IMG/VR virus record: IMGVR_UViG_3300034158_000002
Coordinates: 1 to 36,858 of that record
DNA: 36,858 bases
Strand: one strand, 5' to 3'
Source: a virus
Part shown: piece by piece, positions 1-36,858 of the stretch
Numbering within the stretch: the stretch's first letter is position 1
How the letters are laid out: each line of letters opens with the position of its first letter
Notes under the pieces: generated by a model
What the model was told of the DNA's origin: nothing
The model's input: the letters and a program-made list of their open reading frames with translations, nothing else
The model's database searches: none
Made by a program: the position numbers and the translations under genes

Positions 1-264
1 CTGGAGGAACTGCACGCACTCGTAACTAAGTCGTACTCGACTCGTATTACTCAGGACTTGGCTGACGACATCCCTACGGATGCTGCCACCTTGTCCGGTG
101 CTGCGAAGTTCCTCAAGGACAACGCGATTACTGCCGATCCGGCAGACAAGGCCGACCTCAAGGGTCTGCAAGCTCAGCTCAAGGCCGCCGCCGAAGAACG
201 CTCTAAGCGGGCTGGTAAGGTACTAGAGCTGGTTAAGAATGACGAGAAGGAGGCACTTGGCTAA
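1..264 (+). CDS. terS: Terminase small subunit, C-terminal part (5' end outside window)
   Basis: The frame is open from base 1 and stops at 262-264, giving the last 87 residues of a gene that begins before the window. A TTG at 58 is an internal codon rather than a likely start. The visible part is helical and charged, rich in K, E and A, ending in an amphipathic helix that fits the TerL-contacting tail of a DNA-recognition subunit. The identity rests mainly on position: its stop shares one base with the start of the large terminase, the usual terS-terL arrangement in T7-like phages. No DNA-binding motif is visible because the N-terminus is missing. Confidence 0.75.
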   Translation: MEELHALVTKSYSTRITQDLADDIPTDAATLSGAAKFLKDNAITADPADKADLKGLQAQLKAAAEERSKRAGKVLELVKNDEKEALG

Positions 265-2066
265 TGGAACAAGCACTTAGATTCGCACATGCTGAGGCAG
301 TAGCGGAGAACTACCTAAACTTTGTAGACTTCGCAGTGGACGGCATGTCGTTTCTAGGCTTCCCACTAACCAAGATGCAAGCAGACATTGCAGAGTACAT
401 GCAGTATGGTGCTCGATTACGCATGGTGATGGCCCAGCGAGGGGAGGCTAAGTCCACCCTTGCAGCCCTCTATGCAGTGTGGCGCATAATCCAACGCCCT
501 ACGACTCGGGTATTGATCGTATCCGCAGGCGAAGTACAGGCGTCGGAAGTTGCGACACTGATCGTACGTATCATCACTACATGGGACATTCTGGAGTATC
601 TGCGCCCAGACAGACAAGCAGGGGACCGCTCAAGCATCTCCGCGTTCGACGTGCATTATACGCTCAAGGGTATCGACAAATCACCGTCGGTAGCCTGTGT
701 CGGGATTACGGCTAACCTCCCCGGTAAACGGGCAGACTTGCTGATCCCGGACGACATCGAATCTCCGAAGAACGCTATGACTTCGACCGAAAGGAACAAG
801 CTCAAGCATCTCTCTAAAGAGTTCTCGTCGATCTGTACGCACGGCGACATCTTGTACTTGGGCACGCCTCAGACTAAGGATAGCATCTATAACTCCCTAC
901 CGGGTCGAGGCTTCCAAGTCCGCATCTGGCCGGGACGATTCCCAACGCCAGAAGAGGTAGAGAAGTATGGAAGCCGACTGGCACCGTTCCTTGCGGAGCG
1001 CATTCAAGCCGACCCGTCCCTGCAAACAGGAGGCGGCATCGACGGAACCAGAGGCCAGCCCTCTGACCCACATCGCTACACCGAAGACGACCTCATCGAG
1101 AAAGAACTGGACAAAGGCCCTGAGGACTTTAGTCTCCAGCACATGCTCGACACCAGCCTCTCCGACGAAGCCCGCCAACAGCTGAAGCTCAGTGACCTCA
1201 TGGTCGCTAACTTCGACTACGAGTCGGTGCCTGAGATCCTCCCGTACCGTGCAGACCCGAAGTACCTAGCGCCTCTGGCTCTGGACTTCCCTGTGGCCAT
1301 GACGAGCATGTACCACCCTGTGTCAGTTGAGTGTGCCTTCGTGGCGCCCCTGCTGCGCATGATGTACATAGACCCGGCTGGCGGTGGCGCGGATGAGATG
1401 GGGTACGGCATCAGTACTGCGGTAGGCTCTTACATCCACTCGCTTGACGTGGGTGGTATTAAGGGTGGGCTCACTGAGGCGAACGGCATCAAGCTGTGCG
1501 CCCTAATGAAGAAGTACACAGTCACCATCGTGCAGGTAGAGAGCAACATGGGCCACGGCCTGTTTGAGATCAACCTGCGCGCTATGCTAGACAAGCTCAA
1601 GCTCGGCTTCGTATCTGAGACAGGCGACCACTACCCTGCTGATCCTTGGTACGGTTGTGTGGGCGTCATTGGCGAGTACAGCACAGGGCAGAAAGAGAAG
1701 CGCATCATTGACTCCGTAGTGAGTGCCATGCAACGCCACCGGGTGATCCTGCACAAGCAGGTGTTCCTGTCTGACGTCGAGTACGGTAAGCAGCACGGCG
1801 CCGATAAGCGCAACAACTACTCCCTGTTCCAGCAGATTAGCGCAATCACCACCGACAGGAACTCTCTGGCGCATGACGACCGGATTGAAGCTTGGGCTGG
1901 CAGTGTACGCTACTGGAAGGCTGTGCTAGCTGTGGATGAACACAAGGCAGCAGAGAAGCGGCGTGAGCAAGATGCTCGCACGTTCATGGACAACCCAATG
2001 GGCTACGAGGACGCACCTAAGCGCCTCAAAGGAACCCGGAACAGCATTCAACGACGGAGACGTTAG
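264..2066 (+). CDS. terL: Terminase large subunit (packaging ATPase and nuclease)
   Basis: 600 residues, close to T7 gp19 (586). It powers DNA translocation into the prohead and cuts the concatemer. The Walker A motif is QRGEAKST at about 58-65 and the Walker B is LLIPDDIE at about 158-165. The RNase H-like nuclease domain follows, with its first acidic residue in YIDPAGGG near 370, a second in VQVESN near 425 and a DDR near 534. The start ATG shares one base with the terS stop (TAATG), so translation is coupled. The C-terminus is strongly basic and ends in RRRR. The phage family is clear; the exact catalytic residues are assigned by pattern only. Confidence 0.97.
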   Translation: MEQALRFAHAEAVAENYLNFVDFAVDGMSFLGFPLTKMQADIAEYMQYGARLRMVMAQRGEAKSTLAALYAVWRIIQRPTTRVLIVSAGEVQASEVATLIVRIITTWDILEYLRPDRQAGDRSSISAFDVHYTLKGIDKSPSVACVGITANLPGKRADLLIPDDIESPKNAMTSTERNKLKHLSKEFSSICTHGDILYLGTPQTKDSIYNSLPGRGFQVRIWPGRFPTPEEVEKYGSRLAPFLAERIQADPSLQTGGGIDGTRGQPSDPHRYTEDDLIEKELDKGPEDFSLQHMLDTSLSDEARQQLKLSDLMVANFDYESVPEILPYRADPKYLAPLALDFPVAMTSMYHPVSVECAFVAPLLRMMYIDPAGGGADEMGYGISTAVGSYIHSLDVGGIKGGLTEANGIKLCALMKKYTVTIVQVESNMGHGLFEINLRAMLDKLKLGFVSETGDHYPADPWYGCVGVIGEYSTGQKEKRIIDSVVSAMQRHRVILHKQVFLSDVEYGKQHGADKRNNYSLFQQISAITTDRNSLAHDDRIEAWAGSVRYWKAVLAVDEHKAAEKRREQDARTFMDNPMGYEDAPKRLKGTRNSIQRRRR

Positions 2067-2067
2067 T

Positions 2068-2295
2068 ATGAGCCTTATGCAGCACGTGGCGGAAGACGCC
2101 GGGACTATCGGCAACAGCTCCGCCTCTGCTGCGGTAGCAGGCGTGAGCTTGGCGGGCATTGGTCTGCCTGACTGGGTAGCACTCATCTCGGGTGTGTACT
2201 TCATCATCTCGACTGTGTTCCTAGTAATGAAAGTCGCCGCTTGGCGCAAGGACAGAAATGCTAAAGCAAAGACTATTGGCGATGGGGCTGACTAG
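2068..2295 (+). CDS. Holin, probably a pinholin
   Basis: 75 residues. An Ala/Gly/Ser-rich weakly hydrophobic segment (about 19-33) is followed by a strongly hydrophobic one (about 35-56) and a basic tail (WRKDRNAKAK). This two-segment pattern with a mild first segment resembles class II holins and pinholins, which depolarise the inner membrane at lysis time. The neighbouring endolysin carries a SAR anchor, and SAR endolysins are typically paired with pinholins, as in phiKMV. ATG 2068 has GGAG about 10 bases upstream; a second in-frame ATG at 2077 could give a shorter form, as in dual-start holins. It begins one base after the terL stop and overlaps the endolysin by 38 bases. Confidence 0.85.
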   Translation: MSLMQHVAEDAGTIGNSSASAAVAGVSLAGIGLPDWVALISGVYFIISTVFLVMKVAAWRKDRNAKAKTIGDGAD

Positions 2296-2755
2296 CGCTC
2301 TCGCTGCCGGTGCCTCGTACGTCGCGCTGAAGGAGGGTGTCTCGTACACCCCGTACCTTGATGGTGGTGGTGTGCGAACGTGGTGCTACGGCCAGACCGT
2401 GGGCACTGCGAAGGCCCGCTACACCGTGCAGAAGTGCGACAGAGACCTCGTTCAGATGTATCTGGAGTACCACAAGGCCATTGAGCTGTACGTGCCTGAG
2501 AGCGCCCCTGCAAGCGTTCACGCTGCCTTCACATCCCTCGCCATCAACACCGGCAAGAGTGGTTGGGTTAACACCCGGTTCACCGTGCCTCTGGGCAAGC
2601 GGGACTGGCTGGCTGCGTGTAACGCGATTGAGGCGCCATGGAAGGGCAAGCTAGGCGTTGCCAAGGGTTACAAGGCAACGATCCAAGGGAAGCCCAGCAA
2701 GGGCCTTGAGAACCGTCGCCGCGATGATGCGGCATACTGTCGGAGTGGCTTATGA
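2258..2755 (+). CDS. SAR endolysin, GH24 (T4-type) lysozyme
   Basis: 165 residues. It cleaves the glycan strand of peptidoglycan. Residues 5-24 form a weakly hydrophobic, Ala/Gly/Ser-rich N-terminal segment without a clear signal peptidase site, typical of a signal-arrest-release anchor that holds the enzyme inactive in the membrane until depolarisation. The catalytic triad follows the T4 lysozyme spacing E-x8-D-x5-T: E26, D35, T41. Cysteines at 43 and further along could form the disulfides that regulate some SAR enzymes. The gene begins inside the holin gene in another frame, with AAGGA at 2248-2252 as ribosome site, and its stop overlaps the Rz start as ATGA. Confidence 0.93.
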   Translation: MLKQRLLAMGLTSALAAGASYVALKEGVSYTPYLDGGGVRTWCYGQTVGTAKARYTVQKCDRDLVQMYLEYHKAIELYVPESAPASVHAAFTSLAINTGKSGWVNTRFTVPLGKRDWLAACNAIEAPWKGKLGVAKGYKATIQGKPSKGLENRRRDDAAYCRSGL

Positions 2756-3066
2756 TCTGGCTTAAAGCAATGGTGCCGCTGTGGCTGCTCCTGATCGTCG
2801 CTGTGCTTGGTGTAGGTGGCACGGCTTACGCTGGGTACGCTTACACCACCACTGTGCGTGAGCAGCGCGACGTGGCCCTTGACGCTCTATATAAAGCCGA
2901 CGAGAAGACCCGGCGCATCCAGAAGCAGGTGCAGACAGCTGTGGCCTCCGCTAATGCTGCGAAAGCACAACTGAAGGGGGTGCTCGATGCGAGCCCTGAA
3001 GTTCGCGATGCTGCTACTCCTGAGCCTGTCCGTGTCAGCCTGTGCGCAACGCTCCGCTGTAAATGA
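2752..3066 (+). CDS. Rz: i-spanin (Rz-like, inner membrane)
   Basis: 104 residues. One transmembrane helix lies at about 8-30 (PLWLLLIVAVLGVGG), followed by a charged, Ala-rich periplasmic region (about 33-80) likely to form a coiled coil. This is the standard layout of the inner-membrane spanin that fuses inner and outer membranes in the last step of lysis. Its start overlaps the endolysin stop (ATGA). The o-spanin gene begins within it in the +2 frame, the classical nested Rz/Rz1 arrangement. The C-terminus has two cysteines (LCATLRCK), which may link i-spanin dimers. Confidence 0.88.
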   Translation: MIWLKAMVPLWLLLIVAVLGVGGTAYAGYAYTTTVREQRDVALDALYKADEKTRRIQKQVQTAVASANAAKAQLKGVLDASPEVRDAATPEPVRVSLCATLRCK

Positions 3067-3196
3067 CCCCGTAGCATGCGTTCATCCTTTGATCGATGCA
3101 GGCACGTACGGTGGGCTCACTCAGGGCCTACTGGATTACCACGCAGCGCTTGAGCTGTGCAACTCACTTAATGGAGTATCGCCAAATGGCAATTGA
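2987..3196 (+). CDS. Rz1: o-spanin lipoprotein (Rz1-like)
   Basis: 69 residues. A short basic N-terminus and hydrophobic stretch lead to a lipobox, LSVSAC, with the lipidated cysteine at residue 19. The mature protein would be an outer-membrane lipoprotein of about 51 residues that partners the i-spanin. The mature part contains two further cysteines and a TYGGL motif, reminiscent of the TYGDL found in many Rz1 proteins. Its first 80 bases lie inside the Rz gene in another frame; the rest extends beyond it. AAGGGGG at 2974-2980 is the ribosome site. It overlaps the next gene by 11 bases. Confidence 0.87.
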   Translation: MRALKFAMLLLLSLSVSACAQRSAVNDPVACVHPLIDAGTYGGLTQGLLDYHAALELCNSLNGVSPNGN

Positions 3197-3503
3197 ATCC
3201 CAAACCCCGGCTGTGCAACTCGACCTGCGCCAGAAGTGTGCCATCGCCTCCAAGGCTTTGCAGACCTTCGCCCAAGACGCCAGTGCCCGCACCGCAGCTC
3301 AGGCTGTGAGTATCGACGCTGCTCTTGTAGCGCTCCAGACTGCCCTCGTGGCCGCTGGTGCTGTACCTGTACTGCCGAGCACGCAGAAGACCCTGACCAG
3401 CGCTGTGAAGACTCCTGTCGGCACCGTGAGTGGCTCTGGCACCTTCGGCACTCCTACTATTGTCGGTGGTGTGATTACCGGCATCGTCCTGAGCGCTAGC
3501 TAA
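3186..3503 (+). CDS. Unknown protein with helical N-half and beta/glycine-rich C-half
   Basis: 105 residues from ATG 3186, chosen because GGAG at 3173-3176 is well placed; ATG 3171 in the same frame would add five residues. I do not recognise a family. Residues about 15-60 are Ala-rich helix, containing IDAALVALQTAL. The tail, about 75-105, is a Gly/Thr/Val-rich run (GTVSGSGTFGTPTIVGGV) that looks like beta structure of a surface or fibre protein. The helical part resembles the protein at 3743-3934, where the matching stretch is IDANLAALKVAL, so the two may be paralogues flanking the Acb2-like gene. Its stop shares a base with the next start (TAATG). A virion decoration role is possible but unproven. 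Confidence 0.75.
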   Translation: MAIESQTPAVQLDLRQKCAIASKALQTFAQDASARTAAQAVSIDAALVALQTALVAAGAVPVLPSTQKTLTSAVKTPVGTVSGSGTFGTPTIVGGVITGIVLSAS

Positions 3504-3739
3504 TGGCTAACCAACACCGCAAGATCGCTACGTACCGTGAGCTTAGCCAAGACGAGATCGACAGCATTAACTCTGTGAAGCTGATCGAGATCCGACTGGC
3601 AGCGCTATGGGACTCCCTTAGCGATGTACCGGGTGTGGACCGCCGCGACCTAGCGCTGGCCCGTGCCCACTTCGAAGATGGCTGCATCCGTGCAGTCAGG
3701 GCAGTTGCCCGACCTACCTCTCCATTCAATAAGGAATAA
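3503..3739 (+). CDS. acb2: Acb2-like anti-CBASS cyclic oligonucleotide sponge
   Basis: 78 residues. The N-terminal pattern HRKIATYRELSQDEID, followed by IN-x2-K, then VD-R at 45-47 and the C-terminal RAVARPTSPF, matches my memory of Acb2 (phage PaMx33) and T4 Vs.4, small helical proteins that assemble as hexamers and sequester cGAMP-type cyclic dinucleotides and cyclic trinucleotides. These are the alarm signals of CBASS defence. Tyr11 and Lys26 fall at the positions I recall as cGAMP contacts in PaMx33 Acb2, and Arg66 is near the trinucleotide-site arginine. The gene is coupled to its upstream neighbour by TAATG and ends three bases before the next gene. Its place behind the lysis genes suggests late expression. 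Recognition is from memory, without a database search. Confidence 0.82.
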   Translation: MANQHRKIATYRELSQDEIDSINSVKLIEIRLAALWDSLSDVPGVDRRDLALARAHFEDGCIRAVRAVARPTSPFNKE

Positions 3740-3742
3740 CCC

Positions 3743-3934
3743 ATGGCTTCTATCACTACCTCTACCGTCGCTGAAGTAGCTGCACTGCTTGACGCAACCC
3801 GTAAGGCTGCACTGGACATCCAGAAGCTAGGCCAAGGTAAGTACACCATCGCTGAGATCGGTGTAGCCCGTGCCGCTGAGATTGATGCTAACCTTGCTGC
3901 ACTGAAGGTAGCACTGGATGCTGTCGTAGCTTAA
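3743..3934 (+). CDS. Small Ala-rich helical protein, unknown
   Basis: 63 residues, start ATG 3743 preceded by AAGGAATAA. It is almost entirely predicted helix, rich in Ala, Leu, Ile and Asp, with no cysteine and no membrane segment. Its C-half (VARAAEIDANLAALKVAL) matches 10 of 18 residues of the stretch AAQAVSIDAALVALQTAL in the protein at 3186-3503, suggesting a duplication on either side of the Acb2-like gene. No function can be assigned. It could be an accessory of the neighbouring gene or a minor virion protein. Confidence 0.7.
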   Translation: MASITTSTVAEVAALLDATRKAALDIQKLGQGKYTIAEIGVARAAEIDANLAALKVALDAVVA

Positions 3935-3959
3935 GGCTAGCAGTACAACCATAGAGTGA

Positions 3960-3985
3960 TCCTCGGTGCCTTCGGGTACTGGGGA
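3960..3985 (+). other. RNA hairpin with C(UUCG)G tetraloop
   Basis: Bases 3960-3970 pair with 3975-3985 around TTCG, giving 11 pairs (three of them G-U) closed by the very stable C(UUCG)G loop. No U-run follows, so it is not a canonical intrinsic terminator. It could protect the 3' end of the lysis-operon transcript, cause pausing, or mark a processing site before the small gene at 4012. Confidence 0.55.
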
Positions 3986-4011
3986 GAGTTCTGCACGTCT
4001 GGAGTAAAGCA

Positions 4012-4176
4012 ATGCGCCACCCACATGCTGAAGAGTTAACCCGGCAGATCCATGAAGCACGTAAGGCCGGTCTGCCAGATGTAGTGTTAGCCATGCAGAA
4101 TGCTGTAGGACTTATAGCCTCCCTACAGCGTGACTCGGATGCTCTCCGTACTCTACGTGAGTTGCTCAAGGGTTAG
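4012..4176 (+). CDS. Small helical protein, unknown
   Basis: 54 residues beginning MRHPHAEELTRQIHEARKAG and ending in LRELLKG. GGAG at 4001-4004 is well placed before the ATG, which is the main support for a real gene together with an amphipathic helical composition. It lies 77 bases after the preceding gene, beyond the UUCG hairpin, and is the last convincing gene before the long noncoding stretch. No family recognised. Confidence 0.6.
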   Translation: MRHPHAEELTRQIHEARKAGLPDVVLAMQNAVGLIASLQRDSDALRTLRELLKG

Positions 4177-4522
4177 GAGTGATCCGGCTGGTTCTATGAG
4201 CACCTAAAAGTTATTTAGATTCGCGAGGGCCTTCCCGACCCGACTGCGGCCCCCACTGCCCCCATGCCTTCCTCTGCGGAGTGAACTGATGCACGATGGG
4301 TGGGGTGGGGTCATCCCTTGGCATCAGCCTAGCTAACCTCTGAACCTCAGTGATCTAGCCAGTGATTGCATTACATCACACTGGAATCCAATGCGTCAAC
4401 ACCTAATCACTACCTCAGTGCTAAGCATGGTGAGTAGTGGAGCACGTAGTGCGAGACTGCGAGCCTAGCGCCTACCATCAGCAGCATTCATGGTGGATTG
4501 CGCAGGGAGGTAGAGAGGGAGG

Positions 4523-4541
4523 AGAGGGCGCTCTGTTTCTT
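4523..4541 (+). terminator. Weak terminator-like hairpin
   Basis: AGAG (4523-4526) can pair with CTCT (4531-4534) around GGCG, followed by GTTTCTTT. The stem is only four pairs, so this is a weak candidate for ending late transcripts after the lysis region. Confidence 0.2.
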
Positions 4542-4584
4542 TATGTCTACACATACCACAGTCTAGATGGATGCCTATCTGATC

Positions 4585-4617
4585 CTGACTAGACTCTGAC
4601 TGATACCTGACTGTGCT
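4585..4617 (+). repeat. CTGACT direct repeats, three copies with 11-bp period
   Basis: CTGACT occurs at 4585, 4596 and 4607, each followed by five variable bases, so the period is exactly 11, about one helical turn. This places the motif on one face of the DNA. It recalls the short-repeat arrays next to the T7 terminal repeats, but the function here is unknown. Confidence 0.5.
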
Positions 4618-4763
4618 CTAGCCTATCCCTAGTGAGTGGTTGACTGCGTAGCAGGAGACTACGAACTCATAGCTTCACTGGATGTCGTCACATCATCACC
4701 CTGGGATTCTCTGCGATGCCTCTGTGCCTCTCTATAGAACACTGTGGAGCTTCCTTTGGATTG

Positions 4764-4781
4764 CAGAGGGTTATACCTCTG
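4764..4781. repeat. Inverted repeat CAGAGG/CCTCTG
   Basis: Six perfectly complementary bases (4764-4769 and 4776-4781) flank the six-base loop GTTATA in the noncoding region. No U-run follows. It may be a protein-binding site or a small transcript hairpin. Confidence 0.4.
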
Positions 4782-4886
4782 ATATTCCATACCATGCCTC
4801 AGGCTCTTCCCTCGGATCGGGACTCGGTATCGCTCTGCTCTACCATGTTATCCGGCTTCATTACTAAAACCCTTGTTTTGGTCACA

Positions 4887-4991
4887 ATTGGTTGTTTATT
4901 GATCAATTCGTGCCATTGGTTAATAAATGATCAGAATGAGATCCAATTGATCACTTCTTGACCAGTGATAGAGTTGATCATTATTTGATCA
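4887..4991. repeat. AT-rich array of five TGATCA palindromes
   Basis: TGATCA occurs at 4900, 4928, 4948, 4975 and 4986, mostly in the wider context TTGATCA or ATGATCA. The first two lie in a 19-base direct repeat beginning ATTGGTT (4887-4905 and 4915-4933), matching at 15 positions with a 28-base period. The surroundings are distinctly AT-rich against the GC-rich genome. The layout suggests iterons or operator sites, or a short-repeat array used in end processing. Each palindrome holds a GATC, so Dam-type methylation could matter in a host that has it. Confidence 0.6.
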
Positions 4992-5047
4992 ATGAAATAC
5001 ATGATTTAGGCTATTGCATTCGGTGAACCCTTCAGGCCTAATGGCCA

Positions 5048-5092
5048 CCTCTTCAGCGCACTTAGAGGTTAGGTGCAGCGGTACTGAAGAGG
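5048..5092. repeat. 9-bp perfect inverted repeat just upstream of the early promoters
   Basis: CCTCTTCAG (5048-5056) and CTGAAGAGG (5084-5092) are perfectly complementary. GCAC (5058-5061) and GTGC (5073-5076) form a second nested stem inside. The element ends 13 bases before the first -35 box. With no U-run it is unlikely to be a simple terminator; it may be an operator, a cruciform near the genome end, or an RNA hairpin on read-through transcripts. Confidence 0.45.
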
Positions 5093-5105
5093 GTAGAGAA
5101 AGAGG

Positions 5106-5133
5106 TTGACACTAGCCACTGACTCTGTAGAAT
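5106..5133 (+). promoter_or_regulatory. Early host sigma70 promoter 1
   Basis: The -35 box is TTGACA (5106-5111, perfect) and the -10 box is TAGAAT (5128-5133), with a 16-bp spacer. It is the first of four tandem promoters that would recruit host RNA polymerase to the early genes, like T7 A1-A3. Confidence 0.8.
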
Positions 5134-5222
5134 CGGCACCATGTTCAACGGCACAGGTTACTAGCCCTAGGGGCGGCCAGTGTAGGTAAGCGGGAAGGTC
5201 GAAAGGCTCAAAGCTTACTAGG

Positions 5223-5252
5223 TTGACAGGCAGCACAGCAACACGGTAGGAT
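5223..5252 (+). promoter_or_regulatory. Early host sigma70 promoter 2
   Basis: TTGACA (5223-5228) and TAGGAT (5247-5252) with an 18-bp spacer. Confidence 0.8.
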
Positions 5253-5303
5253 GCAACGGCAACAAGTAGTGACGCAGTAGCCAACCAGCGAAAGCAACAA
5301 GGG

Positions 5304-5332
5304 TTGACAGACTGGCAGACACTAGGTAAGAT
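5304..5332 (+). promoter_or_regulatory. Early host sigma70 promoter 3
   Basis: TTGACA (5304-5309) and TAAGAT (5327-5332) with the ideal 17-bp spacer. Probably the strongest of the four by consensus. Confidence 0.85.
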
Positions 5333-5396
5333 GCGAACCACTACCTGAGCAGATGAATGAGTAGGGTGGTAGCGAGGTAGGGCCAACCTACTGAGC

Positions 5397-5425
5397 TTGA
5401 CAGGACGCAACACTAGCTGTAGAGT
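5397..5425 (+). promoter_or_regulatory. Early host sigma70 promoter 4
   Basis: TTGACA (5397-5402) and TAGAGT (5420-5425) with a 17-bp spacer. Initiation would fall near 5432, directly before an ATG at 5433 that opens a 16-codon frame; that frame lacks a leader and is probably not translated efficiently. Confidence 0.8.
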
Positions 5426-5504
5426 ACGCAGCATGAACACAAGGTACATGCCACCGACACTGGAGGCAGACACTCCTAGCTAAGCTGGACGCAGATGCGT
5501 AAAG

Positions 5505-5699
5505 GTGGCGCTAGTGAAGACTGCAAAGGGACAAGGCAAGGCGATAGTAGCAGACGCTACTGGAGGCCGGGGTCGATCTACGACAAGCGCCCGAAGGCTA
5601 CGAGCCCAAAGACTTAAAGCGTCGTTGTTCCGCAAGCGAGTGGCAGAGTGCGGAGTTCCACCTAGGGTCCAGAATACGCCACGAAGTGACGTTACCTAG
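5505..5699 (+). CDS. Possible small basic early protein (uncertain)
   Basis: A GTG-start frame gives 64 residues, very basic (many K and R) with no recognised domain, placed directly after the four early promoters where T7-like phages carry small host-takeover proteins. A competing frame, ATG 5495 to stop 5617 (40 residues, MRKGGASEDCKGTRQGDSSR onward), overlaps it. Neither has a convincing ribosome site, so at most one is likely real and the stretch may be untranslated leader. Confidence 0.3.
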   Translation: MALVKTAKGQGKAIVADATGGRGRSTTSARRLRAQRLKASLFRKRVAECGVPPRVQNTPRSDVT

Positions 5700-5786
5700 G
5701 CGGGTATGTAGGTCAAGCGTTTACAGAGCACGTCGAGCTACCTAATAAGGCACTCCCACGACTCTCAGCCACCTACCACCTGAAGT

Positions 5787-5929
5787 CCTCAACTGAGGCA
5801 AAGACTAATGATGGTCTGCTTAGCTAAGGCGAGACGGCAGACCAGAGTAGTTTCGAGAGCGGCGCTAGCCTGCTACCAACTGCACCAGAGATGGATGCGA
5901 CGTGGGTTAGGCTGCTCTCGAAACTACTC
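5787..5929 (+). ncRNA. Candidate structured RNA: three consecutive hairpins
   Basis: A small hairpin (CCTC/GAGG, 5787-5798) is followed by an 8-bp perfect stem TGGTCTGC/GCAGACCA (5812-5819 with 5837-5844). Directly adjacent, with no base between, is a 16-bp perfect stem: GAGTAGTTTCGAGAGC (5845-5860) with its complement (5914-5929), whose 53-base interior has a further AGCCT/AGGCT pairing (5867-5871, 5909-5913). No ORF with a ribosome site fits. It lies in the early leader upstream of the gene at 5954. It could be a noncoding RNA, an RNase III processing site, or a DNA inverted repeat bound by protein. Confidence 0.5.
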
Positions 5930-5953
5930 ACCAACTGACAGTAAGGCTGTAGA

Positions 5954-6241
5954 ATGGCACGTAAGCAAGGCGTTACCGCATGGCCTGACGGCGCTGATCC
6001 ACTCACACCAGCAGAGCGTGCTCTGAAGCGTGAGCAAGGGCAGGCAAAGATCGCAGCCATGAAGAAGGATGCAGGAAGGCACAAGGATATTGCACGGCGG
6101 GAACGTAAGGTCGCCAAGCTGAACACCATGGGTCCAGATGCAACGTACGAGAAGAAGCGGATGCGGGTCGAGAATTACGGCGGGCAGAAGCCTACCGCTG
6201 GCCTATCCTTTAGCCCGAATGGGCACAATGCTGCGAGGTGA
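5954..6241 (+). CDS. Early basic protein, unknown
   Basis: 95 residues, rich in K, R and A, with a helical basic middle (AERALKREQGQAKIAAMKKD, about 20-39) and a Gly/Pro/Asn-rich tail. No family recognised. AAGG at 5943-5946 precedes the ATG. It is the first clearly translated gene downstream of the early promoters and the structured leader. Basic early proteins in such phages often bind nucleic acid or host polymerase, but nothing in the sequence proves this. Confidence 0.7.
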   Translation: MARKQGVTAWPDGADPLTPAERALKREQGQAKIAAMKKDAGRHKDIARRERKVAKLNTMGPDATYEKKRMRVENYGGQKPTAGLSFSPNGHNAAR

Positions 6242-6243
6242 GT

Positions 6244-6408
6244 ATGAACCATCGTAACTGGACACCGGGCCGTAAGGCCATTGCTCAAATGTTCACCTAC
6301 GCCGAGCGTTTCATTGGCTGGGGTGCACTGGGCGACAAGCGTGGGATGCGTCAAGGCTTGGCTACCAAGACGAAGGCGTTAATTTACATGGACCGGGCGG
6401 AGGGCTGA
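6244..6408 (+). CDS. Small basic early protein, unknown
   Basis: 54 residues beginning MNHRNWTPGRKAIAQMFTYA, ending in YMDRAEG. It starts two bases after the preceding stop, with GAGGTGAGT upstream, and its stop is one base from the next ATG, so it sits in a tight translational string. Basic and aromatic, no signal or membrane segment. No known family. Confidence 0.65.
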   Translation: MNHRNWTPGRKAIAQMFTYAERFIGWGALGDKRGMRQGLATKTKALIYMDRAEG

Positions 6409-6409
6409 C

Positions 6410-6685
6410 ATGCAAGCCATTACGATCACTTACAAAGGGCCTACAGCCACTAGAGGCTCACGCTGGGTAGCTAAGTGCTCCGCAGGGGCCGTTACTGTGC
6501 CTTACGACCACGAACTCGACTCTGAAGGTAACGCCAGAGCAGCCGCATTGGCTTTGCTGGTCAAGCTTGGCTGGACGTTCGAGGCAGGTTACAAAGGCCA
6601 CTGGACGCTCGGCGGGTTATGGCAGGGGCCGTACGTCGCCGTGTACTCAGGTACCGCGTTAGATACCCATTTCCGTGCTCCATAG
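6410..6685 (+). CDS. Conserved small phage protein, function unknown
   Basis: 91 residues. The opening ITITYKGPTATRGSRWVAKC and the later VPYDHELDSEGNARAAALAL resemble a small protein recurrent in many phages and prophages, with a beta-rich N-half and a helix followed by LGW. No catalytic motif is evident. It is coupled to its upstream neighbour (one-base gap) and is followed by a hairpin element repeated at 7475. Confidence 0.75.
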   Translation: MQAITITYKGPTATRGSRWVAKCSAGAVTVPYDHELDSEGNARAAALALLVKLGWTFEAGYKGHWTLGGLWQGPYVAVYSGTALDTHFRAP

Positions 6686-6725
6686 TGCTCTTGCGAGGCA
6701 GCGTATCGTTGCCTCTACTGGAAAC
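6683..6725 (+). promoter_or_regulatory. Structured leader element, copy 1
   Basis: The 11-mer TAGTGCTCTTG (6683-6693) overlaps the stop of the upstream gene and is followed by a hairpin of nine pairs, GAGGCAGCG with CGTTGCCTC (6695-6703, 6707-6715), then CTGGAAACAC. The same order of 11-mer, 9-pair hairpin and TTGGAATCAC recurs at 7475-7522. Stem sequences differ but structure is kept, which points to a selected RNA element such as a processing or stability site. Confidence 0.5.
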
Positions 6726-6748
6726 ACTAACCGTAATGAGGATTCACC

Positions 6749-7261
6749 ATGACCGTTAAGACTGAAATCACCACCGTTCTGATGATTGGCAAGGAATCCA
6801 TCCTTGAGGCTGTCGGCGTCATTAACGTGAAGGGTAAGGAGCTGGACCAGCTCATCCAAGTGGCTGGCATGTCCGTGCTGAACCACATCGAGATTCACGG
6901 CGACATCACCCTGTTTGAAGCTCTGTGGGTTGCCATGCCGAAGGGCTCCCGCAAGAAGGCACTGGGCGACTGGGCTGTGAAGTACGGCAAGCTCGTCATG
7001 CACTTGGACGAGAAGGGCAAGATCATGGCCGACAAGCCATTCCTGTACAACAAGCTCGGGACTACCAACCTGCTGGGCGCTGAAGCTGAGCCATGGTTCA
7101 ACTGTGCACCTGAGAAGCTGGAGGACACTGAGCTGGACTTCACTAAGCTGCTGGGCATGCTCATTGCGAAGGCTGACAAGGCTGCGCAGAAGGGTATCGA
7201 AATCAAGGGCGCTGAACTGCTGGCTACCGTCCGCATGTCTGCCGCTGCCGTGCCAGCATGA
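6749..7261 (+). CDS. Conserved phage protein of unknown function
   Basis: 170 residues. Recognisable segments are LIQVAGMSVLNHIEIHGD (about 35-52), MPKGSRKKALGDWAVKYGKL (about 63-82) and PWFNCAPEKLED. I recall this pattern from uncharacterised proteins of many podoviruses and siphoviruses, in which a helical N-half is followed by a conserved K(P)F-FNK-TT-L block. No enzymatic motif is visible. It has its own structured leader, GAGG before the ATG, and its stop overlaps the next start as ATGA. Product level may be high, given the strong leader and codon regularity, but that is inference. Confidence 0.8.
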   Translation: MTVKTEITTVLMIGKESILEAVGVINVKGKELDQLIQVAGMSVLNHIEIHGDITLFEALWVAMPKGSRKKALGDWAVKYGKLVMHLDEKGKIMADKPFLYNKLGTTNLLGAEAEPWFNCAPEKLEDTELDFTKLLGMLIAKADKAAQKGIEIKGAELLATVRMSAAAVPA

Positions 7262-7473
7262 GCTGCATAACTGGTGAAGCCATCCCGGCGTTCCGGTTCG
7301 CCTCTTTGAAGGCACAGCTACGGCTGGAGAAGGCCGGGATGAAGTCAAGCGGCGGCGCTCTGCGTCCTCGGCTGGCTGCTGAGTTCAAGCTGAAGAAGAC
7401 GGCACCGTATGAGGACTACATCAAGTTCTGCCAAGATCGTTTGGATGAGTACCATGCGGCGCATCCGCTGTAA
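7258..7473 (+). CDS. Small conserved early protein, unknown
   Basis: 71 residues, translationally coupled to the preceding gene by ATGA. Basic helical protein with RFASLKAQLRLEKAG near the N-terminus and YEDYIKFCQDRLDEYHAAHP at the end. Two cysteines are not arranged as a metal site. No known family; probably works with its coupled neighbour. Confidence 0.7.
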   Translation: MSCITGEAIPAFRFASLKAQLRLEKAGMKSSGGALRPRLAAEFKLKKTAPYEDYIKFCQDRLDEYHAAHPL

Positions 7474-7474
7474 C

Positions 7475-7522
7475 TAGTGCTCTTGAGATACCGTCCGTGT
7501 GGCGGTATCAAATTGGAATCAC
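7475..7522 (+). promoter_or_regulatory. Structured leader element, copy 2
   Basis: The 11-mer TAGTGCTCTTG (7475-7485) is followed by a hairpin GATACCGTC / GGCGGTATC (7487-7495, 7501-7509; nine pairs including one G-U) and TTGGAATCAC. It matches the element at 6683-6725 in order and spacing and lies just upstream of the gene at 7535. Confidence 0.5.
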
Positions 7523-7534
7523 TGGAGCTACATC

Positions 7535-7768
7535 ATGAAGCAAGAGATTAAAGTAGGCGATCTGGTCCGTGTTGGACGCCAACCAGCGTGCCACTCTATG
7601 CCGTTTGGCGCCGTGTGCAGTGTCGTACAGTTAGGCGGCTGGATGGGTGACGTGCCGAGGTTCGTTCTGGTAGAGACTGGAGATCGTAAGCAGTCTGTGT
7701 ACATCAGTCAGGTTACTGCTGCACAGCAGGCCACCAAGAAGCGTGAGCAGTACCAGAACCGTCGTTAA
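7535..7768 (+). CDS. Small early protein, possible SH3-like fold, unknown
   Basis: 77 residues from ATG 7535, chosen for GGAG at 7524-7527; the frame remains open upstream to 7499. The pattern KVGDLVRVGR followed by beta strands (CSVVQL, FVLVETGD, SVYISQV) suggests a small beta barrel, then a basic helical tail (TKKREQYQNRR). No specific family. It is transcribed after the second copy of the hairpin leader element. Confidence 0.65.
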   Translation: MKQEIKVGDLVRVGRQPACHSMPFGAVCSVVQLGGWMGDVPRFVLVETGDRKQSVYISQVTAAQQATKKREQYQNRR

Positions 7769-7781
7769 CTCAGAGGTGCGT

Positions 7782-8354
7782 ATGCAAATTACAACCGATA
7801 ACCTCCCGCAGTTCGCTGCTGCGCTGGTGACTGCCTTTAAAGCAGCAGCCAAGGTGAGCCGCTTCCGTAACGCTGTCGAGGTGCTGCCAGTGCGTACCCA
7901 TGCAGAGGCGTGCAACTCGCTGGACGACATCAGGAAGGCGGTGTGGGCAGGCGTCCTGCCTATCAGTACCGCAGACTCGTGGTCCAGTGTGTACGGCCCG
8001 CAGGGTAACTTCGAGTTCCGTGTGTGGCACGACCTAGGGCACTTGGCTCATGGGTTGGGCATGACGCATGAGGACGAGCTCAAGCTGCATATCCTACTGT
8101 GGGCGGAGATCCTGCCACACATCCCCGAGGAACTGCGGTGGTGGTGTAACGTGCTGTACCAAGCGGATACATCCGGTCAGAGCTGGTATCACTACCTCAC
8201 CGGCGAGTTCCCACACAATCAAACCGCGTTCTGCTTAGCAGTGGCGCATGACATCGGCACGGGCAGCATCTGCGTCAAGGACGCGGTACTGCGGTACATT
8301 CAGGCTCACAATGATTCAGACACACAACGGCGGTCGAGCGGCAGTAGCAACTGA
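7782..8354 (+). CDS. HDxxHxxH-motif protein, probable metalloprotein
   Basis: 190 residues from ATG 7782 with AGAGG upstream. The centre carries FRVWHDLGHLAHGLG, with H83, D84, H87 and H90 spaced like a metal site, and a following WAEILPHIPEELRWWCNVLY stretch. Similar proteins with a WHDL-H core occur as uncharacterised genes in many phages; they are not clearly HD-domain phosphohydrolases, since a second H/D pair is not obvious. The last 44 bases overlap the small gene at 8311. A metal-dependent hydrolase is possible, but no substrate can be named. Confidence 0.75.
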   Translation: MQITTDNLPQFAAALVTAFKAAAKVSRFRNAVEVLPVRTHAEACNSLDDIRKAVWAGVLPISTADSWSSVYGPQGNFEFRVWHDLGHLAHGLGMTHEDELKLHILLWAEILPHIPEELRWWCNVLYQADTSGQSWYHYLTGEFPHNQTAFCLAVAHDIGTGSICVKDAVLRYIQAHNDSDTQRRSSGSSN

Positions 8355-8499
8355 GTTCGACATGCACAGCACAACCCGCAGCCAGCGAGCTGCAATCGTA
8401 GCGCAAGAGGAAAGGGCGAGGGCCTATACTCGCACCCTTCCGAAGCGTAGAACTCCCGAGCACGAACGAGCAGGCCCAGTGCACTGGATCACCTTCTAA
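8311..8499 (+). CDS. Possible small basic protein overlapping its neighbour
   Basis: 62 residues from ATG 8311 (AGG nine bases upstream); ATG 8362 would give 45 residues and avoid the overlap. Arg/Ala/Thr-rich with no recognised domain. It fills the gap between the HDxxH gene and the gene at 8509, which has an excellent ribosome site within its last codons. Real but weakly supported. Confidence 0.45.
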   Translation: MIQTHNGGRAAVATEFDMHSTTRSQRAAIVAQEERARAYTRTLPKRRTPEHERAGPVHWITF

Positions 8500-8508
8500 G
8501 GAGGCTGT

Positions 8509-8856
8509 ATGAAACTGCATGAGATCCTAGGGCGTATCCTCACGGACTTCGATCTGCGCCAAGCGCACAAGAACGTCGGTGTGTGCGAGTTGGTAGGTAT
8601 ACTGGCCGAGGCCGACCTACCGCCACCCGACCGGGCCTTGACAGCATGGTTCGATGAGGCGCTGTACAGCTGCACCCAGACAGATACGTGGGTGTACCCG
8701 GTCCGTGGGCCGAGCGGAGCATCCCGTGACGACGCCAAAGGTGACTACCGCGACGTGTACCACGGCACCAAGAACTTCTGGCGCGGTGAGTACGGTGTGA
8801 ACCGCCGTAAGCTAGTCCGGGACTGCTGGCGCTGGGCTAAGGAACGGGACGTATGA
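8509..8856 (+). CDS. Unknown early protein
   Basis: 115 residues, preceded by the near-perfect ribosome site AAGGAGG at 8499-8505. N-half helical (LHEILGRILTDFDLRQAHKN); C-half Trp- and Arg-rich (TKNFWRGEYGVNRRKLVRDC). No family recognised. Its stop overlaps the start of the oxygenase gene (ATGA), so the two are probably made in step. Confidence 0.7.
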   Translation: MKLHEILGRILTDFDLRQAHKNVGVCELVGILAEADLPPPDRALTAWFDEALYSCTQTDTWVYPVRGPSGASRDDAKGDYRDVYHGTKNFWRGEYGVNRRKLVRDCWRWAKERDV

Positions 8857-9557
8857 CCGAGCTAACCAGCATCATGCTTGAGCACGCCGACACGGCCATT
8901 CCAAGCATTGATAAGCTGCACCCATCACTACGAGCCGCGTATCCTGCTATCTCAGCAGCAGCGAGCTTAGCGGAGCTTCTAGGCAGTGCTGACCTAGTTG
9001 ACGGGCCTAACATTCGCTGGGTCCGGGAACTCGTGACCGACTATGGTGGCGGTGTGTTCAGCTTCCCGTACCTTGCACCGTGGTACTGTGAACGCCTCGT
9101 GCAAGAGCTGAGCGGCGCAGGGTACGACGTTAACCCCGAAGAGCCACCAGAGGCACGCATCCCAGAGATCGTGCTCAGGCTGCGCTCCAAGCCCTTGCAC
9201 GACGCTTTGCATGTGCTCTGGGAGCAGACGTGTATCCCGCTGGCTAAGCTACTGTGGAACCTTGAGCCGGTGTCCTGCGGGACGATTCAAGCTGCGCAGT
9301 ACACACCAAGGGGCATCGCCGGGACTGCCATGCACCACGACCAAGACAGCGATGTCACTCTGGTTGTGAACCTTGGCACTGAGTTCGAAGGCGGCGGTAC
9401 GGAGGTAGCTGCTGGCCTGCTGGATGGCGCACGGATCACTGTTCCACCTCTACCTATCGGCCATGCCATGTTCTTCCTTGGCCGCACCCGGCTACACCGT
9501 GGACTGCCTGTAACTGAAGGCGTCCGCACACTACTTGTACACTGGTCCACCATTTAA
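8853..9557 (+). CDS. 2-oxoglutarate/Fe(II)-dependent oxygenase
   Basis: 234 residues. The C-terminal half has the double-stranded beta-helix signature of this superfamily. HHD at 161-163 supplies the HxD iron ligands (H161, D163), a distal histidine is H215 in RLHRG, and R225 (GVRTLLVHW) is placed to bind 2-oxoglutarate. GGGTEV between them fits prolyl-4-hydroxylase-like members. The enzyme would hydroxylate a protein, nucleic acid or small molecule; the substrate cannot be read from sequence. The first 60 residues are helical and have no clear counterpart. It is coupled by ATGA to the unknown gene upstream and followed by a TTG-start gene. Confidence 0.88.
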   Translation: MTELTSIMLEHADTAIPSIDKLHPSLRAAYPAISAAASLAELLGSADLVDGPNIRWVRELVTDYGGGVFSFPYLAPWYCERLVQELSGAGYDVNPEEPPEARIPEIVLRLRSKPLHDALHVLWEQTCIPLAKLLWNLEPVSCGTIQAAQYTPRGIAGTAMHHDQDSDVTLVVNLGTEFEGGGTEVAAGLLDGARITVPPLPIGHAMFFLGRTRLHRGLPVTEGVRTLLVHWSTI

Positions 9558-9572
9558 TAACGGAGATACACC

Positions 9573-9806
9573 TTGGCTCGCCATAATTACATCATCCAGC
9601 GGTACTTGCAAGGCCACAACGACGGCTCCCTCAACGCCCAAGGCAACAACGGCGAGTGGCGGGACTGCGGAACAGACCGCGCCGATCACCGTGACTCTTT
9701 CGGGAACGAGGGGTTCAATACAAAGACAAAGGCCCGCAAGGCCTTGGCCAGTCTGCGTAAAGGCTACCCAACCCAACCGTACCGCCTCATTCAAATCACG
9801 GAGTAA
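9573..9806 (+). CDS. Small early protein, unknown (TTG start)
   Basis: 77 residues from TTG 9573, supported by GGAG at 9562-9565 seven bases upstream and by the absence of any nearby ATG in frame. Asn/Gly/Arg-rich first half with GHNDGSLNAQGNNGEW, then a basic helix (TKTKARKALASLRKG). No family recognised. Confidence 0.65.
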   Translation: MARHNYIIQRYLQGHNDGSLNAQGNNGEWRDCGTDRADHRDSFGNEGFNTKTKARKALASLRKGYPTQPYRLIQITE

Positions 9807-9810
9807 ACGC

Positions 9811-10254
9811 ATGCAAACCTTTCAAGTAACCCTGAAGATCGACACCCGTGCTGTAGTACCGGAGCGCTTCCTGCAAGAAGCCCGTAAGGAAGCCCAAGCC
9901 GAGGACGCTACACCGTTCCTGAAGGCTGTACAGGCGATGTACCCGGAAGACGACGACCAGTTCATGCTGGCTGTGGTGAAGAACGCCTTCCGTGCTCATG
10001 TCCGCACCTCCCTGCTGGACTTCATGCTGCGCTCTCAGGTCGGCGGCAGCGTGAGCCCGGTACAAGTTACCGATGAGATCATCATGCAACCTAAGGCCGA
10101 AGCCATCGACGCAGTTGCGGAAGGCGGCGTGCAGCAGTTGCGTATCGGCTCCGACGACAGCGCTGTACTCGCATCGGTCCCGAACTCTGCTGAGCGGCGG
10201 GTGGTCCAGCTACACTCCGGCTCCGGCGACAACGTAGCTGGCGATAAGGAATAA
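9811..10254 (+). CDS. Unknown early protein
   Basis: 147 residues from ATG 9811, with GGAG overlapping the previous stop. N-terminal strand TFQVTLKIDT, then an acidic helical section (FLQEARKEAQAEDATPFLKA) with a DDD at about 51-53, and a Ser/Ala/Gly-rich, probably disordered tail from about residue 100. No recognised domain. The frame remains open upstream, but the ribosome site fixes the start at 9811. Confidence 0.7.
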   Translation: MQTFQVTLKIDTRAVVPERFLQEARKEAQAEDATPFLKAVQAMYPEDDDQFMLAVVKNAFRAHVRTSLLDFMLRSQVGGSVSPVQVTDEIIMQPKAEAIDAVAEGGVQQLRIGSDDSAVLASVPNSAERRVVQLHSGSGDNVAGDKE

Positions 10255-10257
10255 ACC

Positions 10258-10353
10258 TTGCCAATCCTCGCACTGATCTGGGCAGCCGCTGGTATGTACC
10301 GCGCCTTCCTCAGCACCAAACAATCCACTGTCTGCACGGAGCACACAGCATGA
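10258..10353 (+). CDS. 31-residue possible membrane peptide (TTG start)
   Basis: TTG at 10258 follows AAGGA at a good distance. The product is MPILALIWAAAGMYRAFLST plus a short polar tail: one hydrophobic segment and then charged residues. It overlaps the next gene as ATGA, which argues for translation. It is the first of three tiny coupled genes, the last a lipoprotein. Function unknown; membrane location is inferred from composition. Confidence 0.5.
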   Translation: MPILALIWAAAGMYRAFLSTKQSTVCTEHTA

Positions 10354-10526
10354 GCCGCACGTACACAGTCGAGTTCATCGACACCGCCACCACCAAGACC
10401 CACACCGCCGATGATGTCCAGATAAAACCGGACAGCATCAAGTTCCTGAACGGGAAGGGCGCAGCAGCTACGGTTGTTGCGTACTACCCAGCCCACCGTG
10501 TTACCTCCGTGGAGGAAGTCAAATGA
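10350..10526 (+). CDS. Small protein, unknown
   Basis: 58 residues (MSRTYTVEFIDTATTKTHTA onward, ending VTSVEEVK), overlapping both neighbours by ATGA. Beta-rich composition, no signal peptide or metal motif. The tight coupling suggests it acts with, or is produced in ratio to, the membrane peptide before it and the lipoprotein after it. Confidence 0.6.
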   Translation: MSRTYTVEFIDTATTKTHTADDVQIKPDSIKFLNGKGAAATVVAYYPAHRVTSVEEVK

Positions 10527-10675
10527 AATACCTGATCCTCGCGGTAGCCTTGGCCGTCTCGGCTGGCTGTGTGTACAGCCCTGTGCAGATCGACGTGTAC
10601 GTACCTACCACCGCAACACTGAGCGACAGCAATGTATCGCTGGACGCTCATAAGGGCTACACTCTGGCCGAGTAG
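10523..10675 (+). CDS. Small outer-envelope lipoprotein, unknown
   Basis: 50 residues. The N-terminus MKYLILAVALAVSAGC is a textbook type II signal peptide with lipobox VSAGC and lipidated Cys16, leaving a mature peptide of 35 residues. It is separate from the lysis genes, so it is not the o-spanin. Small phage lipoproteins made early are known to block receptors and exclude superinfecting phages (T5 Llp is the classic case), and that is the leading guess. GGAGG at 10511-10515 is its ribosome site and it overlaps the upstream gene by ATGA. It is followed by a 145-base gap. Confidence 0.7.
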   Translation: MKYLILAVALAVSAGCVYSPVQIDVYVPTTATLSDSNVSLDAHKGYTLAE

Positions 10676-10820
10676 GCTGTACCCGCACCTCAACTTTGAA
10701 TTGGAATAGCTAGCTTGAGCTAAGGTAAGCCCACTGGGCTGAATCGGAAGACCAGAACCACCTAACTAGGGATCATCTAGGCGCCTAATCCCACGCCATT
10801 GAACGCACCGGAGAATCACC
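10676..10820. promoter_or_regulatory. Intergenic gap with hairpins and palindrome
   Basis: AGCCC/GGGCT forms a short hairpin (10728-10740). GGGAT (10769-10773) pairs with ATCCC (10788-10792) around the 10-bp palindrome TAGGCGCCTA (10778-10787). No gene, no consensus promoter and no copy of the phage promoter motif is seen. The palindrome could be an operator. Confidence 0.35.
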
Positions 10821-11186
10821 ATGTCCAAAGTACAACTCGAAGCCCAAATCAAAACCCTGCACACCCGCATCGCTAACGACACCGAGAAGCTGGCGCAGGT
10901 GCAGCAGCAGCTGGAGCAGTACGACCTGCTGGAAGGCGTCACCGTCGGCACCACCATCGAGTTCAAGATCGGCCGTGCTGATACCCGCCGCGCTGTGCAT
11001 GGTGTGGTCAAGGCTGTGAAGGAAGAGCCGGAAGGCGTGAAGAAGTACAAGGTCGAGTACACCCCGACCGGCGAAGCCTTCGACAACACCTTCGTGGTGC
11101 TGATGCAGTACAACATCGACCGCGTTATCAAGGACGAGCACGGTAACGACGTTGGCACCCAGCCTGAAGAACCTGCCGCTGAGTAA
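10821..11186 (+). CDS. Coiled-coil plus beta-domain protein, unknown
   Basis: 121 residues. An N-terminal coiled coil (about 3-35, KVQLEAQIKTLHTRIANDTE and on through QLEQYDLL) is followed by a beta-rich domain (VTVGTTIEFKIGRADTRRAV, then KYKVEYTPTGEAFDN), and an acidic tail (QPEEPAAE). GGAG lies just upstream of the ATG. It stands alone between the hairpin-rich gap and a terminator, so it may be expressed at its own level. No family recognised. Confidence 0.7.
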   Translation: MSKVQLEAQIKTLHTRIANDTEKLAQVQQQLEQYDLLEGVTVGTTIEFKIGRADTRRAVHGVVKAVKEEPEGVKKYKVEYTPTGEAFDNTFVVLMQYNIDRVIKDEHGNDVGTQPEEPAAE

Positions 11187-11200
11187 GCGATAGCGTTAGT

Positions 11201-11234
11201 AAAACCCACGGTGGAATGCCCTGCCGTGGGTTTT
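11201..11234. terminator. Bidirectional intrinsic terminator
   Basis: AAAACCCACGG (11201-11211) pairs perfectly with CCGTGGGTTTT (11224-11234) around a 12-base loop. The A-run and T-run at the ends make it readable in either direction. It separates the small early genes from the HNH gene and replication block, and probably attenuates rather than stops early transcription. Confidence 0.7.
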
Positions 11235-11258
11235 GCTGCTCACTATCTTGGAGGGCCT

Positions 11259-11687
11259 ATGGCCTGTGTACTAAGCACGAACATCATAAACGAGGACGGC
11301 TACGGTCGCACCTTGTTTGAAGGTAAGTATGTACGGGCACACCGCCTTGCGTACGCTGAAGCCAATGGCCTCGACGTGCTAACAATGGGTGGCACTGTGC
11401 TGCACACATGCGATACACCGGCTTGCATAAACCCAGACCATCTGGTTATGGGTACACAGCAGGACAACATGGCCGACAAGGTAGCTAAAGGTCGGCAAGC
11501 CAAGGGCACTGGGCTACCACAAGCCAAGTTAACTGAGGCTATAGTGTTGGATTGCCGGGCACGCTACGTTGACCGCTGTAAGGTGAACGGGAACCGTGCC
11601 TTGGCTAAAGAGTTCGGAGTGGGCTCGGCAGTGATGTCGAGGGCAGTCCGAGGCGTAACATGGCAGCACCTAAATCCTGCTCAATAA
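11259..11687 (+). CDS. HNH homing endonuclease (HNH_3 type)
   Basis: 142 residues from ATG 11259 (GGAGG at 11250-11254). The HNH_3 core is VLHTCDTPACINPDHLVMGT, followed by QQDNM, with H, N and H in the expected places, then a C-terminal helix-turn-helix-like unit (ALAKEFGVGSAVMSRAVRG) for DNA recognition. Freestanding nucleases of this type are mobile genes that spread by cutting related phages. It sits directly after a terminator, a typical insertion spot that spares its neighbours. A second member of the family is at 21082. Confidence 0.88.
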   Translation: MACVLSTNIINEDGYGRTLFEGKYVRAHRLAYAEANGLDVLTMGGTVLHTCDTPACINPDHLVMGTQQDNMADKVAKGRQAKGTGLPQAKLTEAIVLDCRARYVDRCKVNGNRALAKEFGVGSAVMSRAVRGVTWQHLNPAQ

Positions 11688-11718
11688 CGAGCATCACCAG
11701 AACGTAAGGATCTACCGC

Positions 11719-12105
11719 ATGAAGTCCACCGCATCCGCAGCACTGGCATCCCTGAAGCACAAGTTCCAAGCGAAGATCGTAGAAGTCGGTAAGCTGAAGC
11801 GCGAGACAGCGCGCCTGACTCAACTGGTTGGTGCTCAGGCTATGCTTAGCCCATCCGCATTCCGTGGGCAGTCCGAGCAACTTGCCGCACAGTTGCGGGC
11901 TAACACTGCACTGGAGGCTGAGCTGGCTGCGCAAGACGCCGTTCTGACACGTCAAGTAACCCGTGCCAACACCGCCGAGAACCTGCTCCGCCACTCGAAG
12001 TCTTCAGTCGAGAACTGGAAGTCGTTGGCCGTTGTGCTGTGCATCGTCGGCGTTGTCCTCGGCGGCCTGTCCCAGTACGCTTACAGCTTGAACGTGGTGG
12101 CGTAA
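11719..12105 (+). CDS. Tail-anchored coiled-coil membrane protein, unknown
   Basis: 128 residues. The first 95 residues are helical and heptad-like (KIVEVGKLKRETARLTQLVG, LRANTALEAELAAQDAVLTR), and one transmembrane segment lies at the C-terminus, about 102-121 (SLAVVLCIVGVVLGGLSQYA). It would therefore be anchored with the coiled coil in the cytoplasm. It precedes the primase by 10 bases. Membrane-linked coiled coils may anchor replication or act on host processes; no family is recognised. Confidence 0.7.
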   Translation: MKSTASAALASLKHKFQAKIVEVGKLKRETARLTQLVGAQAMLSPSAFRGQSEQLAAQLRANTALEAELAAQDAVLTRQVTRANTAENLLRHSKSSVENWKSLAVVLCIVGVVLGGLSQYAYSLNVVA

Positions 12106-12115
12106 GGATCGTGCT

Positions 12116-12928
12116 ATGGCTCGCCTTCCAGATGACGAGTGGCTGCACCTAGCGAAGCGCCTATCAGTAGGCTCGCGCACTCGGGTGTACCACCGCAGAG
12201 AGGGCAGGCCCAACCTTGTTATCGGGAACGAGTCCGGTAAGTGGTGGGCGTACTGCCAGAGCTGCAAGCAAGGTGGCGTGGTCGAGAAGGATCACGTCAA
12301 GATCACTGGGGGTTCTGCCCCTGCATCATCAGCACACCTCGACTTACCCCGCGATAGCCTCCCACTACTAGACCTCGACGAGTTCTGCCGGGACGCTGTA
12401 CTGAGGATGCTCGCCAGTAAGAACATGGATCAGATGTATCTGCCACCGGTATACTTCAGTGGGCAGAGGAAGCGCATGCTGATAGACACAGGCCAAGGAT
12501 GGCTTGGGCGTGACACAACAGGGCATAGCCCGCAGAAGTGGTTGACTTTCGACGGTACGTTGTACCTGCACTCCGTACACGGGCCGCAAGCTGTAATAGT
12601 AGAAGACCCATTCTCCTTCTACAAGGTACGCTGGGCTTTACGAGGTACAGAGTGGTCAGTGTACTGCGCTCTAGGGACAGTCGTGCGGCCTGTACTTGCA
12701 CTTCAATTGCTGCACCACACCCGAGTGGTCTTGTTCTTCGATGGAGATCCATCGGGCGCAGTAGGGGCCAAACGCGAGGCTAAGAAGCTTCGAGGTCTTG
12801 GCGTACAATCCGTAGCACGTTGCGCTCCAGAGGGTTTTGATCCTAAGGACTTGACGATAGAAGAAATCAGAGGCGCACTTGGAGTTAAACATTCTAGCAG
12901 CCCTTGCGGACAGGAAGCGGCTTCGTAA
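12116..12928 (+). CDS. DNA primase
   Basis: 270 residues. It makes RNA primers for lagging-strand synthesis. The N-terminus has a YCQSCKQGG zinc-ribbon half, with only one visible CxxC pair, as in several podovirus primases; the T7 enzyme has two. The TOPRIM catalytic domain follows: VIVEDPFS with E163, and LFFDGDPSG with D209 and D211. Primase and helicase are separate here, unlike T7 gp4 but as in phiKMV-like phages. The gene ends 50 bases inside the helicase gene in another frame, so the two are probably made together. Confidence 0.9.
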   Translation: MARLPDDEWLHLAKRLSVGSRTRVYHRREGRPNLVIGNESGKWWAYCQSCKQGGVVEKDHVKITGGSAPASSAHLDLPRDSLPLLDLDEFCRDAVLRMLASKNMDQMYLPPVYFSGQRKRMLIDTGQGWLGRDTTGHSPQKWLTFDGTLYLHSVHGPQAVIVEDPFSFYKVRWALRGTEWSVYCALGTVVRPVLALQLLHHTRVVLFFDGDPSGAVGAKREAKKLRGLGVQSVARCAPEGFDPKDLTIEEIRGALGVKHSSSPCGQEAAS

Positions 12929-14177
12929 TCTGAAGCCACTAGTTCCGCAGGGAATGATCAACCCTAACACGGCAGTAATGCTGGCTTGGTATGACGCTTT
13001 TTTTGGTGCCTTCCCTGAAGCTACGCACATCGAGGTGGACCCGTTCATCTCGTTCATCAAGCTGCGCAGCAAGAAGGCCGACCCAGACCAGCTGGCAATC
13101 ACCCTGCACCTAGCGGAGCAACTCCGTAAGCCAGTGGCCGACGACATCATCAAGGGCATTGTCAGCACCCTGCACGAGCTGGATCTGTCTGGCCGTGCCG
13201 GGGCGCTGCTCACTAAGTACGACGAAGGCGACGACCTCGAACTCTCGTACGAACTCCTGATGATGGCAATCAAAGCACGCTCGGCAATCACTGACGGCAG
13301 TAAGCCTAAGTGGGAGTCCGGCTCAATCCTCGATAGCCTAATTGGCGACAGCGACGAAGGCGGTTTGCAATGGGATTGCTTCAACATACTGCAATCTGTT
13401 CTGAAGGGGTTGCAAGTGGGGGACAACGTTGGTCTTGCTGCTCCGACCGATCAGGGCAAGACTTCGCTGTTGTGCTGGCTCGTGGTTCACTTCCAACGAC
13501 AAGCGGCAAGACTCGCACGGTCGTCGACCGAATCAGTGGCGGCTATATACCGTGGTCGCCCGGTCTTGATGCTAATCAACGAGGGTACAGCCGCCCGTGT
13601 AAGGAACAGACTGTACGGCACAGCCGTCCAACAAGAACGGGATGTGCTGCTAGACTGGGCGCGCTCCGGGAAGCTGGAGAAGGAGTTCGCTAAGCAGATG
13701 GGTGGCTCCGACATGGTTCGCTGTGTGAACGTACACGGTAAGAACATGGCCGAGGTCAGCCGCATCATCGAGGAGCACAACCCTCACCTAGTCGTGTCTG
13801 ACATGACCGGGCGTATCAAGAGTACATCTAACAAGTCCGGTGGCGCTAACGACATCGGGCAACTGGAGGAAGTATGGGACGAGTTCAGGCAATTAGCTGC
13901 AATCCACAACTTCGCACACATCGGCACGGTCCAAGTAAGCGCCGAGGGGTTCAACATGCTGTACCCTCCGATATCTGCGTTGCAGAACTCGAAGACTGGT
14001 ATCCAGACTACTTGGGACTTGGCCTTGATTATGGGCGCACTTACCAACCCGGATGCGAGAGCGTACCGAGGGCTTAGCACCCCGAAGAACAAACTGGCTA
14101 AGTCAGGCCAGAACGGGTTTCAACAATTCCAAGTCTGGTTCGATCCGGGCAAGAACGAGTGGAGTACAGGTGCATGA
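12879..14177 (+). CDS. Replicative DNA helicase (DnaB/gp4-like)
   Basis: 432 residues from TTG 12879, preceded by AGAGG at 12869-12873; ATG 12954 is an alternative that would remove 25 residues. RecA-like ATPase: Walker A APTDQGKTS with K194, Walker B LVVSDMTG with D308, and a downstream glutamine in VQVSAEG. The N-terminal 150 residues are helical and would join the hexamer or contact primase. It unwinds the fork and travels with the phage polymerase. Its stop overlaps the next start as ATGA. Confidence 0.92.
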   Translation: MELNILAALADRKRLRNLKPLVPQGMINPNTAVMLAWYDAFFGAFPEATHIEVDPFISFIKLRSKKADPDQLAITLHLAEQLRKPVADDIIKGIVSTLHELDLSGRAGALLTKYDEGDDLELSYELLMMAIKARSAITDGSKPKWESGSILDSLIGDSDEGGLQWDCFNILQSVLKGLQVGDNVGLAAPTDQGKTSLLCWLVVHFQRQAARLARSSTESVAAIYRGRPVLMLINEGTAARVRNRLYGTAVQQERDVLLDWARSGKLEKEFAKQMGGSDMVRCVNVHGKNMAEVSRIIEEHNPHLVVSDMTGRIKSTSNKSGGANDIGQLEEVWDEFRQLAAIHNFAHIGTVQVSAEGFNMLYPPISALQNSKTGIQTTWDLALIMGALTNPDARAYRGLSTPKNKLAKSGQNGFQQFQVWFDPGKNEWSTGA

Positions 14178-14383
14178 CCGCACTGGATGTAGCAGGACGC
14201 GAATTGAAGGTAGGCCAGCAGGTAGCCTACTGTATGGCAGGGAAGGCTCAGAACATGCGGCTGGCGCACATCACCAAATTGTCACCTAAGACCGCCGAGC
14301 TTGACGCTAAGGCTTACGAGTCACCGTACGCTAACTTCGTACGCCGTGGGCACTCAGCGTTGTGCATCGTAGGTGCCGAGTAA
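14174..14383 (+). CDS. Small protein between helicase and ligase, unknown
   Basis: 69 residues from ATG 14174 (ATGA with the helicase). GRELKVGQQVAYCMAGKAQN followed by MRLAHITKLS and ALCIVGA reads as a small beta barrel, similar in outline to the protein at 7535. Its stop shares a base with the ligase start. Small beta-barrel proteins in replication operons may bind nucleic acid, but there is no direct evidence. Confidence 0.65.
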   Translation: MTALDVAGRELKVGQQVAYCMAGKAQNMRLAHITKLSPKTAELDAKAYESPYANFVRRGHSALCIVGAE

Positions 14384-15312
14384 TGGCCCAGATGCTAATG
14401 AAAGGGGAGACATGGAAGGATGCTCTCAAGCTCGTACGGGGTAAGGCACGGTTCACGTACCCTATCTACGTCGAGGTCAAGGCTGATGAGATCCGCTGCC
14501 GTGTGCTGTATGTCATCGACCGGAACCTAAGTGCAGGGGACGTGGTGCGCATCGAGTACCGTAGCTTCAGCGAGAAGCCGCTGTACAACATGGAACACTT
14601 CGACCAGCACTTCCTTGAGGTGTTCCGTGACCTACCGGGCTGCACTGAGCTGGACGTCGGTATCGAGGTGAACGGGAACTTCAACGACTCATACCGCTGG
14701 ACCCAATCAAGCTCGGGTATCCCTACCGCGAAGCTGGACAAGAAGACGGGCAAGATATCCCCGGCTCTGAACGTCAGCATGGTTAAGGTGATTGTGTTCG
14801 ACCTACCAGAAGACACTGGTGAGTTCCAAGAGCGCATGCCGCGCATCGACCGAGCTGCCCGCTACCTCCGGCACTCCGGCCTAAAGGCTGTACGGCCTAT
14901 TGGCCATTGGGCTGAGAACGAGGCGCAGGTGCTGGCTATCTACAACCACTACCGCGAGGCAGGCGAAGAAGGTGCCATGGGTAAGACCCGCGACCACCTG
15001 TACCAGCGCCGCCGCACCTTCGACTGGATGAAGATCAAGCCGAGCGAGGACTTCGATGGACGTGTCACAGGTTTCAATGAGGCAGTGTCCGATGCGGGCG
15101 AGCCTCTTGGCCGTGTCGGTTCGATCAATGTTACGTGTGCAGACGGTTCGAGCGCGTCTCCAAGCGGCATCCCACACGGCCTTGGGCGTGAACTCTGGGA
15201 GAACCAGCACAAGTACATCGGCCAGTGGGTCGAGTTCTACTGTATGGAGCGAGATCGCAAAGGCGGTTATCGCCATCCAATCTATAACCGATTCCGAGAG
15301 GACAAGGCATGA
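14383..15312 (+). CDS. ATP-dependent DNA ligase
   Basis: 309 residues, shorter than the T7 enzyme (359). It seals nicks between Okazaki fragments. Motif I is KADEIR with the AMP-accepting lysine at K33; the usual KxDGxR glycine is replaced by Glu here. Motif IV is EEGAMGK and motif V is WMKIKPS, followed by a C-terminal OB-fold with the closing segment PIYNRFREDK. It is coupled to the upstream gene (TAATG) and overlaps the next (ATGA). The family is clear despite the altered motif I. Confidence 0.92.
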   Translation: MAQMLMKGETWKDALKLVRGKARFTYPIYVEVKADEIRCRVLYVIDRNLSAGDVVRIEYRSFSEKPLYNMEHFDQHFLEVFRDLPGCTELDVGIEVNGNFNDSYRWTQSSSGIPTAKLDKKTGKISPALNVSMVKVIVFDLPEDTGEFQERMPRIDRAARYLRHSGLKAVRPIGHWAENEAQVLAIYNHYREAGEEGAMGKTRDHLYQRRRTFDWMKIKPSEDFDGRVTGFNEAVSDAGEPLGRVGSINVTCADGSSASPSGIPHGLGRELWENQHKYIGQWVEFYCMERDRKGGYRHPIYNRFREDKA

Positions 15313-15620
15313 ACACTAAACTCCACCCACTCCACACCCCAGAGTACGTGGCCCAGTACGTGCTCACTCACGGGGAATACCCCGGCTCTCGTTGTACAGG
15401 AAGGTCTACAGCTTTAGCACTGGAGTACGTAGCATGGTCCATCCGCGTACCGGGCCTTAAGGTTGTACTCTGGGACCACTTCGACAGCACAGGGGCGCAT
15501 GAATGCCTGAAGCGGGCAGTAGAAGAGATCATCAGCCGTCTCGACTTCCGCCGCTTCCGTATCACCAAGAACACAAGCCGAGCTGGCCTGTGGAATCTTA
15601 CCTTTGGAGACTCCGAATGA
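15309..15620 (+). CDS. Small protein with degenerate P-loop, unknown
   Basis: 103 residues. GSRCTGRSTALALEYVAWSI (about 26-45) has the form of a Walker A loop, GxxxxG-[K]-S/T, but with Arg32 in place of Lys, then a strand and VVLWDHFDS that could be a Walker B-like or Rossmann strand. Small phage proteins with TGR(S/T) in place of a P-loop recur in replication regions without known function. It could bind a nucleotide without hydrolysing it. Coupled by ATGA on both sides. Confidence 0.68.
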   Translation: MNTKLHPLHTPEYVAQYVLTHGEYPGSRCTGRSTALALEYVAWSIRVPGLKVVLWDHFDSTGAHECLKRAVEEIISRLDFRRFRITKNTSRAGLWNLTFGDSE

Positions 15621-15856
15621 ACTACCACATCCAGTCTATCGGCGTGAGCCTTGTCTGCTTCATCCGTGCAGGTGGCGAGCACTGCCGATTCACCGAGCAC
15701 CGCTGGCGCCAAGCTGTACGCCGCTCAGAAACCCAACAAGGCTACGCAGAGTGGGTGCAGACCCAAGTGCAAGGCGAGTTCAGCATTCAAGAGGCTCAGC
15801 ATGTGGCACCCAGTAACCCAAGCCCCACCCCAGCACCAACCACTTTGGGTCAGTGA
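15617..15856 (+). CDS. Small protein, unknown
   Basis: 79 residues from ATG 15617 with GGAG eight bases upstream and ATGA overlap with the preceding stop. The first 55 residues are compact (SIGVSLVCFIRAGGEHCRFT, then RWRQAVRRSETQQ); the last 20 are Pro/Ser/Thr-rich and probably disordered, and are the part overlapping the next gene at 15801 in another frame. No family recognised. Confidence 0.65.
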   Translation: MNYHIQSIGVSLVCFIRAGGEHCRFTEHRWRQAVRRSETQQGYAEWVQTQVQGEFSIQEAQHVAPSNPSPTPAPTTLGQ

Positions 15857-15959
15857 CGGCAAGTCCGTCGGCTGCTCGGAGTTCACGGAAGAATGGGCGT
15901 ACTGCGACGACGTTGCAGGCCCGATTACCCACTGGCAAGAGTTCCCTAATGCTGACTAA
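15801..15959 (+). CDS. DUF551-like small protein
   Basis: 52 residues, starting MWHPVTQAPPQHQPLWVSDG and ending in PITHWQEFPNAD. The WxPV-x3-P start, a short strand and the closing THW-x-FP pattern resemble DUF551, a short domain common in phages and of unknown role. AGAGG precedes the ATG. It overlaps the gene before by 56 bases and the nucleotidyltransferase after by 11, an unusually compressed arrangement. Confidence 0.65.
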   Translation: MWHPVTQAPPQHQPLWVSDGKSVGCSEFTEEWAYCDDVAGPITHWQEFPNAD

Positions 15960-16557
15960 GATCGACATCCCACACATCGAGTGCCCAGCCCTGAATGCGC
16001 TGGCTGTACTCGCAGATGAATCCTCGTTTGACTTCGGGCTGGCCTTGGCCGGTGGTGCTGTTCGCAACGCTGCCCTCGGCTTGCCAGAGTCCGACCACGA
16101 CATCATCATCTTTGCATTCGACCCAGCCCGCGACATGATCGCCGCTATCGACGTCGCGTTGGATCGGGTCGGTTACACCCTGCATACTGTTGACGACGCC
16201 AGCGAGTACGCTGAAGCCCGCGTCTGGATGGTCCGGCAGTACCGCCACGACGTGTACCCAGAGCTGGACGTGCTGTTCCACCCTGACGACACCAGTGTAG
16301 AGTCCGTGCTGCTGAAACATGACTACAACATCAACAACTACGTAGCGGTGGTTGACGACATCGCAGATAGTGAACGCCAGACAGCGTACTACGTCGGCAG
16401 CGCGCCACAAGGTGTACTATGGCGGCAACCGTACCAAGAGAGCATCTGCTTCGACCGGCAATCGCACATCGTCGCCATTGCGGACAAGGCAGGTTGGTCT
16501 GTACCACCTCGCTTCCGCAACAGCGGGAGCAGCCACCCGGATCTGTTCAAGGGGTAA
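15949..16557 (+). CDS. Nucleotidyltransferase of the pol beta superfamily
   Basis: 202 residues. The signature LAGGAVRNAALGLPESDHDI (about 33-52) gives the GG-x2-R loop and the metal-binding D49-x-D51; a third carboxylate is D107 in ELDVLF. This is the core of CCA-adding and poly(A) polymerase-type enzymes, but the protein is too short to carry the usual tRNA-binding domains. Related genes are present in phiKMV-like phages. It transfers a nucleotide to an unknown target. It overlaps the preceding gene and is followed two bases later by the DNA polymerase. Confidence 0.82.
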   Translation: MLTKIDIPHIECPALNALAVLADESSFDFGLALAGGAVRNAALGLPESDHDIIIFAFDPARDMIAAIDVALDRVGYTLHTVDDASEYAEARVWMVRQYRHDVYPELDVLFHPDDTSVESVLLKHDYNINNYVAVVDDIADSERQTAYYVGSAPQGVLWRQPYQESICFDRQSHIVAIADKAGWSVPPRFRNSGSSHPDLFKG

Positions 16558-16559
16558 TC

Positions 16560-19070
16560 ATGAGCGAGCCAATCAAGCCGAACAAGATCATGTTCATCGA
16601 CTTGGAGAATCAGAACAAGCCGTACTACGGTGCGGTCGCGTCTCCACGCCACCCTGACAACTACGTCGTCATGGTAGGCCAAGCCATTGACGCTAAGCCA
16701 TTCGGTGGTGAGATCACTAGCAAGTACTTCAACTCGAAGGAAGAGGCCCAAGGGTGGCTTACAATTCCTGACGACGTGTGGTTGCTGGTAGCGCACAACG
16801 CACCGTTCGAGCTGGACTGGATGTTCACTGAGACTCGGGACGAGATCCTGAAGTTCCTGAAGCGTGGCGGCCGGATCTTCTGCACAGCGTACGCCCACTA
16901 CCTGCTCTCGAACCAGCAGGAGACTTACCCAGCCCTCGGCACCATCGCCCCTATGTACGGCGGCACTCCGAAGGTAGACGGGATCAAGATCCTGTGGGAG
17001 CAGGGTGTGCTCACTGCGGACATCGACCGGGCGCTGCTGACTGAGTACCTTGACGGCCCTAGCGGCGACATCGACAACACCCGGCGTGTCTTCTGGGGTC
17101 AGTACAAGAAGCTCGTGCAGCGTGGTATGTGGAAGATGGCACTCACCCGTATGGAGGGGATGCTATTCTGCGCAGACGCTTGCAACAACGGACTGTACGT
17201 GAACAAGGACGTAGCGTACGCCCAGATGGCAATCGGTAACCACCGCCTGAACATACTCGTGGACTCGTTCAAGGAGTGGCGTGACGGCTTCCCGGCTGAC
17301 GCTGTGTTCAAGGAGACGAGTGCTTACCACATGAGCGCTTGGATCTACGGCGGGCCGCTGAAGTACCGCAGTCGCTTGCCGTACAGCTACGACGGCAGCC
17401 CTGAGCAGTACGTGAAGGACGACTTCTACTACTTCGGTAAGACGAAGACAGAGCCGGGTGTGCAGGTATCCACGAAGGAGTTCGCAGAGGACGCCACTGG
17501 CGAGAAGTTCTGCGACTGCGAGTTCGAGCACGGCCCTTGCGCCCGCTTCACTGCTGGTAAGAACAAGGGTGAACCTAAGGTGTTCCGTGAGGACACGCCT
17601 GAGGTCAAGCTGAAGTGGTTCGACCTCATCCACAACTGCCCCGGCATTGCCGACATGGGCCTACTGCCCGACGGGCTACGGAAGGAGTTCGACAATGAGT
17701 TCACCGGTAAGCGTAAGCTCGCTGACGGGTCGCTTGTGTACTCTACTGCGAAGGATCCTCTGGAGGTTCTTTCGAAGCGAACAGAATTCCCAGTGGACGT
17801 GCGGGCTGTACTGGGTGCTCTTTTGGAGTTTGCCAAGCTCGATAAGGATCTGGGTACTTACTACCTACGGGAAGAGTGCGACGACGACGGGAACGTGCTC
17901 AAGCAAGCAGGGATGCTCCAGTACCTGAACGACTTGAGCTTCGTGCATCACAACCTGAACATGACGAGCACCATCACTACTCGCCTGTCCTCGAACAAAC
18001 CGAACTTCCAGAACCTCCCTCGCGGTGGTACGTCTGACGTGAAGAAGATGTTCACGTCTCGGTTCGGTGAGAACGGCTATATAGTAGAAGCGGATTACTC
18101 GGCACTTGAAGTTGTGTCGCTGGCTGCGTTCTCGAAGGACAAGGCGCTTATCAAGGCTTTGATCGAAGGCATCGACATGCACTGCATGCGCCTGAGTGCG
18201 CAGCTGGACGAGCCTTATGAGGACGTGCTGAAGAAGTGCAAGGACCAGAGCCACCCTGAGCATGAGCGTTACGACCGCATGCGTACGGACATCAAGCCTA
18301 AGGCGTTCTCGTACCAGTACGGTGCGACAGCGTTCGGCATTGCGTTCAGCACTGGCTGCTCTGTCGAAGAGGCTCAGGCGTTCATCGACAACGAGAAGGC
18401 GCTGTTCCCAGACGTGGAGGCATGGTTTGAGGACTCGGTGTTCCCAACGGTTGAAGCATCAACGACGCGCCATCGGGAAGAGGTTGACGGTACATGGCGG
18501 GTTTATGGTGTCGGCACATGGGTTAGCCCAGCGGGTACGACCTTCGAGTTCCGGCAGTGGCCTAAGACTGTTTGGTCTAAAGGCCAGAAGTCTACCATCA
18601 TGCAGTACAAGCCAACTCAGATGCGCAACTACCCTATTCAGGGTGAGTCAGGGTTCTTCGTACAAGGTGTGTGCGGGTTGGTTTACCGCTACCTCTTGAG
18701 CAAGGACTTCTACGCTGATGACACAGGCCCTCTGGTCTACATCATCAACACAGTGCATGATGCTATCTACCTCGACTGCCACAAGGATGTACTGGACGAG
18801 GTGTGCCGCGAGGTCAAGCGCATCATGGAAAGCCTACCTACGTACTTCGAGGAAACTCATGGGTACGATCTAGGCGTGCCGTTCCCGGCTGCTGTAGAGT
18901 TCGGTGTGAGCATGTACCATAAGGTACACTGGCATGAAGGCGTTCTGGATGTACCAGAGACGCAGGCAACGCTGGCTAAGCACCGAGCTGAGCTAGTAGC
19001 AGTGGTGGCTGAAGCCGCCGCATTGGTGGTAGAGCCTCTGGTCGAAGAACCTGAAGCCCTAGCTGCCTGA
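16560..19070 (+). CDS. DNA polymerase, family A (T7 type) with 3'-5' exonuclease
   Basis: 836 residues from ATG 16560 (AAGGGG upstream), longer than T7 gp5 (704). Exonuclease motif I is MFIDLENQ with D14 and E16; motif II is VAHNAPFELDW. Polymerase motif A is VEADYSALEV with D512, motif B the helix RTDIKPKAFSYQYGA, and motif C VHDAIYLD with D734. Extra length lies between the exonuclease and the palm, including a Cys-rich stretch (EKFCDCEFEHGPCARF) that may bind metal, and in a Val/Glu/Ala-rich tail after residue 800. It replicates the genome with the neighbouring helicase and primase. Confidence 0.96.
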   Translation: MSEPIKPNKIMFIDLENQNKPYYGAVASPRHPDNYVVMVGQAIDAKPFGGEITSKYFNSKEEAQGWLTIPDDVWLLVAHNAPFELDWMFTETRDEILKFLKRGGRIFCTAYAHYLLSNQQETYPALGTIAPMYGGTPKVDGIKILWEQGVLTADIDRALLTEYLDGPSGDIDNTRRVFWGQYKKLVQRGMWKMALTRMEGMLFCADACNNGLYVNKDVAYAQMAIGNHRLNILVDSFKEWRDGFPADAVFKETSAYHMSAWIYGGPLKYRSRLPYSYDGSPEQYVKDDFYYFGKTKTEPGVQVSTKEFAEDATGEKFCDCEFEHGPCARFTAGKNKGEPKVFREDTPEVKLKWFDLIHNCPGIADMGLLPDGLRKEFDNEFTGKRKLADGSLVYSTAKDPLEVLSKRTEFPVDVRAVLGALLEFAKLDKDLGTYYLREECDDDGNVLKQAGMLQYLNDLSFVHHNLNMTSTITTRLSSNKPNFQNLPRGGTSDVKKMFTSRFGENGYIVEADYSALEVVSLAAFSKDKALIKALIEGIDMHCMRLSAQLDEPYEDVLKKCKDQSHPEHERYDRMRTDIKPKAFSYQYGATAFGIAFSTGCSVEEAQAFIDNEKALFPDVEAWFEDSVFPTVEASTTRHREEVDGTWRVYGVGTWVSPAGTTFEFRQWPKTVWSKGQKSTIMQYKPTQMRNYPIQGESGFFVQGVCGLVYRYLLSKDFYADDTGPLVYIINTVHDAIYLDCHKDVLDEVCREVKRIMESLPTYFEETHGYDLGVPFPAAVEFGVSMYHKVHWHEGVLDVPETQATLAKHRAELVAVVAEAAALVVEPLVEEPEALAA

Positions 19071-19101
19071 ACCACTTTCATTAATTCGCAGGAGATACAC
19101 C

Positions 19102-20004
19102 ATGACTGAAGTAACCAAGCCTAAATTGACTCTGGCCCAACTGCGCGAAGCGGCTGCTCTGGCTAAAGAAACCGCCGTTGACATGACCGAAGAACAGAAG
19201 GGTGGTGGCGGTGGCCGCCTCCTGCCTGAAGGCTACACCATGGCTCGCTGCTGCGGTGTGGTTGAGTACGGTATGCAGCCTCAGGAGTTCGAGGGCAAGC
19301 CTACTGCGGACGCCGAGGAAGTACAGCTGGAGTTCGTACTGTACGACGAAGGCTACTGCAACGAAGACGGCACCCCGTACGTTGTCCGCACTTGGCCGTT
19401 CAAGGTCAGCCGTACCGCGAAGTCGAATGCGTTCAAGCTGTTCAAGGCGCTGAACTGGCAGGGCCTGCACACCACTTGGGTTGACCTCATCGGTGAGCCT
19501 ATCCTGCTGAAGATCAAGCAGACCGAGAACAAGACGACCAAGAAGAAGTCGTCCAGCATCGACACAACTGGCTTCCTGCCACCGATCAACCCACGTACCA
19601 AGAAGCCTGAGGAATGCCCAGAGTTCGACGAGCAGTACCTGCGCTTCTTCCTGTGGGACCAGCCGAGCATGGAATGCTGGGACATGCTGGAGATCAAGGG
19701 CGAGAACGACGAGGGCAAGTCGAAGAACTTCATCCAAGAGAAGATGCTCGGTGCTCGTAACTTCGCTGGCTCTGCCCTCGAAGAGTTGCTGCTAGGTAAC
19801 GGCGTTGAGTTCAAGATCCCTGAGCCTACTGCCAAGGCCAACGGTAGCAAATCGGAAGCGTCGAAGGCTGCCTCCAGCGGTGCCGCTCTGCCTGATGCTG
19901 CGAACGACGACGAGGAACAGCGCATTGCTGCCGCCCCGTTCGAGGGTGGTAAGGTAGTAGATGCTGAGCAGGATGAAGAACTGGCTATGCCGGGCGCTAT
20001 GTGA
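19102..20004 (+). CDS. Putative single-stranded DNA-binding protein
   Basis: 300 residues with GGAG before the ATG. The core (about 40-230) is beta-rich and conserved-looking (GFLPPINPRTKKPEE, RFFLWDQPS, KNFIQEKMLGARNFAGSALE). The C-terminus is a Ser/Ala linker leading to an acidic end (VVDAEQDEELAMPGAM). An acidic tail after a flexible linker is the hallmark of phage and bacterial SSBs such as T7 gp2.5, which use it to hold replication partners. Its place between polymerase and exonuclease, and the lack of another SSB, support the call. The core fold is not directly recognised. Confidence 0.6.
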   Translation: MTEVTKPKLTLAQLREAAALAKETAVDMTEEQKGGGGGRLLPEGYTMARCCGVVEYGMQPQEFEGKPTADAEEVQLEFVLYDEGYCNEDGTPYVVRTWPFKVSRTAKSNAFKLFKALNWQGLHTTWVDLIGEPILLKIKQTENKTTKKKSSSIDTTGFLPPINPRTKKPEECPEFDEQYLRFFLWDQPSMECWDMLEIKGENDEGKSKNFIQEKMLGARNFAGSALEELLLGNGVEFKIPEPTAKANGSKSEASKAASSGAALPDAANDDEEQRIAAAPFEGGKVVDAEQDEELAMPGAM

Positions 20005-20126
20005 TGGGTGGCCACGAGGCAGACATCCTGCTGTACGATGATGTGCATGTAGCCGGGCCACGCAAGCGGCGTTGGTCGAGCAAGCAGCACATACCACGCC
20101 ACCTGCGTAAGAAGAAGGAGGGCTGA
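20004..20126 (+). CDS. Very small basic protein, unknown
   Basis: 40 residues, MGGHEADILLYDDVHVAGPR then a strongly basic tail (RKRRWSSKQHIPRHLRKKKEG without gaps beyond 20 residues). It shares one base with each neighbour (TGATG on both sides), the arrangement of a translated gene. The basic tail suggests nucleic acid binding. Confidence 0.6.
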   Translation: MGGHEADILLYDDVHVAGPRKRRWSSKQHIPRHLRKKKEG

Positions 20127-21088
20127 TGGGCATTGATCTGAGTCGCTTCGGTGTGAAGCGCTCGCAGATCAAGGACGAGTTCGAGGGTGCCGTCGCAGGG
20201 CGCACCCTCATCATGGATGGCGATGGCCCAGCGTACCGGGCTGCCGCTACCAGTGCTCGACTGGACACTGCGATCAGGAAGTACCAGACGGCTATGCTGA
20301 CCGAGATGTTCTTGACCCAAAGTCAATTCCTCACGGTGCACCTCACCAGCTCTGACTGCAAGAAGCACAACCGTGGGAGCATCCTCTCGGTCCAACCCTA
20401 CCAAGGGAACCGGAGCGGGAAGGCTAAGCCCTCACTCCTAGAGCCGCTGCGTCAAGCAATGGCCCAACCCATGCACTGGCTACCTGACTGGGACGTTCAG
20501 TTCCACCGCGACATCGAGGCTGATGATGCGATGATTATTCAGGCGCACCAGCTGAAGGACGATGGTGTAGTATGGAGCGACGACAAGGACTTGTGCCTTA
20601 CCCCGTACTTGTACTGGGACCAAGAGCTTGGGATCATCGAACGCCTCTCCAATCCAGTTGGGTACTTGGTCAAGAAGTACACACCAGCTGGGGCCTTGAA
20701 GATCTGGGGCCGAGGCGTGAAGTTCTTCTGGTGCCAGATGCTTATGGGCGACTCAGCCGACCATGTGAAGGGGATCAAGAAGCTAGACGGGAAGCTCTGC
20801 GGGAAAGATGGAGCCTTCCAAGCTCTAGTGAACTTGGAGACGGAGGCCGAGTTGAGCAACTTCGTCGTCTCTGCCTACAGGCGTATACAGCAGAATGTCT
20901 TAGCCGAGGCGTGGCTGCTGTGGCTGTTACGTTCACCGAAGGACAGTGCGTACTTGTACCTACTGGACTGCGGACTGAACGACGAGAACCTTGAGTACGT
21001 CAAGGCATGCGCCAAGGCGAAGTGGTTCCTAAAGCACGGCGAGGTGCGGGAGCACTTCCGACCAGAACATCTGGAGGTTCAGTGTTAG
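20126..21088 (+). CDS. 5'-3' exonuclease (T7 gp6-like, FEN family)
   Basis: 320 residues. It removes RNA primers and degrades host DNA to nucleotides. Metal-binding acidic clusters appear in order: IMDGDGPAYR (D31, D33), DIEADDAMI, VWSDDKDL and MGDSADHVKGI, the last matching the helix-hairpin region of flap-type nucleases. Length is close to T7 gp6 (300). GGAGGG precedes the ATG, which is coupled to the small gene upstream. Its last seven bases overlap the start of an HNH gene. Confidence 0.93.
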   Translation: MGIDLSRFGVKRSQIKDEFEGAVAGRTLIMDGDGPAYRAAATSARLDTAIRKYQTAMLTEMFLTQSQFLTVHLTSSDCKKHNRGSILSVQPYQGNRSGKAKPSLLEPLRQAMAQPMHWLPDWDVQFHRDIEADDAMIIQAHQLKDDGVVWSDDKDLCLTPYLYWDQELGIIERLSNPVGYLVKKYTPAGALKIWGRGVKFFWCQMLMGDSADHVKGIKKLDGKLCGKDGAFQALVNLETEAELSNFVVSAYRRIQQNVLAEAWLLWLLRSPKDSAYLYLLDCGLNDENLEYVKACAKAKWFLKHGEVREHFRPEHLEVQC

Positions 21089-21519
21089 CAGAGTGCATAG
21101 ACCACGGTAAGCAAGGATTCGGTGGCGGTTACGCTACAGCTTGGCTACATGGAAGTAGCACCACACTCCATCGCAAGGTGTACTACGAGGCAACCGGTGA
21201 GCTGCCTGATGTGGTGCGACATACCTGCGACAACCGACGCTGCATCCAACCGGCACACTTGATAGGCGGGACGCAGGTGGACAACATGGACGACATGCAG
21301 GAACGGGGTAGGGCGGGCGACTGCCGCAACTTCAGCACTTCCAACGGACGAGCAGTGTTGTCGGATGCGGACGTAGCACTGGTGCGCGGGCTGTACGTCA
21401 AGGGTAGCAGGGAGTTCGGATTACCTGCACTAGCTCGCCGGTTCCGCGTAGGTACTTCACAACTATGGAGGATTATAAGTGGTTCCCAACGACAAACCAG
21501 TAACCCGCAAACTTGCTAG
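21082..21519 (+). CDS. HNH endonuclease (HNH_3 type), second copy
   Basis: 145 residues from GTG 21082, with GGAGG at 21073-21077. The HNH_3 core reads VVRHTCDNRRCIQPAHLIGG, followed by TQVDNM. The asparagine of the usual C-[IV]-N-P is Gln here, which may weaken cleavage. A C-terminal helix-turn-helix-like unit (LPALARRFRVGTSQLWRIIS) parallels that of the HNH protein at 11259. It is wedged between exonuclease and endonuclease VII, overlapping the first by 7 and the second by 41 bases, an unusually smooth insertion for a mobile gene. Confidence 0.85.
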   Translation: MLAECIDHGKQGFGGGYATAWLHGSSTTLHRKVYYEATGELPDVVRHTCDNRRCIQPAHLIGGTQVDNMDDMQERGRAGDCRNFSTSNGRAVLSDADVALVRGLYVKGSREFGLPALARRFRVGTSQLWRIISGSQRQTSNPQTC

Positions 21520-21922
21520 ATCCACGATGCCTTCGTGGAAAGCCCGCAAGGTAATGGAGCAGGGCGGTGTATGCCCTGTTAGCCTCAAGCCTTTCGATCC
21601 TAAGAACATGAAGGACGCGGTTATCGACCACGATCACATTACAGGGGAGATACGTGGTGTACTCAGCCGCTCAGCTAACGCAGTTGAAGGTAAGGTGCTC
21701 TCAGCTGTTGCTCGCTGGGGTGGTTGCGGTATGGACTATGATACCGTTCTGCCGTACCTCAAGCGCCTCATTGCATATCTGGAACAACCGGGCTGCGGCC
21801 TTGTGTACCACACCCACCTCACTGAAGACGAGAAGCGTCTGAAGCGGAACGCCGACGCCCGCAAGGCAAGGGCTACCCGCACAGCTCGCACCGTAGTTCG
21901 CAAGACAAGGGCAACGGCATGA
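21479..21922 (+). CDS. Recombination endonuclease VII-like
   Basis: 147 residues from GTG 21479, supported by GGAGG at 21467-21471. The signature CPVSLKPFDP, then VIDHDHITGEIRGVLS (D50, H51, D52, H53, R59) and N67 in RSANAVEGKV is the beta-beta-metal core of T4 endonuclease VII. It resolves branched DNA before packaging, the job of gp3 in T7. The usual zinc cysteines are incomplete. The tail is very basic (KARATRTARTVVRKTRATA). The start lies inside the HNH gene, whose stop is 41 bases downstream; the next gene begins by ATGA overlap. Confidence 0.88.
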   Translation: MVPNDKPVTRKLARSTMPSWKARKVMEQGGVCPVSLKPFDPKNMKDAVIDHDHITGEIRGVLSRSANAVEGKVLSAVARWGGCGMDYDTVLPYLKRLIAYLEQPGCGLVYHTHLTEDEKRLKRNADARKARATRTARTVVRKTRATA

Positions 21923-22107
21923 ACATCGAAGAAGAAGTCGAGAAGTGTGTAGCTGGTCTGACCCTCGTTAACCGGTACTCAGGTCGGGAGTACGAGATCG
22001 GTGAATTACCGGGACGTAAGGGGCAGGTGTACAACCTGACCATAACAGTCACGCGCGTAGGTGAACCCACTATGCACCAGCTACTGGTGGCTGCGGAGGC
22101 TAAGTGA
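21919..22107 (+). CDS. Small acidic protein, unknown
   Basis: 62 residues, MNIEEEVEKCVAGLTLVNRY onward, with beta strands (VYNLTITVTRVG) in the second half. It overlaps endonuclease VII by ATGA and the next gene by GTGA, so it belongs to a continuous translational string. No family recognised. Confidence 0.65.
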   Translation: MNIEEEVEKCVAGLTLVNRYSGREYEIGELPGRKGQVYNLTITVTRVGEPTMHQLLVAAEAK

Positions 22108-22325
22108 GGACATGGAACTACAAGGGCAACCAGAACGGGTACCAAACCCGTATCCAGCGTGGCCACTCAGGACTCATCCACATCTTCCAGACTAAGGATG
22201 GAGGTGTGCAGATGAACCAGACCAACGATGTGTCAGTAGTTGTATTCCGGGAGGATCAGCTACGTAAGATTCTCTCGGACAAGAAGCGATTCCCGCGAGA
22301 GAAGAAATCCAAACGAGGTAAGTAA
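22104..22325 (+). CDS. Small basic protein, unknown (GTG start)
   Basis: 73 residues from GTG 22104 (CGGAGG upstream). N-half with YQTRIQRGHSGLIHIFQTKD, then VSVVVFREDQL, and a strongly basic end (KKRFPREKKSKRGK). The stop shares a base with the metallophosphoesterase start. Probably nucleic acid binding by charge, otherwise unknown. Confidence 0.65.
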   Translation: MRTWNYKGNQNGYQTRIQRGHSGLIHIFQTKDGGVQMNQTNDVSVVVFREDQLRKILSDKKRFPREKKSKRGK

Positions 22326-23305
22326 TGCGCGCTCCACTAATGAACCTGTTCACTTCAAAGCAGCACGGCACCATCCTCCGCACTAAGTGCAACGTCACAG
22401 CCGCTGATCACTACAACAACATCCTCCCCGCCTCATCCGGCCCCGGTGTGAAAGTCACTCGACAGAATGTCAAGTACTGGCGCCTCATCTACACGGACTA
22501 CGCTGGCAGCAAGTCCAAAGCTAACGCCTCCCTGAAGGAAGAACGCAAGCTAATCCCCGCTGCGCCTCTTGGCGTAGGGGGTTTGTTCGCTCCTGATAAG
22601 GTGTACCGAAGCATCGTCGTGATGCCTGACCTGCATGCCCCGTATCACCACCAAGACGCACTGGCCTTTATGGGGGCAGTGCTTAAGGCGTTCAAGCCGG
22701 AACTGGTTGTGAACCTCGGGGATGAGACGGACAAGCACGCAATGAGCTTCCACGACTCAGACCCTAACCTGATGTCGGCAGGCGACGAACTCGAAGCCTC
22801 CCGTAAGGTGCTGGCCGGGTTCGCCAAGATCATGCCGAACGTCCTGCTGTGTGACTCGAACCACGGTAGTATGCACTACCGCAAGGCTAAGCACCACGGC
22901 ATCCCTGTGCAGTACCTGAAGGACTACCGCGACATACTGTTCCCTGAGGGCGGCGGTGAGGGTTGGCACTGGGCTGAGAACTGGCGCGTCAATACCCCGT
23001 TGGGTGAGGTCATGTTCAAGCACCAACCGTCCGGCCCTATCCTGAACGATGCGGCTCACAACCAATGCAACCTTGCAGTAGGCCACCACCACGGGAACTT
23101 CTCCGTGGAGTACACGGCCAGCTCGAAGCACATCTACTGGGGTGCGTACTTCGGATGCTTGATCGACAAAGACAAGTTGGCCTTCGCCTATGGCAAGCAC
23201 TTTCCGCGCAAGCCAGTCGTTGGCTGTGGGGTGATCTTGGATGGTCGCCCTATGCTGGTGCCGATGATCCTGAAGAAAGACGGTCGCTGGATCGGTCGAC
23301 TTTAA
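22325..23305 (+). CDS. Calcineurin-like metallophosphoesterase
   Basis: 326 residues. The dinuclear metal site is visible in order: MPDLHAP (D102, H104), LGDETD (D133), CDSNHG (N179, H180), and a late VGHHHG. The preceding 90 residues are a separate helical region (VTRQNVKYWRLIY) that could recognise DNA or a partner. Related phosphoesterases lie near the polymerase genes of many T7-like phages; some act on nucleic acid ends or on cyclic nucleotides. Which applies here cannot be read from sequence. It starts with TAATG overlap to the previous gene. Confidence 0.9.
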   Translation: MRAPLMNLFTSKQHGTILRTKCNVTAADHYNNILPASSGPGVKVTRQNVKYWRLIYTDYAGSKSKANASLKEERKLIPAAPLGVGGLFAPDKVYRSIVVMPDLHAPYHHQDALAFMGAVLKAFKPELVVNLGDETDKHAMSFHDSDPNLMSAGDELEASRKVLAGFAKIMPNVLLCDSNHGSMHYRKAKHHGIPVQYLKDYRDILFPEGGGEGWHWAENWRVNTPLGEVMFKHQPSGPILNDAAHNQCNLAVGHHHGNFSVEYTASSKHIYWGAYFGCLIDKDKLAFAYGKHFPRKPVVGCGVILDGRPMLVPMILKKDGRWIGRL

Positions 23306-23325
23306 CCCTACTGCTGGAGCAACAT

Positions 23326-23835
23326 ATGGCAAAGATTGAGACAACCTTTAAGTTCTACTGCGACAAGCACATGGTGCAGTGCGTGAACTTCTGCCAGTAT
23401 TGCCGGAATGATGGGTACGCCAAGGCAGTATTGCCGGCCCCGCCTAAGGCTGGGGTTGTGCCGCCAGAGGGTTACGCTGACGGGAACCCTAAGTCCTTGC
23501 AGGGTGCGAAGAAGTTCAACCTCCGCTACCTCCCGCTCCCGGCGAACATCGCTGTCAACCAAGCACTCGAAGACGGTGCGAAGAAGTACGGTGCTGCGAA
23601 CTGGCGCGAGAAGGGTGTGGCTGCTTCGGTGTACATCGACGCAGCTAAGCGGCACATCGACCAGTACTTCGACGGTGGGCAGGACAATGCAGCAGACTCC
23701 GGAGTACATAACCTCGGGCATGCTATGGCCTGCCTTGCCATCATCATTGATGCGGAGTGGAACAAGTCGTTGAAGGACGACCGCCCGTTCCCATGCCGCG
23801 ACACTGACACCCTTCTGATGCGGGTTCCAGTATGA
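23326..23835 (+). CDS. DUF5664 / dATP-dGTP diphosphohydrolase-like protein
   Basis: 169 residues from ATG 23326 with GGAG upstream. Residues 12-26 carry four cysteines and a histidine (C12, H15, C19, C23, C26), a likely zinc knuckle. The main domain runs from LRYLPLPANIAVNQALEDGA through KKYGAANWRE, YIDAAKRHIDQYFDG and HNLGHAMACLAIIIDA, the all-helical pattern I associate with DUF5664 and the dATP/dGTP diphosphohydrolase N-terminal family. Such an enzyme would tune the nucleotide pool for phage replication. The identification is from pattern memory. Confidence 0.72.
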   Translation: MAKIETTFKFYCDKHMVQCVNFCQYCRNDGYAKAVLPAPPKAGVVPPEGYADGNPKSLQGAKKFNLRYLPLPANIAVNQALEDGAKKYGAANWREKGVAASVYIDAAKRHIDQYFDGGQDNAADSGVHNLGHAMACLAIIIDAEWNKSLKDDRPFPCRDTDTLLMRVPV

Positions 23836-24032
23836 CTAAGGTTAGCTGGGAAGCCTTCGAGGCCGAGATCGACGCGGTTCACCGTGATACTCGGGAGAAG
23901 GTGTACGGGTACATGGAGTCGGGCCACCACGGTGCGGCCCGCGAGTTAATCGCTGAGTACAGCAAGCTCCACCGCGACAAGGCAGAGGCCTTGCGCTTAG
24001 CCCTTGTACGTGACTTTGGAACTGGATTGTAA
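23832..24032 (+). CDS. Small helical protein, unknown
   Basis: 66 residues, coupled on both sides (ATGA with the preceding gene, TAATG with the RNA polymerase). Predominantly charged helix (WEAFEAEIDAVHRDTREKVY, HRDKAEALRLALVRD). Its position directly before the RNA polymerase gene, with shared stop and start bases, suggests it helps set polymerase translation. No family recognised. Confidence 0.65.
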   Translation: MTKVSWEAFEAEIDAVHRDTREKVYGYMESGHHGAARELIAEYSKLHRDKAEALRLALVRDFGTGL

Positions 24033-26491
24033 TGACTGACTGCCGTGAAGCGCAACTGAAGTATGAGATGGAACAGGACGCCGTGGCTAGTGCCGAGCGC
24101 CTTGAGAAGCTGAAGGCTTCTGCGCTTGACGGCGATGTCAACCTACCAAAAGCCAGCCGGTTCATCGGTCGAGCGTACGCTGCGGTTAAAGAGTCGATGC
24201 AGGAAGCGCAACTGGTGCCAAGGCGAGGCCCCGGTGCGAAGTTCGGGAAGTGGCTTAAGGCCCTAGACCTAGACGTAGCGGCTGTACTAGCAATCAGGGA
24301 GTGCATCACGCACCTGACAGGGCACAAGGTCAGGACCAAACCGGTGACCATCCAGCTACTGGCGGGTGCTATCGGGCGCCTGTTCGAGCTGGAGATCCGC
24401 ATCAAGGAAGCCCAGACCGTTAACCCTGTGTACATGCAGAAGATCCACGATCAGGTGAAGGAGCGCCGAACCACCTCGAAGCATCACTTGGCCGGGGTGT
24501 ACGGGAATGCCTACGAGCAGGTTATGAAGGACTTCGCTGACTCGAAGCTCTCTGCCACTGAGGTAGTGCAGCTCGGTAAGTTCGGGGTACAGGCTTGCAT
24601 GGACGCAGGGCTTGTGGTTCACATCAAGACCTTCGGCTCGAAGGGCAAGATGTACTACTATGAGATGGCCCCTGAAGTAACCGAGTTCCTACACAGCTAC
24701 GGGAACAAGGACGTGGCAGGCGTGATGGACAACTGCGCAGGAACCATGAGCTGCCCACCAGACCCGTGGACGAGTTTGCTGGGCGGCGGGTACCTATCCC
24801 ACCGGCGGAAGCAGCACGCCCCGCTGATGAGCTTACACGGGATCAGGAAGTCGGAGCGGCCCCGCCTCCGCGAAGAGTTCACAATCGAGAAGATGCCGAT
24901 GGTGTTCGAGTTCGCGAACTACCTTCAGGCGATCCCGCTGGAACTGCACATGCCCACCCTGAACCGCATCAAAGGGCTCTGGCAGCTCGGTGGCGGCGAT
25001 ATGGGAATCCCTACAAGGTTCCCACCCCCAAAGCCTGTGTGCCCGCTCCCAGAGACGTGGAGCAGGACTACCGGGACAGATCAGGAGGTCGAGGTATTCA
25101 TCGCATGGAAGCGAAAGGCGGCTGCGTGGTACGACGAGAAGCGGGACTGGTCGAGCAAGGTGCGTGAGATCGGTGGCTTCATCAAGGCCGCCAGCAAGCC
25201 GCAGGGGCCGCTCTGGCTCCCAGTCTTCTGTGACACACGGGGACGGTGGTACTACCGCTCCAGCCCGAACCCACAGGGCTCTGACTTGAGCAAGGCGTGC
25301 TTGCACTTCCACAACAAGAAGCCGCTCGGGAAACGGGGCCTGTACTGGCTCAAGGTGGCCGTGGCGAACTCCTTCGGCTACGACAAGGAACGGTTCGATA
25401 AGCGGGCCGAGTGGACCGACGAGAACTGGCACATCATTCAGAGGGCTCTAGCTGAGCCTGAGAACAACGCAGAGACATTTGGGAAGGACTCACCATGGGT
25501 AATGTACAGCGCCGCATACTGCTTATCACAGGCGCTTGCGTCGGGGAGCCCGGAGACATACGAGACTGGATTGCCAGTTCACATGGACGCTACCTGCTCG
25601 GGACTCCAGCACTTCAGTGCGATGCTTCGCGACCCGACGGGTGGCCGGTACGTGAACTTAACCGACGAGAGCTTCGTTGGGCCAAAGCAGGACATCTACA
25701 GCCGAGTCGCTACCAATACCGTAGCTGCCATTAAGCGTGATCTGGAGTCAGCTGACGAGGCGATCAGGCTGTACGCTGCCATCTGGCTGAGCGTGGAGCT
25801 GCCTCGGGATCTGGCCAAGACTCCAGTTATGACGTACGTGTACGGTGCAACACTGCGCGGAACATCTGAGTTCGTGCAGGTATTTGCAGAGAAACAATGG
25901 GGAACAGCCCTGTTCCCAGAAGGCGTATCGGCGTACCGGGCGAGCATGTACCTCGCTAAGAAGCTGTTCCAAGGAATCGGCGCTACAGTGCCAGCCTCTG
26001 AAGCAGCGATGCACTGGCTCCGGCAGGTTGCCCGCCAGATGCCGAACGGTAAGCGCATGGAGTGGACCACCCCGACTGGCTTCCGCGTCCAGCATGACTA
26101 CCAAGGCTTCGACGAGATAAACGTGTACCTTCGTTCCTGCGGGACGAGGGAGGCTTTAGTGCGGGAGTTCAACGACAGCACTAACCCTATGGCCATGCAG
26201 AACGCCATCGCCCCGAACTTCGTGCACGCTCTCGATGCCTCCCACCTAACAATGGTTGGGTTGGAGATGATGCGCTTAGGGTATGACATCCTCGCCATCC
26301 ACGACTCCTTCGGAACACACCCAAGCGACGTAGACGAGATGCACCGGGTTATCCGGGAGCAATTCGTTAAGCTGTACTCGAATGATGTACTAGCAGATTT
26401 CCTGTGGGAAGTGGGCGCTGAGGGTGAGGTTCCCATGAAAGGGCGTCTGGATTTGAACGAGATCCTGACCTCTGAATTCTTCTTCTGTTAG
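24032..26491 (+). CDS. Phage single-subunit DNA-directed RNA polymerase
   Basis: 819 residues, slightly shorter than T7 gp1 (883). It transcribes the structural and lysis genes. The upstream palm segment FCDTRGRWYYRSSPNPQG is followed by motif A, VHMDATCSGLQHFSAMLRD (catalytic D519). Motif B is DLAKTPVMTYVYG, with the catalytic Lys and Tyr, and motif C AIHDSFGTHP (catalytic D758). The protein ends in FFFC, keeping the aromatic foot (FAFA in T7) needed at the active site. Its position at the end of the replication genes and directly before the structural block is the phiKMV-like layout. Its stop codon overlaps the first base of a likely target promoter. Confidence 0.97.
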   Translation: MTDCREAQLKYEMEQDAVASAERLEKLKASALDGDVNLPKASRFIGRAYAAVKESMQEAQLVPRRGPGAKFGKWLKALDLDVAAVLAIRECITHLTGHKVRTKPVTIQLLAGAIGRLFELEIRIKEAQTVNPVYMQKIHDQVKERRTTSKHHLAGVYGNAYEQVMKDFADSKLSATEVVQLGKFGVQACMDAGLVVHIKTFGSKGKMYYYEMAPEVTEFLHSYGNKDVAGVMDNCAGTMSCPPDPWTSLLGGGYLSHRRKQHAPLMSLHGIRKSERPRLREEFTIEKMPMVFEFANYLQAIPLELHMPTLNRIKGLWQLGGGDMGIPTRFPPPKPVCPLPETWSRTTGTDQEVEVFIAWKRKAAAWYDEKRDWSSKVREIGGFIKAASKPQGPLWLPVFCDTRGRWYYRSSPNPQGSDLSKACLHFHNKKPLGKRGLYWLKVAVANSFGYDKERFDKRAEWTDENWHIIQRALAEPENNAETFGKDSPWVMYSAAYCLSQALASGSPETYETGLPVHMDATCSGLQHFSAMLRDPTGGRYVNLTDESFVGPKQDIYSRVATNTVAAIKRDLESADEAIRLYAAIWLSVELPRDLAKTPVMTYVYGATLRGTSEFVQVFAEKQWGTALFPEGVSAYRASMYLAKKLFQGIGATVPASEAAMHWLRQVARQMPNGKRMEWTTPTGFRVQHDYQGFDEINVYLRSCGTREALVREFNDSTNPMAMQNAIAPNFVHALDASHLTMVGLEMMRLGYDILAIHDSFGTHPSDVDEMHRVIREQFVKLYSNDVLADFLWEVGAEGEVPMKGRLDLNEILTSEFFFC

Positions 26492-26507
26492 AAGCCGGAT
26501 ATAATGG
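26491..26507 (+). promoter_or_regulatory. Probable phage RNA polymerase promoter A
   Basis: GAAGCCGGATATAATGG, identical to the copy at 29673 and one base different from that at 26605. The TATAAT core is not paired with a sigma70 -35 box at proper distance. All three copies lie outside genes and upstream of structural genes, as expected for promoters of the phage enzyme. Confidence 0.68.
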
Positions 26508-26604
26508 AAAGAGGATAAATAAATAGATTAGATATTGTATTAATACTTCTTTATATAAATATGAATATTAGTAGTTAATCTCTACATCTATTAAGGGTCT
26601 TCTT
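26508..26604. other. Very AT-rich spacer between tandem phage promoters; candidate replication origin
   Basis: About 97 bases dominated by A and T, including the palindrome GTATTAATAC, in an otherwise GC-rich genome. The T7 primary origin consists of two tandem phage promoters next to an AT-rich segment that melts easily and is primed by phage RNA polymerase. The same ingredients are present here. No gene is encoded. Confidence 0.45.
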
Positions 26605-26621
26605 GAAGCCGGGTATAATGG
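26605..26621 (+). promoter_or_regulatory. Probable phage RNA polymerase promoter B
   Basis: GAAGCCGGGTATAATGG; differs from the other two copies by G for A at position 9. It is preceded by CTT, as the copy at 29673 is by TTT, and followed by TACATC. It would drive the portal and scaffold genes. Confidence 0.68.
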
Positions 26622-26646
26622 TACATCAAACGAACATGGATGACCT

Positions 26647-26823
26647 ATGAAACCTACACAGCTAAAGGTGGAGTTCACGAAGCGTCAGCTAGATTACTTG
26701 GACAGGATGTTCCCTGAGCATGTCGGTACACCCGACACGTCTCATGAGAAGTTCCTGTTCCATGCAGGTCAGCGAAACGTAGTGGCTGCATTGAAGCATC
26801 TGCAACAGAAGGAGCAACCCTGA
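26647..26823 (+). CDS. Small conserved protein before the head genes, unknown
   Basis: 58 residues (MKPTQLKVEFTKRQLDYLDR onward, ending KHLQQKEQP). Basic helical protein. The ribosome site is weak (GGAT). Its stop is immediately followed by the next ATG. It is the first gene downstream of phage promoters A and B. Small genes at this position are common in T7-like phages, without known role. Confidence 0.65.
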   Translation: MKPTQLKVEFTKRQLDYLDRMFPEHVGTPDTSHEKFLFHAGQRNVVAALKHLQQKEQP

Positions 26824-27225
26824 ATGGGATTCTTCAAAAAGATTCGCAAGGTGGCAGCCAAGCTTGACTTAGGCCACCAGTACGGTAAGAAGATGGGCCT
26901 ACCAGATCCATCTGGTGATTTGTTCTACGGCTCTGACAAGGCGCTGAGCCCTGCGGAGCTAGCCCAAAAGAACGCCGATGCACAGGCTAAGCAGCAAGCA
27001 GATGCCCAGAACCAAGCAGCAGAGCAGGCAGCATTGGCCAGACAGCAGGCAGAGCAGCAGGCTCAGCAGATGGCCCTGATGCAGGCCAACTTCCAGACGG
27101 ACCTGAAGGGTGAGAACCTGAACTCGGTGATCGCTGGCGGTACAGCTGATATGGCATCGGCTGAAGCTGACCCAGCTAAGCGTAAGAAGGCATCTGGTCT
27201 GTCCAGTACCCTCGGGTTGGGCTGA
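26824..27225 (+). CDS. Small virion or tail-assembly protein (T7 gp7.3-like by position)
   Basis: 133 residues. A basic N-terminus (MGFFKKIRKVAAKLDLGHQY) is followed by a long Gln/Ala-rich coiled coil (about 45-90) and a short basic Gly/Ser/Leu tail (RKKASGLSSTLGLG). Basic ends around a Q/A-rich centre, directly upstream of the portal gene, resemble the gp6.7/gp7.3 class of small T7 virion proteins needed for infectivity and tail attachment. AAGGAG is its ribosome site, and its stop shares a base with the portal start (TGATG). Confidence 0.6.
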   Translation: MGFFKKIRKVAAKLDLGHQYGKKMGLPDPSGDLFYGSDKALSPAELAQKNADAQAKQQADAQNQAAEQAALARQQAEQQAQQMALMQANFQTDLKGENLNSVIAGGTADMASAEADPAKRKKASGLSSTLGLG

Positions 27226-28799
27226 TGGACTACTCTAGCCGTATCTCGCATAAGCAACGCTTCTCGAAGTATCGCGATGACACGGTGATCCAGAAGGCCA
27301 TTAAGATGGCGCACTGGACCCTACCCCAGCTGATGGCTGACCTCTCCCTATCCCTGAATGGCACACAGCACATTCTGGAACGGGACTACCAAGAGGTCGG
27401 CGCCCTGCTGGTGAACAACTTGTCGCCTAAGCTGGCTGCCATGCTGTTCCCGTCATCCCGTCCGTTCTACAAGATCGACGCCTCGGACGCGCTTGTGAAA
27501 GCAGCCGAGGGTAAGGGCATGACGAAGGTGCAGCTGACGAGTAACTTCGCCCAGCTTGAGCAGAAGTCGTGCCAACGGATCTTCCTGAACGCCTCGTACG
27601 CCCAGTTGATCCAACTGCTGCGGCATGTGATCGTCACAGGTACAGGCCTGATCTACCGCGACAGCAAGGCAGGGAAGTTCATCACGTACGGGCTACAGTC
27701 CTTCTCTTGCAAGCGCGATGGTCAAGGCACCCTGCTCGATACTGTGATCCGAGAGTACACGCACATCGAGGCACTGAGCCCAACGGTTCAGACTGCCCTG
27801 CGGATGGCGCACCGCTCTCGGTATGCACGTACCGATGATTGCCCACCGGTAGAGCTTTACACCCGCATCCAGCGTAAGCAGGGGGCTAGCGGTAAGGTGT
27901 ACTACGAGGTGACGCAGGAAGCAGACGAGGTGCCAGTTGGTACTACCGGTCTGTACCCAGAACTGCTGTGCCCTTGGCAGGTAGTGACGTGGAGCTTGAT
28001 CGCCGGTGAGAACTACGGCCGTGGGTTGGTTGAAGACTTCGCTGGCGGTTTCGCCAAGCTGTCTGACGGCTCCCACGCTGCGGCTCTGTACGGCATCGAG
28101 CTGATGAAGGTGGTGAACCTTGTAGCACCCGGTATGGGTGCCGACATCGACGAGCTGGCTAATGCCGAGTCCGGGGAATACGTGCAAGGCGCCCCCGGCG
28201 CTGTGAGTGCGTACGAGAACGGGGACGCCACTAAGCTACAAGTCATGCGTGCAGAGCTGGAGGCGGTTATCACTAACCTCTCCCGCGCTTTCATGTACAA
28301 GGGGAACACCCGCGAGGCTGAACGTGTAACAGCGTTCGAGATCAAGCAGGACGCACTTGAAGCAGACAACGTACTGGGTGGGGCTTACTCCACACTGGCC
28401 GCTGGTATGCAGGTGCCGTTTGCCCATATCCTGCTCACCGAAGTAAATAGCGACATGCTGGAAGGCATCGTCTCGAACACAGTAGAGCTAAACATCGTTG
28501 CCGGCATCCCGGCTCTCGGTAGGGCCACTGATGTTCAGAACCTGATCCTTGCGGCGCAGGACGCAATCGCTATCATTAACCCGCTCATCCAGACGGACAA
28601 GCGGATCGACGGTCAGAAGATCATGGACATGATCATGGCTGGCTCATCGGTTGACACCAGTCTGATCTACAAGTCAGACGACCAGCTAGCAAGTGAGGCT
28701 AAGGCCGCGCAGCAGCAGCAGCAGGGTCAGAACCAGATGATGGACGCAGCCGCAGCGTCAGAAGCGACCGACACACTCCAATCTATCCAAGGGAACTAA
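27225..28799 (+). CDS. Portal (head-tail connector) protein
   Basis: 524 residues, close to T7 gp8 (536). It forms the dodecameric ring at the packaging vertex. Recognisable blocks are LNGTQHILERDYQEVGALLV, LSPKLAAMLFPSSRPFYKID and NLSRAFMYKGNTREAERVTA, the last a conserved podovirus portal segment, and a Gln-rich end (AAQQQQQGQNQM). It sits between the small assembly protein and the scaffold, the standard order. Confidence 0.95.
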   Translation: MDYSSRISHKQRFSKYRDDTVIQKAIKMAHWTLPQLMADLSLSLNGTQHILERDYQEVGALLVNNLSPKLAAMLFPSSRPFYKIDASDALVKAAEGKGMTKVQLTSNFAQLEQKSCQRIFLNASYAQLIQLLRHVIVTGTGLIYRDSKAGKFITYGLQSFSCKRDGQGTLLDTVIREYTHIEALSPTVQTALRMAHRSRYARTDDCPPVELYTRIQRKQGASGKVYYEVTQEADEVPVGTTGLYPELLCPWQVVTWSLIAGENYGRGLVEDFAGGFAKLSDGSHAAALYGIELMKVVNLVAPGMGADIDELANAESGEYVQGAPGAVSAYENGDATKLQVMRAELEAVITNLSRAFMYKGNTREAERVTAFEIKQDALEADNVLGGAYSTLAAGMQVPFAHILLTEVNSDMLEGIVSNTVELNIVAGIPALGRATDVQNLILAAQDAIAIINPLIQTDKRIDGQKIMDMIMAGSSVDTSLIYKSDDQLASEAKAAQQQQQGQNQMMDAAAASEATDTLQSIQGN

Positions 28800-28800
28800 C

Positions 28801-29661
28801 ATGACCGAACAAGTACGCATTCCAGCTGGCACTGTACCACAAGCCCCACAAGGTCCGGGTGCAGCCGTGCATAGCCGCGAGGGTCACCACCCGATCCCAA
28901 ATGCTGCCGAGGCCACTCCCGGTTTCGTGTCGCAAGTACCAGCCGTACCAGCCGCACAATACCAAGCACCAGCGGCTGCACCGGCCACAGTGGACCCTAC
29001 CATCGCAGCCTTGCTGGCTGCCTTGTCCGGCCCTGCCCCAGCGGCAGCTGCCCCAGCACCCACCGCTGTTCAGGCGTACGCCCCGTCGGCCTCGGCTGAC
29101 CCGGTCGTGTCCAGTCTGAGCAACATCCTGTCGGGCTCCGGCATCGACGTGCAACGTGCAATCGCCAAGGCTGTAGAGTACGGTGATGCCTCCCTTATCG
29201 ACAAGGCGTACATCGCCTCCGTTGGTGGTGCCAATGCTGCGCACCTTACCCAACTGGCTGCTTCCCTAGTGGAGCATACGGGTCGAGAAGGCGAGGCTGC
29301 TGTAGCCTCTGCTTATGCACTGGCAGGCGGTCAGTCGAACTGGCATGCAGCTGCTGCTGTGTTCAACCAGTCGGCCCCGGCGCACATGAAGGCTGTGATT
29401 GCCCAGATGGCCGACTCCGGCATCCGCGCTCAGTCTGACGCCGCCGCCAAGATGGTCGTGGAGTTCGCCAAGGGTAACGGCGGTCTGGTACAGCCTGCTG
29501 GCCTGATCACAGGCCAAGCGGCACCGGGCGCTGAAGCTGCTCTGTCGAAGGACCAGTTCCAAGACGAGCTTCAGAAGCTGGATCGCAATTCCCGGACTTA
29601 CGCCCAAGAGCGTGGTGTGCTGTTCGGTCGCCGTGCCATGGGTAAAACCATGGGCCGCTAA
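28801..29661 (+). CDS. Capsid assembly scaffolding protein
   Basis: 286 residues, close to T7 gp9 (307). The first 110 residues are Pro/Ala-rich and disordered-looking (VPAVPAAQYQAPAAAPAT and similar), the middle is helical, and the end is basic (RTYAQERGVLFGRRAMGKT), as expected for the capsid-binding C-terminal part of a scaffold. It starts one base after the portal stop and precedes the capsid gene, from which it is separated by a phage promoter. Confidence 0.92.
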   Translation: MTEQVRIPAGTVPQAPQGPGAAVHSREGHHPIPNAAEATPGFVSQVPAVPAAQYQAPAAAPATVDPTIAALLAALSGPAPAAAAPAPTAVQAYAPSASADPVVSSLSNILSGSGIDVQRAIAKAVEYGDASLIDKAYIASVGGANAAHLTQLAASLVEHTGREGEAAVASAYALAGGQSNWHAAAAVFNQSAPAHMKAVIAQMADSGIRAQSDAAAKMVVEFAKGNGGLVQPAGLITGQAAPGAEAALSKDQFQDELQKLDRNSRTYAQERGVLFGRRAMGKTMGR

Positions 29662-29672
29662 GCCCAGCCTTT

Positions 29673-29689
29673 GAAGCCGGATATAATGG
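29673..29689 (+). promoter_or_regulatory. Probable phage RNA polymerase promoter C (capsid)
   Basis: GAAGCCGGATATAATGG, identical over 17 bases to the copy at 26491, followed by TAGAGGAAAC. It lies in the gap between scaffold and capsid genes, where a strong dedicated promoter for the most abundant virion protein is expected. Confidence 0.75.
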
Positions 29690-29693
29690 TAGA

Positions 29694-29748
29694 GGAAACG
29701 CCTGAGTAAGCACTGCCCGTTCTGGGTATGTAAGCAACCGACGTTTCC
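29694..29748 (+). promoter_or_regulatory. Structured leader of the capsid mRNA
   Basis: GGAAACG (29694-29700) pairs with CGTTTCC (29742-29748), enclosing a smaller stem TGCCC/GGGTA (29714-29718, 29724-29728). It begins directly after promoter C, so the capsid transcript would carry a closed 5' stem that may protect it from decay or serve as a processing site. Confidence 0.5.
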
Positions 29749-29780
29749 CAGCCATCCCTCATTAATGCAAGGAGCTACAA

Positions 29781-30803
29781 ATGGCTGGTACCCCAGAATA
29801 CAACGCTAGTGCCCTCACCCGTGATTGGTGGGCTGGTGCTAACGCTGACCAAGACATCCACATCGAAGCCTACGAAGGCGACGTAGAGGGCTCGTTCAAG
29901 GTCGAATCGATGTTCCGCAGCATGAACCTCACCCGCTTCAAGTCGGTGATGAACCAGTCTAACACTTGGCGCGGCGACCGCATCGGTGCGGCTGTGGTCA
30001 AGGGCCGTAAGTCTGGCGAGAAGCTGGACGGTGCCCGCATTGCGAACGACAAGTTCCTCGTAACCGTGGACACCACCTCGTTCATCCGCACCCCATTCGA
30101 CTACCAAGACGACTGGACCGCTCCTGACTTCCAGTCGGAGTACAGCGCTGAACACGGCTCGGCGCACGCTAAGGCGTTCGACGAAGCCCACATCATCGCC
30201 CTGATTAAGTGCTCTGCCTTCGTGGCACCTGCACACTTGGCGGGTTCGTTCAAGAACGGCTTGAAGGCTACCACTACCGGCTTGAACGCTGCTGTGGCAA
30301 CTGGCACCCTGTCTGCGAACGAAGTCAAGGCTTCGATCATCGTGGCTACCCACAAGGGCTTGCTGAAAGAGTTCGTTAAGCGCGACCTCGGCGGCTCCCT
30401 GAAGGCCAACATCACCCTGATGAACCCGGACATCTTCGATCTCTTGCTGGACGAGAAGAAGCTGATGAACGTGGACTACCAAGGCGGTGGCGGTGAGAAC
30501 GACTTCGCTGCCCGTCGTGTTGCATGGCTGAACGGCACCCGCGTCATCGAGACTCCACGTTTCCCAACTGGCGTCATCACTGACCACATCCTCGGCGCTG
30601 ACTTCAACGTCTCCGCTGCTGAGGCTAAGGCTGCCTTCATCATCTTCAACCCGGCTAAGGCTCTGGTGACTGTCGAGGCTAAGTCCATGACTGTTCACAA
30701 GTGGGACGACCCACAGCACTTCCAGTCGGTGCTCGACACGTACTGCATGTACACCGTCGGCCAACACCGCCCAGACGCGGTGGCTGTCGGCTTCACTGAG
30801 TAA
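29781..30803 (+). CDS. Major capsid protein
   Basis: 340 residues, near T7 gp10A (345). HK97-fold phage capsid protein. The N-arm with MAGTPEYNASALTRDWWAGA, the strand region DTTSFIRTPFDYQDDW, and the C-terminal AKSMTVHKWDDPQHFQSVLD are typical of phiKMV-like capsids. Strong ribosome site (AAGGAG), own promoter, structured leader and a strong terminator right after it all indicate very high expression. Confidence 0.96.
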   Translation: MAGTPEYNASALTRDWWAGANADQDIHIEAYEGDVEGSFKVESMFRSMNLTRFKSVMNQSNTWRGDRIGAAVVKGRKSGEKLDGARIANDKFLVTVDTTSFIRTPFDYQDDWTAPDFQSEYSAEHGSAHAKAFDEAHIIALIKCSAFVAPAHLAGSFKNGLKATTTGLNAAVATGTLSANEVKASIIVATHKGLLKEFVKRDLGGSLKANITLMNPDIFDLLLDEKKLMNVDYQGGGGENDFAARRVAWLNGTRVIETPRFPTGVITDHILGADFNVSAAEAKAAFIIFNPAKALVTVEAKSMTVHKWDDPQHFQSVLDTYCMYTVGQHRPDAVAVGFTE

Positions 30804-30812
30804 TCAGTAACT

Positions 30813-30856
30813 AAGAGGGAGGATGGGCCATTACGGCTTGTCCTCCCTTTTTTTTT
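30813..30856 (+). terminator. Strong intrinsic terminator after the capsid gene
   Basis: GGGAGGA (30817-30823) pairs with TCCTCCC (30841-30847) around 17 bases, followed by nine T (30848-30856); A-rich bases before the stem can extend it. It corresponds to T-phi behind the T7 capsid gene and would lower tail-gene expression relative to capsid. Confidence 0.9.
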
Positions 30857-30870
30857 GGGCTAAATAAACC

Positions 30871-31425
30871 ATGGAACTATTAACAGCAGTAAACCTGATC
30901 CTACCGGCACTCGGTGAGCACCCCGTTACGCGGGTGGACATGAAGCACCCTACGCTAGCAGTGATCCTGCCAGTAGTGCAGTCGCAGATAGACCGGTGCC
31001 TGATGCGTGGTTGGTGGTTCAACGAGTTCCCAACTACGTTGTACCCGGACAGTGAAGGCGGTATCGCAATCCCATCCGACACTCTGGCCTTTATCCCACA
31101 AGAGGGGCAGCCCGGTACTGTTCGGAACGGTGTGTTGTTCAACACCACCTCACTCGACTACATCTGGGACAAGCCAGTACCGGGTACCATCCAGCTTCGC
31201 ATGTCCTTCGAGGAACTGCCTGAGTCAGTGGCCACGTACGTGTTCTACAACGCGCTCGTGCAGACCTACCTCGTGGACATCGGCCTTGAGTCGGTAGTCG
31301 GGGAGTGGAAACAGATTGCCAAGGAGTCTGAGTTCTTGGCTACTAACGAACACCTGCGGAACATGAGACACACGACCCGGAAGTCTGGGCGCTACGCTCG
31401 GCTCCGCTCAGCAATGAGGTCGTAA
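30871..31425 (+). CDS. Tail tubular protein A (gatekeeper)
   Basis: 184 residues, near T7 gp11 (196). It joins the portal to the nozzle. Typical blocks are ELLTAVNLILPALGEHPVTR, IDRCLMRGWWFNEFPTTLYP and TIQLRMSFEELPESVATYVF. No good ribosome site is seen before the ATG (GGGCTAAATAAACC), so translation may be modest, in line with the need for few copies. It lies just beyond the capsid terminator. Confidence 0.93.
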   Translation: MELLTAVNLILPALGEHPVTRVDMKHPTLAVILPVVQSQIDRCLMRGWWFNEFPTTLYPDSEGGIAIPSDTLAFIPQEGQPGTVRNGVLFNTTSLDYIWDKPVPGTIQLRMSFEELPESVATYVFYNALVQTYLVDIGLESVVGEWKQIAKESEFLATNEHLRNMRHTTRKSGRYARLRSAMRS

Positions 31426-31426
31426 T

Positions 31427-33769
31427 ATGTCAGGTTATGAAGGTGCGTACAGCACCATCCTGCAAGGTGTATCGCAGCAGCTGCCTAAGCTGCGGTTGGT
31501 CGGGCAGGTCACGGCACAGGACAACATGGTATCGGACATCGTAACGAACGTCCGACGGCGACCGGGGCTTACGTCCAAGTTCTACCGCCCATTCCCCGGC
31601 GAGGATACAAATAGTGTCCGGGCTTGGGAGACGGACATAGCAGGGCAGCGGGTGCACGTGTTCGTCGGGGTACGCACTGGTAGATTACTCGTACTGTCTG
31701 AAGACTTGACCACAGTAGTGTACGAGACTACAAGCACTTACCTTCAGGCCGCAGCGGCACAGGACATCCGTGGGACTACTGTAGGGGACGAGTTCTTCTT
31801 CTTGAACGTGACGAAGCAGCCAGCTGTAGGCCCACCTAGTGAGGTGGCTACTACACCGGATAGCCTAGGATTCTTCTACATCCGCTCGGGTGCTTTCTCC
31901 AAGAGCTACAGCGTCACCGTGACGAACGTGTACGGGTCGGTAACTATATCGTACACGACCCCGAATGGGACTGGGGCCGGGGATGCAGCAGCATCCACCC
32001 CAGATTACATCGCAGGCGCGTTAGCTGGTCAGAGCGCTACATTGGCCGCTATCAACGTATTCGCGGCAGTGACTGGAGCTTTCGCTGGCCTGTTCATGGC
32101 CTCAGTTACCGGCAACAAGCTATCTGTAGTTTCCCCATCTGGTTCCTCCTACATCCAATGCTCCAACGTATCGAAGGTACGTATAGAGGCAGACCTACCG
32201 CAGATACTACCGGCTGGCTTCGACGGGTATGTTATGTCCGTAGGTGAGCAGAAGGTGCTGCGGTACTACAAGTACATCAACGCCCGGAAGGAGTGGTTGG
32301 AATGCGGGGTATACGCTAGCCCTGCCACCCTGACCAACATGCCTGCCTCCCTGACCTACAACGGAACTTGGGTGTACAGTCAGACTGCATTCGAGGGGCG
32401 GCTGTCTGGTGACGAGGACACTAACCCAGTCCCTGTATTCTGCACGGCACGTAAGCCATCGGGCCTAGCTGCCTTCCAGAACCGCCTAGTAATCCTCGCC
32501 GGGTCTACGGTGTACATGTCAGGCAGCACGAACCCCCGCCGATTCTTCCGGTCAACTGTGACGAGTCTACTGGACAACGACACCATCGCAGTAGGGTCCA
32601 GCGCGAACAGCTCTGCGGAGTACCAGTACGCTGTACCGTTCCAGAAGGACTTGCTGCTGTTCTCTAGGAAGTACCAAGCGCTGATACCCTCTGGTGGGAA
32701 CGCTGTTACGCCTCGCACTGCAACGGTCCTACTCACCTCCGCGTACTCCGTGGATACCCTGAGCGAACCTGTGCCGGTAGGGCGTACACTACTGTTCTCC
32801 GCCCCACGGTCTTCCGACTATTTCGGATTCATGGAGATGGTGTCGAGTCAGTACACGGATGCACAGTACGTGGCGAACGATGCTACGGCCCACCTACCTA
32901 AGTACATGGGCGGCTCATGCCGATTCGGTGTGGCGTCCTCGGTTGCGAGTATGGTGCTGTTCGCCCCGTCACGGGACACGTCCTCCCTCGTGGTGTACGA
33001 GTACAGCTGGGATGGTGACACGAAGGTGCAGCAGGCTTGGCACACTTGGAGGTTCAAGTACCCGGTAGCCTCGGCCTACTTCTCGAACGAAGTCATTAAC
33101 GTGATATTCATTCAGAACGGGCAGCTGGTTGGTTGTACCATGGACCCGCGACAAGGTGCGCTGAACTTCAGCACAACGCGACGGCCTTTCCTAGACTTCA
33201 ACGGGGAGGTTCTGGTTACTGACAACAAGTGTACTATCCCAGCGTGGGTGACAACCCTAGACCCAGCAGCCATGGCTAGCCTGAAGCTCACTGTGAGCTC
33301 CGGCCCGTTGGCCGGGGAAGCGGTGGGTATCGCCAGCTACACCGGGAACGTCATTACAACTGTGAGGTCATTCCCGTCTGGGTGGGTTAGCTTCGGCTTC
33401 CCGTACCGCTCCTTGCTGAGCCCAACGCCTCCGATTGCCCAAGACCACAACGGTATCAAGATCGAGTCGGCTAAGCTCACAGTGCTGCGCTTCGGTATCT
33501 CGACGCAGAACTCTAGCGAGTACATGGTCAGGGTAACTGACAGCACCAGCCTAGATGCAGAGGTTATCGACCAAGCTACCCTGCGGTTCTGCTCTACGGA
33601 GCTGGAGCTAGGGCAGGCCCGGTACGCCTCTGCTGCAAGGGCTGTGATCCCGGCCCGCACAAACGCCGACAGCACTACGCTAACGATGTACACCGAAGAC
33701 ACAGGGGAGATGAACTTCACCGGCCTTGACTACATGGGTCGTTTCAATACACGTATCAGAAGGAGATAA
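31427..33769 (+). CDS. Tail tubular protein B (nozzle)
   Basis: 780 residues, near T7 gp12 (794). Begins GYEGAYSTILQGVSQQLPKL, a hallmark of this family, then TNVRRRPGLTSKF. Mostly beta-rich, as for the propeller-like nozzle. Ends in GLDYMGRFNTRIRRR. It begins one base after the gene for tubular protein A, with GAGG as ribosome site. Confidence 0.95.
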   Translation: MSGYEGAYSTILQGVSQQLPKLRLVGQVTAQDNMVSDIVTNVRRRPGLTSKFYRPFPGEDTNSVRAWETDIAGQRVHVFVGVRTGRLLVLSEDLTTVVYETTSTYLQAAAAQDIRGTTVGDEFFFLNVTKQPAVGPPSEVATTPDSLGFFYIRSGAFSKSYSVTVTNVYGSVTISYTTPNGTGAGDAAASTPDYIAGALAGQSATLAAINVFAAVTGAFAGLFMASVTGNKLSVVSPSGSSYIQCSNVSKVRIEADLPQILPAGFDGYVMSVGEQKVLRYYKYINARKEWLECGVYASPATLTNMPASLTYNGTWVYSQTAFEGRLSGDEDTNPVPVFCTARKPSGLAAFQNRLVILAGSTVYMSGSTNPRRFFRSTVTSLLDNDTIAVGSSANSSAEYQYAVPFQKDLLLFSRKYQALIPSGGNAVTPRTATVLLTSAYSVDTLSEPVPVGRTLLFSAPRSSDYFGFMEMVSSQYTDAQYVANDATAHLPKYMGGSCRFGVASSVASMVLFAPSRDTSSLVVYEYSWDGDTKVQQAWHTWRFKYPVASAYFSNEVINVIFIQNGQLVGCTMDPRQGALNFSTTRRPFLDFNGEVLVTDNKCTIPAWVTTLDPAAMASLKLTVSSGPLAGEAVGIASYTGNVITTVRSFPSGWVSFGFPYRSLLSPTPPIAQDHNGIKIESAKLTVLRFGISTQNSSEYMVRVTDSTSLDAEVIDQATLRFCSTELELGQARYASAARAVIPARTNADSTTLTMYTEDTGEMNFTGLDYMGRFNTRIRRR

Positions 33770-33772
33770 CCA

Positions 33773-34414
33773 TTGGTTTGGCCATTGATTGCAATGGCTG
33801 CCATGTCGATGATGTCTCAGAACAAGCAAGCCGCTGGGGCCGCAGACGCGGCTGGTAGCTATGCGATTCAGCAACGAGACAGAGCTTTGGACTACGTAGG
33901 CGAGTCCAAAGCCACCATGGAAGCCAACACGAAGAACTTCCAAGCCCAAGCCTTCCGGGTTGGGATGTTGAACGTACAGAAGTCACAGGAGGTACGTGCT
34001 CTAGAACAGCGGAAGTTCGATGCCTCAGCCGGGGAGCAGGCAGCACTAGGGTCTGCGGCGGTTAACGCTGCGGCCTCCGGTACTGTAGGCGCCTCTGTCG
34101 ATGCAGTGCAGTCGGACATCCAGATGGCGTTCGACAAGGTGCGCGCTCAGATCTCAGACGAGAACGAGATGAACGCCTTGAACTATAACACCGCCCTGTA
34201 CGACCTAGTAACGAACGGGCAGAACTCTATCGTATCCGCAGGTGAGTTCCGAAACGGTCAGAAGATCGGTAAAGGAGCTAGCCAGTTGGCCATGCTCGGC
34301 GGGGCTGCTATGTCCGTAGCTGGGCAGTACGTAGGCGCTAAGATGGACTTGGGCTTAGGCTCCAAACCAGAACCAAGCTTCGGCGCTCAAGCCGGGTTCA
34401 CATTATCGAGGTAA
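33773..34414 (+). CDS. Internal virion protein (T7 gp14-like)
   Basis: 213 residues from TTG 33773, supported by AAGGAG at a proper distance. Hydrophobic N-terminus (MVWPLIAMAAMSMMS), then a long Ala/Gln-rich helical body (about 25-150) and a Gly/Ala-rich stretch (LAMLGGAAMSVAGQYVGAKM) that could insert in a membrane. It matches in length and position T7 gp14, which is ejected and forms the outer-membrane channel for DNA entry. Confidence 0.85.
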   Translation: MVWPLIAMAAMSMMSQNKQAAGAADAAGSYAIQQRDRALDYVGESKATMEANTKNFQAQAFRVGMLNVQKSQEVRALEQRKFDASAGEQAALGSAAVNAAASGTVGASVDAVQSDIQMAFDKVRAQISDENEMNALNYNTALYDLVTNGQNSIVSAGEFRNGQKIGKGASQLAMLGGAAMSVAGQYVGAKMDLGLGSKPEPSFGAQAGFTLSR

Positions 34415-34418
34415 CACA

Positions 34419-36858
34419 ATGGTATTACGTGCATCGGGGCCACTGAACATCAGTGCGCCTCAGGGCACCGCACAGGTGCGTCAAAGCAGTGTCGGCCAAG
34501 TCGGTCCCGACGTACGCAAGTTCAGTCAGGGCAGGGCAGGTGGAGTCGCCCCGTCCACTGAGTCCACAGCAGATCGCATCATAGGTTCCATGATCCCACT
34601 GGGGCAGAAGATCGCAGATAACGCCTTCAAGGAGCAGCTTGAGTCCAAGTATCTTGAGGGTGTGCAGGCTGCGGCGCAGGGTAAGAGCGAAGAGGCACTT
34701 AGCACGAACCCGCTCACTGCTGACTGGTCTACAGCAGGCTACCGCGACACCGTAGGCCGTGTGGCTATTAGTCAGCATCAGGCCCAGCTCCAGCTCGACC
34801 TCCCACGGTTGGCGCAAGGCACCCCTGAGCAGTTCAAGGACTACATGACCGAGAAGCGTAAGCCGCTTCAGGATCAGCTTGAGGGTATGTCGAAGCAGCA
34901 GCGTGCTGCCATGTTCGGCCAGATGGCCAACGACGAAGTAGCTGCTCAGAAGAAATACACCACCTCCCGATCAGCGTGGATCTTGGATCAGGAGCAGAAG
35001 TCGATCCAACAGTCTATGACCGTACGCCGGGGCAACCTCGACGCGGCCAAGGGCGACATGCATCTGTACCAGCAGGAAGTGCAGGGCTTCGTCGGGGCCA
35101 TCTATAAGGATGTGTGGCAGAACCCAAAGCTCACCCCTCAGATGCAGCTGGACATGACACGTCAGGCTATGGAGTACGCCTCCAGCTCTGACAACGTGGC
35201 CGTGTACGATGGTATGAAGAACACCGAGGTGAACTTCGCTGACGGCACCAAAGGGACCATGATGTCCCGGCTGGGGTTCGACGACCAGATCAAGGTAGAC
35301 AAGGCCCACCGCTCCGCTATGGATCGCGTCAAGGTTGTACGCTCACAGGACTTCGAGACGTGGGTAGCCGCAAAGACTACGCAGTGGAAAGACCCTAACG
35401 GCGGTGTCACTGAGTCGTACGCTGAAGTAGACGCCCAGCTCAGGAAGGCCGAAGAGTCCGGTATCCTCGGCGCAGGTAAGCGGGAGTCGGTGCTCAAGGA
35501 CTACTTCCATGCGGTGGCTACCAATGGCGACAACTCTGCCTTGGCAAAAGGATTCGCTGGTGGCGACCAACAGGAGTTTCTGCGGCAGGGGAAGACCCAA
35601 GACGATGGCCTGAAGGCGTGGCTGAAGGTGAACAAGGACGCACCGCTGCCGCAGGTCGTGCAGGGGCTCATGGTCATTGGCAACAACAGCGGTATGGATT
35701 CCGCCCTGACCCAAGCCGGTAAGTTCCTCACCCCGGCGTTTGCCCAACTAGGGTACGGCGAGGACATCAACCCAGAGAACGCACAGCTTGTGACAAACAC
35801 GCTCTCGGCACTCACCATCGCAGAGCAGACCAACCCCGGAGCTAAGTCCAAGTTCCTGCAAGCACTGAACCCAGAGCAGCAGGACATGGCGTTGTACATG
35901 TCCGAGCTACAGAAGGAAGGCACAGCCGACCCGCTCACAGTGGTCAAGATGGCACGGGCCAAGGTGTTGCAGGATAAGCAGTCCGGTGGGTTGACCTCCG
36001 AACTCAGAGCGAATGCCTTGAAGGTAGACGCTCCGGTGGTACAGGAGATTGACGACTACCAACTGCTCGGCGCTATCAGCGTCAAGGCTAAGAACTGGAT
36101 TGGGCTAGGTCCTAGCGATAAACAGCGCCTAAGCACTGGCCGCGACTGGTTCGAGAACGCCGACCGTACCGCAGAGATCCGAGCACAGGGGCAGGTTGCC
36201 TTGTCGGAGGAACTGGCGAACACTCGGCAGACTAACCCATTCATGTCCGCAGACTCCCGCCGCTCTAAGGCGTTGGCTGCTGTAGCTGCCCGTGCTGTGG
36301 ACACGTCGTCTGGTCCATTGATCATGCCTAAAGGGCAGTCGGTGCAGTCGTACTTCGGTGTGCCTGAGTATGCCGATAGGGCGTACGTCGGCAAGGCTAT
36401 CGACACAATGATGAAGCCAGCAGATGGTAACCGCATTGCGTGGGGTATCGACGCGACGAACAAGCTCACGTACAAGGAGTTGAACGACCAGAACCGTGTA
36501 GTGAAGTCCGGCATCGTAGACCCTAAGACTGTGGCGCCATTTGTGCAGGACCAGTTGAACGCAGATGCTGCTAAAGCCTCTGCTCAGGTAGGCCCCGGTA
36601 AGAGCGTGAAGGGTGTGCAGTTCAATGGGCTGAACACTGCGAACGCTGAACCCTCGGCAATGCTGAAGCTTCGCGAGGACATCATCAACTCCGAGAACGT
36701 AAGCTCTACCTCGTACGCTGACTCAGGTGGCACCAGCTTCGGCGTGGGTATCCACCAGACTAACAACCACTACCAACGGCCCCCGCCGGGTGGTACGTAC
36801 AGCGACGGGCAGATCCGGGACACGTTCCTCCGTGCCTCGAACGATGCAGCTGAGCTGG
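34419..36858 (+). CDS. Internal virion protein with lysozyme-like domain (phiKMV gp36-like), 3' end outside window
   Basis: Open from ATG 34419 to the window end: 813 residues seen, no stop. The first 750 residues are helical and polar, as in T7 gp15/phiKMV gp36. Near the end, REDIINSENVSSTSYADSGG then TSFGVGIHQT resembles a T4-lysozyme active site: Glu759, eight residues, Asp768, and a [ST]-[IF]-G-[VI]-G strand. The spacing after the Asp is one residue shorter than in T4 lysozyme. phiKMV gp36 has a C-terminal lysozyme domain that opens a local hole in peptidoglycan during DNA entry, and this looks like the same arrangement. Confidence 0.88.
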   Translation, partial: MVLRASGPLNISAPQGTAQVRQSSVGQVGPDVRKFSQGRAGGVAPSTESTADRIIGSMIPLGQKIADNAFKEQLESKYLEGVQAAAQGKSEEALSTNPLTADWSTAGYRDTVGRVAISQHQAQLQLDLPRLAQGTPEQFKDYMTEKRKPLQDQLEGMSKQQRAAMFGQMANDEVAAQKKYTTSRSAWILDQEQKSIQQSMTVRRGNLDAAKGDMHLYQQEVQGFVGAIYKDVWQNPKLTPQMQLDMTRQAMEYASSSDNVAVYDGMKNTEVNFADGTKGTMMSRLGFDDQIKVDKAHRSAMDRVKVVRSQDFETWVAAKTTQWKDPNGGVTESYAEVDAQLRKAEESGILGAGKRESVLKDYFHAVATNGDNSALAKGFAGGDQQEFLRQGKTQDDGLKAWLKVNKDAPLPQVVQGLMVIGNNSGMDSALTQAGKFLTPAFAQLGYGEDINPENAQLVTNTLSALTIAEQTNPGAKSKFLQALNPEQQDMALYMSELQKEGTADPLTVVKMARAKVLQDKQSGGLTSELRANALKVDAPVVQEIDDYQLLGAISVKAKNWIGLGPSDKQRLSTGRDWFENADRTAEIRAQGQVALSEELANTRQTNPFMSADSRRSKALAAVAARAVDTSSGPLIMPKGQSVQSYFGVPEYADRAYVGKAIDTMMKPADGNRIAWGIDATNKLTYKELNDQNRVVKSGIVDPKTVAPFVQDQLNADAAKASAQVGPGKSVKGVQFNGLNTANAEPSAMLKLREDIINSENVSSTSYADSGGTSFGVGIHQTNNHYQRPPPGGTYSDGQIRDTFLRASNDAAEL

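Follow-up and report, generated by a model that had tools for sequence, protein, structure and literature searches.

A virus record of 36,858 nucleotides (IMG/VR IMGVR_UViG_3300034158_000002; the whole stretch is called the window here) contains, shortly after its lysis genes, a frame of 78 codons that the initial annotation took for an anti-CBASS sponge of the Acb2 type. Others have shown that Acb2 withholds CBASS cyclic nucleotides (PMC10097602; reviews PMC12043709, PMC10419184). We asked whether the product of this frame, designated acb2 below, belongs to that family, how it is embedded in the phage genome and whether anything sets it apart from a plain Acb2.

Genomic setting and candidate expression signals of acb2

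Among named phages, the nearest to the record are Strit and MR5, which are Pseudomonas phages of the Autographiviridae, subfamily Krylovirinae, and MKPT02 and Drael01, which are unclassified. Judged by its sequence, the source phage is a Krylovirinae-like member of the T7 supergroup, and since its nearest named phages infect Pseudomonas, its host would be a Pseudomonas-type bacterium. The record is a fragment; compared with Strit, the remaining internal-virion and tail-fibre genes are missing. Because both ends of the Strit genome align beside 4233/4234, the record was apparently assembled across joined genome ends, and acb2, which ends about 0.5 kb before this junction, would lie near the right genome end. 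The gene order is terminase, holin, endolysin, Rz/Rz1, 105-aa gene, acb2 and 63-aa gene. The initial annotation had placed acb2 behind the spanins in the terminase-lysis stretch; this holds, except that the 105-aa gene (3186-3503) stands between Rz1 and acb2. The features of the region and the candidate promoters are as follows.

264..2066, + strand: large terminase subunit
2068..3196, + strand: lysis genes (holin, endolysin, Rz/Rz1-like spanins)
3186..3503, + strand: upstream 105-aa gene (phrog_9732, function unassigned), bordering the empty site of Strit and Draal03 on its left
3503..3739, + strand: acb2, 78-aa stand-alone Acb2/Vs.4 protein of the short-hairpin form, putative cyclic-oligonucleotide sponge (family and fold matches)
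3743..3934, + strand: downstream 63-aa gene, bordering the empty site of Strit, Drael01 and Draal03 on its right
4233..4234, no strand: point at which the right and left ends of the genome are inferred to join
5106..5425, + strand: four sigma-70-like sites in a row, before the early genes and across the junction from acb2
26491..26507, + strand: putative promoter for the phage RNA polymerase, sequence GAAGCCGGATATAATGG, at the end of the polymerase gene
26605..26621 and 29673..29689, + strand: further copies of the GAAGCCGGATATAATGG motif

The acb2 frame runs from ATG to TAA and encodes the 78-aa product MANQHRKIATYRELSQDEIDSINSVKLIEIRLAALWDSLSDVPGVDRRDLALARAHFEDGCIRAVRAVARPTSPFNKE. Its ATG shares bases with the stop codon of the preceding 105-aa gene (TAATG), an overlap also present at the acb2 start of a sibling phage (L005), and with the start so placed, translation of acb2 is probably coupled to that of the upstream gene. 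Late production of acb2 had been proposed from its location, and this received indirect support. The GAAGCCGGATATAATGG motif or a one-base variant of it occurs at 26491, 26605 and 29673, where none would be expected by chance; these sites are probable phage promoters, located where the phage RNA polymerase gene ends and between the genes for scaffold and capsid. Since acb2 lies downstream of them, its position and the gene order would fit late transcription. The sigma-70-like sites, which by number are a weak signal alone (4 found vs 3.0 expected in shuffles), all have a perfect TTGACA and are probably early host-polymerase promoters.

Three other elements were noticed. A leftward copy of the phage promoter-like motif, GAAGCCGGATAACATGGTAGAG, with 2 mismatches lies at 4838-4859 (- strand), near the left genome end. 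It points toward the genome end and in concatemers would oppose acb2 and the lysis genes in antisense direction; the site is kept in L005 (2 mismatches), MKPT02 (4) and Drael01 (5), and 1 of 500 region shuffles reached 5 mismatches or fewer. The early region also contains a 2OG-Fe(II) oxygenase-like gene (8853-9557; phrog_61, 3e-25), the Strit early region having a hydroxylase-named gene, and, ahead of the replication genes, an HNH homing-endonuclease-like gene (11211-11687).

Family membership and predicted fold

The acb2 product matched the Pfam profile Acb2_Tad1_hairpin (PF24729) with E 1.4e-15 and 57.7 bits, twice the curated cut-off of 27, and the match spans residues 10-70 and the whole model (profile positions 1-58 of 58). 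PF24729 also matches PaMx33 Acb2, T4 Vs.4 and the homologues of MKPT02 and HHBS14_1. The product matched PHROG_717 as well (6.9e-13), and PHROG 717 has been named as the group of Vs.4 homologues (PMC10097602). A phmmer search of the PDB retrieved p26, the Acb2 of phage PaP2 (E 1.7e-7), which is identical to PaMx33 Acb2 over the first 41 residues, and a profile built from 28 sequences retrieved 8h2j (Acb2) at 2.3e-25 and 7uq2 (T4 Vs.4) at 1.3e-9. In profile comparisons, hhalign gave 99.8% for PaMx33 Acb2 and 97.7% for T4 Vs.4. PADLOC models gave no match to the product, as that library covers defence systems, not sponges.

The sequence features on which the Acb2 assignment had been based, the motif HRxIxxYRELSxxEID, Tyr11 and Lys26, are all exactly present in the product. 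RAVARPT, described as the end of the protein, is also exact but is not terminal: SPFNKE comes after it. The assignment was right in substance, the Pfam, profile and fold matches all being to Acb2/Vs.4. Relatives of the product were present in 250 phage records; in a scan of IMG/VR, the single protein as query found 1 relative only and an alignment as query found hundreds. Between relatives, dN/dS is 0.03-0.23, which indicates purifying selection in the acb2 family; for pairs with the window acb2, synonymous sites are near saturation. A tree of 26 short sequences is weak around the window protein, with support of 82/97 for the group of nine phage proteins that includes it, and no conclusion is based on it. 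The acb2 ORF is real, far beyond chance, and by all sequence comparisons its product is a new Acb2 of an already known family, an ordinary member apart from Ala55 (see below).

The AlphaFold2 model, computed from the window protein aligned with its IMG/VR relatives, consists of two long helices (pLDDT 87.9, pTM 0.70):

3548..3622, + strand: predicted helix 1, residues 16-40
3641..3709, + strand: predicted helix 2, residues 47-69

A structure search had been named as the check on the Acb2 identity, and the sole confident PDB matches were Acb2 and Vs.4. In Foldseek, ranks 1-9 were all of these proteins (8h2j, 8h2x, 7uq2), with probability 1.00 and TM to query of 0.64-0.75, and the next best was the unrelated Rop hairpin (probability 0.54). 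The E-values of the Acb2/Vs.4 matches were only about 1e-3, since a short helical hairpin of 78 residues yields little more.

The window protein is free of the hairpin-turn insert of T4 Vs.4 and PaMx33 Acb2. It is in this turn that the extra residues of T4 Vs.4 (88 aa), PaMx33 Acb2 (93 aa) and JBD67 gp34 (108 aa) lie. The insert-free form (about 72-82 aa) is widespread and dominates the IMG/VR and prophage matches; in the Acb2 literature that we examined, no assay of the insert-free short form (74-78 aa) was found, and searching the literature for Acb2 in combination with Autographiviridae found nothing. Among the closest known proteins, PaMx33/PaP2 Acb2 (p26; PDB 8h2j, 8h2x, 8ixz) is 41% identical to the window protein, has the same fold (TM to query about 0.73) and shares the N-terminal motif NQHxKIxxYRxLSQxEID, Tyr11, Leu14 and Lys26 under the same numbers, and the Arg and Ala of the RAVA/RAIA end. 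It differs in having about 19 more residues in the hairpin turn and Thr74 where the window protein has Ala55, and its gene follows replication-type genes, whereas the window acb2 follows lysis genes. T4 Vs.4 (PDB 7uq2) is 26% identical with a longer hairpin turn, and its likeness lies in the fold, the Y8/K23/R79 contacts and the small residues of the hexamer interface. JBD67 gp34 has the same N-terminal motif and is encoded in a late structural operon right after the major head protein, but is set apart by a long hairpin insert. Also close are the short-hairpin homologues of other Pseudomonas phages, both T7-like and temperate (MKPT02, MR5, pphageBV72, HHBS14_1, prophages of P. putida, P. viridiflava and others), which have 74-78 aa and 43-67% identity, are often encoded near lysis or right-end genes and, unlike the window protein, nearly all have Thr55. 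Several of these have been missed or given other names: in MKPT02 (L002) the gene was missed and ORFs were called on the other strand (5649-6002 and 6260-6541), in MR5 (gp57) and BV72 (pphageBV72_58) it is misnamed a NAD/FAD-utilizing enzyme, in vB_Pae_U2 an Rz-like spanin, and elsewhere short-hairpin homologues are labelled hypothetical.

Since the Pfam family covers the hairpins of Acb2 and Tad1 alike, the frame might encode just the hairpin of a Tad1-like protein that acts on Thoeris gcADPR. This we regard as very improbable. The N-terminal beta-sheet domain of Tad1 is absent, for the ORF begins just 10 residues ahead of the hairpin, overlapping the upstream stop, and the prediction is all-helical; the neighbours in sequence and fold are Acb2 and Vs.4 only. 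A Tad1 hairpin identity was rejected on the missing beta domain, and Tad2 on the lack of any PF11195 match in the whole record. The ORF could also be a decayed, non-functional remnant, or the real gene could lie on the opposite strand, as the ORFs annotated antisense around the MKPT02 acb2 would have it; in the window too, an antisense ORF (3849-3496) is open. There is hardly any room for this reading: the + frame stays open throughout the homologues while the other frames do not consistently do so, and both the low dN/dS and the family matches concern the + frame, on which grounds we rejected the antisense gene model.

Accessory and mosaic state of acb2

Two properties of the locus were absent from the initial annotation, namely that acb2 is accessory and mosaic, and that a near-invariant Thr, at position 55, is Ala here. 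A search of the entire records of Strit, Drael01 and Draal03 with PF24729 gave no match. The 105-aa and 63-aa genes are direct neighbours in Strit and Draal03, with no acb2 between them, and Drael01 has another gene at this place, immediately followed by the 63-aa gene; in MR5 and BV72, acb2 lies elsewhere within the same post-lysis stretch. acb2 is an accessory gene, absent from three relatives.

Where acb2 is present, its allele can differ sharply between close relatives. The sibling L005 is 99.7% identical in the terminase and 98.4% in the 63-aa gene, and only 62.5% in acb2. At the DNA level, identity to L005 is about 40-70% over the first two thirds of the gene and rises to about 90% in roughly the last 80 bases. 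Such a divergent 5' part joined to a near-matching 3' end suggests that the acb2 allele was probably exchanged between siblings, with a breakpoint inside the gene. The 105-aa gene (3186-3503) is mosaic against L005 too, with 55-85% identity inside and more than 90% at its 3' end. In one phage, represented by two IMG/VR contigs (L061:720 and L067:3127, 99.7% identical), acb2 is interrupted within the hairpin turn by a TAA as codon 43; this is a natural null allele. PaMx41 reportedly also has a natural acb2 null allele.

Predicted ligand contacts and the substitution at position 55

In Vs.4, the stacking contacts are Y8 and F82, the polar contacts Y8, H11, K23 and R79, S74 is near the ligand, T12 caps a helix, and the hexamer interface comprises L29, F33, A66, A73 and A77 (PMC10097602). 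We located the equivalent positions in an alignment of 142 distinct relatives, from which conservation was counted.

3533..3535, + strand: codon for Tyr11, equivalent to Vs.4 Y8 (base stacking/H-bond with cGAMP); Tyr in 142 of 142 relatives
3578..3580, + strand: codon for Lys26, equivalent to Vs.4 K23; Lys in 141 of 142
3665..3667, + strand: codon for Ala55 (GCC), near-invariant Thr site (Vs.4 T68, PaMx33 T74) in the alignment of relatives
3698..3700, + strand: codon for Arg66, equivalent to Vs.4 R79; Arg in 135 of 139

The cyclic-dinucleotide contact set, Tyr (Y8/Y11), Lys (K23/K26) and Arg (R79/R85), is present in the window protein. Tyr11 and Lys26 had been pointed out as cGAMP contacts, and they do align with the published Vs.4 Y8 and K23 (PMC10097602), as does Arg66 with R79. 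Arg48 and Leu14 are nearly invariant among the 142 relatives. Other Vs.4 positions are changed: H11 is Leu14, T12 is Ser15, S74 is Cys61 and the stacking F82 is Ala69, which is Ala in 135 of 139 relatives. Leu14 and Ala69 are also the residues of PaMx33 Acb2 and the rule outside T4-type proteins; Phe82 is a trait of the T4 branch, not a family-defining one, and the PaP2 protein, near-identical to PaMx33 Acb2, was solved with cGAMP. The interface residues L29/F33/A66/A73/A77 correspond to Leu32, Trp36, Ala53, Gly60 and Ala64.

It is very likely that acb2 encodes a short-hairpin Acb2 acting as a hexameric sponge of CBASS cyclic nucleotides. The two-helix protein would assemble into a hexamer, with cyclic dinucleotides held at its dimer interfaces and cyclic trinucleotides perhaps at separate sites. 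Once the CBASS cyclase of an infected host makes its signal, the sponge would bind and withhold it, so that the suicide effector would be kept off and the phage could finish. The gene would be transcribed late by the phage RNA polymerase, together with the packaging and lysis genes.

The one feature that could set the window protein apart from such a plain Acb2 is Ala55. The site is Thr in 134 of 140 relatives, Ala in 3 (the window, L025 and L129) and Ser in one; this helix 2 Thr, T68 in Vs.4, is a conserved trait and not a published family criterion. In the T4-like phage Bas35, the change T68M at the same position is reported to lower T4 Acb2 binding, in a figure that covers T4-like phages naturally resisting Panoptes (PMC12657230, Extended Data Fig. 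7e), and T68M is described as one natural loss-of-function change in Panoptes-resistant phages (PMC12657230). Ala55 is an unusual substitution that may alter what the window Acb2 binds. Together with the exchange of most of the gene relative to L005, it might tune the protein to favour certain CBASS signals and avoid others, the decoy nucleotide of Panoptes for example, with a changed ligand choice or a lowered affinity. We consider this unlikely: replacing Thr by Ala is a small step, milder than replacing it by Met, the two relatives with Ala and the one with Ser are intact in the rest of the protein, and every named cGAMP contact common to PaMx33 is kept. A further conjecture, which we hold less probable still, is that Ala55 and the swapped 5' part reflect selection between CBASS, which favours binding, and Panoptes-type decoys, which punish it, and that the result would be a narrowed-ligand sponge, not a plain broad one.

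The short-hairpin Acb2 described here adds a compact, right-end, putatively late-operon Acb2 to the Pseudomonas phages of the T7 supergroup, in which the gene has gone unannotated or carries a wrong name. Its pattern of presence and absence and the allele swap provide natural pairs of related phages for CBASS and Panoptes tests, and the Ala55 variant singles out a residue whose role in ligand choice is measurable. What deserves a bench test in this acb2 is its accessory, mosaic nature and its Ala55.
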